Shown piece after piece: positions 1 through 64,000 of a stretch of 64,000 nt of DNA. The stretch lies in NCBI GenBank assembly GCA_945874665.1, contig CAMCHJ010000001.1, positions 124,001-188,000 on the forward strand. The letters are read 5' to 3'. The translations under genes and the position numbers were made by a program. The notes beneath the pieces are model-generated. The model did no database searches. It saw only the letters and a program-made list of their open reading frames with translations, and was not told where the DNA came from. Origin of the DNA: Chitinophaga pinensis (GTDB lineage: Bacteria; Bacteroidota; Bacteroidia; UBA7662). How positions within the stretch are numbered: the first letter of the stretch is position 1; every line of letters starts with the position of its first letter.

Positions 1-119
1 CCACAGGTAGCGATATTTGGGCATTGGCGCAGAGCATACAACGCTCGGTGCAGGAACGTTACGGCATTCATTTAGAGCCCGAGGTCAACATCATCGGGCG
101 CATTCAGCTATCCAATTAA
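1..119 (+). CDS. murB: UDP-N-acetylenolpyruvoylglucosamine reductase, C-terminal end (partial)
   Basis: Only the last 38 codons are present; the gene begins before the window. The open frame starts at base 3 and ends with TAA at 117-119. The tail contains GIHLEPEVNIIG, which matches the conserved MurB C-terminus (usually ..LEPEVRxIG), where the Glu belongs to the active site. MurB reduces enolpyruvyl-UDP-GlcNAc to UDP-MurNAc in cytoplasmic peptidoglycan precursor synthesis. The stop overlaps by four bases the stop of the convergent LD-carboxypeptidase gene, another peptidoglycan enzyme. The identification rests on this short tail alone. Confidence 0.8.
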   Translation, partial: TGSDIWALAQSIQRSVQERYGIHLEPEVNIIGRIQLSN

Positions 120-982
120 AGCTGCAGCGACTTGCCCAGCACCAAAGCTTGATTTAAAGGCTCGTGCCCAGCAGGAAAGCCAAAAGCGACTGGGTAATCA
201 AATTCGGCTGTTGCTTCAAAAATGATTTCTTCAGCGGTTTTGCCAAAACCAATGGCATTATCGTTCATTTTGGTGAGTCCGCCCACAAGGAGTCCTGCCA
301 AATTACTCAGCACTCCCCCGCGTTTCAAGCACATCAGCATGCGGTCGAGGTGGTAGAGGTATTCATCTAAGTCTTCCAAAAACAGCACTTTTCCGGCCGT
401 GGAGGGCAAAGTGTTGCTACCCATCAAGCTGTACAATACCGAGAGATTGCCGCCCATTACCTCTCCCTGCATCTGATTGCCTCTGGCAAACCGAAGGTTC
501 TGAAGGTCATAAACAGGTGTTTGGCCTTGGAGCGCTTGGTGTAGCGACTGCCAGCTTAGTGCGCTTTCTGCCGTTTTATCAAAGTTGAGCGGCATGGTGC
601 TGTGGATGCTGGCAAAGCCCATTTGCTGTAATTTTGCATGTAAAACGGTGATGTCACTGTAACCGCAGAGCCATTTAGGTTGGGCGCGAAATGCAGTCCA
701 GTCGATACCATCAACCAAGCGCACGGTGCCATATCCGCCACGGGCGCAAAGAATGGCTTTTACGGCTGGGTCGTTGAGCTGCGTTTGCAAATCGGTACGG
801 CGCTGCGCATCGGTACCTGCAAACTGCCGATCAGCCAATCCAATGCTGCTGCCCAAGCGCACTTGGTAGCCTTGCCCCTCGAGCCAGGCTTTAGCAGGCG
901 CTACTTCTTCGGGCATGATTTTCCGAGCAGTGGCTACGATGGCAATCAAATCGCCTGTATGAAGGTAAGGAGCTTGTATCAT
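116..982 (-). CDS. LD-carboxypeptidase, peptidase family S66
   Basis: 288 residues, a normal length for cytoplasmic S66 LD-carboxypeptidases, which remove the terminal D-Ala from tetrapeptide muropeptides during murein recycling. The Ser-Glu-His triad expected for the family is visible: Ser109 in GYSDIT, Glu203 in FLEDLDE and His273 in FPAGH. The N-terminal part has the family's ARGGYG stretch (about 80-85). No signal peptide is seen, which fits a recycling enzyme. It is convergent with murB and shares four bases with it. The symbol ldcA would be reasonable, but substrate specificity within S66 (for example microcin immunity MccF) cannot be read from sequence. Confidence 0.9.
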   Translation of the reverse strand: MIQAPYLHTGDLIAIVATARKIMPEEVAPAKAWLEGQGYQVRLGSSIGLADRQFAGTDAQRRTDLQTQLNDPAVKAILCARGGYGTVRLVDGIDWTAFRAQPKWLCGYSDITVLHAKLQQMGFASIHSTMPLNFDKTAESALSWQSLHQALQGQTPVYDLQNLRFARGNQMQGEVMGGNLSVLYSLMGSNTLPSTAGKVLFLEDLDEYLYHLDRMLMCLKRGGVLSNLAGLLVGGLTKMNDNAIGFGKTAEEIIFEATAEFDYPVAFGFPAGHEPLNQALVLGKSLQL

Positions 983-1100
983 TTTTGAATTACATACACC
1001 AAGCCGGTGCGGTTTTTAGGGCCAAGTCGGGTTGGGTTAAGCACATACATATTAATCGGATATCCAAAGCTAACAAAAAGCCTCAAATTATAGGAAGTGC

Positions 1101-1871
1101 TTAAGGCGCGATAGCGAGGCGTTGGCGCACGGCTTCGAACAGCAGTACGCCAGCTGCTACTGATACATTGAGCGAGCCAACGGTGCCTACAATCGGGATT
1201 TTAGCGAGGTGTGTGGCTTTGCGGAGGGTAGCTGGACTGAGTCCATCCTCCTCCGACCCCATCACGATGGCCAAAGGGCCAGTCATATCGAGTTGGTAAT
1301 AAGTCTCCGCCGCATGTTCCGAAGCCGCTACCACCGAAAAGCCGCTTTCGAGCAAAAAATCGATGGCTTGGTTGAGTGTTTGCACGCGACTCACAGGCAG
1401 ACTGGCCAAGGCGCCAGCGCTGGTTTTGATGGCGTCGCCGGTTACCTGCGCGCTGTTGAGCATGGGTAGAATGAGGCCATGAGCGTTGGCGCAGCTGGCT
1501 GAGCGGGCAATGGCGCCTAAGTTTCGTACATCCGTTACCCGGTCGAGCAGCACGAGCAGTGGTGTTTCGCCTTTTTCATAGATGTTGGCCACGAGCTCTT
1601 CGAGTGGGTGGTAAAAAACGGGTGATATAAAGGCAATGATGCCTTGGTGGTTTTTGCGAGTGAAGGTGTTGAGCTTTTCTTTGGGAACCTCTTGCACCGG
1701 CACTCCGGCATCGCGCGCTTGCAGCTGCAGGGCTTTTACTTCGTCATCGCGGCGCTCACGAGCCACCATAATTTTATTGATTTCAGCGCCAGAACCTAGC
1801 AATTCGGCAACGGCATGAAAACCAAAGGCCATTTCGAGCGGTTCTCTTTTTTCGGTATGGGATCGTATCAT
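1101..1871 (-). CDS. rlmB: 23S rRNA (guanosine-2'-O-)-methyltransferase RlmB / TrmH family
   Basis: SpoU-family methyltransferase that uses SAM to 2'-O-methylate a guanosine in 23S rRNA. An N-terminal substrate-binding domain (from FGFHAVAELL) is followed by the SPOUT domain with its three motifs: NLGAIARSA, IVMGSEEDGL and IVGTVGSLNVSVAAG. These form the trefoil-knot SAM site. I place the start at the ATG at 1871 (MIRSHTEK), giving 256 residues. An in-frame GTG at 1898 lies inside the upstream terminator hairpin, and an ATG at 1832 (MAFGFHAV) is a shorter alternative. The start sits directly below the DUF2723 terminator. RlmB versus another TrmH-family target is inferred from family resemblance. 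Confidence 0.85.
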   Translation of the reverse strand: MIRSHTEKREPLEMAFGFHAVAELLGSGAEINKIMVARERRDDEVKALQLQARDAGVPVQEVPKEKLNTFTRKNHQGIIAFISPVFYHPLEELVANIYEKGETPLLVLLDRVTDVRNLGAIARSASCANAHGLILPMLNSAQVTGDAIKTSAGALASLPVSRVQTLNQAIDFLLESGFSVVAASEHAAETYYQLDMTGPLAIVMGSEEDGLSPATLRKATHLAKIPIVGTVGSLNVSVAAGVLLFEAVRQRLAIAP

Positions 1872-1898
1872 AACAAAAGCGCCCCATTGCTGGGGCAC
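1872..1898 (-). terminator. Rho-independent terminator after the DUF2723 gene
   Basis: Read on the minus strand, GTGCCCC, loop AGCAAT, GGGGCGC forms a 7-bp stem (one G-T pair) followed by TTTTGTT. It lies 10 bases after the DUF2723 stop and ends at the presumed rlmB start codon. The loop is the same AGCAAT as in the terminator at 19328-19347. Confidence 0.7.
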
Positions 1899-1908
1899 CG
1901 TTTAATTT

Positions 1909-4900
1909 TTAGTTGGCTCTGGCCATGGCGTCAAACCGGGTTTGGAAATCTTGCGCCAAATCAGGCTGCTGATACGTTTTGGCCATGCGAATCATTTCTT
2001 GCATGATGGCCATGGCGTTTTGCATATCGCGCTCGTAGAAGGTTGCATACGAACCACGTAATTTGCTGTAGTAGCGCGCTTCGTCTTCGAACATGTCGAA
2101 CAAATCGACCGCAATGACATTGGCTTTTTCGGCAGCACCCGCCTGGTGATACAGTTCTACCATGCGGTAGTTGAAAATCATGAGCGGCACTTTGTCGTGC
2201 GGCATTTCGGCCATCACCAAATCTAAGATATCGATGGCCTTTTGCTTTTCGCCTTTCATCAAAAACGACTCAGCCAAACGGGTGGCGTTGCTGCGCAAAT
2301 TGATGGTCATGCGGTTGGTTTCTGGGTCAATGTAAATGCCCTTGTTCATGCCGCCCCACTTAAACTTGTTCATCATGTTGTCGTACATGATGTCAGAAGC
2401 TACGCGGCTCGTCTGACCACCGTTGCTCGGAGAGTATACAGGCACAAAGCGGTAGGCCAAGCCTTCGAGCTGGAAGTAATCTTCAAGCCCCAAATATTGC
2501 TCGGCACCCATACTCACGGTCCAGTAAATAGGGCGCTCCCAGCCATTGCTGGCAATGATGTCGAGCACCACCAAATCGTTTTTCATGATGGCCGTGCGTG
2601 GGTATTCCCACTCGATGGCATCTAACATGATAGCGGTATCAGCGGCGCTGAGCGCTCCTTGCGCAATAACGGCAGCTTTATCAACCGGCACGCGGAATTT
2701 GCGGGTAGGGAAGTAGTTGATCATGGCGCCACCTTGCGTAGGCAACTGCGAGCCCTTGTCGTCGCTGCTGAGGAAGGTGAGGATTTGACTCAAATCAACA
2801 GCCCCAGCAAGATTACGGTCGTAAAACGGCACGTAATCGCGGGTGCCTGGCACTAACTTTTCGGCACCAATGCTGAGCTTGATTTCTGGCGAGTTGTTCA
2901 TCGGGCGGCGCAACTGGTTGATGTACCAATCGGTGCCCAATAGACTAAGATTCACCACACGCACATCGGTTCGCACGCCTTCCACTTCCTGGGCGTACCA
3001 GAGTGGATAGGTGTCGTTGTCGCCCATGGTAAAGATGATGGCGTTAGGCGCACAACTTTCGAGGTAGTTTATGGCAAAATCACGCGCGGTATATTTACCT
3101 GAACGATCGTGATCGTCCCAGTTTTCAGCAGCTAAAATGCCAGGTACAGCTGCCAAACAAATGGCCGTAACCACAGCGGCACTGAGTGTTTCTGGCGCCT
3201 TTTTACGCAACATCTCCCACAAAGCCATTACACCCAAACCAATCCAGATGGCAAAGGCATAAAACGACCCTACGTAGGCGTAGTCACGTTCGCGAGGCTG
3301 TAAAGGTTCAGGATTGAGGTACACATTGATGGCAATACCAGTAAGTACAAACAACATGGCCACCACCCAAAAGTCTTTGTTGTCTTTTTTCATGTGGTAA
3401 AACAAGCCAATCAAGCCTAACAGCAAAGGCAAAGCGTAGTAAACATTTCGGCCTTTATTTTCTTTTTTGATGGCTGGATAATTGGCTTGGGGCCCTACGC
3501 GACTTTTATCCAAGGCATCGATGCCGCTGATCCAGTTGCCGCGCTCAAAATCAAGGCCTTGACCTTGCACGTCGTTTTGGCGACCTGCAAAATTCCACAT
3601 AAAGTAGCGGAAGTACATATGCCCCAGCTGGTAGGAGAACAGGAAATCGAGATTCTCAGAAAACGTTGGTTTCTCTCCATCACGCAAATCCAACCACTTT
3701 TTGTAAAAATCGATGTGGCGCTGCGCCGTTCCAGCCCTGCGGTAAGCGCGTGGGAAAATAGTGGTATGCGCTGGGTCATAAATGGTTTCGATGTCGCGAC
3801 CAATTTCCTCATATTGCGCTTCACCCTTGCGGTACTTCATCTTGCCTTCCACCTGGTCGATGGCTTCAGCTGTAAAATAGGGACCCTTTAGCAAAGGACG
3901 ATCGCCGTACTGCTCACGGTTGATGTAACTCACCAGTGAGAAGATGTTAGACGGATTGTTCATGTTGATCGACGGCTGCGCATGCGAGCGGATCACAATC
4001 ATGGTATAGGAGCTAAAGCCTACCATCACAAATGTGAGTGCCAACAAGGCCGTGTTGAGCAATACGAGCTGTTTTTTATGCGTATGCCAGATGGCGTAGG
4101 CTATACCCGCCACCAAAAGGGTGAGGAAAACGGCATTACCTGTACCAAATGGAAGTCCAAATGAATTAACAAACGTAAGGTCGAAGAAAGACGATACGGT
4201 CGGAATGCCAGGGATGATGCCGTATTGAATAAAGCCCAACACACCCACGGAGATCAAAAGGGTGTAAATAATGCCCTTGCGGGTAACGTCAAACTTCTTG
4301 AAATAATACACAAAACAGATGGCGGGAATGGCCAGCAAGTTGAGTAAGTGAACGCCAATAGACAAGCCCATGAGGTAGGCGATGAGCAACAACCAGCGGT
4401 TGCTGTCGGCTTGATCTGCCACGCGCTCCCACTTCATAATGGCCCAAAACACAATGGCCGTGAAGAAGCTGGAATAGGCGTATACTTCGCCTTCTACCGC
4501 CGAAAACCAAAATGAATCGGTGAACGTGTAGGCCAAAGCACCTACCGCACCAGCACCCATGATGGCGAACATGCGACCGCCTTCTACTACTTCGCCACCC
4601 TTTTCAATGATTTTACGACCAAAGGCTGTGATGGTCCAGAATAAAAACAAAATAGTGAAGGCACTAGCCAAGCCGCTCATGAAGTTGACCATCCAAGCTA
4701 CTTGCTCAGGATTGCCAGCCAGCAAGGTGAACATGCGGCCAGTAAGCATGAAGAAAGGAGCACCAGGAGGGTGCATGACTTGCATTTTATAACAGGCCGA
4801 AATAAACTCACCGCAGTCCCAAAACGACGTGGTGGGTTCTAAGGTCAGGGTATAAACAACCGTGGCGATCAAAAACACGATCCAGCCGGTAAGATTGTTG

Positions 4901-4920
4901 ATGCGCTGATATAAATTCAT
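1909..4920 (-). CDS. DUF2723 integral membrane protein (GT117-type, protein O-mannosyltransferase-like)
   Basis: 1003 residues. The N-terminal DUF2723 region (about 10-170) carries the acidic signature SFWDCGEFI followed by HPPGAPFF, resembling the catalytic loop of PMT-type GT-C glycosyltransferases. Many hydrophobic helices run to about residue 590. The rest is a large soluble domain ending in TPR-like helical repeats (about 890-1000, with GEKQKAIDIL). The family is widespread in Bacteroidota and is thought to transfer sugar from a lipid carrier to secreted proteins in the periplasm; that activity is inferred for this protein. It starts at the ATG at 4920, 129 bases downstream of gmhA, and is followed by a clear terminator. 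Confidence 0.85.
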   Translation of the reverse strand: MNLYQRINNLTGWIVFLIATVVYTLTLEPTTSFWDCGEFISACYKMQVMHPPGAPFFMLTGRMFTLLAGNPEQVAWMVNFMSGLASAFTILFLFWTITAFGRKIIEKGGEVVEGGRMFAIMGAGAVGALAYTFTDSFWFSAVEGEVYAYSSFFTAIVFWAIMKWERVADQADSNRWLLLIAYLMGLSIGVHLLNLLAIPAICFVYYFKKFDVTRKGIIYTLLISVGVLGFIQYGIIPGIPTVSSFFDLTFVNSFGLPFGTGNAVFLTLLVAGIAYAIWHTHKKQLVLLNTALLALTFVMVGFSSYTMIVIRSHAQPSINMNNPSNIFSLVSYINREQYGDRPLLKGPYFTAEAIDQVEGKMKYRKGEAQYEEIGRDIETIYDPAHTTIFPRAYRRAGTAQRHIDFYKKWLDLRDGEKPTFSENLDFLFSYQLGHMYFRYFMWNFAGRQNDVQGQGLDFERGNWISGIDALDKSRVGPQANYPAIKKENKGRNVYYALPLLLGLIGLFYHMKKDNKDFWVVAMLFVLTGIAINVYLNPEPLQPRERDYAYVGSFYAFAIWIGLGVMALWEMLRKKAPETLSAAVVTAICLAAVPGILAAENWDDHDRSGKYTARDFAINYLESCAPNAIIFTMGDNDTYPLWYAQEVEGVRTDVRVVNLSLLGTDWYINQLRRPMNNSPEIKLSIGAEKLVPGTRDYVPFYDRNLAGAVDLSQILTFLSSDDKGSQLPTQGGAMINYFPTRKFRVPVDKAAVIAQGALSAADTAIMLDAIEWEYPRTAIMKNDLVVLDIIASNGWERPIYWTVSMGAEQYLGLEDYFQLEGLAYRFVPVYSPSNGGQTSRVASDIMYDNMMNKFKWGGMNKGIYIDPETNRMTINLRSNATRLAESFLMKGEKQKAIDILDLVMAEMPHDKVPLMIFNYRMVELYHQAGAAEKANVIAVDLFDMFEDEARYYSKLRGSYATFYERDMQNAMAIMQEMIRMAKTYQQPDLAQDFQTRFDAMARAN

Positions 4921-5049
4921 AAGAAAAGGTTTATTGGCGTCGAAAATACTTAAAAAATAGTTGTGCCCAAGGTTAAAGCTGGGCGTATACCGAAAAAACT
5001 AACATTTTTTGCAGTAAAACAAAAGGATGCACCGCCAGGAGTTAACATT

Positions 5050-5637
5050 TCAACGGTTTTGCATGCTGTGCTCAATTTCTTCAATCAAGCAGTGTATGAT
5101 TTTGATGTGTATTTCTTGGATGCGGTCGGCAAACCCTTGGTGAGGCACACGCAGCTCTACATCGGCCAAGGCCGCTAAAGCCCCGCCGTCATTACCTGTG
5201 AGCGCAACCACTTTCATGTTTTTGGCTCGGGCCGCTTCAGCAGCCCGCAGCACATTGGCTGAGTTACCGCTGGTGCTGATAGCCAAAAGTACATCGCCGC
5301 GTTGCCCAAAAGCGGCCACGCCACGTGCAAACACTTGTTCGTAACCATAATCGTTGGCTACGCAGCTCAAAAAAGCCGGGTCCGAAAGCGCCAGCGCAGC
5401 GTAGGCAGGTCGATCGAGGCGAAACCGGCCACTGAGCTCTTCGGCGAAATGCATCGCGTCGCTCATGCTGCCGCCATTGCCGCAGCTGATTATTTTTTTG
5501 TCGTGCTGAAGCGCATTGGCCATCAAATCGGCCGCATACACCAACCGCTCGAGCTGTTGCGAATCGCCCATAAAACGATCGAGCAATTCACGCGCTTCGG
5601 TAAGGGCTGCTTGCACACGGGCATATCTGCTTTTCAT
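5050..5637 (-). CDS. gmhA: D-sedoheptulose 7-phosphate isomerase
   Basis: 195-residue SIS-domain protein that interconverts sedoheptulose 7-phosphate and D-glycero-D-manno-heptose 7-phosphate, the first step of ADP-heptose synthesis for LPS core. Phosphate-binding CGNGGS is at 52-57 and the second loop ISTSGNS at 120-126. The metal ligands of E. coli GmhA (His61, Glu65, Gln172, His180) are matched by His63, Glu67, Gln174 and His182. DiaA-type SIS proteins are related, but the complete metal site favours GmhA. The start codon overlaps the stop of the upstream DsbD-like gene by four bases (ATGA), so the two are probably translationally coupled. Confidence 0.88.
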   Translation of the reverse strand: MKSRYARVQAALTEARELLDRFMGDSQQLERLVYAADLMANALQHDKKIISCGNGGSMSDAMHFAEELSGRFRLDRPAYAALALSDPAFLSCVANDYGYEQVFARGVAAFGQRGDVLLAISTSGNSANVLRAAEAARAKNMKVVALTGNDGGALAALADVELRVPHQGFADRIQEIHIKIIHCLIEEIEHSMQNR

Positions 5638-7682
5638 CGGCCGGATTTTTGGTAAAAGACTTCTTTCCCGCTATCTAAGAAGTTGATGTAGGCAGGAATA
5701 CTGGGGTCGTACGCCGTAGGCGGCACAAGCAAGGTGCGGTCGTGGTCCATGAGCACGTAATACGGCTGCGAATTGATATTGAAGGTGCTCGCTTGATAAT
5801 CACTCCACTTATTGCCTACGGTCTTAATTTTTTTTCCGCTGAACTTACTTACAAACTGCTCTTCGAGAGGCAAGGGGGTTTTATCATCCACATACAACGA
5901 AATCAACACGTAATCGTCGCGCAAGCGACGCAACACCTCGCCATCAGCCCAAACCGTGGCCTCCATCTTGCGACAGTTTACGCAGCTGTGGCCTGTAAAG
6001 TCGATCATTACCGGTTTACCTACTTTTTTGGCATAGGCAATGCCTTCTTCTAGGTCGAAAAAGCAGCTGAGGTTATGCGGACAATGTAATAAGTCGGCGT
6101 ATTTGCGTGTTTCTTGGCCGGTTTCGGTTACCACAACATGATTGCCCCCGCTGCTTGAAAGATCGAAGTCTTGTGTGGCCATAGGCGGTAAAAACGCATT
6201 TACTGATTTAAGCGGCGCCCCCCACAAGCCCGGCACGAGGTAAAAGGTGAAACTGAAGGCGGCAATGGCAAACATCAAGCGCGGCACACTTAAATATGGT
6301 AATGGCGAATCGTGTGAGAACTTGATAATTCCGATCAGGTACAAGCCGAGCATCATAAATAGGCTGATCCAAAGTACTAAAAACACCTCCCGGTCGAGAA
6401 TACCCCAATGGTACGCGAGGTCTACATTACTTAAAAACTTAAGCGCAAAGGCCAATTCGAGAAAGCCAAGCACCACTTTAACGCTGTTGAGCCAGCCGCC
6501 GCTTTTGGGTAGCGACTTCAACCAACCAGGAAAAATGGCGAAAAGGGTGAACGGAAGCGCTAAAGCGAGCGAAAAGCCGGTCATGCCCACGGCAGGGCCA
6601 AGTAAAGCTCCGCGGGTGGCGGCATCTACCAGCAAGGTGCCAATGATAGGACCGGTGCAGCTAAACGACACCAATGCCAAGGTAAAGGCCATAAAAAAGA
6701 TGCCCAAAACACCCCCTTTGTCGCTTTTTTGATCCATCTTATTCACCCAACTCGCTGGCAAAGTAATTTCGAAAGCACCCAAAAAAGAAGCGCCAAACAC
6801 CACTAACAGCACAAAAAATGCGAGGTTAAACCAGATGTCGGAAGCCAAGGCGTTTAGCGCATCCGATCCAAAAAACACCGTTACGGTGAGGCCCAGGGTT
6901 ACATAAATGAGGATGATGCTAAGTCCGTAAGCCAACGCTTTCATCACCCCAGCACGGCGACTACCACTTTGTTTGGTGAAAAAACTAACGGTTAACGGAA
7001 TCATCGGGAATACGCAAGGTGTAAGCAAGGCGATGAGGCCACCTAAAAACCCCGCTATAAAAACAGCCCACAAACCTCCGTCTGAGTCGACATCCGCTAC
7101 TGGCGCTTGCACAATAGTAGCACTAACGCTTTGCTTTACTGTGCTACTGTCGGCATTTTCAGTGGCCATCGCTGCTGTATCCTCAGGGATAGCAATGCCA
7201 GCTGGTGCTGCGCTAAAACCTGCTAGTTTAAACGAAAACTCTTTTTCATCCGGCGGCAAGCACTGCTTGTCGTCGCAAACCATGTAATATACATTGCCCG
7301 TTACCACCGTTTGCTCGGCCGTAACCTGCACTTTTTGGATGAAAGTAACTTTATCGCTGAAAAAGCGAACTAAGATATTGTCGAATAACGGGGTAATTTC
7401 TTCCGTGAGTTTGCCCTTTTCCTCCACCTTGCCAAGCAGTTTGATATTGGGGTTTTTGTTGAAGGTAAAAACCGTCACTTCAGGACCAAACTGATCGGGC
7501 GTGAGTGTCATAAACTGCGAATACAAATGCCAGCCTTTGTCGATGGTGGCCGTGGCCTTCAGCAGCGCCTCGGTATCCGAGATTTTTTCAACCTCAAATT
7601 TCCATTTAACGGGCTCTAATATTTGGGCTTGCGTAAACAGCGCACTCAGCAACAGCAGGCTGGTTAAAAGAATTTTTGTCAT
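5634..7682 (-). CDS. dsbD: Thiol:disulfide interchange protein, DsbD family
   Basis: 682 residues. Signal peptide (about 1-20), periplasmic N-terminal sandwich domain (about 25-155), a membrane core of about eight helices (about 205-490) and a C-terminal thioredoxin domain. The core has the two cysteine motifs of the DsbD beta domain, TPCVFP and SCTGP, and the thioredoxin domain has Cys567-Val-Asn-Cys570. The chain carries electrons from cytoplasmic thioredoxin across the inner membrane to periplasmic substrates such as cytochrome c maturation factors. Several c-type cytochromes elsewhere in the window would need this. It lies between a VOC gene (30 bases upstream) and gmhA (four-base overlap). 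Confidence 0.88.
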   Translation of the reverse strand: MTKILLTSLLLLSALFTQAQILEPVKWKFEVEKISDTEALLKATATIDKGWHLYSQFMTLTPDQFGPEVTVFTFNKNPNIKLLGKVEEKGKLTEEITPLFDNILVRFFSDKVTFIQKVQVTAEQTVVTGNVYYMVCDDKQCLPPDEKEFSFKLAGFSAAPAGIAIPEDTAAMATENADSSTVKQSVSATIVQAPVADVDSDGGLWAVFIAGFLGGLIALLTPCVFPMIPLTVSFFTKQSGSRRAGVMKALAYGLSIILIYVTLGLTVTVFFGSDALNALASDIWFNLAFFVLLVVFGASFLGAFEITLPASWVNKMDQKSDKGGVLGIFFMAFTLALVSFSCTGPIIGTLLVDAATRGALLGPAVGMTGFSLALALPFTLFAIFPGWLKSLPKSGGWLNSVKVVLGFLELAFALKFLSNVDLAYHWGILDREVFLVLWISLFMMLGLYLIGIIKFSHDSPLPYLSVPRLMFAIAAFSFTFYLVPGLWGAPLKSVNAFLPPMATQDFDLSSSGGNHVVVTETGQETRKYADLLHCPHNLSCFFDLEEGIAYAKKVGKPVMIDFTGHSCVNCRKMEATVWADGEVLRRLRDDYVLISLYVDDKTPLPLEEQFVSKFSGKKIKTVGNKWSDYQASTFNINSQPYYVLMDHDRTLLVPPTAYDPSIPAYINFLDSGKEVFYQKSGR

Positions 7683-7712
7683 GCTTTAAATAGGGTTTTT
7701 AGGGAAAATGGT

Positions 7713-8105
7713 TCAGCTTTCCCAGGCATTGTATTCCGTGATTTCTATGAGGTGCCCGTCTGAATCGTGGATAAAAAAGGCTTTTTTGCCTGTTTCCCGT
7801 ACCATTTCAGCGATAATTTCAATTTCATGGTAGCCCATGTCTTCTTTGTTGCCTTCATACTCGCCGTCTTTCGACTCCAACACAATGTGCTGATTAGGGT
7901 AGCCCATCTGAATAAGCTGAATGCCCTCTTCTGAGGCAGATTTAGCCAAATGACACACCAGCATGGTGCTGCCTGCCACAAAAACCGCATGCTTCTCTTT
8001 TACATAACTTTGCGTACGAAATCCTAGTATATCCTGATAAAAAGAAATGGCCTTCCGTAAATTTTTTACTTGGAGATGGGTTTCCTTGAGCTTGGTAAAT
8101 TGCAT
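7713..8105 (-). CDS. VOC-fold (glyoxalase/bleomycin resistance-like) protein
   Basis: 130 residues forming one vicinal-oxygen-chelate unit with the paired beta-alpha-beta-beta-beta pattern. LKETHLQVKNLRKAISFYQD gives the N-terminal His, and the C-terminal half ends in FIHDSDGHLIEITEY, with the metal-ligand-type Glu in HLIEITE. The VOC superfamily covers glyoxalase I, dioxygenases and resistance proteins, and the substrate here cannot be assigned. It is the first gene of a minus-strand group with the DsbD-like gene and gmhA. A TATCTTTA box at 8128-8135, close to the Bacteroidota -7 consensus, lies about 25 bases upstream of the start. Confidence 0.8.
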   Translation of the reverse strand: MQFTKLKETHLQVKNLRKAISFYQDILGFRTQSYVKEKHAVFVAGSTMLVCHLAKSASEEGIQLIQMGYPNQHIVLESKDGEYEGNKEDMGYHEIEIIAEMVRETGKKAFFIHDSDGHLIEITEYNAWES

Positions 8106-8163
8106 AAGGGCTTATTTTGAACGGTGATAAAGATACGCTTTTTGCATGCCCACATCACCCTGC

Positions 8164-8196
8164 TTGCTGCATACGGGGTAATTTTCTCTATTTTTG
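8164..8196 (+). promoter_or_regulatory. Bacteroidota-type promoter for the gene at 8213
   Basis: A TATTTTTG box at 8189-8196 matches TAnnTTTG, with a TTG at 8164-8166 as a possible -33 element (22-base spacer). The start codon is 16 bases after the box. Confidence 0.5.
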
Positions 8197-8212
8197 AGCG
8201 TTTTGCATCCGC

Positions 8213-8866
8213 ATGATTCGATTTATTTCTCTTTTCGCCGTCATTTTCTGTCTTGGGCTGTCACCCGCACTGGCCCAGGACGATGCCTATGAAGCATATC
8301 TGAATGGGAGAACAACCAGCAAAAATCGAAACAAAACCTCCTCTATTGCCGCTGGCAATAAGACATTCAATTACAAAGAGCGCTATTTGCAAGACGCTGG
8401 TGCTAGTTTTTATTGGTTTGATGTAAATACATTTTTTGGTCCGGCCAACATTGCCCTGCCCGGCGTCAATTACATTGGGCGCTTGGTACTTAACAAAAAT
8501 CCCGATCGTTACAGCTTGAGCATTGGTACGCATCCTACACTGGGTATTCAGTTCGGCAACTTTGCCAGTTATTTTCTGTTGACGGTGCCGGTAATGTTGG
8601 AGGGCAACATTGGCATGGGCAGCAGTATTTATAATGAAGCGCAGATTGGTGCTTTTGTAGGTCTAGGACCAGAATACAGCCTTGCCCGCAGTTGGGGCGA
8701 GTTTGCCATCCCTTTCCGCACCGACCAAGTTGCGCCCGTAGGCTCCGCCGGCATTCGTTTCCGGATTCGTGGAAGAGGGTATTATTTACGTTATAGCGAA
8801 GCCCTTTGGGCGCCTGTGCAAGGACAGTACTTTCGTACCGTTGCCTTCGGAAATTCTTTGTTCTAA
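8213..8866 (+). CDS. Putative outer-membrane beta-barrel protein, unknown function
   Basis: 217 residues with a clear Sec signal peptide (about 1-21, ending SPALA). The mature part has alternating polar/hydrophobic strands and many Gly and aromatic residues (GVNYIGRLVL, YSLSIGTHPTLGIQFG, IRFRIRGRGYYLRY) and ends in Phe, as outer-membrane barrels usually do. I do not recognise a named family. It lies 15 bases before the glycosyltransferase fusion gene on the same strand and probably shares its transcript. The barrel call is inferred from composition and the terminal residue. Confidence 0.65.
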   Translation: MIRFISLFAVIFCLGLSPALAQDDAYEAYLNGRTTSKNRNKTSSIAAGNKTFNYKERYLQDAGASFYWFDVNTFFGPANIALPGVNYIGRLVLNKNPDRYSLSIGTHPTLGIQFGNFASYFLLTVPVMLEGNIGMGSSIYNEAQIGAFVGLGPEYSLARSWGEFAIPFRTDQVAPVGSAGIRFRIRGRGYYLRYSEALWAPVQGQYFRTVAFGNSLF

Positions 8867-8881
8867 TCTGACTTCTTTCAC

Positions 8882-10816
8882 ATGAAACTGTCGGTTATCA
8901 TTGTTAATTACAACGTCAAGTACTTCCTCGAGCAGTGCTTATTGTCGGTGCAAAAAGCCATAATTGATCTCGAGGCCGACATTTGGGTGGTCGACAATGC
9001 TTCGAGCGACGGTTCCGTAGAAATGGTGCGGGCACAGTTTCCGGAAGTGAGGCTCATCGCCAATACCGATAATGTAGGCTTTTCTCGGGCCAACAACCAA
9101 GCCATACGTGCATCCGAGGCCGAATACGTACTGCTGCTCAATCCCGATACCGTGGTGGCCGAGGACACCTTCACCAAATGCTTGTCATTTATGGATGCGC
9201 GACCGCAAGCTGGTGGCCTTGGCATTCGGATGTTAGACGGCGGGGGCAGGTTTCTCAAAGAATCTAAACGTGGTTTACCTACGCCTAGGGTGGCTTTTTA
9301 CAAGATGTTTGGCATTGCAGCATGCTTCAAAAACAGCAAAAAATACGGCCAATACCACCTCACCTACCTCAGCGAGCATGAAAACCATCCTGTCGACATT
9401 CTTGCAGGTGCTTTTATGTTGATGCGCAAATCGCTGCTCAACCAAATCGGCTTACTCGACGAAAAGTACTTTATGTATGGGGAAGACATTGATTTGAGCT
9501 ATCGCATTCGCTTGGCGGGTGCCGAAAACTGGTATTTTGCAGAAAGCGCCATCATTCACTATAAGGGCGAGAGCACTAAAAAAGACTCCGTAAACTATGT
9601 TCGTGTGTTTTACCAGGCCATGGCCATTTTTGCCAGACAATATTTCAGCGCCACGAATGCACGCCTTTTTGCATGGCTCATTCAATTCGGCATCTTTTTT
9701 CGTGCCGGCATGGCTTTGTTGCGGCGCTGGTCGAAGTTGGCGTTTCACCCGCTATTAGATGCAGCGCTGATTTATAGTGGCATGTATTTGCTTACCCAAT
9801 TTTGGGAAAACAATGTGAAAGTGGAAGAGGGCCTCATTTATCCGCCCATTTACATGCAGCTGATTGTGCCCATTTACGTGCTTTTGTGGGTTTTAAGCGC
9901 CTATTTTAGCGGAGCCTACGACAAGCCTTTTCGGGCAGCCAAGCTCGTACGCGGTTTGCTGGTAGGTACCATTGTTATTTCGGCAGCGTATGGCTTTTTC
10001 CCACCCGACCACCGTTATTCACGTGGCCTGATTGTAGTTGGTGCTGCTTGGAGCATCTTGCTTACCGTTTCAGCAAGGGCCTTACTCAATTTAGCTTTGT
10101 ATGGCCATACCGGCCTCACGGCTCCGCCAGAAAAAGGCACATTGGTAGTGGGTTCAGCCGCAGAGACCTATCGGGTTCACGCCATTTTACAGCGCGCTGG
10201 GGTAAATCATAAGTTTTTAGGCTTTGTTTCCGACCTACCAGGCGACGAAGAAAACGAGTTTTATGTAGGTGCTTTGGCGGATTTGCCGGAAGCCGTGCGG
10301 GCTCTTGGCGTTGATGAGCTCATATTTTGCGGCCAAGACCTCCATAACAAACAAATCATCGGTTATTTCGAGCAACTCGGTGCTGTTGTAGGAGAGCTCA
10401 AAATTGTCCCAGCAGGCAGTGATTATGTCATTGGCAGCAGCTCGGTTGATTACCCCGGCGATACTTACACACCCGATTTTAACCTCCGCATCAGTTTACC
10501 AGCCAGCAAGCGCAACAAACGCGTTGTTGACCTGGCAACAGGCTTTTTGCTGCTTTTGGGCTTGCCTCTTTTTTGGCTGTATCCAGCGCGTTTGCGTTCA
10601 CCTATGGCCTTGTTCAGGCTGCTATTGGGCCAGCATACCTTGGTGGGTTACCCGCCACATAGCCAGTTACCGACACTCAAACCTGCGCTCATTCAATTAG
10701 CCCACACACAACAGCATGCATCCTTGCAATTGCGCATCCGCAAAAGTTATGTAAAAGATTACACGGCTTTGGAAGATGTGAAAATATTGCTTCGCAGCTT
10801 TTATGGCAAAGCTTAG
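8882..10816 (+). CDS. Family 2 glycosyltransferase fused to a truncated polyprenyl-phosphate sugar transferase-like module
   Basis: 644 residues. Residues 1-235 form a GT2 (rhamnosyltransferase-like) domain with SVIIVNYN, the nucleotide-binding VVDNASSDGS, DXD-type NPDT and the acceptor-side YGEDIDLSYR. Residues about 255-415 contain about five hydrophobic segments. Residues about 420-530 form a Rossmann-like domain (GTLVVGSAAETYRVHAIL), as found in the middle of WbaP-type undecaprenyl-phosphate sugar transferases. The last 100 residues keep the flanks of the WbaP catalytic domain (KRVVDLATGFLLLLGLPLF, LVGYPP, YVKDYTALEDVKILLRSF), but the central catalytic stretch with the Asp-Glu pair is absent. 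A role in surface polysaccharide synthesis is likely, with the transferase half probably inactive. Confidence 0.75.
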   Translation: MKLSVIIVNYNVKYFLEQCLLSVQKAIIDLEADIWVVDNASSDGSVEMVRAQFPEVRLIANTDNVGFSRANNQAIRASEAEYVLLLNPDTVVAEDTFTKCLSFMDARPQAGGLGIRMLDGGGRFLKESKRGLPTPRVAFYKMFGIAACFKNSKKYGQYHLTYLSEHENHPVDILAGAFMLMRKSLLNQIGLLDEKYFMYGEDIDLSYRIRLAGAENWYFAESAIIHYKGESTKKDSVNYVRVFYQAMAIFARQYFSATNARLFAWLIQFGIFFRAGMALLRRWSKLAFHPLLDAALIYSGMYLLTQFWENNVKVEEGLIYPPIYMQLIVPIYVLLWVLSAYFSGAYDKPFRAAKLVRGLLVGTIVISAAYGFFPPDHRYSRGLIVVGAAWSILLTVSARALLNLALYGHTGLTAPPEKGTLVVGSAAETYRVHAILQRAGVNHKFLGFVSDLPGDEENEFYVGALADLPEAVRALGVDELIFCGQDLHNKQIIGYFEQLGAVVGELKIVPAGSDYVIGSSSVDYPGDTYTPDFNLRISLPASKRNKRVVDLATGFLLLLGLPLFWLYPARLRSPMALFRLLLGQHTLVGYPPHSQLPTLKPALIQLAHTQQHASLQLRIRKSYVKDYTALEDVKILLRSFYGKA

Positions 10817-10820
10817 CGGC

Positions 10821-12095
10821 CTAATCAAGATCAAAGCCTATATCGCGTCGGTAGTTTTTACCCTCAAACTGCACAGTTTCAGCAGCTTCAAAACTCTTCT
10901 GCAAAGCTTCAGCTTTGGTAGCGCCATAAGCGGTTAAAGCCAATACGCGACCCCCGTTAGTTGCTACTCGTGAACCCTGCCATTTGGTTCCTGCATGAAA
11001 ACAAAGGGTGTCCCTAACTGCTTCTATGTTCGTTATCACCTTGCCTTTTTCATAGGCGTCGGGGTAGCCCGCCGACACCAGCATTACTGTACAGGCATAT
11101 CTAGGGTCAAAAATAGCCTTTTCGGCGTCCAGTCGCCCCTCGCAAGCTGCCAACAAATGCGCTAAAAGATCGCTTTGCAGGCGCGGCAATACCGCCTCGG
11201 TCTCCGGATCGCCCATTCTGGCGTTATACTCAATTACAAAAGGATCATTACCCACCTTAATCAGGCCGAAAAAGATAAACCCTGTATAGGCTATGTTTTC
11301 GGCTGCCAATCCTGCAATGGTCGGCTCAATGATCCGACTTACCACCTTCTCCTTAAAAACCGCATCGGCAAACGAAACGGGTGAAATAGCACCCATGCCG
11401 CCAGTATTAGGACCTGTATCTCCCTCCCCAATGCGCTTGTAATCTTTTGCCTCAGGCAGCAGCAAGTAGTGTTGACCATTGGTTATCACAAACATCGACA
11501 ACTCAATGCCATCCAAAAAAGCCTCTACTACAACGCGGGCGCTGGCTGCGCCGAACTTCAAGTCCTCAATCATTTCGCGGAAAACCTGCACTGCTTCTGC
11601 ATTGCTTTGGCAAATGACCACGCCTTTTCCTGCGGCGAGACCATCGGCTTTCAGTACAATTGGCAGCGCATGTGCCTCTAAATAAGCGATGCCCTCTTGC
11701 AAACTTTCGCGGGTAAAGGTGCGGTAGGCCGCCGTTGGGATGTTATGGCGCGCCATAAAACGCTTGCTAAAATCTTTGCTGCCTTCGAGTTGGGCGCCTT
11801 CGGCACCGGGACCAAAAAAGTGCAGCTTTTGGAGCTCTGGATCGGCTTTGAGCTGGTCAGCAAGACCGCGAACGAGGGGTTCTTCGGGACCAGAAATCAC
11901 CATATCGATGCCTTTTTCCTTCACAAAGGCGGCTACTGCGGTGGCATCATTGGGGTTGAGCTCAACATTGATGGCGCCTTCCGAGGTACCGGCATTGCCT
12001 GGGGCTACATAGAGCGCTTTGCAAAGAGGACTTTGCTTCAGTTTCCATACAAAGGCGTGTTCACGACCGCCGCTACCGAGAAGTAAAATGTTCAT
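10821..12095 (-). CDS. purD: Phosphoribosylamine--glycine ligase (GAR synthetase)
   Basis: 424 residues, full length. This ATP-grasp enzyme joins glycine to 5-phosphoribosylamine in purine synthesis. The N-terminal domain begins MNILLLGSGGREHAFVWKL, followed by the PGNAGT motif. The ATP-grasp domain has GSKDFSKRFM, VLKADGLAAGKGVVIC and the conserved TGGMGAISP, and the metal site lies in EYNARMGDPETE. It converges on the glycosyltransferase gene with only four bases between the stops. It starts 35 bases downstream of the fucose synthase gene on the same strand, so the two may be cotranscribed. Confidence 0.96.
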   Translation of the reverse strand: MNILLLGSGGREHAFVWKLKQSPLCKALYVAPGNAGTSEGAINVELNPNDATAVAAFVKEKGIDMVISGPEEPLVRGLADQLKADPELQKLHFFGPGAEGAQLEGSKDFSKRFMARHNIPTAAYRTFTRESLQEGIAYLEAHALPIVLKADGLAAGKGVVICQSNAEAVQVFREMIEDLKFGAASARVVVEAFLDGIELSMFVITNGQHYLLLPEAKDYKRIGEGDTGPNTGGMGAISPVSFADAVFKEKVVSRIIEPTIAGLAAENIAYTGFIFFGLIKVGNDPFVIEYNARMGDPETEAVLPRLQSDLLAHLLAACEGRLDAEKAIFDPRYACTVMLVSAGYPDAYEKGKVITNIEAVRDTLCFHAGTKWQGSRVATNGGRVLALTAYGATKAEALQKSFEAAETVQFEGKNYRRDIGFDLD

Positions 12096-12130
12096 AATGC
12101 TGTTTTATCCGCCATTCGCGGTCAATGGGT

Positions 12131-13063
12131 TTAAGCGAGATACCTGGTTTTAAAATCTGCATAAGCCAAGGCAATCCCGCTTTTGAGATCAACTTTAGGT
12201 TGATAACCTAACGCCATGAGCTTGCTAGAGTCCATTAATTTACGCGGAGTACCATCAGGTTTATCGGCATTAAACCGCAAATCACCCTCAAAACCAATTA
12301 CCTCCGCCACTGTTTGGGCCAATTCAGCAATGCTCACATCGCTACCGAAGCCGGCATTCAAAAAGCCCGACTGGTTGTACTGCTCCATCATCACCAAACA
12401 AGCTTCGGCCATATCATCCACGTACAAAAATTCGCGCAGCGGTTTACCGGTTCCCCACACCTCTACCTCTGCGGCTCCAGAAGCCTTGGCTTCGTGGAAC
12501 TTACGGATCAGTGCAGGCAGCACATGGCTAGTTTCAAGGTCGTAATTATCATTGGGCCCGTACAAATTGGTGGGCATGATGCTCGTAAAATTGCAACCAT
12601 ACTGCGCCCGGTAGGCGTCGCACATTTTAATACCGGCAATTTTAGCGATGGCATAGGGTTCGTTGGTAGGTTCGAGCAAGCCGGTAAGCAAGCTTTCTTC
12701 AGCCAAAGGCTGTGGTGCCAATTTGGGATAGATACAGCTAGAGCCCAAAAACAACAGCTTTTTAACGCCCTGCAAATAACTCTGGTGAATAACGTTGGTT
12801 TGAATGAGCAAATTATCGTGCAAAAACTCCGCCCGATACACATTGTTGGCATAAATGCCCCCGACCTTGGCTGCAGCCAAAAACACATACTCGGGCTTTT
12901 CAGCGGTAAAAAAGTCGGCTACCGCTTGTTGGTTGCGCAAATCAAGCTCCTTGCTGCTGCGCAGCACAAAATTGTTGTAGCCACGCTTCATCAAGGCCCT
13001 GTGAATAGCGGAGCCCACCATGCCGTTGTGCCCTGCGATGTATATTTTTGATTGTAACTCCAT
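12131..13063 (-). CDS. fcl: GDP-L-fucose synthase
   Basis: 310-residue extended short-chain dehydrogenase that epimerises and reduces GDP-4-keto-6-deoxy-D-mannose to GDP-L-fucose with NADPH. The dinucleotide motif GHNGMVG is at 11-17. The catalytic residues are Ser108 or Ser109 (GSSCIYP), Tyr137 and Lys141 (YAIAK), closely matching the E. coli spacing. It provides the sugar donor for fucosylated surface glycans, consistent with the glycosyltransferase gene nearby. No gmd gene is in the window. The 5' end faces the heptad-repeat cassette, whose left array begins 38 bases upstream. Confidence 0.93.
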
Positions 13064-13101
13064 TGCTAGATGAAAAACTAGGTGCGAAAATACCGCTTTT
13101 A

Positions 13102-13143
13102 GATTTGTGATTTGTGATCTCGGATTTATGATTTATGATTTAT
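13102..13143. repeat. Left heptad-repeat array flanking the four-helix-bundle gene
   Basis: Six consecutive 7-base units: GATTTGT twice, GATCTCG once, GATTTAT three times. The part at 13101-13130 is the inverted counterpart of 13631-13660: 26 of 30 bases match, including a perfect 16-base block (TGATCTCGGATTTATG at 13115-13130). With the right array it brackets the gene at 13254. Confidence 0.8.
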
Positions 13144-13253
13144 GGCTCAGACTTCTATTAAAATGAGACGAGAATGACTTTATAAGTTTAGTGTTTTACG
13201 CATTTGTTTTACTTATTTGGCAAGAAGGGTTGGTTTGGTTTATCTTCGAGATA

Positions 13254-13622
13254 ATGAACAGACAGCTACTTGAAAACAGATTGATTGCATTTGCAGTGGG
13301 CATTGTGCGTATTACCAAACACTTAGATAACGGCATTGCGGGCCAATATTTTGGCAACCAAGTCTTGAGGTCAGGTGGATCGCCTGCTTTGCATTATGGA
13401 GAGGCTGTTGGTGCTGAATCAACCAAGGATTTTATACACAAACTAAGTATAGCCTTAAAAGAATTGAGAGAAACATACAACAACCTCCGAATAATTCATC
13501 AAAGCGAACTATGCAGAGACCCAAAGCAGCTCGATCACCTGATAAAAGAATGCAACGAATTGATTGCCATTCTATATGCTACCATTAAAAAAACGAAACA
13601 GAATCAACAAACTACTCCCTAG
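13254..13622 (+). CDS. Four-helix-bundle protein, S23 / rRNA intervening-sequence family
   Basis: 122 residues from the ATG at 13254 (MNRQLLENRLIAF). The family signature is clear: GNQVLRSGGSPALHYGEAVGAESTKDFIHKL aligns with the usual Q..RS..S...N..E..A.S..DF..KL pattern, and the C-terminal helices carry the typical ALKELRETYNNLRI. Members are small helical bundles first found in intervening sequences of 23S rRNA genes and related to Avd of diversity-generating retroelements; their function is unknown. A TATCTTCG box at 13241-13248 with TTTG at 13216-13219 could be its promoter. The gene is flanked by inverted heptad arrays, which suggests it moves as a cassette. An upstream in-frame extension to 13191 is possible but is not conserved-looking. 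Confidence 0.85.
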   Translation: MNRQLLENRLIAFAVGIVRITKHLDNGIAGQYFGNQVLRSGGSPALHYGEAVGAESTKDFIHKLSIALKELRETYNNLRIIHQSELCRDPKQLDHLIKECNELIAILYATIKKTKQNQQTTP

Positions 13623-13631
13623 ACCCAATTC

Positions 13632-13666
13632 ATAAATCCGAGATCAGAAATCCTAAATCCGAGATC
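13632..13666. repeat. Right heptad-repeat array flanking the four-helix-bundle gene
   Basis: Five 7-base units, ATAAATC, CGAGATC, AGAAATC, CTAAATC, CGAGATC, in the opposite orientation to the left array. CATAAATCCGAGATCA at 13631-13646 is the exact reverse complement of 13115-13130. The outer end runs into the stop codon of the hemerythrin-like gene (TGA at 13665-13667, minus strand). Confidence 0.8.
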
Positions 13667-14426
13667 AACCGGGGAGCTGCTTCAACACCCGATCTTCGAG
13701 CTGCACCACACGGTTGAGCAGCACCTCAAACTCCACGGCTTCATGGCGGAGGAGGTCTTTTTCGAGGAGTGCCAGCTCTTTGTACAAACTGCGCTGCATG
13801 ATGCCGGCATCGGCCGGTGGCGTATAATGGTTGGTGAGGTAACGGGCTACATCAAAAAAAGCCACGTCATCGTCGGCACGCAAGGCATGCGCCACGGGCG
13901 AAGGCTTTTCGAACAACGCACGGGCTTCCATTTCGGTTAAATTACCTTGCAGGTAGTGTTCCAATTGTTCGGCATAGGGATAAAGCGAATCCTGTTCTTG
14001 GAGTATGTGATCACTGATGTCGGCACGAAAAGCCTCAAAACGATCCCTCAGCTCTTGCAGAACAGGTTGATCAGTCCCTTTTCGAACCACTAACTCTCGT
14101 AAAATGACACTCATGCGAGGAATACGGCGTGCCAAAAAATCGTGGTGCTCTGCCCGTAATAGCTGTACCATCTCTAAGATAGGCAAGGCCTTAAAAGTGG
14201 CTTGGTTGTATTTAATACCTGTTTCTAACAAGGTTAGCTGCCTTGTCCATTCAACCAATGGCACACCTGTAGCGCGTACAACCTGCCCCATATCAACGCA
14301 ATTTGTAAAATGCTCGTCCAGCACCCCGCGCTTGCGAAATACTTCCGCCATCATGGGAACCAGCCGGAGCAGGTCACAAATACTAGTGCTTTCGTTCAAT
14401 TGCATCTCCTCAAACCATTCATGCAT
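13665..14426 (-). CDS. Hemerythrin HHE-domain protein related to RIC/YtfE
   Basis: About 253 residues from the ATG at 14426 (MHEWFEEM). The N-terminal part (SICDLLRLVPMMAEVFRKRGV) resembles the ScdA_N/DUF542 domain of iron-sulfur repair proteins. The C-terminal part is a hemerythrin-like bundle with EHHDFL, the HxxxE pair in DHILQEQ and another in RHEAVEFE, the expected di-iron ligand pattern. The usual Cys-Cys-Gly-Gly motif after the DUF542 helices is replaced by GVLDEHFTNC, so it is not a canonical RIC. A role in iron, oxygen or nitric oxide handling is inferred. The stop codon lies in the edge of the right heptad array, so the C-terminus may have been changed by that insertion. Confidence 0.7.
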   Translation of the reverse strand: MHEWFEEMQLNESTSICDLLRLVPMMAEVFRKRGVLDEHFTNCVDMGQVVRATGVPLVEWTRQLTLLETGIKYNQATFKALPILEMVQLLRAEHHDFLARRIPRMSVILRELVVRKGTDQPVLQELRDRFEAFRADISDHILQEQDSLYPYAEQLEHYLQGNLTEMEARALFEKPSPVAHALRADDDVAFFDVARYLTNHYTPPADAGIMQRSLYKELALLEKDLLRHEAVEFEVLLNRVVQLEDRVLKQLPG

Positions 14427-14600
14427 AACGACAATAAAACGGCTTGAAAGTTTTAAATTATACAAAAAAACCGCGATTTATCGGTCATAATTGCCTCAAA
14501 ACAGTAGGAAAAACCATTTTGATCGCACCTTGCAGAAACCCACATGTATGTTCGGTTGCACATTTCAAACAATCTCTGAAGCGTTACGAGAGAAATGGAC

Positions 14601-14608
14601 TATTTTTG
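14601..14608 (+). promoter_or_regulatory. -7 box (TAnnTTTG) directly before the hydrolase start
   Basis: TATTTTTG matches the Bacteroidota -7 consensus and lies four bases before the ATG at 14613, implying a leaderless or nearly leaderless mRNA. No good -33 element was found. Confidence 0.45.
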
Positions 14609-14612
14609 CGGG

Positions 14613-15380
14613 ATGCGATTGTATTTCCAAAAAATGGGCAGTGGGGCACCTCTGCTTATTTTGCATGGTATTTTTGGTTCGGGAGATAATTGGCTTACCC
14701 TGGGCAAGCGCTTTGCCGACCAGTACACCGTTTACCTCATCGACCAGCGCAATCACGGCCAAAGCCCTTGGAGCGAGGCCTTTAGCTACCAGCTCATGGC
14801 CGAAGATTTGAGGGCTTTGATGGACCAAGAGCAGCTCGAAACCGCTCACATCCTTGGCCATTCGATGGGTGGAAAGGTGAGCATGTTGTTCGCACAGTTG
14901 TACCCAGAGCGCATCCAAAAGCTTATTGTGGTGGATATTGCGCCGAAGTCGTACCAACTCACTGAGCACAAACACATCCTCGAAACCTTGCAAAACTTCG
15001 ATTTGAACGCTTACCAAACCCGTACTGAAATCGACAAAGCCCTCACGACCTCTTTGCCTGAATATGGTACGCGGCAGTTTATCCTTAAAAACATTTACCG
15101 CAACGAGGAAAAGGCTTTTGCCTGGCGACTTAATGTGCCAGCTTTGTACAAAAATCTACACGAAATAGGTAAAGGCCTCGATGCCGAAACCCCCTATGAC
15201 GGTCCCACCCTCTTCATCAACGGCGGCAAATCGCGCTATATCCAGCCCGAAGACCACGTCAAAATCAAACGAATTTTCCGCCGCAGCGAGCTGCTCACCA
15301 TTCCCGATGCCGGGCATTGGGTGCATGCCGAAGCCCCAGAAGCCCTTTTTACCGCAGTTACCCAATTTTTAGACGCCTGA
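14613..15380 (+). CDS. Alpha/beta-hydrolase esterase, YbfF-like
   Basis: 255 residues from the ATG at 14613 (MRLYFQKMGSG). The alpha/beta-hydrolase fold is marked by LLILHGIFGSGDNW (oxyanion loop), the nucleophile elbow GHSMGG with Ser84, and a C-terminal His235 in DAGHWVHAE, close to Ser89 and His234 of E. coli YbfF. YbfF hydrolyses acyl-CoA and short esters in vitro; the natural substrate is unknown. The stop shares one base with the rlmD start (TGATG), so the two are probably cotranslated. A TAnnTTTG box stands four bases upstream. Confidence 0.85.
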   Translation: MRLYFQKMGSGAPLLILHGIFGSGDNWLTLGKRFADQYTVYLIDQRNHGQSPWSEAFSYQLMAEDLRALMDQEQLETAHILGHSMGGKVSMLFAQLYPERIQKLIVVDIAPKSYQLTEHKHILETLQNFDLNAYQTRTEIDKALTTSLPEYGTRQFILKNIYRNEEKAFAWRLNVPALYKNLHEIGKGLDAETPYDGPTLFINGGKSRYIQPEDHVKIKRIFRRSELLTIPDAGHWVHAEAPEALFTAVTQFLDA

Positions 15381-16792
15381 TGCGCAAGAAAAAAAAGACA
15401 GAAACCCAGTTCCTCGAAGGCGCTGTGATCACCGACATGGCAGCCGATGGCTTGGCTTTGGCCCGGGTAGAAGACAAAGTGTATTTCATTGAAGGCGCTG
15501 TGCCTGGTGATGTGGTTAATGCCCGGGTGCTGCGCGACAAAAAGCGGTATGCCATGGCGCAGATGACAGAGCTTATCACCCCATCTCCACAGCGTATTGA
15601 CGCCGTTTGTGAGCACTTTGACTATTGTGGCGGATGCAAATGGCAAAACCTAAGCTATGCTACCCAGTTAGAATACAAGGGAAAGCAGGTATTTGATGCT
15701 TTAAATCGCCTTGGAAAGCTCGATGTGAAAGAGCAAGTGCGTGTTTATGGCTCCACGCAACAGTATGAGTTCCGCAATAAGCTAGAGTTTACCTTCTCAC
15801 CGAGTCGTTGGCTCACGCCTGATGAGCTTGCCGACGACAGCATCATCAAGCCACAGCCGGGAGTAGGCTTTCATTTGCCAGGTCGTTTCGACAAAGTGCT
15901 GCACGTTGACACCTGCCATTTGATGGATGATAAGATGAACCTTATTCGCAATCATGTGCATCAATTGGGACTGGAACACGGCCTTACCCGCTATAACGTG
16001 CGCGAACACCACGGCTTTTTACGCACTTTAACCATCCGAAACACCAGTTTAGGAGAGTGGATGGTGATTTTAATGGTAGGCGAAGACCAGCCTGAGAATC
16101 TAAAGCTGGTTTTAGACAGTTTGGCCAGCCATTTTCCGTGGATCAACAGTCTGCTTTATGTGATCAATACCAAGAAAAACGACACCTTATACGACCAAGA
16201 AGTATTGGTATGGAAGGGTAGCGAAGTAATTGTAGAGGCCTTGGAGGATTTGCGTTTTGAGATTTCTGCCAAATCCTTCTTCCAAACCAACAGCAAGCAG
16301 GCGCTCGAGCTGTACAAAATAACCCGCGATTTTGCCGCCCTTACTGGCAACGAGCTGGTGTATGACCTCTATACCGGCACGGGCAGTATTGCCCAATTTG
16401 TGGCTGCCAAGGCCAAAAAGGTCATTGGCGTAGAGTATGTGGAAGCCGCCGTGGTGGATGCGCGCAAAAACGCCGAGAAAAACGGCATCAGCAATTGTGA
16501 GTTTTTTGCTGGCGATATGAAAGACCTCTTGAACGACGATTTTTTAGCGCAGCACGGTCGCCCCGACCTCATCATCACCGACCCGCCGCGCGCTGGCATG
16601 CACACCGACGTGGTAGAGATGTTGTGCCGCATTGGTGCCCCGCGTATTGTATATGTGAGTTGCAATCCTGCCACCCAGGCCCGCGATCTGGATTTGATGC
16701 GCGAGCACTACCGTTTGGTGAAATACCAGCCCGTTGATATGTTTCCACAGACCGCCCACGTTGAAAACGTAGCCTTGTTAGAAAAAATTTAA
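15380..16792 (+). CDS. rlmD: 23S rRNA (uracil-5-)-methyltransferase RlmD (RumA/TrmA family)
   Basis: 470 residues from the ATG at 15380. An N-terminal TRAM domain (about 8-65) is followed by an iron-sulfur site with Cys77, Cys83, Cys86 (CEHFDYCGGC) and Cys179 (VDTCHLM). The SAM-dependent domain has VYDLYTGTGSIAQFVA, ITDPPRAG and the catalytic YVSCNPAT with nucleophile Cys428, plus the general base Glu462 in HVEN. It methylates C5 of a uridine in rRNA. Whether the target is U1939, U747 or tRNA U54 cannot be read from sequence, so the symbol is the usual annotation rather than proof. It overlaps the upstream esterase gene by one base. Confidence 0.88.
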   Translation: MRKKKKTETQFLEGAVITDMAADGLALARVEDKVYFIEGAVPGDVVNARVLRDKKRYAMAQMTELITPSPQRIDAVCEHFDYCGGCKWQNLSYATQLEYKGKQVFDALNRLGKLDVKEQVRVYGSTQQYEFRNKLEFTFSPSRWLTPDELADDSIIKPQPGVGFHLPGRFDKVLHVDTCHLMDDKMNLIRNHVHQLGLEHGLTRYNVREHHGFLRTLTIRNTSLGEWMVILMVGEDQPENLKLVLDSLASHFPWINSLLYVINTKKNDTLYDQEVLVWKGSEVIVEALEDLRFEISAKSFFQTNSKQALELYKITRDFAALTGNELVYDLYTGTGSIAQFVAAKAKKVIGVEYVEAAVVDARKNAEKNGISNCEFFAGDMKDLLNDDFLAQHGRPDLIITDPPRAGMHTDVVEMLCRIGAPRIVYVSCNPATQARDLDLMREHYRLVKYQPVDMFPQTAHVENVALLEKI

Positions 16793-16794
16793 GC

Positions 16795-17193
16795 ATGGAA
16801 GAGCAAGTTCCTGGTTCCAATCCGCTGTTAGAGACGTTGCAAAACGACCTCACCTATTATGCCGACTATCTGCAAGGTTTGGCACGCGAAATACTCGACA
16901 GCGGCACCAGCAAATACCCGGTTTTTGTAGCGCACCAGCACGAACGGGGCCTCGACATCGGTAAACCCATTTTGCAGCACGCCCAAATCGAAACCCGTTG
17001 GAGCATCAATGTATCACTAATGGAAGAGTTTGTAGCCAAAGGCATCGTGGCCCGCGACAAATTTGCTGATTTTAAGCAAAGCTGGAAGGACCCCGAGGAC
17101 TTTATGTGCGTATTTGTGTACGCCGGCACAGCCAGCTCGTTTGTGTACTTGCCATACGAGCGGCCGGCACCGGTAGACGAGGCAGAGAATTAG
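16795..17193 (+). CDS. Conserved hypothetical protein
   Basis: 132 residues, acidic, with no signal peptide or membrane segment. It starts two bases after the rlmD stop, so it belongs to the same operon. The N-terminal half is helical (LLETLQNDLTYYADYLQGLAR). The centre has ETRWSINVSLMEEFVAKGIV and the end FMCVFVYAGTASSFVYLPY, suggesting a small alpha/beta fold. I recognise no named family and see no catalytic motif. Confidence 0.75.
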   Translation: MEEQVPGSNPLLETLQNDLTYYADYLQGLAREILDSGTSKYPVFVAHQHERGLDIGKPILQHAQIETRWSINVSLMEEFVAKGIVARDKFADFKQSWKDPEDFMCVFVYAGTASSFVYLPYERPAPVDEAEN

Positions 17194-17336
17194 AAAATAC
17201 AGGACATTTTACTATCCGGATTGGCGTGCTTGCCCCATTAACCATCCCTCCGAAGGCTTTATAGGCTGAAAAAGGGCAGGTTATATATAAGAGTTCTCAG
17301 GTATTTTATTCCCTTAGCATTACCTTAACCTAGCGC

Positions 17337-17371
17337 TCACACGACGGTTACTTTGTTCACATTTTTTTCAC
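17337..17371 (+). promoter_or_regulatory. Possible Pho-box-like repeat region upstream of the phosphatase gene
   Basis: The 271 bases between 17193 and 17465 contain T(C/T)AC elements at 17337, 17348, 17357 and 17368, spaced 11, 9 and 11 bases apart. PhoB sites are direct repeats with an 11-base period, and a PhoX-type phosphatase is a plausible target. The match to a PhoB consensus is loose. No clear TAnnTTTG box was found here. Confidence 0.22.
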
Positions 17372-17464
17372 TTTCGGCCCCATTTTAATCATCCAAGCTT
17401 AAACAAACGATTATAATAGCAACATAGCAGCTGTGCAATTTTGTGGCACAAATCTTAAACTGCT

Positions 17465-19306
17465 ATGAAAAAACAATTACTCAGCGTGGGCTTGCTCGCC
17501 ATTACCACAATGGCTTTTGCCCAACAACAGAATGTGCCCACAGCACCTTCTTCCGTAGGCACCAACGCTGTTGTTGTGCCGCAAACACCCCTCTTAAAGT
17601 ACCAAGTGCTGTTTATCGGCGGACACGACTCCGTTGCCACGGTAGACGCACAGGGCAATCCAAACGGCCGCGCTTTAGCCAAGCAGTGGCACGACTTTAT
17701 CGGCTTTACAAAAGACGTAACCGCCGGTACACCTGACCTCGGTTGGGTTACTATTAATCATGAAATGGTAACCGCTAACCCAAAAATTGGCGATGGCGGC
17801 GGTATGACTGCTTACAAAGTGCGTAAAAGCGGCGACAGTTTGATGATTGTAAATCAAACTTTACCAGACGGACGTACAGGCAAGTTCTTCAACGTTGATT
17901 TCAATCCAACCGGCCAAACTGGTATGAACTGTGGTGGCATTCAAAGTGCAGACGGGCGTATTTGGACGGCCGAAGAATGGTTCCAGACCTCAAATGCTCA
18001 AATTTTTGCTGGTGGCAATGGCATCACCGATACCAGTAATTTTATTATTGGCACAACCTCTCCTGCCGGTTTCGCAGGCTTTAACGGTTCAACCTTGAAG
18101 CGTTTTCAAAACCTCAACTACATGACCGAAATTAACCCACGTACTGCCAAAGCCGTTCGCAAGCAGTACAACTGGGGACGCGGTGGTTTTGAAGGCGGTG
18201 TAGTAATGGCCGACAACAAAACTGTTTACTTAGGCATTGATGAGTCTCCGGCTCCTTGGGTTAAGTTTGTAGCCAACACTGCGGGCGACTTTACTACTGG
18301 TAACTTATTTGCTTGGAAGGCTGATGGAAGCTGGGTACAAATACCCAACAACAACCTCGACTCGTTGAACCGCATGTCGGTATTGGCTTTTGCCCGTGGC
18401 GCGGCCATGTTTAACCGTGTAGAGTGGGTAGCGGAGCACAATGGCAAGGTCTATTTCACTGAAACAGGGCGTGACGCTTTAGGAACCTCTTTCCGCACTG
18501 TACGTGACGCTGGTGCAACAGTTGACAGCCACTGGGTAAAGGCCGTTCGTATCCGTCACCCTGAGTTAGCTGCGCAAAACAACGACTCAATCGTAAATTT
18601 CTTCTTGGCTGGAAACTTCCGCGACTATTATGGCCGTGTAGTGGCATTTGACCCTGCAACTAGCAAAATGGAAATCTTCTTAGAAGGCGGTCCATTCATC
18701 CCTTCAGGCGAGCCGAACGCTTATCCCGACAAGCACCTCTCGAATCCTGACGGTTTAGGCTTTATGAAAATTGCCAACAAGACTTACATGGTAATTGAAG
18801 AAGATTTGAATGGCACATCCTTTGGCCGTATGCCAACTGGTGCTCCAGGCATAAATACTGAAGCCTACTTGTATGATATGGCTGATGCCAATCCTACTGT
18901 CAACAAACTCAAGCGCATTGCGGTTACACCGTTAGGGGCTGAAATCACAGGCATGTGCTACATTGAAGGTGCTGACGCCATCCTCATCAACAACCAGCAC
19001 CCTAGCACCAACAGCCCTTTCCCTTATAACAACTCGCTTACTTTTGCCATCAGCGGCTGGAGCAACATTGTAGCTTCTTTATTCGAGCAACCTAAGTTTG
19101 AAGGTGCTGGTTTCCAAATTTGGCCAAACCCAACTTCACGTGAGTTGCACTTCAGCGAAGCAACCGATATCGTAATTCGCGACATGAGTGGTCGTTTGGT
19201 AAAAGAAGCCAAGAACACCGACTTGATCGACATTTACGGCATCCCTGCAGGTAACTATGTGGTTACCAACCGTGCTGGTCAATCACAGAAACTCATTATC
19301 CAATAA
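17465..19306 (+). CDS. PhoX-like (DUF839) phosphatase with type IX secretion C-terminal domain
   Basis: 613 residues. A signal peptide (about 1-19, ending MAFA) is followed by a large beta-propeller-like domain. PhoX-type landmarks include NHEMVT, MNCGGIQSADGRIWTAEEW (the Cys/Glu region that binds the iron-calcium cofactor in PhoX), FEGGVVMADNKTVYLGIDE and LSNPDGLGF. The last 70 residues, from FQIWPNPTSRELHF through VIRDMSGRLV to AGQSQKLIIQ, form a type A type IX sorting domain, so the protein is probably secreted or anchored at the cell surface. Phosphoester hydrolysis for phosphate scavenging is inferred from the family. A strong terminator follows the gene. Confidence 0.8.
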   Translation: MKKQLLSVGLLAITTMAFAQQQNVPTAPSSVGTNAVVVPQTPLLKYQVLFIGGHDSVATVDAQGNPNGRALAKQWHDFIGFTKDVTAGTPDLGWVTINHEMVTANPKIGDGGGMTAYKVRKSGDSLMIVNQTLPDGRTGKFFNVDFNPTGQTGMNCGGIQSADGRIWTAEEWFQTSNAQIFAGGNGITDTSNFIIGTTSPAGFAGFNGSTLKRFQNLNYMTEINPRTAKAVRKQYNWGRGGFEGGVVMADNKTVYLGIDESPAPWVKFVANTAGDFTTGNLFAWKADGSWVQIPNNNLDSLNRMSVLAFARGAAMFNRVEWVAEHNGKVYFTETGRDALGTSFRTVRDAGATVDSHWVKAVRIRHPELAAQNNDSIVNFFLAGNFRDYYGRVVAFDPATSKMEIFLEGGPFIPSGEPNAYPDKHLSNPDGLGFMKIANKTYMVIEEDLNGTSFGRMPTGAPGINTEAYLYDMADANPTVNKLKRIAVTPLGAEITGMCYIEGADAILINNQHPSTNSPFPYNNSLTFAISGWSNIVASLFEQPKFEGAGFQIWPNPTSRELHFSEATDIVIRDMSGRLVKEAKNTDLIDIYGIPAGNYVVTNRAGQSQKLIIQ

Positions 19307-19327
19307 CCAAGCTTAACCCTAGCAGCG

Positions 19328-19356
19328 CCCCACCAGCAATGGTGGGGTTCTGTTTT
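19328..19356 (+). terminator. Rho-independent terminator after the PhoX-like gene
   Basis: CCCCACC at 19328-19334, loop AGCAAT, GGTGGGG at 19341-19347, then TTCTGTTTTTT. The next gene begins 18 bases further on, so the peroxidase group has a separate promoter or depends on read-through. Confidence 0.88.
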
Positions 19357-19373
19357 TTAAAAGCAGCTGAAAC

Positions 19374-21314
19374 ATGAAAAAGGCTTACATTTTTATAGTG
19401 CTTTTAATGAGCGCCTTGGTATTTGTAACAAGTGCTTTACGGCCGCAGCAAGACTTAAACGGCTCAGCACAAAAAGTAGTTGAACTTTACCGCCAAGACT
19501 GGCAACAGCTGCTGCAAGCACTTGAAACGTTACAAACGGCCATGCAGCAACCTCAACCCGATCCACAAAACTGTCAGAAGCTGCATCTGGAGGCCCGTTT
19601 GGCATTCAAGCGAGCTTCCTTTTTAGCGGAGTACCTTGATCCCGAATTCATGGCCGATTACATCAATGGCGCGCCTTTGCCGAAGCTCGAGCGCAATTTT
19701 TCACAAGTAAATGCCTTATCACCTAAAGGTTTTCAACCCTTGGAAGAATTATTGTATGAGGACGTTTATTCACCAGAGTTGCTGGCTGAAGCACGCGAAT
19801 TGTGCAATGGATTGCTGTTTTCAGTATCCGATTTTGCCCGTTTCGACAAGCAACGCCGCATACAAGACTACCAAGTCTTAGAAGCCTTACGTTACAGCCT
19901 CATCCGCTTTATGAGTTTGAGCTTAGTTGGCTTCGACCAGCCTGCTTCAGGTGAGCAGCTTCGCGAAATGCAAGCGCAATGGGCCTCAATGCAAGCAGCT
20001 TCTGCAGCTTTTACCACACAACTTGCCGGCAGTCAACAAAAACTAGGTCAAGAAATTGAAAAAAAGTGGTTAGTGGGCAGCAAACAACTCGCCGAGAGCA
20101 AAAATTTTGATGACCTCAACCGTGCTGATATCATCCGTGAAGCCTTAAACCCTTTATTTTCCAATTTACTGTACTTGCAGCAAGCTTTGCAGCTTCCCAT
20201 GAGCACGCAACTTTACCCTGGAAAATACGCCTTAAATTATGAAGCCACTTCGCTGTTTGATAACCAATTACTGAACCCCTTTTACTACACCCAATTGGTT
20301 CCAGAAATGTACACTTCGAGCACCATCGCCCTGGGCAAGCTGCTGTTTTTTGATCCTATACTGAGTGCGAGCAATGAACGCGCTTGTGCCAGCTGCCACC
20401 AACCCGAAAAAGCCTTTAGCGATGGTGCCGCCAAAAGCTTGGCCACCGGCATGCAAGGCACCATCCAACGCAATGCTCCGGGCTTGATCAACAGTGTGTA
20501 TTCGCCTCGCTTTTTCTGGGACCTTCGTGCCACACAGCTTGAGAACCAATTTGCACATGTAGTTATCAATGAATTGGAGTTCAATAGCTCGGTGCTCGAC
20601 ATCATGCAGCGTTTGGGCTACAGCAGCGAGTACCAGGCGCTTTTTAGTGCAGCTTTCCCTTCTTTTGGCGAAAAAGCCATCAACCAATATACCATTAATA
20701 CTGCCCTTGCTGCCTACATAAGTAGCCTCAGGAGTTTCAACAGTCCCTTTGACCAATACATGCGCGGAGAAAAGGCTCAGATTTCGCCTGAAGTACTGCA
20801 AGGATTTAATATTTTCATGGGCAAAGGCTTGTGTGGTACCTGCCACTTTGCGCCCAGCTTCGGAGGTATTGTACCACCACTTTATACTGAGCAAGAATCG
20901 GAAGTGCTCGGCGTACCTGCGCAGGCCAAAGCGCCATACAGTTTAGATACAGATTTAGGCCGAGCTGCAGGCTTACCCAAAGAGCAGCATCCCATTTACA
21001 ACCACTCCTTTAAAACTGTAACCGTACGAAATGCCGCTCTCACAGCGCCATATATGCACAATGGTGTTTACGAAAGTTTAGAGGAAGTGGTTGATTTTTA
21101 CGCGCAAGGCGGTGGTGCAGGACTAGGACTTGAGGTACCCAACCAAACCTTGCCTTTTGACAGTCTTTCATTAAACGCAAAAGAAAAAAGAGCACTGGTT
21201 GCCTTTATGGAGGCCCTTACCGATACAACCGGTCTAACCAGCAGACCCTTGCGCTTGCCAAAGATTGATCAACAAATGAGCTTAAATAAACGCATCATAG
21301 GCGGTGCCTATTAA
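19374..21314 (+). CDS. Di-heme cytochrome c peroxidase (MauG/CcpA family) with extra N-terminal helical domain
   Basis: 646 residues with a signal anchor or signal peptide (about 1-21). Residues about 30-290 are a helical region (ending near YPGKYALNYE) that is not part of classical cytochrome c peroxidases. Its NGAPLPKLE..LSPKGFQPLEELLYE stretch is reminiscent of imelysin-like domains. The peroxidase part has two CxxCH heme sites, Cys338-Cys341-His342 and Cys487-Cys490-His491, with NAPGLINSVYSPRFFWDLRA between them as in the family. It reduces H2O2 or oxidises a partner in the periplasm. It is followed by redoxin and copper-monooxygenase-like genes in the same direction, and electrons could pass between them, which is inference. 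Confidence 0.87.
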   Translation: MKKAYIFIVLLMSALVFVTSALRPQQDLNGSAQKVVELYRQDWQQLLQALETLQTAMQQPQPDPQNCQKLHLEARLAFKRASFLAEYLDPEFMADYINGAPLPKLERNFSQVNALSPKGFQPLEELLYEDVYSPELLAEARELCNGLLFSVSDFARFDKQRRIQDYQVLEALRYSLIRFMSLSLVGFDQPASGEQLREMQAQWASMQAASAAFTTQLAGSQQKLGQEIEKKWLVGSKQLAESKNFDDLNRADIIREALNPLFSNLLYLQQALQLPMSTQLYPGKYALNYEATSLFDNQLLNPFYYTQLVPEMYTSSTIALGKLLFFDPILSASNERACASCHQPEKAFSDGAAKSLATGMQGTIQRNAPGLINSVYSPRFFWDLRATQLENQFAHVVINELEFNSSVLDIMQRLGYSSEYQALFSAAFPSFGEKAINQYTINTALAAYISSLRSFNSPFDQYMRGEKAQISPEVLQGFNIFMGKGLCGTCHFAPSFGGIVPPLYTEQESEVLGVPAQAKAPYSLDTDLGRAAGLPKEQHPIYNHSFKTVTVRNAALTAPYMHNGVYESLEEVVDFYAQGGGAGLGLEVPNQTLPFDSLSLNAKEKRALVAFMEALTDTTGLTSRPLRLPKIDQQMSLNKRIIGGAY

Positions 21315-21327
21315 ACACTTCACATCC

Positions 21328-21912
21328 ATGAAAAAAGTATTATTTGTGTTTCTTTTGCTGGCCAGCACGGTACAAGGACAAAGTCTCGATTGGAAAGAAA
21401 ACAAGCCCTTGCAAAAAATCAAGTTAATCTCCTCCGGAGGTGATCACATACGTTTACGATCAATTGACCGCCATAATGGTGCCGTCATTGTGTTTTTATC
21501 GCCTGAATGTCCACTTAGCCAAGTGTACACCCGCGAGCTAAACGAACTTTACGAGCAGCACAAGCATAACGACATGGCCTTCTACGGCGTTTTTCCGGGA
21601 AAAGAGCTTTCGCCGGCACAAATCGAGGCCTTCCGCAGGCAATACAAGCTGCAATTCCCGATTTTGATGGATATTGACTATCGTCTGAGCGGCGCTTTGC
21701 ACGCCAAGGTAACCCCCGAAGTATTCTTATGTGACCCTTGGGGAGGCGTGCATTATCGCGGTGCCATCGACGATCGTGCTGTAAGTTTGGGCAAGCTCAA
21801 CGACTATGCGCAGGAAACTTATTTGTTCAATGCAATCGAAATGTGGCTGATGCAAGAGCCTATTTGGCCTATCGAAACCAATGCCATAGGCTGCATTATT
21901 GAACTTCCATGA
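21328..21912 (+). CDS. Exported redoxin (thioredoxin-like, AhpC/TSA type)
   Basis: 194 residues from the ATG at 21328; a signal peptide of about 18 residues ends at VQGQ. The thioredoxin-like core has VIVFLSPECPLSQVYTRELN. The active-site position is Cys61-Pro-Leu-Ser, so the second cysteine of a CxxC pair is missing and only a peroxiredoxin-type single cysteine remains. ILMDIDYRLSGAL and the cis-Pro loop VTPEVFL follow. A further Cys sits near the end (AIGCIIELP). Homologues are often encoded next to cytochrome c/copper-monooxygenase proteins, as here, and the next gene overlaps by four bases. The function is unknown; assistance with metal or heme loading is a guess. Confidence 0.78.
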   Translation: MKKVLFVFLLLASTVQGQSLDWKENKPLQKIKLISSGGDHIRLRSIDRHNGAVIVFLSPECPLSQVYTRELNELYEQHKHNDMAFYGVFPGKELSPAQIEAFRRQYKLQFPILMDIDYRLSGALHAKVTPEVFLCDPWGGVHYRGAIDDRAVSLGKLNDYAQETYLFNAIEMWLMQEPIWPIETNAIGCIIELP

Positions 21913-23228
21913 GGTTTAAACAGCTTGCACTGGTGTTTTTACTGTTGCCCGTGTACGGCGCAGCACAAAGCCCAAATTTTAACCGAGATGTGGGGGCTTT
22001 GCTGTATCAAAAATGCAGTAGTTGTCACCGCCACGGAGGCGGAGCTCCTTTCGAACTAGCCAGTTACCAGCAATTTGCCAAGCGCAAGCAGTTCATTGCC
22101 GAAGTGGTACAACGGGGCTATATGCCACCATGGACCGCAGATACACATTATCGCAGTTTTGCCAACCAAACCGCCCTCACTGACACAGAAAAGCAGCTCA
22201 TTTTAACCTGGGTGGCCCGTGGGGCTAAGCAAGGGCGCAGGTTCCCAGCCCCTAAACTTCCCAATTTCGAAGCGCCCACCGATTTAGGGCCACCCGACCT
22301 GGTGCTCCAAATGCCAGAGCCATATCACATACCGGGTAACGGACGCCATCACTACATTGCTTACAAAATTCCGTTTGACTTACCCGGCGATGCCTATGTA
22401 AAGGCCATTGAATTTGTACCGGGCAACAAAGCCTTGGTGCACCACGCCAGCTATCAGTTATTCGGCACAGGACCTGGGGTAAACGCCAACAATAGCCCTA
22501 ATTTTTACGTATTCAGTGCCGACAGTGTTGATGGCATTGACGACGACCGCGATTTTCACATTTTTCAATTGTACGATAGTCTAGGCCGCCCTCCTTTTTC
22601 AGTTTTTCACAACGGCTATCTGCCCGGGGCCACCATCCAACAATATCCCCCAGGCATTGGCTTCGCCTTACCGCGTAAGGGCGTTTTGCTCATTCGTTCG
22701 CTGCACTATTCGCCTACCCCTTTGCCGCGTAGCGACCAAAGTAGCCTTCGTTTGTGGCTAGCCGATAGGCCCGTGGAACGCACCATCGAATTTGCCGCTT
22801 TCAAACCGCGCATCGCTGGCGATACCATTCCTGCCGGTGAAACACGCACCTACTACATCAACATAAAAACCAAGGGCGATATGTCGCTTTTGCACATCAA
22901 CCCGCACATGCACCAGCTGGGAAAAAGTTTTGTGGCTTGGGCGCTTACGCCTGCTGGTGACACTATTCCATTGGTGAAAATTCCGCAATGGGACTTCAAC
23001 TGGCAAGAATTTTATCGTTACGAGCGCCTTTTGCATATTCCCAGTGGATCGGTGATACATGCCGAAGCCGTTTATGACAATACGGCCACCAATTTGGCCA
23101 ATCCCAACCAGCCGCCCAAACCGATGCTTATTGAAACAGGCAGCATGGACGATGCCACAGAAATGATGCGCCTCGTTTTTTTGTATGTGCCGTATAAAGC
23201 TGGAGACGAACTTATACAAACCGATTGA
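21909..23228 (+). CDS. Cytochrome c domain fused to a copper type II monooxygenase-like domain
   Basis: 439 residues with a signal peptide (about 1-19). A mono-heme cytochrome c domain (about 22-110) has Cys36-Ser-Ser-Cys39-His40 and a likely distal Met72 (YMPPW). The rest resembles the two-copper peptidylglycine alpha-hydroxylating monooxygenase fold. His178-His179 and His266 could bind the first copper, and His333 and His335 (HMHQLGK, like HTHHLGK of PHM) with Met413, Met419 or Met420 the second. The spacing resembles that of PHM. The fusion suggests an enzyme that takes electrons through its own heme. The substrate is unknown. It overlaps the redoxin gene (ATGA). Confidence 0.8.
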   Translation: MRFKQLALVFLLLPVYGAAQSPNFNRDVGALLYQKCSSCHRHGGGAPFELASYQQFAKRKQFIAEVVQRGYMPPWTADTHYRSFANQTALTDTEKQLILTWVARGAKQGRRFPAPKLPNFEAPTDLGPPDLVLQMPEPYHIPGNGRHHYIAYKIPFDLPGDAYVKAIEFVPGNKALVHHASYQLFGTGPGVNANNSPNFYVFSADSVDGIDDDRDFHIFQLYDSLGRPPFSVFHNGYLPGATIQQYPPGIGFALPRKGVLLIRSLHYSPTPLPRSDQSSLRLWLADRPVERTIEFAAFKPRIAGDTIPAGETRTYYINIKTKGDMSLLHINPHMHQLGKSFVAWALTPAGDTIPLVKIPQWDFNWQEFYRYERLLHIPSGSVIHAEAVYDNTATNLANPNQPPKPMLIETGSMDDATEMMRLVFLYVPYKAGDELIQTD

Positions 23229-23324
23229 TTAAGCGGCTTTCTGTCTTGCTAATAGCTGTTTTGTTGTTTGCACTTGGCTAGATGGCTTTTTTGATTACTT
23301 CAGGTGCAAGCCTTATCTTGCAAC

Positions 23325-23777
23325 ATGCAAAACGCGCCCAGTCCTTTTCTTTTTAGGTTGATGTTGCTCAAAATGCTGCCCCTTGGCTTTTTAGCTGGTT
23401 TGCAGCTGCAGCGGGCCGATGATCAAGTGTGTTTTGTGGGAATTCGCTACAGTTATCTCACCAAAAACCCGTTTCGGTCGATTTATTTTGCTGCCCAAGC
23501 CATGGCTGCCGAAATGAGCACGGGACTACCCGCCCTGCTGCATCTACGCGCTACCAAAAGCAATACCTCCATGCTGGTTACCCATTTCGAGGCCAACTAT
23601 TTCAAAAAAGCCGTTGGTAAAATCCAATTCCGATTTGAAGACGTAGCTGCCCTGCACCAAGCCATCGACCAGGCTGGTCCTTCAGGCACCCAGTTTATCG
23701 CTATTTCGCGCGGCTACACTGCTCAAAACGAATGTGTTGCTGAGATGCGTGTGAGCTGGAGTTTTAAAAAACGCTGA
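23325..23777 (+). CDS. DUF4442 hotdog-fold protein (thioesterase-like)
   Basis: 150 residues from the ATG at 23325. PLGFLAGLQLQ, RYSYLTKNPFRSIYFAAQAMAAEMSTG and the later FRFEDVAALHQAID match DUF4442 proteins, which have a hotdog fold related to PaaI-type acyl-CoA thioesterases. No activity has been established for the family. A TATCTTG motif at 23314-23320, one T short of the -7 consensus, ends four bases before the ATG, suggesting a leaderless start. The following 247 bases to msrB contain no convincing gene. Confidence 0.8.
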   Translation: MQNAPSPFLFRLMLLKMLPLGFLAGLQLQRADDQVCFVGIRYSYLTKNPFRSIYFAAQAMAAEMSTGLPALLHLRATKSNTSMLVTHFEANYFKKAVGKIQFRFEDVAALHQAIDQAGPSGTQFIAISRGYTAQNECVAEMRVSWSFKKR

Positions 23778-24024
23778 GCTCAGCATAAGCACATGCTTTT
23801 ATTTTGAGCACCCTTTAGTTGGGATTTGAGGGTGATGGTTTTGGCAAAAGGAAGAAGTAAATCTGTTAAAAAACAACATTTGTGCGGCTTCAAATAGCCT
23901 TCAAAAAAACGAAAGAGCTGGGTTAACCGTTCGAATAAGTAGACCAATCGGAAACACCAGGCCCACTCTTTTACACCCTTTACCGAATTCGAAACCAATA
24001 CACGCTCTTAATCGTTATACTGCT

Positions 24025-24531
24025 ATGATTAAATCGGTCCTCCTTGCTCTCAGCTTCTTGCTCGTTTTTACGGCTTGTGAAGCGCAAGAAAAAAACAAAA
24101 CCACACCCAAAACCACCCCTGTGAACACAACTGAAACCCCCAATTTTATGAATTTAAGCGATGAAGAATGGGCCAAGCGCCTCAAGCCCGAAGAATACCG
24201 GGTTTTGCGCCAGCATGGCACTGAACGGCCTTATACTGGTGAATACGACCAGCACTGGGAACCAGGCACCTATGTTTGCAAAGGCTGCGGTGCAGATCTA
24301 TTTACTTCCAACACCAAATTTGACGCCGGTTGCGGCTGGCCAAGCTTTTATGAGGGTATCGATAAATCGAAGATCAAAGAGGTGCTCGACAAAAGTTTTG
24401 GCATGACCCGCGTAGAAGTGCGCTGCTCTCGCTGCGATGGCCACCTCGGCCATGTGTTTAACGACGGTCCAAAACCCACTGGCATGCGTTATTGCATCAA
24501 TTCGGTGAGTTTAGGCTTCGTAAAAAAATAA
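24025..24531 (+). CDS. msrB: Peptide-methionine (R)-S-oxide reductase, exported lipoprotein form
   Basis: 168 residues. The N-terminus has a lipobox (LVFTAC, Cys18), then a Thr/Pro/Lys-rich linker (about 20-40). The MsrB domain has zinc pairs CKGC and CSRC, the signature GCGWPSF and the catalytic RYCINS near the end. It repairs methionine-R-sulfoxide in proteins, here probably in the periplasm or at the outer membrane. The end of the gene lies 10 bases from that of the convergent gluQ-like gene. Confidence 0.93.
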   Translation: MIKSVLLALSFLLVFTACEAQEKNKTTPKTTPVNTTETPNFMNLSDEEWAKRLKPEEYRVLRQHGTERPYTGEYDQHWEPGTYVCKGCGADLFTSNTKFDAGCGWPSFYEGIDKSKIKEVLDKSFGMTRVEVRCSRCDGHLGHVFNDGPKPTGMRYCINSVSLGFVKK

Positions 24532-24541
24532 AATCAAAACG

Positions 24542-25435
24542 CTACCCTTGCTTTTTGACGGACCACCATTGTTCGAAATCGTCAAAACCCATGATATTCG
24601 CACCCAAGGCTTTTCCTACGGCAGCAAAAAGTTGTGCTTTGGTGCCATGATTAACCAATAGACTGCTTCCCTTTTTATCGCCTGCCGATTTACTGAGTTT
24701 TAGTCCGTTCGCGTTCTGCACCAAAGGATGGTGCAAAAAATGCATTTCCAAAAACGCTGTCTCCTGCAATATTTCGGCTATAAACAGCTGTATGACACTG
24801 CTTTCATACAAATCAAGGCCCCTAACAACATGGGTAGTTCCATATAAAACATCATCCGCTATGCACGCGAGGTGATAAGCTGGTAAAGCAGGTTCCTTGA
24901 GCCCCTCTTGTTTCCTGCGCACAACCGGGTCGATCAGTTCAGTCCCCAATGTTACTGGTTTCAATTGCTGTTCAAAGTTCCGCATTTGCAGCGCCTTGCC
25001 TTGCTCTAAGGTCAAGCGCCATGCGCAACTGGGGTCATCGAGCGAGTGGTTTTGGGCCTTACACGCTGTCGATTCATGGCGCTTAGCACCTAATTCGGAG
25101 CGCGTGCAAGCACAGGCATAAACCAAACCCGTTGCACGCAACCGCTGCAAATAACTTTCGTACAAAGACAGCCGCAACGCTTGACGGTATTCAGCTAAAA
25201 AAAGCGCTTCATTTTGCGGTCCAAACTGCCAATCTATCTCTAAAACTCGTAAAACAGCAAACACATCTTGTAAATATGCCTGCCTAAAACGACTGCGGTC
25301 CAAGTCGTCGATCCGCAAACGCAGCGCCAACCCGTGCTGTTTCGCTTCTGCCGCTGTTACCAAAAACGCAAAGACATTGCCTACGTGCAAAAAGCCACTA
25401 GGCGTAGGCGCAATCCGTGTTTGTAACTGCTTCAT
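24542..25435 (-). CDS. gluQ: Glutamyl-Q tRNA(Asp) synthetase-like protein
   Basis: 297 residues, equivalent to the catalytic half of GluRS without the anticodon-binding domain. The class I signatures are present: the HIGH-equivalent in RIAPTPSGFLHVGN and the KMSKS-equivalent in LKLSKSAG. CACTRSEL with nearby Cys suggests the zinc site of GluQ-RS. Enzymes of this kind attach glutamate to queuosine in the anticodon of tRNA-Asp. The length and absence of a C-terminal domain support GluQ over GltX, but the final assignment needs phylogeny. It is convergent with msrB. Confidence 0.85.
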   Translation of the reverse strand: MKQLQTRIAPTPSGFLHVGNVFAFLVTAAEAKQHGLALRLRIDDLDRSRFRQAYLQDVFAVLRVLEIDWQFGPQNEALFLAEYRQALRLSLYESYLQRLRATGLVYACACTRSELGAKRHESTACKAQNHSLDDPSCAWRLTLEQGKALQMRNFEQQLKPVTLGTELIDPVVRRKQEGLKEPALPAYHLACIADDVLYGTTHVVRGLDLYESSVIQLFIAEILQETAFLEMHFLHHPLVQNANGLKLSKSAGDKKGSSLLVNHGTKAQLFAAVGKALGANIMGFDDFEQWWSVKKQG

Positions 25436-25522
25436 CTCGCCAAATTACAAAAGGATGTCGAAAATCGCTGAATCGTGCGCGTGCACAAAGCGGCTTGACT
25501 CTAAAAACCCCGTCGCTATATT

Positions 25523-25562
25523 TTTAGGTTTGTCTAAATATAAATTTAGCCTGGTATATTTG
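25523..25562 (+). promoter_or_regulatory. Promoter with overlapping palindromic half-sites before the TonB receptor gene
   Basis: A TATATTTG -7 box at 25555-25562 and TTTG at 25529-25532 form a Bacteroidota promoter; the GTG start follows after four bases. Three half-sites lie in and before the spacer: TTTAG at 25523-25527, CTAAAT at 25534-25539, ATTTAG at 25544-25549. TTTAG-N6-CTAAA resembles DtxR/MntR-type operators and would block the promoter when bound. The regulator identity is a guess. Confidence 0.45.
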
Positions 25563-25566
25563 TGGT

Positions 25567-27921
25567 GTGAAACAGCTGCTCTTTCTGCTTTTACTCAGCT
25601 TGCCCCTGGTTGTAACCGCCCAAAGTTCACTCAGCGGGAGCATCCAGCATGGCAAACAGTCCTTGGCTGGGGCCAATGTGCAATTAAAAGGCAGCACTAC
25701 GGGCACTTCGAGTGCTGCAGATGGCAGTTACAAATTAGCATTGCCCGCGGGCACGCACCGCATCCGCGTGAGCTTCTTGGGATTTAAACCCGTTGAAAAA
25801 ACGGTGATTTTGGGTGAAAACGAGCAGAAAAGAATCCATTTTGACCTAGAAACCGATTTACACGGCCTGGAGCAAGTGGTGGTAAGTGCCAACCGCGATG
25901 AGGTGTCGCGCCGGGAAGCACCCGTTCGGGTAGAGGTGATTGATAGCAAACGCATGCAGCAGTTGCAGGCACCAGCTTTGGCCGACGGACTGAGCTTTTC
26001 GCCGGGAGTGCGCACCGAGAATAATTGTCAAAACTGTGGCTTCAGCGCCGTGCGTTTAAATGGCTTGCCGGGCGCTTACACACAAATATTGATTGACGGT
26101 CGTCCTGTTTTTAGCGCGCTCAACGGGGTATACGGACTCGATCAAATTCCTGCCTCTATGATTGAACGTACCGAAGTAGTGCGCGGCGGCGGATCGGTGT
26201 TGTACGGCGGCAACGCCATCGCCGGAACGGTTAATATCATCACCCGCAGTCCGGTGGCCAACGGCTTCAGTATCTGGCAGCAAAGCAGTCTCATCGGCGG
26301 TCGCACACCCGAAAGCAACACACAGTTTCACCTGGATGTGGTGGATGAGGAAAAGCAAAAGGCGGGCATCACCCTCTATGGCAGCTTGCGCAACCGCCAA
26401 TGGTACGACCACAACAACGATCAGTTTAGCGAAATCACCCAATTAAACGCCCAAACCATTGGTGCCAATGCTTATGTGAACTTCAGCAAACGCCTACAAC
26501 TGCGCACCAACGCCTATCACTTGCAGGAATTTAGGCGCGGCGGCTCTGATTTTGAGCTTGAACCGCATCAAGCGCGCCTCACAGAACAGCTACACCACCG
26601 GGTAAATGGGCTCCGCACCGAACTCAGCTATTTCAGCAAAAACTACCGCAATAAATTCACCGTTTACCACAGCAGTCAGTTTACCGACCGCCAAAGTTAT
26701 TACGGCGGCGGCGGACGTGTTTTGCAGCAAGGCGATAGTTTAACTGACCAAGATCTGCTCGCGCTCAATGCTTATGGCGTGGCCAGCGACCGCTCAGTTG
26801 TAAGCGGCCTCAACTGGCAGCGGTACCACAGCGATAAACTTATGTTGACGGCCGGCACCGAGTATTGGTTCAACAGCATCATCGACCGCATGACGGGCTA
26901 CCAGCGTTTGCTCGACCAGCGTTACCAAGTGTGGGGCAATTTTGCCCAGGCCGAATACCAGCTGAACAAGCGTGTAAAAGTGCTCGGTGGACTCCGCTAC
27001 GATATGGTACGCTTGGCGGGTCAGTACGATTTGGCCACCGATATCTTCCAGCAAGACCAATCCTACGGCCTGTTGCTCCCCCGCCTCAGCAGCATGATTA
27101 ACTTCAACCCCAACACCCAGCTGCGCCTCAACTGGGCACAGGGTTACCGCGCGCCGCAGGCTTTCGATGAAGATTTGCACATAGAACTGCTTGGTGGCGC
27201 AGCACGATTTGTTCGGCTCGGCAACAACTTGGTGCCTGAACGCTCCAACAGCTTCAGCGCCACTTTGCAGCGCGAAAGCAAGGTAAAACACACGGGTTTA
27301 CTCAGCAGCGTGGAAGTGTTTTACACCCAACTTCAAAATCCGTTTTTATTGCTAGAAGCCGAAGTATTGCCCAGCGGCTTGCAAGTGGTTAACAAGCGAA
27401 ATGGCAGTGGCGCCCGTGTTTTTGGCTTTAACCTCAGCTCCGAAGCGGTGTTCGAAACCAACGCCCGTTTGCAATTTGGACTCACTGGTCAGCGCGCCCT
27501 GCTCAACGAACCGGAAGTTTTATGGGAAAGTGCGAACGGTGACAGCGTTACCACTACCCAACAGCTTTTGCGCACCCCAAACTGGTATGGTTACGCCAAT
27601 TATAGACACCCTATTGGCAAAAACTGGGCGCTGCAGGCTAATTTACAGCTCACAGGCGCTATGTTGGTGCCGCACGTGCTCGATCCTGAAAATGCGTACA
27701 CCGTGGTTAAAACCACGCCCAACTTCGCAGATTTGGCACTTTTTGCAGAGAAACAATGGATTTTGGCACCACGGCTTCGGCTCGAAAGCAGTGTGGGCAT
27801 CCAAAACCTCTTCAACAGCTTTCAGCGCGACCTCGACACAGGACCCGATCGGGATGCGGGTTATGTTTACGGACCGATGCGGCCACGCACCTTCCTACTC
27901 AGCTTGCGATTTGTGCATTAA
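25567..27921 (+). CDS. TonB-dependent outer-membrane receptor
   Basis: 784 residues from a GTG start. A signal peptide (about 1-19) is followed by a carboxypeptidase-regulatory-like domain (about 22-95), a plug domain (about 105-235, VVVSANRDEVSRREAPVRVEVID to IERTEVVRGGGSVLYGGNAIAGTVNIITRSP) and a barrel ending in FLLSLRFVH. The plug has an unusual cysteine pair, Cys154-Gln-Asn-Cys157 (NNCQNCG), placed where it could bind a metal or form a disulfide. The ligand is unknown. The possible metalloregulator operator upstream suggests a metal or metal complex. The end overlaps by four bases the stop of the convergent antiporter gene. Confidence 0.9.
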   Translation: MKQLLFLLLLSLPLVVTAQSSLSGSIQHGKQSLAGANVQLKGSTTGTSSAADGSYKLALPAGTHRIRVSFLGFKPVEKTVILGENEQKRIHFDLETDLHGLEQVVVSANRDEVSRREAPVRVEVIDSKRMQQLQAPALADGLSFSPGVRTENNCQNCGFSAVRLNGLPGAYTQILIDGRPVFSALNGVYGLDQIPASMIERTEVVRGGGSVLYGGNAIAGTVNIITRSPVANGFSIWQQSSLIGGRTPESNTQFHLDVVDEEKQKAGITLYGSLRNRQWYDHNNDQFSEITQLNAQTIGANAYVNFSKRLQLRTNAYHLQEFRRGGSDFELEPHQARLTEQLHHRVNGLRTELSYFSKNYRNKFTVYHSSQFTDRQSYYGGGGRVLQQGDSLTDQDLLALNAYGVASDRSVVSGLNWQRYHSDKLMLTAGTEYWFNSIIDRMTGYQRLLDQRYQVWGNFAQAEYQLNKRVKVLGGLRYDMVRLAGQYDLATDIFQQDQSYGLLLPRLSSMINFNPNTQLRLNWAQGYRAPQAFDEDLHIELLGGAARFVRLGNNLVPERSNSFSATLQRESKVKHTGLLSSVEVFYTQLQNPFLLLEAEVLPSGLQVVNKRNGSGARVFGFNLSSEAVFETNARLQFGLTGQRALLNEPEVLWESANGDSVTTTQQLLRTPNWYGYANYRHPIGKNWALQANLQLTGAMLVPHVLDPENAYTVVKTTPNFADLALFAEKQWILAPRLRLESSVGIQNLFNSFQRDLDTGPDRDAGYVYGPMRPRTFLLSLRFVH

Positions 27922-30053
27922 GGCTGCTCTCCCGTACCAAAGGCTTTTTTCACGTACTTGCCCACCTTCGCAATCCGCTCAATATTCTCTTGAATGGGAG
28001 TGCGCATACTTGGGTCGAGTTGTAAATTAGATGCTCGATCGCTGTAACCCTTAATCTCTGGAAACAGAATAGCAAAGCTATTTTTATTAAAAACGTTACT
28101 TAACTGCGCAGGCGCTTTATCCAAACCAGTAGTATGCGAAAGTGTACCCTTTCGGGCACTGATTACCAAAAGTAAATCATTTGGCAGAACGGCTTTCTCG
28201 AGCCTTAAGAAACCCTCCCAGTCGATGCGCTCTTCAAACTTGAATACAAAGGTCGTCTTTTTGTTTTTCAACAATCCAAGCAGCCGTTGTTCTAGTTTTT
28301 GGCTGCCATAAAAAACCAACTCCGCATCGGTTTGCTTGGCCAAGTGGCGAACCAACTCCAGCCATCCCATAAAACCTGGTTCCACTTCTCCATTTTCAGG
28401 CACCACCACCAGCACGCGCCTAATGGTATTCAGGGGTTGAAAACTTCGAATAGCCACCACCGTTTGGTCGGTTCGCCGCAACAAATGCGTCATCAAACCC
28501 CCAAAAAGCTTGTCTGTGACCTGTGGATTCGGGTTCCATCCTATTACAATATCCGATATGTTTTGCTCCTTGGCCGTAAATACAATGCCATTGGTAATGT
28601 TCACATCCACCCTGCTCAGCAATTCCATTTTGCTATCCGTGCCCGCTGCATATTTTGCCGCTTGCTCCAATAGTTTTTTACCGCGGTTCATTTCATTGCC
28701 GTCGGCATCATCTTCCCTCACCACCGATAGCCCAAAGACCGGCGTTTTATTTCCTGTTGGTTTAATGAAAATGGCAAAATCGATGAGCGAAGCCACTGTT
28801 TCGGGATTGGAAAGTGGCACTAGAATGCGGTGCGATAACTGCTGCTCTTGTGCCGGCGCATTATTAGCTTCTATAATGGCCAACTTTCGGGCGGCACGCT
28901 CCACGACAAATGACCCTACTAAACAAGTCACCAAAATCATTAGGATGGCACCATTAAATACCTCTTCGGTGAGTAGATTTAACTTAAATCCCACCAAAAC
29001 CGCAGCCAATGTAGCTGCCGCGCGCGACACGCTCAATCCAAAAATCAAGCGTCTGTCGTACTTATTCATTTTAAAAGCCAACTGCGCAGCCCAAGCCGCC
29101 AACCACTTCGAAAGCACAGCCGCCACTGTCATGGTGCCCGCCACGAGCAACGAAGTATAGCCGTTCAGCAGTAGTTTTAAATCCACCAACATCCCCACGC
29201 CAATCAAGAAAAAAGGAATGAACAGCGCATTGCCAACAAATTCGAGACGATGCATCAGGGGTGACGTGTGCGGAATGAGCCGATTGAGCGCCAATCCCGC
29301 CATAAATGCCCCAATAATTGCCTCTAAACCTGCTAATTCGGCAATAAACGCGCCCAAAAAGGTCATGGCGAGCACAAAAATATATTGACTTACATTATCC
29401 TCTACCCGTTTAAAAAACCACAAGCCAATACGCGGAAACAAACCAAAAACAAGCACACCAAACAAAATCACCGATACCGCCAGCTGTAACCAAAAGCCAG
29501 CCCCTACCTCACCTGTGGTTGTGCCTGCGGTTACAGCAAGCAGCACCAAAGCCACGGTATCGGTAATGATAGTGCCACCAACGGTAATATTTACTGGCAG
29601 TAATTTACTCACCCCATAACGGGAGGCAATGGGATACGCAAGCATGGTGTGAGGAGCAAGCAAAACCCCAAATAATATCGAAGACACTTGAGAAAACGCC
29701 AGCACGTACCGCCCTGCTAGATAACCAAATACTAAGGGAATTATAAATGTAAAAAGACCAAAAATCAGGCTTTTATTCTTGTTTTTCTTGAAATCTTGCA
29801 AGTCCACCTCCAAGCCCACCATCATCATAATGTACAGCAGGCCTACAGTACCAAAGAGCTCAATACTCGCATCTCTAAGCAAGATGCCAAAACCGTTCGG
29901 GCCAATGGCCACTCCGGCTAAAATGAGACCAATAATCCCAGGAATGCGCAATTTCTGTAGCACAATAGGCGCGAACAGAATCACGAACAAGACCAGCGAA
30001 AAAATCAGCACGGGATTTTTCAGCGGCAGGGTCCAATCGATAGCAAGCAGCAT
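27918..30053 (-). CDS. Cation:proton antiporter (CPA2/KefB type) with C-terminal universal-stress-like domains
   Basis: 711 residues. About twelve hydrophobic helices span residues 15-390. They include the CPA2 core GLEAIIGAFMAGLALN and a discontinuous helix region around ILAGVAIGPNGFGIL. The C-terminal 300 residues are soluble, with two USP-like alpha/beta units (ILVPLSNPETVASLIDFAI and RVLVVVPENGEVEPG). It is expected to exchange Na+ or K+ for H+ across the inner membrane; the ion is not predictable here. It is monocistronic, convergent with the TonB receptor gene, and faces a 276-base non-coding stretch upstream. Confidence 0.87.
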   Translation of the reverse strand: MLLAIDWTLPLKNPVLIFSLVLFVILFAPIVLQKLRIPGIIGLILAGVAIGPNGFGILLRDASIELFGTVGLLYIMMMVGLEVDLQDFKKNKNKSLIFGLFTFIIPLVFGYLAGRYVLAFSQVSSILFGVLLAPHTMLAYPIASRYGVSKLLPVNITVGGTIITDTVALVLLAVTAGTTTGEVGAGFWLQLAVSVILFGVLVFGLFPRIGLWFFKRVEDNVSQYIFVLAMTFLGAFIAELAGLEAIIGAFMAGLALNRLIPHTSPLMHRLEFVGNALFIPFFLIGVGMLVDLKLLLNGYTSLLVAGTMTVAAVLSKWLAAWAAQLAFKMNKYDRRLIFGLSVSRAAATLAAVLVGFKLNLLTEEVFNGAILMILVTCLVGSFVVERAARKLAIIEANNAPAQEQQLSHRILVPLSNPETVASLIDFAIFIKPTGNKTPVFGLSVVREDDADGNEMNRGKKLLEQAAKYAAGTDSKMELLSRVDVNITNGIVFTAKEQNISDIVIGWNPNPQVTDKLFGGLMTHLLRRTDQTVVAIRSFQPLNTIRRVLVVVPENGEVEPGFMGWLELVRHLAKQTDAELVFYGSQKLEQRLLGLLKNKKTTFVFKFEERIDWEGFLRLEKAVLPNDLLLVISARKGTLSHTTGLDKAPAQLSNVFNKNSFAILFPEIKGYSDRASNLQLDPSMRTPIQENIERIAKVGKYVKKAFGTGEQP

Positions 30054-30243
30054 GGATTTTTTTATAAAATTAGAAAAGAAATGTGGTCATAGGCCTGTTG
30101 CTTTTAAATAAAATGATTGGAATTAGTAGCGTTTCAATCATGTCATTGAATATTTTTATTTTATTTCCGTGGAAGGAATCACCGTACGCGTCGAAATCAT
30201 GGCCTGATAAAACGCCCTTTACAGAAAATTTGGACCCGTGTAA

Positions 30244-30333
30244 CGGCTAAAATGCATTGCGAAGCGAGCATTTGGAGAAGGCCCTGAACAAGAAGACTTC
30301 AGCGCTGGCATTCGCCGCCTAGCTTCTGCTTAG
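30244..30333 (+). pseudogene. Possible remnant of a protein C-terminus (aminotransferase-like)
   Basis: In the 276 bases between the antiporter and DUF5522 genes, a 29-codon open frame without a start ends in TAG. It includes AFGEGPEQEDFSAGIRRLA, which resembles the ending of fold-type I aminotransferases (..FGxxxxEDIxxGIRRLAEAL). No upstream coding continues in any frame. It may be chance; the rest of the gap shows nothing else recognisable. Confidence 0.2.
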
Positions 30334-30515
30334 TTTTCAGGAAACCGGCTTTTGGCTGCATTGCCATACGGACAATGCCTACAGCCGCTTTTGCAGCAAT
30401 GCCCTCTTTTGCGGTGATAAAGTGCCGTAAACACCATCAACCCTTGCTCGTTGAAGTAGAAATCTTCTCCTTCAACGAGCCTTTGGTTGTTATTTGGGGA
30501 GGGTTTGCCAAACAT
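30330..30515 (-). CDS. DUF5522 small cysteine-rich protein
   Basis: 61 residues. The sequence EGEDFYFNEQGLMVFTALYH followed by KRGHCCKSGCRHCPYG matches DUF5522, with four cysteines (CC, C, C) and a His arranged like a small metal-binding knuckle. The function is unknown. The ATG shares one base with the stop of the beta-propeller lipoprotein gene upstream, so it is the last gene of the riboswitch-controlled vitamin B12 operon. Confidence 0.88.
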   Translation of the reverse strand: MFGKPSPNNNQRLVEGEDFYFNEQGLMVFTALYHRKRGHCCKSGCRHCPYGNAAKSRFPEN

Positions 30516-31564
30516 TAACGGAAGTGGATATGGCCTGGGGCGATGCCTGCAGGTAAGGAATCTTTGAGCGCTAAATTACGCTCATAACGGTAAATCCAGC
30601 CGTCGCTCGCAAAATCTCGCGCATCGGTACCGTACAACAGGCCGTCGGCAGTAGGGTCGAGCGACAAATGGTAAAAACCACGGTTAATCACAGGGTTTGC
30701 GGGCACAATGTTGGCGCCCACAGGTAGCGTTTCACTGTAAACTGCACCATTTACCTCGTACAAAACCGCGTTGCCATTCGGGTGGCTGGTGAGGTTGGTG
30801 GGATGGAAAGTAGCTGCCGGGAACGTGGCAATGCTCACTTGATTGCCGGTGATGGTGGCGATGCTTCCTGCCGTTTCACTGCCGGTCCAGGACGGGTTAC
30901 CGCCGCAAAGCACCACAAGACTGTTGCCTTGGCTCACAAAACCATTCGGGCGGTCGCCTACGGTGATGGTGCGCAAAACCGTATCGGCGTTGAGGCTGAT
31001 TTCAGTAACCGTGTTTTCATTGCTGTTGGCCACATAAATGCGGTTGTTGTGCAAAGCAATGGCATTGGGGAATTCGCCCACGGTTATGGTTCTGATGACC
31101 GAGCGCGAGGCGATGTCGATGACCGACACCCGGCCAGCGCTACTAAAACTCACCCACTCAGTTACATAAGCTTTGCCGCTGTTGCCAGGCACCAAAATTT
31201 CACTGGGCAGGGCTAACCCTTCGATGGTACCCACCGATTTAAAATCCTTCAAATCAACCACCTCTACCTTGTTCGCATTGTTCACCACAATCAAGCCTTG
31301 GGCGCCAAAACTCGCCATGCTTTGGCCTACGTTGCCGAGGGGACGGCCGTTTGCCTGTGCAAAAACATCCTGCTGCACCCCTAAGGTGGCGCGGTTGATG
31401 AAAGTGACTGTACCTGTTCCACCTTGAAAAACGCCTTCGTTGATTACAAAAACGCCTGTGCCGTAGGCATTGGCAGGTTCCGGTAGGGGCTCCTCTTTAC
31501 AAGATTGAAAAAGCAGTACAAAGGCGAGCAAGCTCAAGCCGCGGAAAATAAAGTTGTGTTTCAT
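30515..31564 (-). CDS. Surface beta-propeller lipoprotein, BtuG-like (YncE/DUF5074 type)
   Basis: 349 residues. Signal peptide with lipobox FQSC (Cys22) followed by KEEP, so it is lipid-anchored, probably at the outer membrane. The mature part has YncE-like propeller repeats (VEVVDLKDFKSVGTIEG, VSVIDIASRSVIRTITVGEFPNAIAL, RIYVANSNENTVTEISL, VLRTITVGDRPNGF). In Bacteroides the BtuG propeller lipoprotein sits on BtuB and binds cobalamin with high affinity. Position directly after a riboswitch-controlled BtuB-like gene (four-base overlap) supports the same role here, as inference from context. Confidence 0.83.
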   Translation of the reverse strand: MKHNFIFRGLSLLAFVLLFQSCKEEPLPEPANAYGTGVFVINEGVFQGGTGTVTFINRATLGVQQDVFAQANGRPLGNVGQSMASFGAQGLIVVNNANKVEVVDLKDFKSVGTIEGLALPSEILVPGNSGKAYVTEWVSFSSAGRVSVIDIASRSVIRTITVGEFPNAIALHNNRIYVANSNENTVTEISLNADTVLRTITVGDRPNGFVSQGNSLVVLCGGNPSWTGSETAGSIATITGNQVSIATFPAATFHPTNLTSHPNGNAVLYEVNGAVYSETLPVGANIVPANPVINRGFYHLSLDPTADGLLYGTDARDFASDGWIYRYERNLALKDSLPAGIAPGHIHFR

Positions 31565-33462
31565 ATTTTATGGAGATGATAAGTGAGATTAATGTGAAAA
31601 TGTCGTCCCGGCATCGGCCGCCAAGCCACCGCCTGAAACTGGGTGTTAAAGAGGTTGTGGATGCCGGCGTTCAAACGCAGCAAATGCTTTTTGAATCGGA
31701 TGTCGCTCCCAAAGAGCAAACTGCTTTGTTCGTAGCCTGGCAAAAAGTTGCTGTTGTCGGTGCTGGTGTAGCGCATGCCGTTGTAGCCAAACTGCCAACC
31801 CACAAAATGCTGCTGGTACTGCACAAATGCCCGACCGCGCAGCTGGTGCCGGGGCACATATATGAGTTGTTTGCCCAAAATGCTTGCTTCGCCAGCGCCC
31901 ACTTGTTGGTTGGTGGTGTGTACAAAGGCGTAATCGGCGGTGGCACGCAACTGCAGCTGGCCGATGGCTTTCGACCAGTTGAGCTGCTGCTCAAAACCCC
32001 AACTGCGTACGCGGCGCACATTGCGGGGCGACCAAAAGCCGAGTTGGGCATTCGGCAGCCAGATGATCCAGTTGTCGACTTCCGTTAAAAAAACGCCGCT
32101 TCTGAGCGCAAACGTATGGCCTTTGTATTGTGCTTTTTTATGCAGAGCAAGCTCCGAACTCCAGCCCAACTCGGGCTGTAAATTCACATTCCCGCCGGGG
32201 CGCCAGTACAAATCGTTTAAGGTGGGTAAGCGGTAGTTGCGCGCCACGGCAGCATGCAGTTCGTAATCGTTGCCAAGGCGTTGTTCGTGTTGCAAACTAG
32301 GGGTTACAGGCACCAGCTGGCCATCTACCCACTCGGCACGCAGTCGTGCTTGGGTACTGAAGCGCGCACGCTGCCACCGCCAGCCTGGCACTAAAGCCAA
32401 GCGCTGTTGCTGCACGCCCAAATCGTAATTGGGGGACGTGGCTCTGTATAGGGCCTGTTGAACGAGCAAAGAGGCTTGGTGGTTGCCTACAAACGACTGC
32501 TGCAGCCGCAATTCTTGCAAAACGGCCTCAAAACGATGCCTTTCATCTAAATTGGTACGGAGGTCGACGTAGTGGTTGAGCTCCTTAAGGTACGCGGCTT
32601 TATAGCTAAGACTGCGCTGTTGGCCCGCATAATCCCAACTCAAAAACACCCTGTTGGCACTATCGGCTTGGGTAGCGGTGCTGAGGGCTTCGGTCATGCT
32701 GGGCGGCAGTTGGCGGTCGTAAGCTTGGTACCACCAGCGCAGCTTGAGGCGGTGCTTGGGGTGTGGCTGCCAGCCCGCTTCTTGCAAAAACCCACCCATG
32801 CGGGTAGCGGCATGCTGCTGCAGCTGCTTCGGAGCACCAAATTTGGCAGTATTGCGGAAAGGAAAATCGTTTTCTGCCTGGCGATACAAGCCACGGGCGC
32901 TGTACCACCAGTTTTTTGCTCGGTGCGTGATGGCGAGTCCGGCTGAGCGATCGCCAAACGACCTTGACTCTACAAAAGCCGACAAATTGCTGTGCTGAGG
33001 AATGGCTTGTCCCAAATGCAAAGCGCCTCCCACGGCACCCGAGCCAAAATCGGCTGAAGAGCTGCCCGTTTGCAATTGCACATCGCTAAAAAGCCACAGG
33101 GGCAAGAGGTTGAAGTCGGGGGTGCTGTTGAGCGGACTCAGCAGCGACAGTCCATCCCACAAAACCGCGTTTTGCTGCGAGCCGCTGCCGCGTACCGATA
33201 CGGTTGCCAAGCCGGCCGAACCATACGAACGCAAGCTCGCCGCGCCCTGCCATTGCAGCCAATCGGCCACACTGGCGGCTGGCAAGGCACGCAGCAACAA
33301 TGAATCGGGGGTATAGGTAAAAAGGGCAGGTTGCCGTTGCACGGGCGGCAACACAGCCTCTACCTGCACAGGTGCCAATTGCACAGTGGTGTCGCGCTGC
33401 TGAGCCGCTACGGGCAGCACACAGCTGAGGGCATAAACAAAAAATCCTGACCGTTTTTTCAT
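31561..33462 (-). CDS. btuB: TonB-dependent receptor for cobalamin, BtuB-like
   Basis: 633 residues. A signal peptide (about 1-20) is followed by a TonB-box-like segment (DTTVQLAPVQVEAV), the plug (ASVADWLQWQGAASLRSYGS, VSVRGSGSQQNAVLWDGLSL, DVQLQTGSSSADFGSGAVGGALHL) and a 22-strand-type barrel ending in FHINLTYHLHKI. It lacks the N-terminal regulatory-like domain of the receptor at 25567. The cobalamin riboswitch about 110 bases upstream and the BtuG-like gene downstream point to vitamin B12 or cobinamide import. The transporter BtuCDF is not in the window. Confidence 0.87.
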   Translation of the reverse strand: MKKRSGFFVYALSCVLPVAAQQRDTTVQLAPVQVEAVLPPVQRQPALFTYTPDSLLLRALPAASVADWLQWQGAASLRSYGSAGLATVSVRGSGSQQNAVLWDGLSLLSPLNSTPDFNLLPLWLFSDVQLQTGSSSADFGSGAVGGALHLGQAIPQHSNLSAFVESRSFGDRSAGLAITHRAKNWWYSARGLYRQAENDFPFRNTAKFGAPKQLQQHAATRMGGFLQEAGWQPHPKHRLKLRWWYQAYDRQLPPSMTEALSTATQADSANRVFLSWDYAGQQRSLSYKAAYLKELNHYVDLRTNLDERHRFEAVLQELRLQQSFVGNHQASLLVQQALYRATSPNYDLGVQQQRLALVPGWRWQRARFSTQARLRAEWVDGQLVPVTPSLQHEQRLGNDYELHAAVARNYRLPTLNDLYWRPGGNVNLQPELGWSSELALHKKAQYKGHTFALRSGVFLTEVDNWIIWLPNAQLGFWSPRNVRRVRSWGFEQQLNWSKAIGQLQLRATADYAFVHTTNQQVGAGEASILGKQLIYVPRHQLRGRAFVQYQQHFVGWQFGYNGMRYTSTDNSNFLPGYEQSSLLFGSDIRFKKHLLRLNAGIHNLFNTQFQAVAWRPMPGRHFHINLTYHLHKI

Positions 33463-33574
33463 ATCGGGTCAGGCTTCGGATTGATAAAAACGAAAAGCAC
33501 GAGCAGTCTCCGGCCGAGGCCGAACCACTTATACATTCCGATCTGCTGACTTTTATTCCCGAAAGCCTGTGATC

Positions 33575-33730
33575 TGCGGCTCATTGGCAGGTCTTCTGAC
33601 TTACTCCCCCTCAGATGCCTTCCCGGTTGCCCAGTGGCGTGTGATCTGAAGGTTGAATGGAGCTCACAGCAGCGGGTACTGTCCCGGAATCACACCTAAA
33701 TGCTACACCGGCTTCCCTTTTAATCCCGCT
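33575..33730 (-). promoter_or_regulatory. Cobalamin riboswitch
   Basis: Read on the minus strand, the conserved blocks occur in order: AAAGGGAAGCCGGTG (end of 33706-33720), GATTCCGGGACAGTACCCGC and CTGCTGTGA (33664-33691), GCCACTG..GGGAAGGC (33617-33638), and the B12 box GTCAGAAGACCTGCC (33586-33600). A further 5' hairpin, CCCGCT/AGCGGG, is at 33725-33744. The remaining leader to the BtuB-like start is about 110 bases. The expression platform is not obvious; no clean terminator stem with a T-run follows, so control at translation is possible. Confidence 0.95.
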
Positions 33731-33760
33731 TCGTAAAAAGCGGGAACCATTAAACCGTTG

Positions 33761-33768
33761 CAAACATA
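33761..33768 (-). promoter_or_regulatory. -7 box (TAnnTTTG) of the riboswitch transcript
   Basis: The minus strand reads TATGTTTG about 40 bases before the first conserved riboswitch block, giving a leader of roughly 290 bases. No clear -33 TTG is present. Confidence 0.5.
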
Positions 33769-33907
33769 CAACATTTTTCGAGAGCTGTGGCTTTGCCCTT
33801 TGGCTTGATATAGCCTAGAATGGCGTTTAAACTCAATAACCAATCTTAACATAATAGTATTGCTATTAAAATTAAAAAAGGAGATATTTGTATTTTAAGG
33901 GTTCAAG

Positions 33908-34255
33908 ATGCGGCTGTCTGGTTTTATGCGCTTGTTTGTCTGTATGCTTACCGCGGTATTTGTGCTTTTTGCGGTACAGGCACCGGTGAGCTTAGCTGCT
34001 AACACAGTCGATCCTTCAAACAGCCTCCAAAAAGAACTTTACAAATTGGCCGCAGACCTCCCTATAGAAGAGGGTGCCGAGGAAAATAACCCCACACAAT
34101 CCGCTGAAGAAGAGCCGCACAAGGTCTTCAAAGGCACAAACGATGAAAACTGCTGGTTTTTAGAGAGTCGTCAACTGCGCATGCTTTGCCAAAACGACGA
34201 CCTCATGAAACGCGCCCGTGAAAGCAGTCCGCAACCTCCCGACGCCCAAGTCTAA
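33908..34255 (+). CDS. Small exported hypothetical protein
   Basis: 115 residues with a hydrophobic signal peptide (about 1-30, ending VSLAA). The mature part is short and acidic (ADLPIEEGAEENNPTQSAEEE) and contains two cysteines (NENCWFL and RMLCQND spaced 13 apart) that could form a disulfide. I recognise no family. It lies between the riboswitch region and the SulP gene. A purine-rich AAGGAG (33880-33885) is rather far from the ATG. The composition looks like a real protein, but conservation was not testable. Confidence 0.5.
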   Translation: MRLSGFMRLFVCMLTAVFVLFAVQAPVSLAANTVDPSNSLQKELYKLAADLPIEEGAEENNPTQSAEEEPHKVFKGTNDENCWFLESRQLRMLCQNDDLMKRARESSPQPPDAQV

Positions 34256-34304
34256 GTGCGGTCTACCGGCTTTTTAGCCTTTGTTTCACAATTTTTTTCG
34301 ATTT

Positions 34305-35870
34305 ATGCCTCACAATAAAATGTTTGGGCCCAACCTGAAGTATGACATTCCGGCGGGCTTGGTGGTTTTTTTAGTTGCCCTCCCGCTCTGTTTGGGCATT
34401 GCGCTCGCCTCCGGCGCACCTCTTTTTTCGGGCGTGATAGCCGGCGTAGTTGGCGGCTTGATTGTTGGCCCCTTGAGCGGCTCGCAGCTAAGTGTTAGCG
34501 GTCCCGCCGCCGGCCTCACCGTTATTGTACTCAGCGCCATCGCCAGTTTAGGTTCGTTCGAAGCGTTTTTGAGCGCGGTGATCCTGGCGGGCGCTATTCA
34601 AATTGCGCTGGGTTATGCCCGTGCAGGCCTCATCGGCTATTATTTTCCTTCTACCGTTATCAAAGGCATGCTGGCGGGCATTGGTGTAATCCTTATTTTG
34701 AAACAAATTCCACATGCGCTGGGCTTCGACGAGAGCAGTATGGGCTCGGTGGCTTTTGGCGAAAAAAACAACACCAACACCTTCACGGAGCTTTGGCAAG
34801 CACTTACTAATGCCAATATAGGCGCGCTGGTGATTGCGTTAACCTCCATTTTTCTCCTGATTTTATGGAATAACCAAAGGCTGAAGCGCTTTTGGCTGTT
34901 TAAGTTTGTGCCTGGACCGCTGCTCGTGGTGCTGGTTAGCACCTTGCTCAATGAGTTATTTGTGGTATTTGCCCCGGCCTTGGCTTTGAGCAATAATCAC
35001 CTTGTTAACATCCCCCTGCTTTTTGGCGAGGGGGCGAACCATGTGCAGCTGAGTCCCGACTGGTCGGCCTTCAGCAAACAAACTACCTGGATGGTTGCCG
35101 GCACCATGGCCATTGTAGCCAGCTTGGAGTCGCTGCTGAGCTTAGAGGCCTCTGATAAACTCGACCCTTACAAGCGAACGAGTCCACCCAACCGCGAACT
35201 CAAAGCTCAAGGCGTAGGCAACATCATCAGCGGTTTGCTCGGCGGCCTGCCTGTTACCGCGGTCATTGTACGCTCCTCAGCCAACGTTACCGCGGGCGCC
35301 CGCACCCGTATTTCTGCCATTTCGCATGGTTTGTTTATGGCGGGATTTGTGCTTTTAACGCCACAGCTTTTGAATCACATTCCGTTGGCAGGACTTGCCT
35401 CAATTTTGCTTTACATCGGCTATAAATTATCTACCGTGGGCCTATACAAAGGCATGTACCGATTGGGGTGGCCACAGTTTTTGCCCTTCCTCACTACGGT
35501 GCTGGCCATTGTATTTACCGATTTGCTCACGGGCATCGCCATTGGTTTGATAGTGGCCGTCTTCTTTATCTTGAGAAATAATTATAATAATGCCTTTGTA
35601 CTTACCAAAGAACAGGCAAGCGATGGCAATAAAGGGCTATTCAAACTCTCTTTATCACAAGAAGTGAGCTACCTCAACAAAGGAGCGATTGCCAAATTTT
35701 TGCAAGAGGTGCCCTTACGAAGCCACGTCATTATAGATGGCACCGCCGCTACTTACATCGACCATGATGTGCTGGAGGTAATACAAGATTTCAAAATCAA
35801 TGCGCCATCTCGCGACATTGAACTTACGCTCGTCAACATTCCTGCTGTTGAGCTCATCCAAAACCACTAA
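34305..35870 (+). CDS. SulP-family anion transporter (probable bicarbonate or sulfate permease)
   Basis: 521 residues from the ATG at 34305 (MPHNKMFG). It starts with the SulP signature region DIPAGLVVFLVALPLCLGIALASG, then PLSGSQLSVSGPAAGLTVIV and a membrane core of about 10-14 helices to about residue 430, followed by a short STAS-like cytoplasmic domain (HVIIDGTAATYIDHDVLEVIQDF). SulP proteins move sulfate, bicarbonate or other anions with Na+ or H+. A beta-carbonic anhydrase gene starts nine bases downstream, and such pairs are usually interpreted as bicarbonate systems. Confidence 0.9.
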   Translation: MPHNKMFGPNLKYDIPAGLVVFLVALPLCLGIALASGAPLFSGVIAGVVGGLIVGPLSGSQLSVSGPAAGLTVIVLSAIASLGSFEAFLSAVILAGAIQIALGYARAGLIGYYFPSTVIKGMLAGIGVILILKQIPHALGFDESSMGSVAFGEKNNTNTFTELWQALTNANIGALVIALTSIFLLILWNNQRLKRFWLFKFVPGPLLVVLVSTLLNELFVVFAPALALSNNHLVNIPLLFGEGANHVQLSPDWSAFSKQTTWMVAGTMAIVASLESLLSLEASDKLDPYKRTSPPNRELKAQGVGNIISGLLGGLPVTAVIVRSSANVTAGARTRISAISHGLFMAGFVLLTPQLLNHIPLAGLASILLYIGYKLSTVGLYKGMYRLGWPQFLPFLTTVLAIVFTDLLTGIAIGLIVAVFFILRNNYNNAFVLTKEQASDGNKGLFKLSLSQEVSYLNKGAIAKFLQEVPLRSHVIIDGTAATYIDHDVLEVIQDFKINAPSRDIELTLVNIPAVELIQNH

Positions 35871-35879
35871 AAAAACACC

Positions 35880-36515
35880 ATGTTAGCATCTTATAACCGT
35901 TTAATCACCAACAACGCCAATTGGGCCAAGGAAAAACTCGCCAACGACCCTGAATATTTCAAAAAACTATCCCTGCGGCAAACACCTGAGTTTTTGTGGG
36001 TGGGCTGTAGCGACAGTCGTGTGCCCGCCAACGAAATTACCGGCACCGATCCTGGGGAGATTTTTGTGCACCGCAACATTGCCAATATGGTGGTGCATAC
36101 CGACTTCAACTTCCTCTCGGTATTGCAGTACGCCGTAGAAGTGCTCCACGTGAAACACATCATCGTTTGCGGCCATTACGGCTGCGGCGGGGTAATTGCG
36201 GCCATGGGGCGCAACGATACCGGTCTGGTAAACAAATGGCTCCGCAACATCAAAGAGGTGTACGAAAAGCACCACCTCGAACTAGAGGCCATTGAAGATG
36301 AAAAAGCACGGAGCAATCGCCTTGTGGAACTCAATGTAGAAGAGCAGGTACGAAACCTCGCCAAGACCAGCATCGTACAAAAGGCTTGGAAAAACCGCAC
36401 TTTACAGATCCACGGTTGGGTGTACGGCTTAGACACCGGCCAAATCAAAGACTTGCATGTGATGATGCACGAGATTGAGGACTTGGAACCTATTTTCAGG
36501 TACGACAACTTGTAA
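35880..36515 (+). CDS. can: Beta-class carbonic anhydrase
   Basis: 211 residues. Zinc ligands Cys43 (VGCSDSRVPA), His99 and Cys102 (CGHYGCGG), with the Asp45-Arg47 dyad that gates the zinc, are all in place. It interconverts CO2 and bicarbonate in the cytoplasm. It is nine bases from the SulP transporter gene on the same strand, so the two are very likely one operon for bicarbonate supply or pH balance. A strong bidirectional terminator follows. Confidence 0.95.
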   Translation: MLASYNRLITNNANWAKEKLANDPEYFKKLSLRQTPEFLWVGCSDSRVPANEITGTDPGEIFVHRNIANMVVHTDFNFLSVLQYAVEVLHVKHIIVCGHYGCGGVIAAMGRNDTGLVNKWLRNIKEVYEKHHLELEAIEDEKARSNRLVELNVEEQVRNLAKTSIVQKAWKNRTLQIHGWVYGLDTGQIKDLHVMMHEIEDLEPIFRYDNL

Positions 36516-36518
36516 CGT

Positions 36519-36553
36519 AAAGAGGGGCATTTCTAATCGGAATGCCCCTCTTT
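36519..36553. terminator. Bidirectional Rho-independent terminator
   Basis: A perfect 13-bp stem, AAAGAGGGGCATT (36519-36531) and AATGCCCCTCTTT (36541-36553), with a 9-base loop. A/T tails on both sides allow it to end both the carbonic anhydrase transcript and the convergent amidohydrolase transcript. Confidence 0.9.
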
Positions 36554-36571
36554 AATTAAAAAACGCTTTTA

Positions 36572-39500
36572 TCAGTGGCTATGTGCGGCCTCGCCCATAT
36601 CGCCCAGCGTTTCGCAATGCCACTCTGGCGCTACCATCATCACCGGCTTGCTGGTTTTTTTACCTGCTTTTTTGGCATCTAGCATCTTTTCTATCAAGCG
36701 CTGGCGCTCTTTATCGAGGGCTGCGCGCTGCTCAGCATCACGGGAAGCATCGAAATACGCTACTCCATCTACCAAAGTGAGCACCGGCTTGCTGTACATG
36801 CTCAACGGATGGGCGTTCCACAGCACCAAATCGGCCTGTTTGCCCACTTTGATGCTGCCTGTGAAGGCATCGGCGCGCAGGGCTTTGGCTGGGTTGATGG
36901 TGACCATTTTGAGGGCTTCCACCTCGCTCATGCCACCATACTTCACGGTTTTAGCGGCTTCTTGGTTGAGACGCCGAGCCATTTCGGCATCATCGGAGTT
37001 GATGACCACATTTAAGCCCACGCGGTTCATGATGGCGGCGTTGTGGGGAATGGCATCGATTACTTCGTATTTATAGGCCCACCAGTCGGCAAACGTACTG
37101 GCATTAGACCCATGCGCCAGCATTTTATCGGCCACCTTATAGCCTTCGAGGATGTGAGTGAAGGTGTTTACTTTGAAGCCCAGTGAATCACCGGCTTTCA
37201 TGAGCATGTTAATTTCGCTTTGCACATAGCTGTGGCAGGTAATAAAACGCTGCTGTTTCATTATCTCCACAATGGCATCCAACGATAAGTCGCGACGGGT
37301 GGCGGTAGGATTGGCTTTGAGCGCTGCTTCGTAGTCCCGCGCCCGCAAAAAGCCGTCGTGCATCACCTGCTCCACACCCATGCGGGTTTGCGGGAAGCGC
37401 GAGGTATTGCGGTCGCCCCAATTCGACTGCTTCACATTTTCGCCCAAGGCAAATTTGATGTAGCCGGGAGCTTCTTTGAATTTGAGCTCCTCGGGATTTG
37501 TTACGCCCCAGCGCAACTTAATAAACTGCGCTTGGCCGCCAATGCTGTTGGCCGAGCCATGCAACAAATTGCTCGAGGTTACGCCACCGGCGAGTTGGCG
37601 GTAGATGTTTACGTCGTCGGGGTTAAGGGCATCGCCGATGCGCACCTCCGAGGTGATGCTGCGTGTGCCTTCGTTTACGCCGCGGGTAATGGCTATGTGA
37701 CTGTGCTCGTCGATTAAACCTGGGGTGAGGTGCATATTGCTGCCATCGATTTCACGCACCGCACCGGCCTTGCCAAAGATGGCTGCGCCGATGTTGGCGC
37801 CTACGGCTACAATCTTGCCGTCCCTCACCGCTACATCAGTCTTTTCGAGCACCCCAGCTTCGTCGCTGGTCCATACGGTAGCGCCTTTAATCAGCATGTT
37901 TTCCGCTTTTGGTAAACTTAACTGGCCCAAATCGGTAAAAGGAAAGCGCATCGCGCCAACAGTAACCGCTTCTTTGGTGGGTTTTTCTTTCGCTTTTTCA
38001 GTGTGTGTAGCTACTTGGAGGAGCTCCATCGAGGTTAGTTGGCCTTCTTGTTCACTAAAACTGCCCTGAAACCCGGTTCCCTTGCGCCACAAGCTGAAGC
38101 GCAGCAATTGCCCGTCTTTCAACTTGGTGTCGCGCACCCAAGCATTTACAAAATCGCCTTGCAGCTCCCATTTAAACTTCACGGTTGTGCTGTCGTTTAT
38201 CCGCAAACTGGCCTCTGGTGCACTGGCTTTGCCTTTGATCACCAAGGTATCGCCGTCTAAGGCACCGCCTTTAAACACATAGGTACCGCGCATTTCTCCC
38301 TTTTCGGGGAAGGCCTGCTGCTCATACTTCTTGCCCAATACCCAAGTTTGGTATATTTCATTGTCGGGCGCAAACAACGGCTCACTACAAACGATAAAAT
38401 TGGCCAAAGCACCCTTTACCAGCTGTCCCAACAGCTTTTCGGCCTTCAACAACCGCGCAGGTGCCAGGGTAAGGGCTTCGAGGGCGGCGGCCTCCGACAA
38501 ACCATAATCGATGGCCAAGCGCATATTGGGCAATAAGTCGCCCATATTTTTCAAATCAGCCGAAGTCACCGCAAAAGGCACCCCAGCTTTGTGCAGTGCG
38601 GCCAAATTGCCCGGAGCGAGCTCCCAGTGGAGCATTTGGGCCAAGCTTACATCGCGGGCGTCGAGCGGATCTTCCACATCAAACGCATCTGGAAAATTTA
38701 CGGGCACCAACAAAGGTGTTTTGGCAGCTTTTACCGCATCGAGGTATTGGTATTCGTCGCCATGGCCCTTTACCACATAATTTACGCCGAACTCCGCGCC
38801 CAATTTTTGAACACGCAGCAAGTCATATTTCATGCTGGTCTCAAAAATTTGTGGCAGATCGGCATTTGATAGCAAGGCCTCTAGAGTCAAATCATGGAGC
38901 TGCAAACTGCTTTTATTGGCCTGGTACCAACGGGAGTCGTAGTAGGTTTGGCGCAGCAAAGCAATGCTGCCCATGAGCGAAGAGGGATAATCTTGCGTGC
39001 TGCTACCCTTGTCAAAGCTAAAGTGCGCACTGAGTTGCGGCACCAACAATTGCTGGTTGTCGCTGCCCTCGCCGGTGGCCACCAAAGCGCCCGTTCCCCG
39101 CGCAATGCCATCTTGCACATGGGTAGCAACAGCGCCGTAGCCGTTTTTACGCCATTTTTCGGCAGCTTTGGCATCTACCTGAAAGGCTGCTGCAGCTTGT
39201 TGATCGGCACGAATGGCATCGTTAGCGGTGTAAGCCCCGCCGCGGGAGGGCGTAAGCTGTGGACCGCCGCCGCGGTTCCGTTCGCTTTTGCTTTTGGGGA
39301 TGCCGTATTCGCCGTAAGGCTCTACAAAGGCGGGATAAATGTATTTTCCTTGCAAATCGAGCAGCTGCGCATCTACTGGCTGAGCGATGGTTTTGGCAAT
39401 TTCTACCACTTTGCCATCACGAATGAGCATCATGCCGCCTTCAAGCAATTTACCTGGCCGGGTAACAATGTTGGCGTTAGTGAGGAGCCATGCCGTTGGA

Positions 39501-39598
39501 CGCTCGTCTTGCACGCCGTTAAACGGAAAATGAGGCTGGGCAACAGTCCTGTAAGCGAGGCCGCTCAATAGGAACAAGAGGATTATAATTTTCTTCAT
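36572..39598 (-). CDS. Exported tandem amidohydrolase-family protein
   Basis: 1008 residues from the ATG at 39598 (MKKIIILLFLLSGLAYR), with a signal peptide (about 1-21). It contains two amidohydrolase modules. The first (about 35-450) has the beta-sandwich start WLLTNANIVTRPG and the end GALANFIVCSEPLF, but in place of the metal-binding HxH it reads FVEPYGEYG, so it is probably inactive. The second (about 590-980) has LTPGLIDEHSHIA with the HxH pair, later His in TCHSYVQ and THILEGY, and the metal Asp in NSDDAEMARR. Relatives are annotated as imidazolonepropionase-like or prolidase-like hydrolases. The substrate, probably a periplasmic dipeptide or cyclic amide, is unknown. A His-containing tail (AAHSH) closes the protein. 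Confidence 0.82.
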   Translation of the reverse strand: MKKIIILLFLLSGLAYRTVAQPHFPFNGVQDERPTAWLLTNANIVTRPGKLLEGGMMLIRDGKVVEIAKTIAQPVDAQLLDLQGKYIYPAFVEPYGEYGIPKSKSERNRGGGPQLTPSRGGAYTANDAIRADQQAAAAFQVDAKAAEKWRKNGYGAVATHVQDGIARGTGALVATGEGSDNQQLLVPQLSAHFSFDKGSSTQDYPSSLMGSIALLRQTYYDSRWYQANKSSLQLHDLTLEALLSNADLPQIFETSMKYDLLRVQKLGAEFGVNYVVKGHGDEYQYLDAVKAAKTPLLVPVNFPDAFDVEDPLDARDVSLAQMLHWELAPGNLAALHKAGVPFAVTSADLKNMGDLLPNMRLAIDYGLSEAAALEALTLAPARLLKAEKLLGQLVKGALANFIVCSEPLFAPDNEIYQTWVLGKKYEQQAFPEKGEMRGTYVFKGGALDGDTLVIKGKASAPEASLRINDSTTVKFKWELQGDFVNAWVRDTKLKDGQLLRFSLWRKGTGFQGSFSEQEGQLTSMELLQVATHTEKAKEKPTKEAVTVGAMRFPFTDLGQLSLPKAENMLIKGATVWTSDEAGVLEKTDVAVRDGKIVAVGANIGAAIFGKAGAVREIDGSNMHLTPGLIDEHSHIAITRGVNEGTRSITSEVRIGDALNPDDVNIYRQLAGGVTSSNLLHGSANSIGGQAQFIKLRWGVTNPEELKFKEAPGYIKFALGENVKQSNWGDRNTSRFPQTRMGVEQVMHDGFLRARDYEAALKANPTATRRDLSLDAIVEIMKQQRFITCHSYVQSEINMLMKAGDSLGFKVNTFTHILEGYKVADKMLAHGSNASTFADWWAYKYEVIDAIPHNAAIMNRVGLNVVINSDDAEMARRLNQEAAKTVKYGGMSEVEALKMVTINPAKALRADAFTGSIKVGKQADLVLWNAHPLSMYSKPVLTLVDGVAYFDASRDAEQRAALDKERQRLIEKMLDAKKAGKKTSKPVMMVAPEWHCETLGDMGEAAHSH

Positions 39599-39641
39599 CA
39601 GATATGTAGTAATATTGTTGGCGCGCAGGCCAGCAACAAAT

Positions 39642-40451
39642 ATGCTTAAAAAATCCAGCTTTAAAAACGTCCCGCTAAATTGGCTTTCCCTTGGCGAAGG
39701 CACTGCTGTGGTTTTGCTCCACGGATTTACCGAAACCCACGAGGCTTGGCAAGCTACCGCAACGGCTTTGGCTACTAGGTATAAAGTGCTGGCGCCCGAC
39801 TTACCCGGCTCGGGCGGCACAGGTTTGGCTGGCGACAGCAGTGCCGACATGCCTTTTATGGCCGACTGCGTTTGGGCCATGCTGGCGGCCGAAAACATCG
39901 ACAAAGCGGTGCTGGTGGGCCATTCGATGGGTGGTTATGTGGCGCTGGAGATGTTGGCGCAGCAACCCGAACGGGTACTCGGCATTGGCTTGGTGCATTC
40001 GCATCCTTTGGGAGATGATGAAGGAAAAAAGGTCAACCGCGACCGCACCGTGGCGCTGATAGAAAGCCGGGGCAGCAAACATTTTTTGCATGGGTTCATC
40101 CCAAATTTATTTGCGGAGGACAACCGAAAACGTTTGGCGCGACTCATTGCCAAGCTTGAAACGCAAGCCGCCGAGCAAAGTGTGCTGGCCTATGTGGCCC
40201 AAACCAAGGGCATGCGCAACCGCCCTGAGCGCCTCACGCTGCTTCAAAGCAGTGTTTTACCAAAATTGGTGGTGCTCGGCAGCGGCGACCCCATCCTCCC
40301 GCAAAGCGTGGGTTTAAGCTTTGCCGCGCAACTCGACAATTGCCAATTGGAGCTTTTGCCGGAGGCAGGACACATGGGCATGTACGAGTGCCCAGAAAAA
40401 ATGGTAGAAATACTGCGCGAATTCCTCATTTTTGTAGCTCTTAAAAACTGA
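39642..40451 (+). CDS. Alpha/beta-fold hydrolase
   Basis: 269 residues from the ATG at 39642 (MLKKSSFKNVPLNW). VVLLHGFTETHEAW is the oxyanion loop, GHSMGG the nucleophile elbow (about Ser97), LGSGDPILP holds the likely acidic residue and EAGHMGMYE the catalytic His. It is a generic serine hydrolase without a lid insertion of note, and the substrate cannot be predicted. It is divergent from the amidohydrolase gene (43 bases between starts) and lies five bases before the cytochrome gene. Confidence 0.8.
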   Translation: MLKKSSFKNVPLNWLSLGEGTAVVLLHGFTETHEAWQATATALATRYKVLAPDLPGSGGTGLAGDSSADMPFMADCVWAMLAAENIDKAVLVGHSMGGYVALEMLAQQPERVLGIGLVHSHPLGDDEGKKVNRDRTVALIESRGSKHFLHGFIPNLFAEDNRKRLARLIAKLETQAAEQSVLAYVAQTKGMRNRPERLTLLQSSVLPKLVVLGSGDPILPQSVGLSFAAQLDNCQLELLPEAGHMGMYECPEKMVEILREFLIFVALKN

Positions 40452-40456
40452 TTCTT

Positions 40457-41146
40457 ATGTACACAGGCATACTTCATTCCCATACCTTGGTGGTAGTACT
40501 TTTTGTACTGCTGTACCTCATCAAAACCATTTTACTGTTTACCAGCGAAAGCAAGCTGGCGGCTTTTACCAAGCGCACCAAAATTGCTGAGATGGTTATC
40601 AGCACCTTGTTTTTACTTACTGGCGTGTATTTGGCCTTCAACGCGCCTAGCGTAGGGGTTGGTAACTGGTTTTGGATTAAAATGGCTGCTGTTTTTGCCT
40701 CTATTCCTGTGGCCATCATTGCTTTCAAGCGCAAAATCAAACCTTTGGCTTTGTTGGCGATGGCGTTGATGTTGTATGCGTACGGCGTTTCGGAGACCAA
40801 AAGCCCAAAAATGAACAAAGCCGATTATTTTAGTCAGTTGGCGGGCCCCGGCAAACTGGCCGTCGACCAATTCGACCCAATGAGCGATACATATGATATT
40901 GTGTATCATGGTCAGGCCCTTTACATCAACAATTGTGTGGTTTGTCACGGCGAAGACGGCGCCCTCGGTGCTGGCGGTTCTAAAAACTTGCAGCTGAGCA
41001 TGAAAGACAAAAACGAAATGGCCACCATCATTCTCAATGGCAAAAACGGCATGCCGGCGTTTAAAGGCTACCTCAGCAACGAAGAAGTAATGGCGACGGT
41101 GGCTTACATCAAAACCAAATTTGGCGGCGGGGTTAATCCGCATTAA
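40457..41146 (+). CDS. Membrane protein with SirB2-like N-terminus and C-terminal cytochrome c domain
   Basis: 229 residues. Four hydrophobic helices (about 5-25, 43-62, 70-88, 93-110) resemble the small SirB family (HSHTLVVVLFVLLYLIKTILLF, FWIKMAAVFASIPV). A linker leads to a mono-heme cytochrome c domain (about 145-225) with CVVCHGEDG and a distal Met in GMPAFKGYL. The heme would face the periplasm, anchored by the helices, as a possible electron shuttle of the respiratory chain. The partner oxidase is not in the window. Confidence 0.82.
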   Translation: MYTGILHSHTLVVVLFVLLYLIKTILLFTSESKLAAFTKRTKIAEMVISTLFLLTGVYLAFNAPSVGVGNWFWIKMAAVFASIPVAIIAFKRKIKPLALLAMALMLYAYGVSETKSPKMNKADYFSQLAGPGKLAVDQFDPMSDTYDIVYHGQALYINNCVVCHGEDGALGAGGSKNLQLSMKDKNEMATIILNGKNGMPAFKGYLSNEEVMATVAYIKTKFGGGVNPH

Positions 41147-41167
41147 GGAGCAATACGCCGTTCCAAT

Positions 41168-41199
41168 AAAAAAGCCCGACTTTGCAGTCGGGCTTTTTT
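41168..41199. terminator. Bidirectional terminator between the cytochrome gene and tRNA-Leu
   Basis: A perfect 14-bp stem, AAAAAAGCCCGACT (41168-41181) and AGTCGGGCTTTTTT (41186-41199), with loop TTGC. It ends the cytochrome transcript on the plus strand and the tRNA transcript on the minus strand, beginning one base after the tRNA. Confidence 0.93.
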
Positions 41200-41200
41200 G

Positions 41201-41282
41201 TGCCGATGGCCGGAGTCGAACCGGCATGTCTCGCGACACACGCCTCTGAAACGTGCGTGTCTACCAATTTCACCACATCGGC
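41201..41282 (-). tRNA. tRNA-Leu (anticodon CAG)
   Basis: 82 bases. The acceptor stem GCCGATG pairs with CATCGGC and the discriminator is A. The D-arm reads GTGAAATTGGTAGAC, as in class II leucine tRNAs. The anticodon stem CACGT/GCGTG encloses loop TTCAGAG, giving CAG. The long variable arm TGTC-GCGA-GACA is typical for Leu. The T-arm is GCCGG TTCGAGT CCGGC. No CCA is encoded, so it must be added by the nucleotidyltransferase. Confidence 0.96.
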
Positions 41283-41430
41283 GGTGGTTTGAAACGCTTT
41301 TCAGCGCTCAATGGCCAAAGATAAGGGCTTTTTTAACGCCTGCAACCGGATGCATTTGAAGATTTCAGCGCCTTTTTCGCAAAAAGCTTTCTTTTTCGTC
41401 CTGCTTGCTTCGCTTAGCAATGTGGCTGGT

Positions 41431-41438
41431 TATCTTTG
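41431..41438 (+). promoter_or_regulatory. -7 box (TAnnTTTG) directly before the M16 peptidase start
   Basis: TATCTTTG matches the Bacteroidota -7 consensus, six bases before the ATG at 41445. A TTG at 41405-41407 is a possible -33 element with a 23-base spacer. The mRNA would be leaderless or nearly so. Confidence 0.55.
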
Positions 41439-41444
41439 CAGGCA

Positions 41445-42674
41445 ATGGACCACCTGCTCATTCGGCTCAACAATGGCATGCACCTGCTTTACAAGCAAGT
41501 AGCAGGCACTGAAATTGCCCATGCTGGCTTTGTGGTGAATGCTGGGAGTCGCGACGAACACGAAAACGAATGGGGCCTGGCGCACTTCCTCGAGCACATG
41601 CTCTTTAAAGGCACCCAAAAACGCAAAGCCTTCCACGTGCTCTCCCGCCTCGACGCGGTAGGGGGAGATTTAAACGCTTACACTTCCCGCGAGCGCACCT
41701 CGGTGCACGCCTCTTTCCGCCAGGTGCACTTTGCAAGGGCTTTTGAGCTGCTCGCCGACATCTTCATGAACCCCAGCTTCCCCCAAAAAGAGCTAGAGCG
41801 CGAAAAACAGGTGGTTTTAGAGGAAATTCGCATGTACCAAGACGAGCACGACGAAAGCATTTTAGATGATTTCGAAAGTTTGGTGTACCGCGATAAGCCC
41901 CTCGGCCGACCGATACTCGGCAGCGAAGAAACCGTGCGCAAAATCACCCGCCAAAACTTAGTTGATTTCCAAAACCGCAACTACGGCGCTGATAACACCA
42001 TTTTTGCCTATGTTGGACCCATGCCTTGGAAGGCTTTCGAACGCAAGGTGCGTCCCGTTTTAGAAGCCTACGCCAACTTCCAACAGCCCGTGCAGCGGCT
42101 CGGCGATTTCCAATACAAGCCCTTTTACAAAGAATTCGACAAACCCGCCTCCACTGCCTATGTGGTGATGGGTAACCAGGCATATCCTGCCAACGACACC
42201 AAGCGACTTGGTTTGCTCATGCTCAACAACATGCTGGGCGGCGACAATATGAACTCGCGCCTCAACATGAGCGTGCGCGAGCGCAACGGCTTGGTGTATG
42301 GCATCGAATCGAACTATACCCCTTACTCCGATACTGGCTTGTTTTTCATCTATTTCAGCGCTGAAGCGGGCAATCAAAAGCGTGTGCGGCGTTTGGTGGA
42401 GATAGAATTGGCCAAATTCAGGCAAAAACGCCTCGGGAATATGCAGCTGCACATGGCCAAGCAGCAATTTATCAGTAGGATGTTAATGTCGGAAGAAAGC
42501 CGCTCCAGCCTCATGCTGGCCCTCGCCCACGGTTTTTTTGACCATGGCAAAATCGACCGGCTCGACGAGGTGATCAAAAAAGTAGAAGCCCTCGACGGGG
42601 GCGATTTGCTTGACATTGCCAACGAAATTTTCGATCCACAACAGCTCAGCACCATCATTTACAATCCCAAATAG
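41445..42674 (+). CDS. M16-family zinc metallopeptidase
   Basis: 409 residues from the ATG at 41445 (MDHLLIRLNNG). The inverted zinc motif HxxEH is HFLEH at 47-51, and the distal Glu lies in VVLEEIRMYQDEHDE. The C-terminal half is the second M16 lobe with the Arg/Tyr patch (SVRERNGLVYGIESNY) typical of processing-peptidase-like enzymes. No signal peptide is seen, so it is cytoplasmic. It is expected to cleave short peptides. The O-methyltransferase gene follows after two bases. Confidence 0.92.
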   Translation: MDHLLIRLNNGMHLLYKQVAGTEIAHAGFVVNAGSRDEHENEWGLAHFLEHMLFKGTQKRKAFHVLSRLDAVGGDLNAYTSRERTSVHASFRQVHFARAFELLADIFMNPSFPQKELEREKQVVLEEIRMYQDEHDESILDDFESLVYRDKPLGRPILGSEETVRKITRQNLVDFQNRNYGADNTIFAYVGPMPWKAFERKVRPVLEAYANFQQPVQRLGDFQYKPFYKEFDKPASTAYVVMGNQAYPANDTKRLGLLMLNNMLGGDNMNSRLNMSVRERNGLVYGIESNYTPYSDTGLFFIYFSAEAGNQKRVRRLVEIELAKFRQKRLGNMQLHMAKQQFISRMLMSEESRSSLMLALAHGFFDHGKIDRLDEVIKKVEALDGGDLLDIANEIFDPQQLSTIIYNPK

Positions 42675-42676
42675 GC

Positions 42677-43315
42677 ATGGACTTTTTCCCCCACATACTT
42701 ACCCAGTACATTGAGCAGCACAGCAGTGCCGAGGACCCCATTTTAGCGGCCCTCAACCGCGAAACGCACCTCAAGCACCTGCTGCCGCAAATGGTATCGG
42801 GGCACCAGCAAGGCCTGTTTTTAGAACTCGTCAGCAGTATGTTGCGGCCCAAAACCATCCTCGAAATCGGTACTTTCACTGGTTATTCGGCCATTTGTTT
42901 GGCCAAAGGCTTGGCGCCCGGCGGCAAACTCCACACCATCGACATCAACAACGAACTCGAGCCCATTACCAGCAAATATTACGCTTTGAGCGGGATGGCC
43001 GACCGCATTGAACAATATTTTGGCGCTGCCGCCGATATTATACCGGGTTTGGCTGGTACCTTCGATTTGGTTTTTATAGATGCCGACAAAGTAAATTACG
43101 GTCTTTATTACGACCTCATCATCGACCGCGTGCCCACCGGCGGTTTTATATTGGTAGACAATGTGCTGTGGAGCGGCAAAGTGGCCGAAGCGCCCGATAG
43201 CGACAAAGACACCCGTGCCCTGCATGCCTTCAACCAAAAAATAGCCGCCGATGCGCGCGTTACCAAGCTCATCCTCTCGCTCCGCGACGGCATTACCCTC
43301 ATCCGTAAAAATTAA
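42677..43315 (+). CDS. Class I O-methyltransferase (catechol OMT-like)
   Basis: 212 residues. SAM-binding motif ILEIGTFTGYSAICLAKGL is followed by HTIDINNEL, the metal-binding LVFIDADKVNYGLYYD (Asp residues for Mg2+) and ILVDNVLWSGKVAE, which form the YrrM/caffeoyl-CoA and catechol O-methyltransferase pattern. It transfers a methyl group from SAM to a hydroxyl of a small molecule or tRNA; TrmR-like tRNA modification is an alternative. It lies between the peptidase and the glucosaminidase in one operon. Confidence 0.88.
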   Translation: MDFFPHILTQYIEQHSSAEDPILAALNRETHLKHLLPQMVSGHQQGLFLELVSSMLRPKTILEIGTFTGYSAICLAKGLAPGGKLHTIDINNELEPITSKYYALSGMADRIEQYFGAAADIIPGLAGTFDLVFIDADKVNYGLYYDLIIDRVPTGGFILVDNVLWSGKVAEAPDSDKDTRALHAFNQKIAADARVTKLILSLRDGITLIRKN

Positions 43316-43320
43316 GCTCC

Positions 43321-44805
43321 ATGAAATACATTGCACCCCTCCTTTTGGCCCTTGTGATTAGCTTTTCGGGCCATGCCCAAAACGGCAGCAGTCTCAAACA
43401 AGCCTACATTGAGCAATACAAACTGATGGCCATCGAAAACATGCACCGCACCGGTGTGCCCGCCAGCATTACCTTGGCGCAGGGCCTGCTAGAGTCGGGC
43501 GTGGGTCAGAGTCCGCTGGCCATTGAAGCCAACAACCACTTCGGCATTAAGTGCCATAAAGAATGGACGGGGCCTACTTATACCATGGACGACGATGAAA
43601 AAGACGAGTGTTTTCGCAAATATGAGTCGGCTTTAGACTCTTACCTCGACCATGCCGCCTTTTTGAAATCGCGGCCGCGTTACGCCGAGCTGTTTAAACT
43701 CGAAATCACCGATTACAAAGGCTGGGCCACGGGCTTAAAAGCGGCCGGCTATGCTACCAATCCAAATTACGCCCCTTTGCTCATCAAACAAATCGAAGAG
43801 TTGGGCTTGGCCGACTACGACCGCGTAAATCCAACGCAGTTAGCGGCTTTGCAGGGCAAGACAGGCGATCAGAACAGCATTGCCGCTACCACAGGAAACC
43901 CTTTACAAACGAACGAGCAGCTATATGATTGCCAAGAAGGCGTTTTCAAATACAACAAAGTAAAAGTGGTGTGTGCCAAAGCTGGCGACAGTCCGTTGAG
44001 CATCGCCGAAACCCACGGTTTGTACCCGTATCAAATCCTCAAATACAACGATTTAACAGAGGAAGTACGTTTTAAGGCAGGCGAGTTGGTATACCTTGAG
44101 GGCAAGCGCAAGCGGGCCCAGGTTGAACAGCATGTAGTGAGTGAATTTGAAAGTATTCGTGATTTGTCGCAGCGCTATGGCATCAGTACCAGCGCCATTC
44201 GTCGTAAAAACCAGTTGCGGTCAGACGAAGAATTTGCTGCAGGCGAAACAGCTTACTTCGTACAAAAGCGTGCCGAAAAGCCCAAAGTACGCAGTTTGGC
44301 TGACATCCAAGCCTTACGCTCGGAGCGTGACCGCAAAGAAGCAGCCATGAAAAAACCGGCTACACCCCCTGTAGTAAAAAGCAAGACGACCCCAGCCTAT
44401 GCCGCACCTGTTGAAAAAGTGAATGCCAAGCCCACTCCCACTGTTGCAGAAATCGGCGGCTCTATCCAAAATAAACAGCCGGAGGCAACGGAGACTGGCG
44501 TAAAAGCCACTGAAATCATCGAAACGGTGCGAAAGCCAAGCCCTGAAGCCACGAAAACAGAAACGCCAGCTGTAACCAAAACCGATGGTGCAGGCGAAAA
44601 AGTATCGGGCGATTCCCAGCCAGCCAAAGTAGAAAGCCAAAAGACGCCCGCCGACAAAGAAGCAAAGAAGCATACCGTCGTAAAGGGCGACACCCTGTTT
44701 AACATCTCTCGGCGCTATGGCATAACGGTGGCAGAGCTCAAGGAACTCAATAAAATGACGAGCAACGACCTGGTTTTAGGCGCCGAGCTCTTAGTTTCAA
44801 AATGA
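43321..44805 (+). CDS. Glucosaminidase (GH73) with LysM repeats
   Basis: 494 residues with a signal peptide (about 1-19). The GH73 domain (about 25-165) has the catalytic Glu in GLLESGVGQSPLA and NHFGIKCHKEWTGPTY. Two divergent LysM-like segments follow (about 215-262 and 265-315), then a long Thr/Pro/Lys/Glu-rich linker (about 325-440) and a canonical LysM at the end (TVVKGDTLFNISRRYGITV). It cleaves GlcNAc-MurNAc bonds in peptidoglycan while held by LysM. The stop overlaps the hpt start by four bases. Confidence 0.9.
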   Translation: MKYIAPLLLALVISFSGHAQNGSSLKQAYIEQYKLMAIENMHRTGVPASITLAQGLLESGVGQSPLAIEANNHFGIKCHKEWTGPTYTMDDDEKDECFRKYESALDSYLDHAAFLKSRPRYAELFKLEITDYKGWATGLKAAGYATNPNYAPLLIKQIEELGLADYDRVNPTQLAALQGKTGDQNSIAATTGNPLQTNEQLYDCQEGVFKYNKVKVVCAKAGDSPLSIAETHGLYPYQILKYNDLTEEVRFKAGELVYLEGKRKRAQVEQHVVSEFESIRDLSQRYGISTSAIRRKNQLRSDEEFAAGETAYFVQKRAEKPKVRSLADIQALRSERDRKEAAMKKPATPPVVKSKTTPAYAAPVEKVNAKPTPTVAEIGGSIQNKQPEATETGVKATEIIETVRKPSPEATKTETPAVTKTDGAGEKVSGDSQPAKVESQKTPADKEAKKHTVVKGDTLFNISRRYGITVAELKELNKMTSNDLVLGAELLVSK

Positions 44806-45341
44806 CTCCTGTAATCGTTAATGGCAAGCGCTTTGTGCCGTTTTTAAGTGAGGAAGCGCTAGCAGAAAAGGTTGCTGAGGTTGCTGCACGGCTGAATCGC
44901 GATTTTGATGGCAAAGACCCCGTTTTTCTGGGCGTTTTAAACGGTTCGTTTATGTTTGTGGCCGATTTATTTCGTCGCATCACCATTCCCTGCGAAATCA
45001 GCTTCGTAAAACTCGCTTCTTACAGCGGCATGCGTTCAACAGGCAGCATGAAAGAGCTCATTGGTTTAAACGAAAACCTGCGCGGCAGGCATGTGGTGGT
45101 GGTAGAAGACATTGTAGACACCGGCAATACCATTGTGGCGCTGCAGGCTGCATTAGCAAGCAGAGAGCCCGCTTCGGTGCAAATTTGTACGCTTCTGTGC
45201 AAGCCTAGTGCTTTGCAGCATACCCTTCAACTCGATTATGTGGCGCTCGAAGTGCCGGAGCATTTCTTTTTGGGCTACGGCCTCGACTTCGACGGGCATG
45301 GCCGCAATTTGCCCACGCTTTACCACTTGCAAGAGGCATAA
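44802..45341 (+). CDS. hpt: Hypoxanthine phosphoribosyltransferase
   Basis: 179 residues. The PRPP motif VVVVEDIVDTGNT lies in the middle, with an N-terminal FLGVLNGSFMFVADLFR loop and a purine-binding FLGYGLDFDG segment. It salvages hypoxanthine and guanine to IMP and GMP using PRPP. It is coupled to the glucosaminidase gene by a four-base overlap, a functionally unrelated pairing. The 271 bases after it hold a 32-codon open frame from ATG 45433 with no recognisable product, and the terminator of the helicase gene. Confidence 0.95.
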   Translation: MTPVIVNGKRFVPFLSEEALAEKVAEVAARLNRDFDGKDPVFLGVLNGSFMFVADLFRRITIPCEISFVKLASYSGMRSTGSMKELIGLNENLRGRHVVVVEDIVDTGNTIVALQAALASREPASVQICTLLCKPSALQHTLQLDYVALEVPEHFFLGYGLDFDGHGRNLPTLYHLQEA

Positions 45342-45563
45342 AGGACTGTTGCAGCTCGCTTTTATGGCCTAAACCGGCTGACTGAAGCGTTTCACTGCAG
45401 GGCCGGGATCCCGTTGGTGGTCGTATTGTTGGGATGGCCTTCAAAGCTCATGTCCACTCCGTTGCAACTATGCGTCAAACCAAATACGCCATTTACGAAA
45501 TGCCGCAAAGCTGGTGGTTCATAAGATAACACCCTTATCCCTTAATAACCAAGTCAAACAAAA

Positions 45564-45589
45564 AGCCCAAAAGGACATCCTTTTGGGCT
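45564..45589 (-). terminator. Rho-independent terminator of the helicase gene
   Basis: Stem AGCCCAAAAGG (45564-45574) and CCTTTTGGGCT (45579-45589) with a 4-base loop. On the minus strand it is followed by TTTTGTTTG, so it serves the convergent helicase gene ending at 45613. Confidence 0.87.
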
Positions 45590-45612
45590 CTGATTTGGCT
45601 ATTTAGTAAAAC

Positions 45613-46857
45613 CTACCGACTCCGCTGCTCTCCTGTTCGCGGACGATACTGCCTACCTCCCGGCCGGCGATTGCCAGATGGCTTCGGTGCTGCAGCAGCT
45701 TTGGGTACATGGGTAGGATGGACCGCCTTGTAAGGGTGATCTTCTACTACTGGTATTTTACGCGCAATCAGCTTTTCAATGTCGCGCATATAGGCCATTT
45801 CTTCGGCATCTACGAACGACAACGCGGTACCTGTGGCGCCAGCGCGACCTGTACGACCAATACGATGCACATACGTTTCAGGCACATTGGTGGTTTCGAA
45901 ATTGATTACGTGGGCCAACTCATCTACGTCGATGCCGCGCGCAGCAATATCGGTGGCTACCAGCACACGGGTGGTTTGGGCCTTAAAGTTGGCCAATGCC
46001 CGCTGACGAGCGTTCTGGGCCTTGTTTCCGTGTATGGCTTCGGCTCTGATGTCGGCACGCAGCAGAAGTTTCACGAGTTTATCGGCCCCGTGCTTCGTGC
46101 GGGTAAATACCAATGCTGTTTTGATTTCTTTGCTTTTGAGCAAGTGTATAAGCAACGAGGGCTTGTCGTTTTTATCCACGTGGAACACGTGTTGGTCAAT
46201 GATTTCAACGGTAGAGCTCACTGGATCCACCTTCACTTCTTGGGGATTGTTGAGGATGCTGCTGGCTAATTTGAGGATTTCGGGCGGCATGGTAGCCGAG
46301 AAAAACAACGACTGGCGCTGACGTGGTAAAACGGCAATCAGCTTTCTCACATCGTGGATAAAGCCCATGTCGAGCATGCGGTCGGCTTCGTCCAGTACAA
46401 AAAAGCGCACCCCAGCCAAGCTGATGATGCCTTGGTTCATTAAATCGAGCAAGCGACCAGGCGTAGCTACTAAAATATCGACTCCCCGGCGGAGGATTTG
46501 CTCTTGGCCATGTTGGCTTACGCCTCCAAAAATAACGGTGCTCCGAAGCGGCAAATGCCTACCATACGCCTGCAGGCTTTCACCAATTTGAATGGCTAGC
46601 TCTCGGGTTGGTGTTACAATAAGCCCTTTGATGATGCGATGAGCGCCATTTTCAGGGCGTTGCGCCATCAATTGCAGAATTGGAATTGAAAAAGCTGCGG
46701 TTTTGCCTGTACCCGTTTGCGCACAACCCAGGAGGTCGATGCCTTGCAATACAATAGGAATGGCTTGTGATTGGATGGGGGTGGGTTTGGTGTAACCCTC
46801 TTCTTGCAAGGCCTTTAAAATCGGGCTTGCAATGTTCAATGATTCAAATGTTGTCAT
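45613..46857 (-). CDS. rhlE: DEAD-box ATP-dependent RNA helicase, RhlE type
   Basis: 414 residues. It has the Q motif ([23 protein letters not shown]), Walker [17 protein letters not shown], the DEAD box ([13 protein letters not shown]), SAT, ARGID and the motif [13 protein letters not shown] basic Pro/Gly/Arg tail ([14 protein letters not shown]) binds RNA nonspecifically. Such helicases assist ribosome assembly and RNA turnover, often in the cold. The gene is monocistronic with a 189-base upstream gap and its own terminator. Confidence 0.93.
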
Positions 46858-47045
46858 AAAATTGGAATGGCGGAAACCAACACGCTTGTGGTTTTTATGC
46901 TTTTACGCATACCTTAGCATTCCGGGCAGGCAAATTACTGTGAAGATGGTTTGAAGACCAGAATGGCGGGAATGTTCCCTTCTAAATTGTTAGAGCGTAA
47001 AATTAGGCAATATTTACCACAGTTCCTAATACAGGATAAATGGCA

Positions 47046-48635
47046 TTAGCGTTGAATCAGCTGTGCCGCGTTGATTGAAACCTCCCAATTGGCCCTTAGT
47101 TTCGCGGTTTCGCGCAGGTACCAGAGCGGTTCGGGTTGAATGCGGTTAGTAATACTGCCCAAATCCAGTTGGTTATTGCCATTTAAATCGGAAAAAAAGC
47201 GAATTCGATAGGATAAAGGGCGTAATTTTTGAAATGTTATCTTCTTGTCTGCTGGTAATTTCAAACGCTGAATAAGCTCGTACCCTTCTGACATTAAATC
47301 GACATGTGTGATGCCTTTAGGTAAACTATCGAGGCCCTCGATTACCAAATCACCAAAAGCATCGGAAGAAAGGCTATTGAAGCCAAAACGGAAACTGTCA
47401 ACGGCGGCACCAAACCAATCTTGCAAAGCCCCTTGCGCGATGAATATTTCATAGCGTTTGTTTGGAAGCAGCTCGGTGGTTATTTCGAGTTGAACCCCTG
47501 AAATCTTCCAAGTAAACGGGATTTTTGCTCCTGTTAGGGTATCGTAGGCCAAACTTACCAGACTGGTATCGAAGTTCTGAGCGAGCGGCCGCGTGGCCAT
47601 TAATTTAATTGGCTCCAGCACCGATGGTTGGTTGTTTTTACGCAGCTGAAGCCTGCTCATGTCTAACGGCTGCTTGCGCTGATTGATCCGTACGGTATCA
47701 ACCCTGTCGGCATAGGCCACCCTAAAAAACAAACTATCAGCAGTGGTGAAGCGGTGATATACAAACACACTGTCTTGCATGCGCTCTACCACAACCTGGC
47801 TATCCGCCGAATCTAACAAGTTGATTTCCAATGTATCAGGAGCCGAATTAAACACGAATTTAGCAGCTCCAATTTCAGGAGACCGCCGCTCCTGCAACCG
47901 TAAATTAGCCTTCTGGTCTTTGATGAGCAAAAACTGTAAGCTGTCGGCATCAGCACTATCCAGCACCAACATTTGGTCGGCAAAAGCCGCTTCTTCGGAA
48001 ATGTTGTACTTTAAATTGCTGTCTTCATCTTTAAAAACCCACACAAAATAGCTTCCGGCCTTCAGGTTCTCTAGCGCAAAACGACCTGCTTTATTGGTCT
48101 TGGTAAAGTAAAAGGGCTTTTTTTGGTATATGGCCGAATCCCCGTAATCGGCTGGGTAAAGCGCTACGGTGATGTTTTCTTGCGGCGCTTTCTTTTCTGC
48201 ATCGAGCACCACGCCACTTACCTCTATCGAATCGAGGTAGGAGCCCGTAGAAAAAACATAGCGGAAATTCTCTAGTTTATTGCCTTCGTTTAAATCGGTA
48301 AGCGCATCGCCAAAATTGATGGTATAGGTGGTATTGGGGCGCAAACTGTCGGGACCCAAGTCGATAAACAAGGTGCCATATCGCGCCTCAAACGTTGGTT
48401 TCCCGTCTAATGCTGGTGTAAATTGAATGTTAGATGGGTTCTGCAACTTCACATACTCGTTAAAATCGAGTCTAATTTCACGTTTGTTGAAAAACAACGT
48501 GCCGTTAGTTGGCAAGGCACGCAGTAGCACTGGAGGTACAACGTCGCGCTCGCCTCCTGTTGGTGGCACCACATTGGCACAACCCCACAGCAGCAACAGC
48601 ATGACCGCCATTCCCAAAAAGCGCTGCTGACGCAT
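47046..48635 (-). CDS. Lipoprotein with Ig-like (Big_5) N-terminal domain
   Basis: 529 residues. Lipobox LLWGC (Cys19) then ANVVPPTGGERDVVPP, typical of Bacteroidota Ig-like lipoproteins. The N-terminal Big_5 domain (about 30-135) has LRLDFNEYV-like and TTYTINFGDALTDLNEGN segments. A carboxypeptidase-regulatory-like beta sandwich (about 140-215, VSGVVLDAEKKAPQENITVALYP) and further beta-rich domains follow. The function is unknown; an envelope structural or gliding/secretion role is possible. It is the last gene of the long minus-strand run that begins at nadA, one base after the methyltransferase gene. Confidence 0.83.
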   Translation of the reverse strand: MRQQRFLGMAVMLLLLWGCANVVPPTGGERDVVPPVLLRALPTNGTLFFNKREIRLDFNEYVKLQNPSNIQFTPALDGKPTFEARYGTLFIDLGPDSLRPNTTYTINFGDALTDLNEGNKLENFRYVFSTGSYLDSIEVSGVVLDAEKKAPQENITVALYPADYGDSAIYQKKPFYFTKTNKAGRFALENLKAGSYFVWVFKDEDSNLKYNISEEAAFADQMLVLDSADADSLQFLLIKDQKANLRLQERRSPEIGAAKFVFNSAPDTLEINLLDSADSQVVVERMQDSVFVYHRFTTADSLFFRVAYADRVDTVRINQRKQPLDMSRLQLRKNNQPSVLEPIKLMATRPLAQNFDTSLVSLAYDTLTGAKIPFTWKISGVQLEITTELLPNKRYEIFIAQGALQDWFGAAVDSFRFGFNSLSSDAFGDLVIEGLDSLPKGITHVDLMSEGYELIQRLKLPADKKITFQKLRPLSYRIRFFSDLNGNNQLDLGSITNRIQPEPLWYLRETAKLRANWEVSINAAQLIQR

Positions 48636-48636
48636 C

Positions 48637-49533
48637 TTAAACGAATGGGGTTTTACGGAAAATATATATTTGGCTGCTTCCTGTATCCGATGTAAACAAC
48701 GACTTTATCCAAAACCAAAGGCCCTTTGAAAAGCCCAAAAACAGGCCGCCATCCCCTTGGTTTTTGTACTTTTCGCTCAACAAACTGATATAAAAGGGAT
48801 CAAAATGCATGTTTTTCGTGGCTAAAACCTCAAACCCCTCTGCAACCACTCGCTTGCGCAGCATGGCCGGAGGAAAGTGGTACAAGTGCCGTGGTACGTC
48901 CCGTGCCGCCCAAAGCGACCCATAATGCTGAGCATCCTGACTGTTGGGATTTGGAACCGCAATCACCAAAATGCCCCCGGGCTTTACCAAACGGCCGAGC
49001 TCGGTAAATCGCTGCTGCAAGGTATGAACATGCTCTAAAACATGCCACATGGTAACCACGTGATACGTTTCTGTACATTTTTCAAGCCAGGCCTCGCTGT
49101 GAACCTTTAAATCGTATTGTATAGCTGCCCGGTTGGCTGCTTCCTGGTCCGGTTCAACGGCAGTAACTTCCCACCCTGCTTTTTTCATATTGCCTGCAAA
49201 AGCTCCAGTACCGCAGCCAATATCAAGCAACGCGCCCACGGCTGTTATGCCTTCAATTAAAGCACGCTTTTGCTTCAAAGTCACCTTGCGCACTTCGCGG
49301 TAAATGGCATTTACTACGCCCGGTGCTTCTTCATCAGTATGCGAAACATAGTCCTTACTCTCGTAATAATACCCTATCTCTGAGGCAGTTGGCCTTGGAT
49401 TAGTGAACTGTAAGCCACAATCAATGCAGCTGTCAATGTTAAAGAGCTCCTTGCTCACCGTGTAATCTTTGCAGGTTAGAAAGGCCTGCAATTGCCCGCT
49501 GCCGCATGCCGGACAGGCTATTAACTTTTCCAT
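48637..49533 (-). CDS. Class I SAM-dependent methyltransferase with N-terminal zinc ribbon
   Basis: 298 residues. An N-terminal four-cysteine ribbon (CPACGS..CIDCGLQF) is followed by the methyltransferase domain with LLDIGCGTGAFAG, VTAVEPD, MWHVLEHV and LVIAVPNPNS. Members of this group act on sugars or small molecules in surface glycan synthesis; the substrate is unknown here. The start overlaps the end of mnmG by 13 bases. Confidence 0.87.
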   Translation of the reverse strand: MEKLIACPACGSGQLQAFLTCKDYTVSKELFNIDSCIDCGLQFTNPRPTASEIGYYYESKDYVSHTDEEAPGVVNAIYREVRKVTLKQKRALIEGITAVGALLDIGCGTGAFAGNMKKAGWEVTAVEPDQEAANRAAIQYDLKVHSEAWLEKCTETYHVVTMWHVLEHVHTLQQRFTELGRLVKPGGILVIAVPNPNSQDAQHYGSLWAARDVPRHLYHFPPAMLRKRVVAEGFEVLATKNMHFDPFYISLLSEKYKNQGDGGLFLGFSKGLWFWIKSLFTSDTGSSQIYIFRKTPFV

Positions 49534-51401
49534 GCTTGTCCTTTATTCAAATAAACCATCAAAATCCCAATATCAGAAGGCGAAACCCCGCTTACTCTGG
49601 AGGCCTGACCGAGGGTAGCCGGTCGCAATTGGGTCAGCTTTTCCCGGGCCTCTTTGGAGAGCGATGTAATGCCTTTGTAGTCAAAATCGTCTTTCATGCG
49701 CACATCGTCTAAATCTCCCATTTTATCCGCTAATTCCTTCTCTTTCAATATGTAAGACTCATATTTCAGGTTGATCTCTGCTTGTTCTTTTGTTTCGTCA
49801 TTGAAGGGCGTCAGAAACGTTTGTAACTCGGTTGAGCCCGACGCCAAATCGTTCAAATGTACCTGTGGACGCAACAAGAGGCCATCGAGTTTCACTTTTT
49901 GATTGATTGGTGCCGAATCAATACCCAAGAGCACCGGATTCATTTCCTCAGGTGCTACCGATTGCTTTTTCAGGAAGCTCAAAATACGTTCCGCATCCTC
50001 TATCTTCTTTTCGACCTTGTTAAAGCGCGTTTCGCTGATGAGTCCTAGGCGGCGTGCAATTCCCGACAAACGAATGTCGGCGTTGTCTTGTCGCAGTAAA
50101 ATACGATACTCGGCACGCGATGTAAACATGCGATAGGGTTCATCTGTGCCTTTGTTCACCAAATCATCGATCAACACGCCAATATAGGCCTCAGAGCGCT
50201 TCAATATGAGCGGCTCTAACTCATTAATTTTTAAGTGTGCATTGATTCCAGCCATCAAACCCTGACAGGCAGCCTCTTCGTAACCCGTGGTGCCGTTAAT
50301 CTGCCCAGCAAAGTACAATTGCTGAATGTGCTTGGTTTCGAGCGTTGGGTACAGTTGGGTCGGTGGAAAATAGTCGTATTCAATAGCATAACCCGGCCGA
50401 AACATTTTGGCGTTTTCAAATCCTGGTATTTGCTGCATGGCAGCATGTTGCACCTCCTCGGGTAAAGAAGTACTAAAACCATTCACATACACTTCCACGG
50501 TATTCCAACCTTCTGGCTCTACAAAAATCTGATGGCGGTCGCGCTCAGCAAAACGATTTATTTTATCTTCAATGCTTGGACAATAACGAGGACCCAAACC
50601 CTGAATGCGGCCCGTGTACATGGGCGATTTGTCGAATCCTGTTTTAAGAATATCGTGCACTGTTGCATTGGTATAGGTAATCCAACAAGAACGCTGCTTC
50701 TCTAAAGGCTTGGTGTCGGTATAAGAAAACTTGCCCGGCAGCACGTCGCCAAGCTGCTCCTCCATTTTTTTGTAATCAAGACTCCTGCCGTCGATGCGTG
50801 GCGGTGTTCCTGTTTTCATGCGACCAGCTTCAAACCCTAAACTTACCAGCTGCTCGGTTATGCCATGCGCCGCTTTCTCCCCTGTTCGGCCGCCACCAAA
50901 CCGCTTTTCTCCAATATGTATGAGTCCGTTCAAAAAAGTGCCATTTGTAAGCACCACAGCTTTGGCCCTAAACTCAATGCCGAGCGAAGTAACAACCCCA
51001 GCCACCCGATCGCCGTCTGTGATGATGGAGGTGACCATATCTTGCCAAAAATCCACATTTGGGGTATCCTCTAGCATCTGCCGCCACTCGGTTGCAAACA
51101 CCATGCGGTCGTTTTGCGTACGAGGACTCCACATCGCTGGTCCTTTTGATAAGTTAAGCATCCTAAACTGAATGGCCGACCTGTCGCTGACAATGCCTGA
51201 ATAGCCGCCTAAAGCATCTATTTCACGCACAATTTGTCCTTTAGCTACGCCGCCCATAGCTGGGTTGCACGACATCTGTGCGATGGTTTGCATATTCATG
51301 GTAACCAACAGCACCTTAGAGCCCATGTTGGCCGCTGCTGCCGCTGCTTCGCAGCCCGCGTGACCTCCCCCTACAACTATAATATCGTATGCTTGATGCA
51401 T
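49521..51401 (-). CDS. mnmG: tRNA uridine-5-carboxymethylaminomethyl modification enzyme MnmG (GidA)
   Basis: 626 residues, full length. The FAD-binding VVGGGHAGCEAA is at the N-terminus, followed by NPAMGGVAKGQIVREIDALGG, with GTPPRIDGRS and the GQINGTTGYEEAA signature further on. With MnmE it modifies U34 of tRNAs. mnmG is often near the replication origin in bacteria; here it lies about 9 kb from the candidate oriC and directly downstream of two parS-like sites. It overlaps the methyltransferase gene by 13 bases. Confidence 0.97.
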   Translation of the reverse strand: MHQAYDIIVVGGGHAGCEAAAAAANMGSKVLLVTMNMQTIAQMSCNPAMGGVAKGQIVREIDALGGYSGIVSDRSAIQFRMLNLSKGPAMWSPRTQNDRMVFATEWRQMLEDTPNVDFWQDMVTSIITDGDRVAGVVTSLGIEFRAKAVVLTNGTFLNGLIHIGEKRFGGGRTGEKAAHGITEQLVSLGFEAGRMKTGTPPRIDGRSLDYKKMEEQLGDVLPGKFSYTDTKPLEKQRSCWITYTNATVHDILKTGFDKSPMYTGRIQGLGPRYCPSIEDKINRFAERDRHQIFVEPEGWNTVEVYVNGFSTSLPEEVQHAAMQQIPGFENAKMFRPGYAIEYDYFPPTQLYPTLETKHIQQLYFAGQINGTTGYEEAACQGLMAGINAHLKINELEPLILKRSEAYIGVLIDDLVNKGTDEPYRMFTSRAEYRILLRQDNADIRLSGIARRLGLISETRFNKVEKKIEDAERILSFLKKQSVAPEEMNPVLLGIDSAPINQKVKLDGLLLRPQVHLNDLASGSTELQTFLTPFNDETKEQAEINLKYESYILKEKELADKMGDLDDVRMKDDFDYKGITSLSKEAREKLTQLRPATLGQASRVSGVSPSDIGILMVYLNKGQAWKS

Positions 51402-51412
51402 TTTTATTTTGT

Positions 51413-51428
51413 TGTTCCACGTGGAACG
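51413..51428. other. parS-like ParB-binding site 1
   Basis: TGTTCCACGTGGAACG, one base short of a perfect palindrome and close to the parS consensus TGTTNCACGTGNAACA. It lies in the 35-base gap between ybeY and mnmG, 28 bases from the second site. Confidence 0.75.
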
Positions 51429-51436
51429 ATTTAATT

Positions 51437-51883
51437 TTAACCCTTGGTTTTGCCTTGTTCCACGTGGAACATACGCATAGCCAAAGACTCATCCTCTTTT
51501 TTTCGCATGGCTGCTTCTTCGGCCGAAGACTTGTCGCCTTGTCCCATTAAATGCCACAGCCCATGCACCATTACCCGATGTAATTCATCTACAAAACTAC
51601 TGCGAATTTCCTTGGCATTATCACGTACACGATCAATACTTATATAGCACTCTCCATACACCTCGCCATCATTAAGTTCAATGGGGAAAGTAATGATGTC
51701 GGTATAAAAGTCATGCTGTAGGTGTTCGCGATTCAATGCCAATAAAAACTCATCGGAACAAAATATATAACTCAATGACACCAATTCGTGTTTTCCTTGC
51801 TTCGCAACCCTTTGAAGCCAATCCTTTACAGCTCTTCGTTCCTTGAGTGGGTTGCCTACATCGGCAGTATAAAACTTAATCAT
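51437..51883 (-). CDS. ybeY: Endoribonuclease YbeY
   Basis: 148 residues. The metal motif is His107-x3-His111-x5-Asp117 (HGLWHLMGQGD); the third ligand is Asp where E. coli has His. SYIFCSDEFLLALNREHL and DIITFPIE are further family hallmarks. It matures 16S rRNA and monitors ribosome quality. The coding end contains a complete parS-like palindrome that specifies FHVEQ (139-143). It overlaps the anti-sigma-type ATPase gene upstream by four bases. Confidence 0.92.
   Translation of the reverse strand: MIKFYTADVGNPLKERRAVKDWLQRVAKQGKHELVSLSYIFCSDEFLLALNREHLQHDFYTDIITFPIELNDGEVYGECYISIDRVRDNAKEIRSSFVDELHRVMVHGLWHLMGQGDKSSAEEAAMRKKEDESLAMRMFHVEQGKTKG
51456..51471. other. parS-like ParB-binding site 2
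   Basis: TGTTCCACGTGGAACA, a perfect 16-base palindrome matching the ParB consensus, located inside the last codons of ybeY. Its 28-base centre-to-centre distance from site 1 (43 bases between starts) makes a chance pair unlikely. Confidence 0.82.
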
Positions 51884-52278
51884 CTTAAATCAATCGTAAA
51901 TTTCACCGCACGGCTTTCGTTACAATAATGGAAGTGTTTGGTGATTTGCTTTAAAAATAAAATACCCCTGCCGCCTTCTTTTTCTAAATTCTCAGTAGCA
52001 GTAGGGTCGGCTACGGCCTTCACATCAAAGCCCGCGCCCTGGTCACTGATGCAAAAAAACAACTGGCCCTGATACAGTTCATAATCAATAATCACGGTTT
52101 TAGTTGGGTCCGAAGCGTTACCATGCATAATGGCATTCTGTATGCTTTCGCCTAAAGCCAAGTGGATGTTGAAATATTGTGGCTCCGTTAAAGACAATTC
52201 ACCAGCCAACGAAACCATAATTTCATCTACCACCCCCATGTTCTGTGGATCAGACTGAATAACTACCCTTCCTTTCAT
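51880..52278 (-). CDS. RsbW-like ATP-binding protein (HATPase, anti-sigma-factor type)
   Basis: 132 residues, one GHKL ATPase domain. The N box is LALGESIQNAIMHGN, the G1 box ISDQGAGFD and the G2 region GGRGILFLKQI. It resembles serine kinases such as RsbW/SpoIIAB that bind sigma or anti-anti-sigma factors, but no partner is encoded nearby. It shares four bases with both the DUF4175 gene upstream and ybeY downstream, so the three are tightly coupled. Confidence 0.86.
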   Translation of the reverse strand: MKGRVVIQSDPQNMGVVDEIMVSLAGELSLTEPQYFNIHLALGESIQNAIMHGNASDPTKTVIIDYELYQGQLFFCISDQGAGFDVKAVADPTATENLEKEGGRGILFLKQITKHFHYCNESRAVKFTIDLR

Positions 52279-55200
52279 CGGTTCAACTGCAGAAAATATT
52301 GATCTACTTTTTGTTTGTAAAAACCATTCAACTCGGGGCTCACCGTGCGGTACATTTCCAAAGTGCGGAGTTTTTGGCGGCGGTAGGCTTCAAAACCCGG
52401 AGGCGTTGTGCGCGGCACCTCTTTGGCAGTATTCGACTCGCGCTTTTCGTCAAACTCGCGTTCACGCTCAGCCTTTTCTGCTTCCAGCAACCGTGTCATA
52501 ATTTCCTCTTGTCGTTTCATGCTTTCACGCGTAAGCACTTTATTAACAAGTTCTTTTTCGGTTTTTTCCATCTCCTTGGCCAGCTTATCGAGGTCGCCCA
52601 TGCTGCCTTGCCCGTCTTTGTTAAGCTCTTGACTTAGTTTTTGTAGCTCCCGGCGGATGGCTTCTTGCTTAGCCACCATTTCGCCAAAACCCTTGCTCAT
52701 TTCTTTGTTCTTTCCTCCCTGACCGCTTTCACCACCAGGCTTTTGACCGTCTTTACCCTTACCCTCTTGCATGGCCTTCATTTGTTCGTTCAAAGACTTC
52801 TGCAATTGGCTTAACTTACTCATCTTGCTTTTGCTAGAGCCCCCTGGCTTTTGGCATTGCTGGTCACCCTCCATCTTTTGGGACATCTCCTGCTGCATTT
52901 GCTTTAGCATTTCAGATAGCAAGACTGCCAAATTGTTTACTGAGGTCATGGCATACTGTTGCCGTGATTTGGCCTGTGGGGTTTGACGATTGCTTAACTG
53001 GTCTACCGCCTTTTCTAAGTTGTCGTTTACCAAACCCATCTCCTTATTAACTGTGCTTTCGATTTGGATGATGCGTTTGCTCAAAGCCAAAAGACTATCC
53101 TCTATCAGTTTTGCCTCTTCCTTGAGCTTATACTGGTCTTTACCAATTTCAACATATACAGGTGAATAATTGCTGTTTTCGCTCAACCGGTCCATCAGCT
53201 CTTCTTGATTAAATGAAAACTTAATCAAGTTCTCGAGCAACATGCGCAGTGCCTGCATGTTTTCCTCTAGTTGCTCCTTGTCTTGTTGATCCATTTTCTC
53301 GCGCATGCCCTTCGACATCTGCTTCATTTGCTCTGCAGCTTGCTTCTGTTTTTTAGCTGCTTCTTTTTTCTTTTTGCTCTGAAGGTCGCTCTTGGCCTCC
53401 TCCATTTCGTCAGAAATCTCCTTCGACTCTTCCTTGAGGTCACCTAAGTCATTAGGCTCTTCCAGAGCGTCATTCTTCTTTTCTAAGTCGTTAATATCTT
53501 TTCGCAGTTCATCAAATTTTTCATTCAGCTCCTGCTGTTTTTTCTCAAGTTCTTCGGCGTCCTTTTGCTGTTGCTGCTCTAGCTGCTGCTGCTCCTTGGC
53601 TAGTTCGTCCAATTTGTCAGCCGCTTCTAGGGTTTTTTGCTCCACTTCCATTTGCTTAAAAAACTCCAGCATCCGGTCTAATTCCTTCTCCACATCTTTT
53701 TCACTCAACTTCATTTGGTCAAGCTTATTTTGCAGCTGGTCTTTATTGGTTTTTTGCTCCATCATCTTCTGGAGCTCCTCCATCATCTTTTTTAAGTCGT
53801 CGTTCAATAGCTTCTCAGCCATTTCTTGCAATTGCTGCTGTTTTTGGAGCAAGTCGGTGGGTTTGTCTTGCTCCGACCGCAACTCCTTATTCTCATTCAT
53901 TTTTTGGGTAGCATCCAGCACCTTCTCTTGAATCGCTTCTTGTTTCTGCTGCAATTGTTCCAGCTGTTTGCGGTCTTCCCAGCTTAATTCCTTGCTTTCT
54001 TTGAGTTTTCTGCGCAGCTTATCAAGCTCCTGCTGCATGGCCTTGGCATCTTTAATAGCTTCTTGCAGCTGTTTTTCGATGGCACCAGCATTGGCACTGA
54101 TGGCTGACTTGGTTTCCTTTTCGGTTAAGCTCTTAAACGAAAACGTTTCAGAACGCGCCTTCTTTGCGCCATTTACGGCATCGTTGTCGGCTACCTCAAA
54201 GTAATATTCAACATAGGCACCATCGCTTAAACCCAAGCTGGCCGCATCCATATAATGGTAAAACTGCTGCCTGCTAAACTTGCTGATATTGAGCTTCTCT
54301 TTTTGCAACTCACCATCTACCCCACCTTTGTCGTTATACCGTTGGTACACAAACTGCAGGCTACTAAAACCATAATCGTCGGCAATTTCACCGCTGAAGT
54401 AGCGTAGTTTGCGTTGCAGCGAATCTATGGCTTCCGTAGCCACAATGGTTGGGAAAGCATCTGGAATAACCTGAATGCCATACAGCATGCTATCGGTGAT
54501 TGGATTTTGCCTATTGGCAATGTAAACAGCATAATTCACCGCCTCCATGGCCTTCCACTGTCCTCTGAAGCTGCCTTTGCTCTCTTTGTTGATGAGCGGC
54601 CGCTGACCGTTGCTTAAGCGTAACACCAGCTCGTCCACATCGGCACCACGAAACGACCACTTCACAACAGTGCCTTCTGGCACCATCAAATCGCCTATGT
54701 TTTGTAGGCGCTCATTGGTTTTGCCTAAGTAGCTCGGATACTGCAATTGCACTTCAAAATCATTCACAAGCGGCTTTGGAACCACCTTTACCTCGTACCA
54801 AGGCGAGTAAAACTTATTTGCTTTAAATCGGATGCGGGTCGTTTTTTGGATGTTCTTGAGGTTGTAAGCGAAGCTCCCTTTCTTCACCCCTTCCATGCGG
54901 TAGGCGTAGTCTTGGTACTCTACATACACTTGCTGTGGGATTTCTGAACCTGTAGTTCTCAGTTTGAGCTCCAAATCAGCAGCCTTCTCAACCACCAACA
55001 CCTCATTCTCTAAAATAAAGTCAAATGGTGCAATCGGTGCAAAATACTGTTGGTACTGCAATACGCGGGTACCGCCTTCTTTGATAACACTGGGGGCAGC
55101 GAATAAAACCACCAAAAACACACCGGCTACTGGCAATAAAAACCGTAAGTATTTGCGGTTTTTACCAAAATCAATCATTTGCAAAAAGGGCACTGGCTGC

Positions 55201-55616
55201 AGCTGAAAGGTTCGTTGTTCAATGCTCGCCAATAATAAATTACGTGACCCCACATCCCCTGGTAAATCATGTAAATCTATGGTATTCAGCAGCTTGTCTT
55301 TAACTTCAGGGAAATGTTCTCCAATAAGTACCGCAGCCTCGCGATACGTCATGCGTTTAATCACCCCTTGTTGGCGCAGCAATGGAAGCAGCACGAGCTG
55401 AACCAATACGCCACCATTGAGTGCGATAAATCCGTAGAATAGCACACCCCTCCACAAACTCGACAAATCACCATAAAAAGCCGATGTGGCAACCAACAAG
55501 TAGCTAGCCAACAACAAGGCCGAAAGCAACAAACCGCCCCTGATTATCTTGTTAAGATAATAGCGTCGGATGAATTGATCCAGCTTATCGAGTAATATGG
55601 TGTATGCTTTTTCCAA
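52275..55616 (-). CDS. DUF4175 membrane protein with long coiled coil
   Basis: 1113 residues. Hydrophobic segments at about 25-45, 52-75 and 155-175 anchor it in the inner membrane. Residues about 180-500 look beta-rich and probably periplasmic. Residues about 500-830 are a very charged Gln/Glu/Lys-rich coiled coil, and a further helical, Lys/Gly/Gln-rich part follows (EGKGKDGQKPGGESGQGGKNKE). DUF4175 proteins are typical of Bacteroidota and Alphaproteobacteria; their function is unknown, though position next to an HATPase suggests signalling or envelope organisation. It overlaps the next gene by four bases. Confidence 0.85.
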   Translation of the reverse strand: MEKAYTILLDKLDQFIRRYYLNKIIRGGLLLSALLLASYLLVATSAFYGDLSSLWRGVLFYGFIALNGGVLVQLVLLPLLRQQGVIKRMTYREAAVLIGEHFPEVKDKLLNTIDLHDLPGDVGSRNLLLASIEQRTFQLQPVPFLQMIDFGKNRKYLRFLLPVAGVFLVVLFAAPSVIKEGGTRVLQYQQYFAPIAPFDFILENEVLVVEKAADLELKLRTTGSEIPQQVYVEYQDYAYRMEGVKKGSFAYNLKNIQKTTRIRFKANKFYSPWYEVKVVPKPLVNDFEVQLQYPSYLGKTNERLQNIGDLMVPEGTVVKWSFRGADVDELVLRLSNGQRPLINKESKGSFRGQWKAMEAVNYAVYIANRQNPITDSMLYGIQVIPDAFPTIVATEAIDSLQRKLRYFSGEIADDYGFSSLQFVYQRYNDKGGVDGELQKEKLNISKFSRQQFYHYMDAASLGLSDGAYVEYYFEVADNDAVNGAKKARSETFSFKSLTEKETKSAISANAGAIEKQLQEAIKDAKAMQQELDKLRRKLKESKELSWEDRKQLEQLQQKQEAIQEKVLDATQKMNENKELRSEQDKPTDLLQKQQQLQEMAEKLLNDDLKKMMEELQKMMEQKTNKDQLQNKLDQMKLSEKDVEKELDRMLEFFKQMEVEQKTLEAADKLDELAKEQQQLEQQQQKDAEELEKKQQELNEKFDELRKDINDLEKKNDALEEPNDLGDLKEESKEISDEMEEAKSDLQSKKKKEAAKKQKQAAEQMKQMSKGMREKMDQQDKEQLEENMQALRMLLENLIKFSFNQEELMDRLSENSNYSPVYVEIGKDQYKLKEEAKLIEDSLLALSKRIIQIESTVNKEMGLVNDNLEKAVDQLSNRQTPQAKSRQQYAMTSVNNLAVLLSEMLKQMQQEMSQKMEGDQQCQKPGGSSKSKMSKLSQLQKSLNEQMKAMQEGKGKDGQKPGGESGQGGKNKEMSKGFGEMVAKQEAIRRELQKLSQELNKDGQGSMGDLDKLAKEMEKTEKELVNKVLTRESMKRQEEIMTRLLEAEKAEREREFDEKRESNTAKEVPRTTPPGFEAYRRQKLRTLEMYRTVSPELNGFYKQKVDQYFLQLNR

Positions 55617-55622
55617 AAGTAA

Positions 55623-56384
55623 TTAACTCAATATCAGCGTAATAGGACAATGATCAGAATGAACAACTGCCGGTAAAATGGCTGCCTGTTGTAATTGCGG
55701 GCGCAAGGCTTCGCTAATGATGTGGTAATCGATGCGCCATCCTTTATTATTGGCGCGTGCACCGGCGCGGTACGACCACCAACTGTAATTATCTGGCGTT
55801 TTTATCAATTCACGGAATGTATCAATAAAGCCGCGATTGAGAAAAGAGGTAAACCACTCCCGTTCTTCTGGCAAAAAACCAGACATACCGGCGTTTCTCA
55901 CGGGGTCGTGAATGTCGATGGCCTGGTGACAGATGTTGTAATCTCCGCTAATAATAAGCTTTGGGTACGTTTTAGCTAGGCCTTCGATATAGGGACCAAA
56001 AAAGTCGAGGAATTTCATCTTCATAACTTGGCGCTCATCTCCACTCGAGCCCGAAGGAATGTACACGCTAATGAAGCTAAAATCGTCGTAATCAGCCCTT
56101 ACAATGCGGCCTTCGAAATCAATCCAGTCAACACCACAGCCAAATGTAACCTGGTTAGGTTTGATTTTGGTAAGCAGCGCCACGCCTGAATAGCCCTTCT
56201 TTTGAGCCGGATAGGTGAATACCTCATAGCCTAAATCACGCACCACCTGCCAGTCAAACTGGTCATCCATGGCTTTAATCTCCTGTAAACCAATTACATC
56301 TGGCGCTTCTTGGGCCAACCAACGGGTAAAGCCTTTGTTTTCTGCAGCACGAATGCCGTTTACGTTGTAAGAAATAAGCTTCAT
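55623..56384 (-). CDS. xth: Exodeoxyribonuclease III (AP endonuclease)
   Basis: 253 residues from the ATG at 56384. The Exo III fold is marked by SYNVNGIRAA, the metal Glu in LQEIKA, GDYNICHQAIDI and the catalytic SDHCPI near the end. It cuts at abasic sites and trims 3' blocking groups in base-excision repair. Its ATG shares one base with the stop of the cyclophilin gene and it ends six bases before DUF4175. Confidence 0.93.
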   Translation of the reverse strand: MKLISYNVNGIRAAENKGFTRWLAQEAPDVIGLQEIKAMDDQFDWQVVRDLGYEVFTYPAQKKGYSGVALLTKIKPNQVTFGCGVDWIDFEGRIVRADYDDFSFISVYIPSGSSGDERQVMKMKFLDFFGPYIEGLAKTYPKLIISGDYNICHQAIDIHDPVRNAGMSGFLPEEREWFTSFLNRGFIDTFRELIKTPDNYSWWSYRAGARANNKGWRIDYHIISEALRPQLQQAAILPAVVHSDHCPITLILS

Positions 56385-57055
56385 CAATCGAGGATCTTTG
56401 CCTTGATGATTTTCATTTCTTTTACAGGGCGGTCGCCAGCGCCTGTTTGCGTATTACCAATCTTATCCAGCACATCAAAACCCGTTACCAACTCCCCAAA
56501 TACCGTATAACCACCATCTAAATGAGGTACACCACCGAGGGTTGCATACAATTGCTTTTGGGCATCGTTGTATTTGATACCACTGCGCGCTGACATCGAG
56601 TTTAATTCGTTTTCGTTAAATGGTCGCCCTTGCACGATGTAAAACTGACTGCCGCTAGAGGCCTTGGTAGGGTTGATTTGGTCGCCCATACGCGCGGCTG
56701 CCAAAGCCCCTTTTTTATGGATAAGCGAATCGATTATTTCGGCTGGCACTGTGTACCCCGGTCCACCTTGACCCAACATCTGACCTGGCTTGGCATTTTT
56801 AGAATCCGGATCGCCGCCTTGTATCATGAAGCTTTTAATAACGCGGTGAAACAACAAACCGTCGTAATACCCTTCTTTCACCAATTTCACCATGTTGTCG
56901 CGATGCAAAGGCGTTTGATTGTACAACTTTACCAACATCACCCCTTCGGTGGTTTCAAATTCAATAAGTACTTCTTTCACTTTTTTAGATTTTTGAGCGT
57001 TTACTTGTCCGTAACCCACCAACAGGGCTATCGTTAATACCATTAATTTTTTCAT
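56384..57055 (-). CDS. Exported cyclophilin-type peptidyl-prolyl cis-trans isomerase
   Basis: 223 residues with a signal peptide (about 1-20). The cyclophilin core has GLLFHRVIKSFMIQGGDP (catalytic Arg in FHRV, Phe in SFMIQ), SSGSQFYIVQG and YTVFGELVTG. It speeds proline isomerisation during folding of exported proteins. The nearby Lys-rich start of the mature chain is common in periplasmic forms. It is nine bases after the hypothetical gene and coupled to xth. Confidence 0.92.
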   Translation of the reverse strand: MKKLMVLTIALLVGYGQVNAQKSKKVKEVLIEFETTEGVMLVKLYNQTPLHRDNMVKLVKEGYYDGLLFHRVIKSFMIQGGDPDSKNAKPGQMLGQGGPGYTVPAEIIDSLIHKKGALAAARMGDQINPTKASSGSQFYIVQGRPFNENELNSMSARSGIKYNDAQKQLYATLGGVPHLDGGYTVFGELVTGFDVLDKIGNTQTGAGDRPVKEMKIIKAKILD

Positions 57056-57064
57056 ATGCTTTGA

Positions 57065-57424
57065 TTAATTTTCTATTGACGGTTCTAAATAGGCTATTTC
57101 TTCAAAATATTGCAAGCAGTAGCCTTTCATTATTTCTTCTTGTTCCAAGAGATTAAACGCTGGAAGCGGTTTGAGCAGGGTGTAATGGGGCCAACCATCT
57201 GCGTCACGACCGTTGAACTCATAATATTCGGCCAAACTCAACAATTCACATACCGCAATGTGCATGAGGTCTTGTTTTTCTTCCTTCGTAAACTTACGAT
57301 CGCCTTGTCCGAGCACGTTTACACCCACTAAAAACAAGACCGCTTGTAGGTCAGGAATTTTTCCAAAGTCCTTTTCCAGCTTCTCTACCAACTCATGCCA
57401 CCTTTGGTCAACTATACTTTTCAT
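57065..57424 (-). CDS. Conserved hypothetical protein
   Basis: 119 residues, soluble and acidic. KEEKQDLMHIAVCELLSLAEYYEF is a long helix, followed by RDADGWPHYTLLKPLPAFNLLEQE. The pattern is one I have seen as an unnamed Bacteroidota family, but no function can be given. Its ATG abuts the stop codon of the omega-amidase gene, and the cyclophilin gene follows after nine bases. Confidence 0.8.
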   Translation of the reverse strand: MKSIVDQRWHELVEKLEKDFGKIPDLQAVLFLVGVNVLGQGDRKFTKEEKQDLMHIAVCELLSLAEYYEFNGRDADGWPHYTLLKPLPAFNLLEQEEIMKGYCLQYFEEIAYLEPSIEN

Positions 57425-58198
57425 CTACAATAACTTAAAATCATCTCTATCCTGCAAAAATGGCAAGTTCGCGCGTACTTCTTGCAGTTCGGAAGCACTA
57501 ATTGTGATTTGTTTTACAGCTTCGACATCAGCTAGCTGCCAAATAGCTTCACCCATCGGATTAATTACGCAGCTATCCCCTTGATAAGGCAACTGATTAC
57601 CATCGGTACCTACCCTGTTCACCGCTGCCACAAAGCTCTGGTTTTCAATAGCTCTTGCTATAAGTAATTGGCGCCAAGCATACGCTCTCCGAGCAGGCCA
57701 GTTGGCCACGTACACCAATAAATCGTAGTTGTTATTGTTGCGCGACCAAACAGGAAAACGTAAATCGTAGCAAATCTGAAAATTCACCCTCCAATCGTTG
57801 ATCAAACAAATAAGTGGCTCGGTGCCCTTTTCGTAAGCTTTGTGTTCGCCGGCCATGCCAAACAAATGCCGCTTATCGTATTGGGCCAGAATGCCTTCCT
57901 CGTTCACCACCAACAAGCGGTTGTAATGTTTTTTTTCTTCTTCAATGTGCAAAGAACCCGCCACAGAGCAGCTGTATTTTTTAGCTATGGACTGCATCCA
58001 GGCTACTTCGGTACCTTCCATACTACTACCTGTGCCACCAATGTTCATGGTAAAACCCGTGGTAAACATCTCTGGCAATAAAATAAGATCAGTGTGGAGC
58101 TGCTGCTCGGCCAATAAACCCTCTATATGGCGCAAATTCGCCGCTTTATCTTCCCAAAAAAGCTCGCTTTGTACGAGGGTAAGTCTTAAATCGCGCAT
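57425..58198 (-). CDS. Omega-amidase, YafV-like (nitrilase superfamily)
   Basis: 257 residues from the ATG at 58198 (MRDLRLTLVQ). The nitrilase triad is visible: Glu in LLPEMFTTGF, Lys in YDKRHLFG and Cys in QICYDLRFPVW. YafV-type enzymes hydrolyse alpha-ketoglutaramate and alpha-ketosuccinamate to keto acids and ammonia. It overlaps by 13 bases the end of an aminotransferase gene whose products could be its substrates, supporting this assignment. Confidence 0.88.
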   Translation of the reverse strand: MRDLRLTLVQSELFWEDKAANLRHIEGLLAEQQLHTDLILLPEMFTTGFTMNIGGTGSSMEGTEVAWMQSIAKKYSCSVAGSLHIEEEKKHYNRLLVVNEEGILAQYDKRHLFGMAGEHKAYEKGTEPLICLINDWRVNFQICYDLRFPVWSRNNNNYDLLVYVANWPARRAYAWRQLLIARAIENQSFVAAVNRVGTDGNQLPYQGDSCVINPMGEAIWQLADVEAVKQITISASELQEVRANLPFLQDRDDFKLL

Positions 58199-59328
58199 AT
58201 CATCTCTCCTGCTTTTTGTAACAGCTGATCGCTTTTGGCAAAGCAAAAACGCACCAATTTATGCTCAATTTTATTATTGAAGAAGGGCGAAACAGGTATC
58301 AAACTCAACTTGTGTGTAGCCACCAAGGTGCGGGTAAACTCGAGGTCGTCGGCTGCATGGATTTGACTATAATCGGCCAATTGAAAATAGGTAGCAGGCG
58401 TGGGTGTGAATATAAAACGGCTTTTTACTAAGTCTTTCAAGAATAAATCGCGCTTCTGCTGATAAAATTGTGGGAGAATTTCGTACGACCGATCCCTTTC
58501 CATAAACCAGGCATACGCTTGTTGCATGGGGGTATTTACCGAGAACACATTAAATTGATGCACTTTTCTAAATTCGGTATTTAGTACTTCAGGCGCGATG
58601 ATGTAGCCTAATTTCCAACCTGTGGTGTGGTAGGTTTTGCCAAACGACGATACCACGATGCTGCGTTGGCGGATGGCTTGGTAGCGAAGTACCGATAAAA
58701 AAGGCTGGTTGTCGAACACCATGTGCTCATACACCTCGTCGGAGAGCAGTAAAAACGGAAAGCGTTGCATGAGCGCAGTTAGTTTTTGAATATCCGCTTC
58801 AGTTAAGATGGTACCCGCTGGATTGTTAGGATGGTTCAGCAGCAGCAAACGCGTACGTGGATTCATGGCTTTTTCGATGGCTTCCCAGTCGAAGAAGAAG
58901 CTTCCCGCTACAAAGCCCATGGGTACGTGCACCGGTATGCCTCCAGCTAGCACTACAGCAGGGGCGTAGGCATCGTAAGCGGGGTCGAGCAGGATAACCT
59001 CGTCGCCAGCATGAACAAAGGCTTGAAGCGCGGTAAACAAGGCTTGGGTTGCGCCTGCGGTAACCGTAATATTCAGATCGGCATCGGGTAGATAGCCGTA
59101 ACAGCGTTGGGTTTTAAGCGCTATTTGCTCCCGCAGACTAGGTAATCCTGGCATAGGCGCATACTGGTTCTTGCTCTCAGCCATGGCCCTGGTAACAAGC
59201 TGTTGCAGCTGCGGATCTGGGTCAAAATCAGGAAAGCCCTGCGCCAAGTTGATGGCTTGGTGCTGGTTGGCCAATCGCGTCATGACCGAAAAAATACTGT
59301 CGCCCGTATGGGGTAGCTTGGAGATCAT
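58186..59328 (-). CDS. PLP-dependent aminotransferase, methionine/glutamine transaminase type (YbdL-like)
   Basis: 380 residues, fold type I. The PLP lysine is in SSFGKTYHTTGWKLGY; NHPNNPAG and ARTLV-like substrate-binding parts are present. YbdL-type enzymes move amino groups from methionine, glutamine or aromatic amino acids to keto acids. The omega-amidase next door would remove alpha-ketoglutaramate made when glutamine is the donor, pulling the reaction forward; together they fit methionine salvage. It is 15 bases after nadA. Confidence 0.88.
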   Translation of the reverse strand: MISKLPHTGDSIFSVMTRLANQHQAINLAQGFPDFDPDPQLQQLVTRAMAESKNQYAPMPGLPSLREQIALKTQRCYGYLPDADLNITVTAGATQALFTALQAFVHAGDEVILLDPAYDAYAPAVVLAGGIPVHVPMGFVAGSFFFDWEAIEKAMNPRTRLLLLNHPNNPAGTILTEADIQKLTALMQRFPFLLLSDEVYEHMVFDNQPFLSVLRYQAIRQRSIVVSSFGKTYHTTGWKLGYIIAPEVLNTEFRKVHQFNVFSVNTPMQQAYAWFMERDRSYEILPQFYQQKRDLFLKDLVKSRFIFTPTPATYFQLADYSQIHAADDLEFTRTLVATHKLSLIPVSPFFNNKIEHKLVRFCFAKSDQLLQKAGEMICAI

Positions 59329-59343
59329 GTTGCAATTTCGGAA

Positions 59344-60354
59344 TTAGAGTCCAAATTGTGCAGACAAATCGAGCATGCGTTTGATGGGAGCCAAGGCACG
59401 GAGCCTCAAACTTTCTTCCATGTGAATTTCAGGCTGTTCGTATTTGAGTGCGAGGTACACTTTTTCGAGTGTATTGAGTTTCATGTGTGGACAATCGTTG
59501 CAAGCACAATTGTTGGTTGGCGGTGCAGGAATGAAGGTTTTATGCGGTGCCGCCAATTCCATTTGGTGGATAATACCCGTTTCGGTACCCACTATAAATT
59601 TCTGAGCAGTACTTTTTTGTGTGTACTTCAGCAAGGCTGTGGTTGAACCAATAAAATGCGCCAATTCTAGCAGTTCGGCCTCACATTCGGGATGTGCAAT
59701 AAATTCAGCGTCAGGATGCTCCACCATCAGTTGGGTTATTTTTTCAAGAGAAAAAATTTCATGCACCATACAACTGCCATTCCAAAGGAGCATGTTGCGA
59801 TTGGTGATTTTATTAATCCAAGCACCCAGGTTTTTATCTGGTGCAAAAAGAATGGGCTGATCCATCTGCAAACTCTCCACAATTTTTACTGCATTGCTGG
59901 AGGTGCAGATGATGTCGGACAATGCTTTAATGTCGGCCGTGCAATTGATGTACGAAATCACCAAATGATCGGGATTTTCTGCCTTAAAACGGGTAAATAA
60001 CTCCGCAGGTGCACTATCTGCCAAGCTACAACCTGCCTTTAAATCAGGTAAAAGTACTTTTTTGGAGGGATTTAAGATTTTGGCTGTTTCTGCCATAAAA
60101 TGCACCCCTGCAAACAAAATAATATCAGCATCCGTTGCCGCTGCTTGCTGTGCCAAGCCCAAACTATCTCCCAAAAAATCTGCTACATCCTGAATATCAT
60201 TGGTTTGATAATAGTGCGCCAGGAGCACCGCATTTTTTTCTTTTTTCAATTGATTGATCTCCGCCACCAAATCAAGCGTTGGATCCACTTCCACGTCTAA
60301 GAAGCCATTTTGAGGCAGCTGATCGAATGCAAAACTCAACTCTTTTGTGTACAT
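59344..60354 (-). CDS. nadA: Quinolinate synthase
   Basis: 336 residues from the ATG at 60354 (MYTKELSF). Iron-sulfur cysteines are in INCTADIKA and in CACNDC near the end. The substrate-binding [21 protein letters not shown] and HPECEAE motifs complete the NadA pattern. It condenses iminoaspartate and dihydroxyacetone phosphate to quinolinate for NAD synthesis. It is the first gene of the long minus-strand run, and its start borders the AT-rich side of the candidate replication origin. nadD lies on the other side of that region, another NAD gene. Confidence 0.94.
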
Positions 60355-60788
60355 ACCCAAACTATAATAAATTATTTATTTAAATTTTATTGTTGTTGTT
60401 AGGGCTGTGTAAATGTTAGCAAATCAAAAAATTAGCAGTTGCAACAATCAGTACCAACATCCAACAATGCCTTATCAACAGCCGAAGAGATGCAAAGTTC
60501 CTAGTTTTTAATGGATTTTGCAGCTTGTCCACATTTGTGCATAGCAGTTATACAGCGGTGATTTGCGGAGGTGGCTGTGTATAGTGTGTGGACTAATACT
60601 AAATTGTTAAGGTGGCGCTGTATAAATAGAACCGTAAAACTTATGAACAGGGGGTTATGCACCCTATTTGCAGGTTGAGGCAGGGGTTATCGACAGCTTT
60701 CCACATTTATCTACACGGCTTTAGTCAATGTTTTCTTAACACAAGAGAGATTTTTTACCCCTAACTATCTCTTTTAGTATACTCAATA
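60355..60788. other. Candidate chromosomal replication origin (oriC)
   Basis: A 434-base gene-free region. The first part (about 60361-60405) is a run of A/T, a possible unwinding element. DnaA-box-like nonamers (TTATnCACA) follow: TTATCAACA at 60472, TTGTCCACA at 60525, TTATGAACA at 60641, TTATGCACC at 60655, TTATCGACA at 60687, TTATCTACA at 60707, plus weaker TAGTCCACA on the reverse strand at 60587-60595 and CTTTCCACA at 60697. The clustering, the neighbouring parS sites and a sampled GC-skew change support origin function. No dnaA gene is present, as in many Bacteroidota. Confidence 0.7.
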
Positions 60789-61364
60789 CTATCTGTAAAA
60801 GCCTTCTTTGAGGAGATAGTCGTGAATAACGTGAGGAACAAGGTAGCGGATAGATTGGTTGTTTTTAAGGAGGTTCCGGATTTGACTGGAGGAAATTTCG
60901 ACAACCGGAGCCTGTACAAGGTGTACTTGTGGATGGCCGGCGAGTTCAGAGGGGTGTTGCCCTACTCGAGGATATACCAATACTTCGAATTGCTCCAGAA
61001 TTTGCTCGTAATTTTTCCAGCGCGGCAGGCTTACCAAGTTATCTTCACCCATAATTAAGCTAAACTGCCGATCTGGAAACTGTTCGCGCAAGTGAATGAG
61101 CGTATGGATGGTGTAGGAAGGTTTGGCAAGCTTGAACTCCACATCGGTGGCGCGTAGCTTGTGGTTGCCTTCAATAGCCCTGTGCACTAAATCAAGGCGG
61201 AGGTATTGGTCGAGCAGACTGTCTTTCTTCTTCAATGGATTTTGCGGTGTTACCACAAGCCATACCTCTTCGAGTTCGGTTTGGGTGGCAAAATATTCTG
61301 CCAAAATGAGGTGCCCTACATGAATGGGATTAAAGGAGCCGAAGAATAAACCAGTTTTTTTCAT
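60789..61364 (-). CDS. nadD: Nicotinate-nucleotide adenylyltransferase
   Basis: 191 residues. The nucleotidyltransferase motif GSFNPIHVGHL (HxGH) is at the N-terminus and SSSQIRN near the end. It adenylates nicotinate mononucleotide in NAD synthesis. Its start overlaps the gmk stop by four bases, and its 3' end borders the candidate origin. Confidence 0.94.
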   Translation of the reverse strand: MKKTGLFFGSFNPIHVGHLILAEYFATQTELEEVWLVVTPQNPLKKKDSLLDQYLRLDLVHRAIEGNHKLRATDVEFKLAKPSYTIHTLIHLREQFPDRQFSLIMGEDNLVSLPRWKNYEQILEQFEVLVYPRVGQHPSELAGHPQVHLVQAPVVEISSSQIRNLLKNNQSIRYLVPHVIHDYLLKEGFYR

Positions 61365-61930
61365 GGCTTATTTATAAAGTTATTAACCACCTCTAAGGCC
61401 GTGGCTTTAGCCACTTCGAGCTCGTCGTTTACCAAAATATAGTCGAATTCCTGAGCGAATTTCATTTCAATTTCGGCTTTTTCTAGTCTCATTTTGAGTT
61501 TTTCAGGGCTTTCGGTATTGCGTCGCGTGAGCCGCTCTTGCAGCACCTGCAGGGAACCGGCTTGCACAAAAATAGCAAGTGCCTGAGATCCATATTGGCT
61601 TTTGATGTTCAATCCACCCTTTACGTCCACATCAAAAATCACCGATTTACCAGCTGCCAGCAAACGGTCGATTTCGGCGCGTAAAGTGCCATAATAGGTG
61701 CCTGCATAAACCTCTTCCCACTCTACGAAATCGTTATTTTTGATTTTTTCGATGAACACATCCTGCGAAAGAAAATAATAATCCCTGCCATCTACTTCTT
61801 GTCCCCGTTTATCGCGGCTGGTAGCTGAAATTGAAAAGCGCAAATCGGGTCTTTTGTCCAGCAAGTGGTGTACTAAAGTTGTTTTGCCAGAGCCCGAAGG
61901 AGCCGAGAAGATGATGAGTTTGCCAGCCAC
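61361..61930 (-). CDS. gmk: Guanylate kinase
   Basis: About 189 residues if it starts at the GTG at 61930, which gives the usual MAGKLIIFSAPSGSGKTT beginning; a TTG 39 bases further up would overlap yicC. The P-loop GSGKTT, the GMP-binding SATSRDKRGQEVDGRDYYFL and YGTLRAEID are all present. It makes GDP from GMP. The GTG stands one base after the yicC stop codon. Confidence 0.94.
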   Translation of the reverse strand: MAGKLIIFSAPSGSGKTTLVHHLLDKRPDLRFSISATSRDKRGQEVDGRDYYFLSQDVFIEKIKNNDFVEWEEVYAGTYYGTLRAEIDRLLAAGKSVIFDVDVKGGLNIKSQYGSQALAIFVQAGSLQVLQERLTRRNTESPEKLKMRLEKAEIEMKFAQEFDYILVNDELEVAKATALEVVNNFINKP

Positions 61931-61931
61931 T

Positions 61932-62798
61932 TTACAAGATGTTGAGGACTTGTTCTTTGATTTTTTCAAGCTCGTTTTTCATATTCACCACCAGTTTTTG
62001 GATTTCTACGTGGTTGCATTTAGAGCCCAAGGTGTTGATTTCACGGCCCATTTCTTGGGCAATGAATCCGAGTTTTTTGCCGCCCGAATCTTTATTCAAG
62101 TTTTCTCTAAAATAGCGGCAGTGCTGTGCCAAACGCTGTTTTTCTTCACTGACATCCAATTTTTCGAGATAGTACACCAATTCTTGCTCAAAGCGATTGA
62201 GGTCTATCTTTTCTTGTTCTGCAAAAAGCTCTAGTCCTGCCTTGATGCGGTTACGCAAAGTTTCGATGCGATCGCCTTCGTAAGGCACGACGGCGGCAAG
62301 GTCTTTTTCGATGCTCAAGCAGCTGAGCAGCATATCATCGCCTGTTTTTTTTCCTTCTTCTTGGCGGTATGTATCATAAGCGGCCAACCCGTCTTTTACC
62401 AGTTTTTCTAGCTCCGGCCACCAATCTATGGCTTCTTCATTTTCTGTAGCGGCCACATCGGGCAGGCGCATGATGGTATCGAGCAGGTGGCTTTTGTCGA
62501 GTTGTAGCTCTTCGCAAAGTGCAGATAGCTCTTCGTGGTAAGCCTTAAAGAGGCGCTGGTTGAGTAAACTGCTACCGTTATCGACATTGCGCTCAAATTG
62601 TATGCTGACCGTTACCTTACCCCTCTCGAGCGGTGCGGTTACCAGGTTGCGGATGGCGTATTCTTTGTCTTGAAGCACCCGCGGTATCCGCAACCCAAGG
62701 TCGAGGAACTTGCTGTTTAGGGAGCGTATTTCTACTTGTACTAAGCCTACGGGGAGGTGTGCCGATACCTTTCCGTAGCCTGTCATTGATCGAATCAT
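61932..62798 (-). CDS. YicC-family endoribonuclease
   Basis: 288 residues. MTGYGKVSAHL at the N-terminus, EIRSLNSKFLDLGLRIPR and the C-terminal KLGFIAQEMGREINTLGSK plus ELEKIKEQVLNI are the YicC/DUF1732 hallmarks; the C-terminal Glu/His motif is in the active site. E. coli YicC (RnaYicC) degrades sRNA and mRNA. It is upstream of gmk, as in many bacteria. Confidence 0.92.
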   Translation of the reverse strand: MIRSMTGYGKVSAHLPVGLVQVEIRSLNSKFLDLGLRIPRVLQDKEYAIRNLVTAPLERGKVTVSIQFERNVDNGSSLLNQRLFKAYHEELSALCEELQLDKSHLLDTIMRLPDVAATENEEAIDWWPELEKLVKDGLAAYDTYRQEEGKKTGDDMLLSCLSIEKDLAAVVPYEGDRIETLRNRIKAGLELFAEQEKIDLNRFEQELVYYLEKLDVSEEKQRLAQHCRYFRENLNKDSGGKKLGFIAQEMGREINTLGSKCNHVEIQKLVVNMKNELEKIKEQVLNIL

Positions 62799-62826
62799 AG
62801 TGACGGATAAGCTGTAAAAATACGAC

Positions 62827-63723
62827 TTATTTTTTGGCCTCGCTTACGAGATATACGCCAGTAAAAATAAGGAAGCCGTAAAACACCTGTTCGGGCAGTA
62901 ATCTATCGCGTCCGCTCCACATGGCTATTAACGTGGCCAAGAGCGGCTGTAGATAAATATAGGTGCCTACTAACGAGGCTTTTGTGTGCTTTAATGCCCA
63001 AGCATTGAGCCAATAGGCTGCGATGCTGATGCCTACAATGATAAACCAAAAGGCGGCCCAAGCAGCGGTATCGAAATCTTGCCAGGGCACCGTCAGGCTT
63101 TCTTTGATCCCGAAGGGAAAAACGAAAATAGAGCCGAATAAAAACAGCCATTTAACTACTGTAAAAGTGTCGTATTTGGCCATCATGGGCTTAATGAGCA
63201 CCAAATAAATGGCAAAAAGCATGGCATTAAGCATCACATACAGGTTGCCAAGGCTGCTGTTGTAGCTGCCTCCGCGGGTAAAAACGCTTTCCGCACTTAA
63301 AATGAGCAGCAGTGCGCCGGTAGTGCCCAGGGCAATGCCAGCGAGCTTTTTCCAACCTAATTTCTCTTTCAAATAAAAAGAGGCAAAGGCAAGAATAAAA
63401 ATAGGCGTGGTAATCATGATAACCGAGGCATTGATGGGTGAGCTGATGGCCAATCCTTTAAAAAACAAGAGCATATTGCCGGCAACGCCAAAAACTGCAC
63501 AAATGGCCAAATAACCCAGGTCGCGGAGCGGTACTTTAGGCCGATTGCGTTGTACCAGTGGGTGAATGGCCCAGAAAAAAGCGCAGGCGATAAGCACGCG
63601 AAAGAGTATAAACGCCTGCGGCTGTATAAGCTTTGGCATCACCTCCTTCGCAACGGTGAAGGAGGCACCGTAAAAAAGCGCTGTTAATAAGAGGGAGCCG
63701 TGGACCAGCAGCCGGGTTTTCAT
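62827..63723 (-). CDS. EamA/DMT-family transporter
   Basis: 298 residues from the ATG at 63723 (MKTRLLVHGS). Ten hydrophobic helices in two EamA repeats (LFYGASFTVAKEV.. and GNLYVMLNAMLFAIYLVL..), with FLIFTGVYLVSE closing the second. It would export or import small metabolites; the substrate is unpredictable. A TATTTTTG box lies four bases upstream, suggesting a leaderless mRNA. Confidence 0.9.
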   Translation of the reverse strand: MKTRLLVHGSLLLTALFYGASFTVAKEVMPKLIQPQAFILFRVLIACAFFWAIHPLVQRNRPKVPLRDLGYLAICAVFGVAGNMLLFFKGLAISSPINASVIMITTPIFILAFASFYLKEKLGWKKLAGIALGTTGALLLILSAESVFTRGGSYNSSLGNLYVMLNAMLFAIYLVLIKPMMAKYDTFTVVKWLFLFGSIFVFPFGIKESLTVPWQDFDTAAWAAFWFIIVGISIAAYWLNAWALKHTKASLVGTYIYLQPLLATLIAMWSGRDRLLPEQVFYGFLIFTGVYLVSEAKK

Positions 63724-63727
63724 CGGG

Positions 63728-63735
63728 CAAAAATA
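63728..63735 (-). promoter_or_regulatory. -7 box (TAnnTTTG) directly before the EamA start
   Basis: The minus strand reads TATTTTTG, then CCCG, then ATG. The match to the Bacteroidota -7 consensus is exact, and the spacing implies a leaderless transcript. Confidence 0.5.
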
Positions 63736-63772
63736 CAATGCGTATGCTTTGCCGAAGCCCACGGCATCATAT

Positions 63773-64000
63773 TTAAAAAACCTGATATCCTATCGACAGT
63801 AGCCATTGGCTAGGGCGGGCGTCGGTAACGAAATTTTGGCCGCTAGTGGCGATGTTGTCGCCGAATTTACTCAGACTGCCTTCGTATTTAAGGTCGATCA
63901 TCAGTTTCCAGATGTCAAAGCCAAACCCCACCTGAAAACCCATGGTGTTGTTGCGGTAGGCATCGGTGATGTTGCCTTTGATGTTGCTTTCGGTGAGATC
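63773..64000 (-). CDS. Outer-membrane beta-barrel protein, C-terminal end (partial)
   Basis: The open frame runs from the window edge to TAA at 63773-63775, about 75 codons. The peptide has alternating strand patterns (TMGFQVGFGFDIWKLMIDLKYEGSLSKFGD) and ends SIGYQVF, with the terminal Phe of outer-membrane barrels. It resembles small PorT/OmpW-like porins but is too short for a family call. Confidence 0.7.
   Translation of the reverse strand, partial: DLTESNIKGNITDAYRNNTMGFQVGFGFDIWKLMIDLKYEGSLSKFGDNIATSGQNFVTDARPSQWLLSIGYQVF

Follow-up and report, generated by a model that had tools for sequence, protein, structure and literature searches.

The gap between nadA and nadD at positions 60355..60788 is very probably the chromosomal origin of replication (oriC), as the preliminary description of this DNA proposed. 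The case is built from sequence comparison: a dense cluster of DnaA boxes, an AT-rich block, a nearby minimum in GC skew, the proximity of parS sites and a gene order that persists in relatives, together with the skew of a complete Chitinophaga chromosome. Taken together, these point to an origin as the only economical reading. An origin is in itself ordinary, in that every genome has one, and as such it is of a kind already known. What is new is the pairing of an unwinding repeat whose trinucleotides have G rather than A in the middle with a DnaA protein that carries Gln rather than Asn at the position that contacts the middle base.

The Gap Between nadA and nadD and Its DnaA Boxes

The window, by which I mean the whole stretch of 64,000 nucleotides that was analyzed (G000:C1:124001-188000), comes from a draft genome of 2.29 Mb, 96% complete and in 35 contigs. 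The contig to which it belongs (C1; 532,633 b) was read in stretches, and the remaining contigs were covered by a pattern search. On one side of the gap lies nadA, encoding quinolinate synthase (59344..60354, minus strand; NF006878, E 9.6e-137). Its open reading frame extends to 60360, with a likely ATG start at 60354, and by NadA, at 93% identity, the nearest named relative is a metagenome-assembled genome (MAG) titled Sphingobacteriaceae bacterium (L115). On the other side is nadD, encoding nicotinate-nucleotide adenylyltransferase (60789..61364, minus strand; TIGR00482, E 2.6e-50), followed by a conserved neighbor, the guanylate kinase gene gmk (61361..61969, minus strand; TIGR03263). A methionine aminotransferase gene (58186..59328, minus strand) lies beyond nadA and adjoins the origin directly in relatives that lack nadA. 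The stretch between nadA and nadD, both of which are on the minus strand, is indeed free of genes, over 428 bp. No regulatory RNA was found there by matches to Rfam; the only Rfam matches in the window are one tRNA and a cobalamin riboswitch (33569-33766, minus strand; RF00174, 105 bits), both outside the gap.

Eight nonamers, each with at most one mismatch to the consensus TTATNCACA and none of them a perfect match, fall within 244 bp of the gap (60472-60715), where at least six within 250 bases had been described. Listed in order, the boxes found by the nonamer scan are TTATCAACA (60472..60480, plus strand), which is also present in three related genomes (G006, G005 and G016), TTGTCCACA (60525..60533, plus), CTATGCACA (60536..60544, minus), CTATACACA (60576..60584, minus), TTATGAACA (60641..60649, plus), TTATGCACC (60655..60663, plus), TTATCGACA (60687..60695, plus) and TTATCTACA (60707..60715, plus). 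Successive boxes start 11 to 65 bases apart, not 14 to over 100 as first given.

The density of these boxes may be judged against several standards. The window as a whole has a mean of 0.26 box-like nonamers per 250 b. Dinucleotide shuffles of the intergenic sequence yielded 0.86 +/- 0.91 boxes, with a maximum of 6, and in none of 3000 shuffles were 8 reached. The gap holds the densest cluster of the 533-kb contig, which elsewhere contains no more than 4 boxes per 250 b, and 200 permuted versions of the consensus word gave no count above 6 at any place along the contig, nor above 4 in the 250-b stretch occupied by the cluster.

The Candidate Unwinding Element and Its Variant Repeat

Between the cluster and nadA, and overlapped by the upstream region of that gene, is a candidate duplex unwinding element (60361..60405). 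This is the AT-rich block of the preliminary description; it is 82% AT, and only 0.4% of the 45-b windows of the contig are equally AT-rich. That earlier account recognized the origin but missed the variant motif within the block. Read along the minus strand, the order is ATTTACACA-GCC-CTA-ACA-ACA-ACA-ATA, then AT-rich DNA. The first element is a DnaA box proximal to the repeat (60406..60414), with two mismatches to the consensus, at a position also occupied in relatives. It is followed by a GC spacer (60403..60405) and then by the trinucleotide array (60388..60402), whose T-rich plus strand, 5'-TATTGTTGTTGTTAG-3', has A, G, G, G and A as its middle bases. The strand predicted to be captured therefore reads TTGTTGTTG, with a middle G instead of the middle A of the conserved DnaA-trio. 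Conservation across the intergenic alignment is best in the block that comprises the AT-rich DNA, the repeat and the proximal box.

With its DnaA box, short spacer and array of trinucleotides beside an AT block, the element resembles in layout a basal unwinding system (BUS), and the likeness to that of Bacillus subtilis takes in the order of the elements, their strand and polarity, the three-base register, the GC spacer, the AT-rich DNA beyond and even the first trio, 3'-GAT-5', which is retained. The window departs from B. subtilis in its three middle trios, which are 3'-TGT-5', and in the weakness of its proximal box; a second box in tandem has three mismatches, while in G001-G004, a related genus, the tandem is clear. 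The published search rule calls for at least three consecutive 3'-NAN-5' trios no more than 16 b from a box (PMC8287927). No register in the window passes it, so the element is better called BUS-like than a BUS as defined. The other registers of the ACA repeat were also considered, and none restores a middle A within 16 b. Departures from the middle adenine have been predicted for DnaA-trios (PMC8287927), and in B. subtilis an origin whose middle A is replaced by G is impaired, whereas replacement by C is tolerated (PMC10721633). In the published work searched, I found no natural family of trios lacking the middle adenine.

From this arrangement I infer origin activity, binding of DnaA, capture of the TTGT strand and a role for Gln. 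DnaA would bind the box cluster (60472-60715) and the proximal box (60406-60414), and from the latter a filament would extend past GCC and into the AT-rich DNA, where it would hold the T-rich plus strand, 5'-TTATTGTTGTTGTTAG-3', in single-stranded form. The helicase would load on the opened block. The variant repeat would be read by a DnaA in which Gln replaces the Asn that contacts the middle base.

There is a real chance, if one short of an even one, that the block opens in a different manner, by recruitment of a single-stranded unwinding element (ssDUE) as in Escherichia coli. The gap would still be oriC, though no longer a BUS. From the distal cluster, DnaA would loop back through bending by HU/IHF and hold the TTGT/TTATT strand, and the 60406 box and the continuous growth of a filament would play a minor part. 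The T-rich strand of E. coli needs TTGT and TTATT (PMC5742627), and both are present on the T-rich plus strand of the window (60388-60402 and its flank), with the same polarity and, as in E. coli, ending in TTAGG before the box. The window genome, like E. coli, has a Gln-type DnaA, and a strong distal cluster goes along with a weak proximal box and the lack of a good tandem box. What speaks for filament growth from the proximal box is that the three-base register and the spacing of box, GC spacer and repeat match those of relatives with textbook trios, and that in G001-G004 the proximal box still has a perfect TTATCCACA as its tandem partner. Unlike in the E. coli element, the tandem TTG repeat of the window directly adjoins the box. 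The two modes may also act jointly, as reported for Thermotoga (PMC10316083).

The DnaA Contact Residue and the Type of Trio

In the cryo-EM structure from B. subtilis, Asn187 of DnaA contacts the middle base of the trio (PMC10721633). The equivalent residue is Gln in the window genome and its family (f1), according to both a phmmer alignment to 8btg and a MAFFT alignment, whereas DnaA is of the Asn type in Chitinophagaceae and in three genomes from the same order as the window (G018, G019 and G020). Chitinophagaceae carry at the matching place box-GCC/CCC-CTA-ATA-GTA-GTA, the textbook DnaA-trio layout (captured strand 3'-NAN-5'), and so differ from the window in having standard trios, of the CTAATAGTAGTA type, along with Asn. 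ACA repeats stand in place of trios in the window genome, its genus, the related genus g2 (G001-G004) and one MAG (L063). Within the window's own order, G018 and G019 combine standard trios with Asn, and so does G020, where the trios (CC-TTG-ATG-ATG-GTT) appear standard by eye.

Both the residue and the trios could be compared in 52 genomes. All 26 of the Asn type pass the published trio rule, and 21 of the 26 of the Gln type fail it, with the boxes of L064, L078, L093 and L063 assigned by hand from sequence for this scoring and with a doubtful assignment in L054, L085, L086, L088 and L102. Among the five Gln genomes that pass, standard trios are clear in L076 and L081, and the other three are less clear-cut. 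Gln thus seems to permit the variant, not to force it. A similar pattern is seen further afield: the E. coli protein has Gln at the equivalent position (Q208), and DnaA of Thermotoga maritima, by alignment, has Asn. The T. maritima origin contains TAG repeats (PMC10316083).

The DnaA of the window genome (L001/L028) departs from that of B. subtilis at other positions as well. Besides the Gln, it has Val at the positions of both Arg202 and Glu228, which in B. subtilis hold the first trio base. Just past the Walker B aspartates, VHN replaces the IQF of B. subtilis (216-218), a variant common to Sphingobacteriales and not found in Chitinophagaceae.

That the variant repeat is read by a Gln-type DnaA is on present sequence comparisons a strong hypothesis, not proof, and I hold it tentatively. 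The same caution applies to the more general proposal that one residue of DnaA may set the captured motif, with Asn directing it to trios with a middle A and Gln permitting or preferring TTGT repeats with a middle G. It is also quite conceivable that (ACA)3 is no more than chance low complexity in an AT-rich spacer and that the correlation of Asn and Gln with trio type reflects shared ancestry with no functional link. A DnaA tree from which the contact region was left out implies about two changes of the residue and about three of the trio class, so few that most of the 52 genomes do not count as independent; an independent-pairs test of residue against trio, which had one or two independent pairs to draw on, was not significant. 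The contig contains 6 occurrences of TTGTTGTTGTT or its complement, and the standard trios of L076 and L081 fit the same explanation. Chance and ancestry account less readily for a repeat whose register and spacing are kept between genera despite divergence of the surrounding sequence, for the pairing of Asn with standard trios in G018, G019 and G020, or for the parallel relation of residue to motif when E. coli is set against B. subtilis and T. maritima.

Position of the Probable Origin in the Genome and in Relatives

On the 532,633-b contig, cumulative GC skew reaches its minimum at window position 58266, 2.2 kb from the box cluster. The curve to its right is nearly flat for about 65 kb, and the minimum therefore supports the neighborhood and does not fix the exact spot. 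The change in skew noted in the preliminary description is real at the scale of the contig, and its suggestion that the minimum be located could be followed within the draft assembly, with this result. The parS sites that it placed 9 kb away were likewise recovered by a motif search, one a perfect palindrome, TGTTCCACGTGGAACA (51456..51471), and the other with one mismatch (51413..51428). These are the only sites genome-wide within one mismatch of parS, and a pair about 9 kb from nadA recurs in G006, G005 and G016. The two sites (51413-51471) lie just upstream of mnmG (gidA; 49521..51401, minus strand; TIGR00136), one in a gap and one at the edge of ybeY. A frequent neighbor of bacterial origins, mnmG adjoins oriC in E. 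coli, where the origin lies between mnmG and mioC and not, as here, beside nadA. A rival origin at mnmG and parS was considered and set aside, there being just two isolated box-like words in 3.5 kb.

A survey of NadA covered 80 loci from other genomes, with 4-21 kb read per locus. In most Chitinophagales and several Sphingobacteriales, boxes were densest in the gap upstream of nadA; in the loci from Saprospiraceae and cyanobacteria the densest cluster was not at that gap. The window thus resembles the origins of Chitinophagaceae and Sphingobacteriales in its place upstream of nadA, its box cluster, its layout of box, spacer, repeat and AT-rich DNA and, where parS has been seen, a distance to it of no more than about 10 kb. 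Genomes of the window's order have the cluster downstream of nadD even where nadA has been lost, in which case it is retained with nadD on one side and, on the other, the aminotransferase gene that comes after nadA in the window. The comparison with related genomes called for earlier therefore finds the cluster at the matching place both with and without nadA. The cluster of G020 is flanked by nadA and by yidD-rnpA-rpmH, the latter a classic origin neighborhood. I found no report of an origin at nadA in Bacteroidota in the literature searched, a search that did not extend to DoriC.

No nadA was found in 13 drafts (G001-G004 and G007-G015; 1.2-2.2 Mb) representing two genera of the family, which suggests loss of de novo NAD synthesis. 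The origin remained in place in these genera where this could be checked.

The complete chromosome of Chitinophaga sp. E66 was sampled for skew in twenty pieces of 20 kb. Skew is positive in the samples between 0 and 2.85 Mb, negative in those between 3.15 and 6.0 Mb, and of opposite sign in the sequence on either side of nadA at 5.62 Mb (-0.013, +0.078). The samples just to the right of nadA are weakly negative, so the region of the origin is placed but not its exact spot. In the same genome dnaA appears split into two frames (CP079103.1, G021:C1:108266-109650), perhaps through a sequencing error.

These results bear on two further explanations, both highly improbable. The cluster might be a site that titrates DnaA or regulates nadA, akin to datA or DARS, with the origin elsewhere. 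It does sit in the upstream region of nadA, and DnaA boxes can act in gene regulation; the cluster nonetheless survives in genomes without nadA, the skew minimum, parS and synteny with yidD-rnpA-rpmH all indicate the gap, and the layout of box, spacer, repeat and AT-rich DNA is typical of unwinding sites. Least probable of all is a true origin near dnaA, near parAB or at another contig end of an assembly in 35 contigs, 96% complete and covered in part by pattern search alone, given that every parS site is near the gap, that the dnaA contig (C28) and the 20 kb read at the start of the parB contig (C17), where a better cluster would by the preliminary description have counted against the reading, hold none, with at most 2 boxes per 250 b, and that the sole other close-box pair of the searched kind genome-wide, on C16, has no cluster around it.

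With the gap taken as oriC, the order nadD-oriC-nadA becomes a landmark that can be used across several orders of Bacteroidota. The variant trio offers something more, a conserved family with a matching change in the contact residue and with close relatives of both types, and this makes single-strand recognition by DnaA directly testable. The question comes down to one residue and one repeat to swap, TTGTTGTTG against TAGTAGTAG. If the reading is true, the B. subtilis and E. coli types of unwinding element would represent a single architecture read in two ways, and the lack of detected trios in roughly 15% of origins would in part be explained by Gln-type DnaA.
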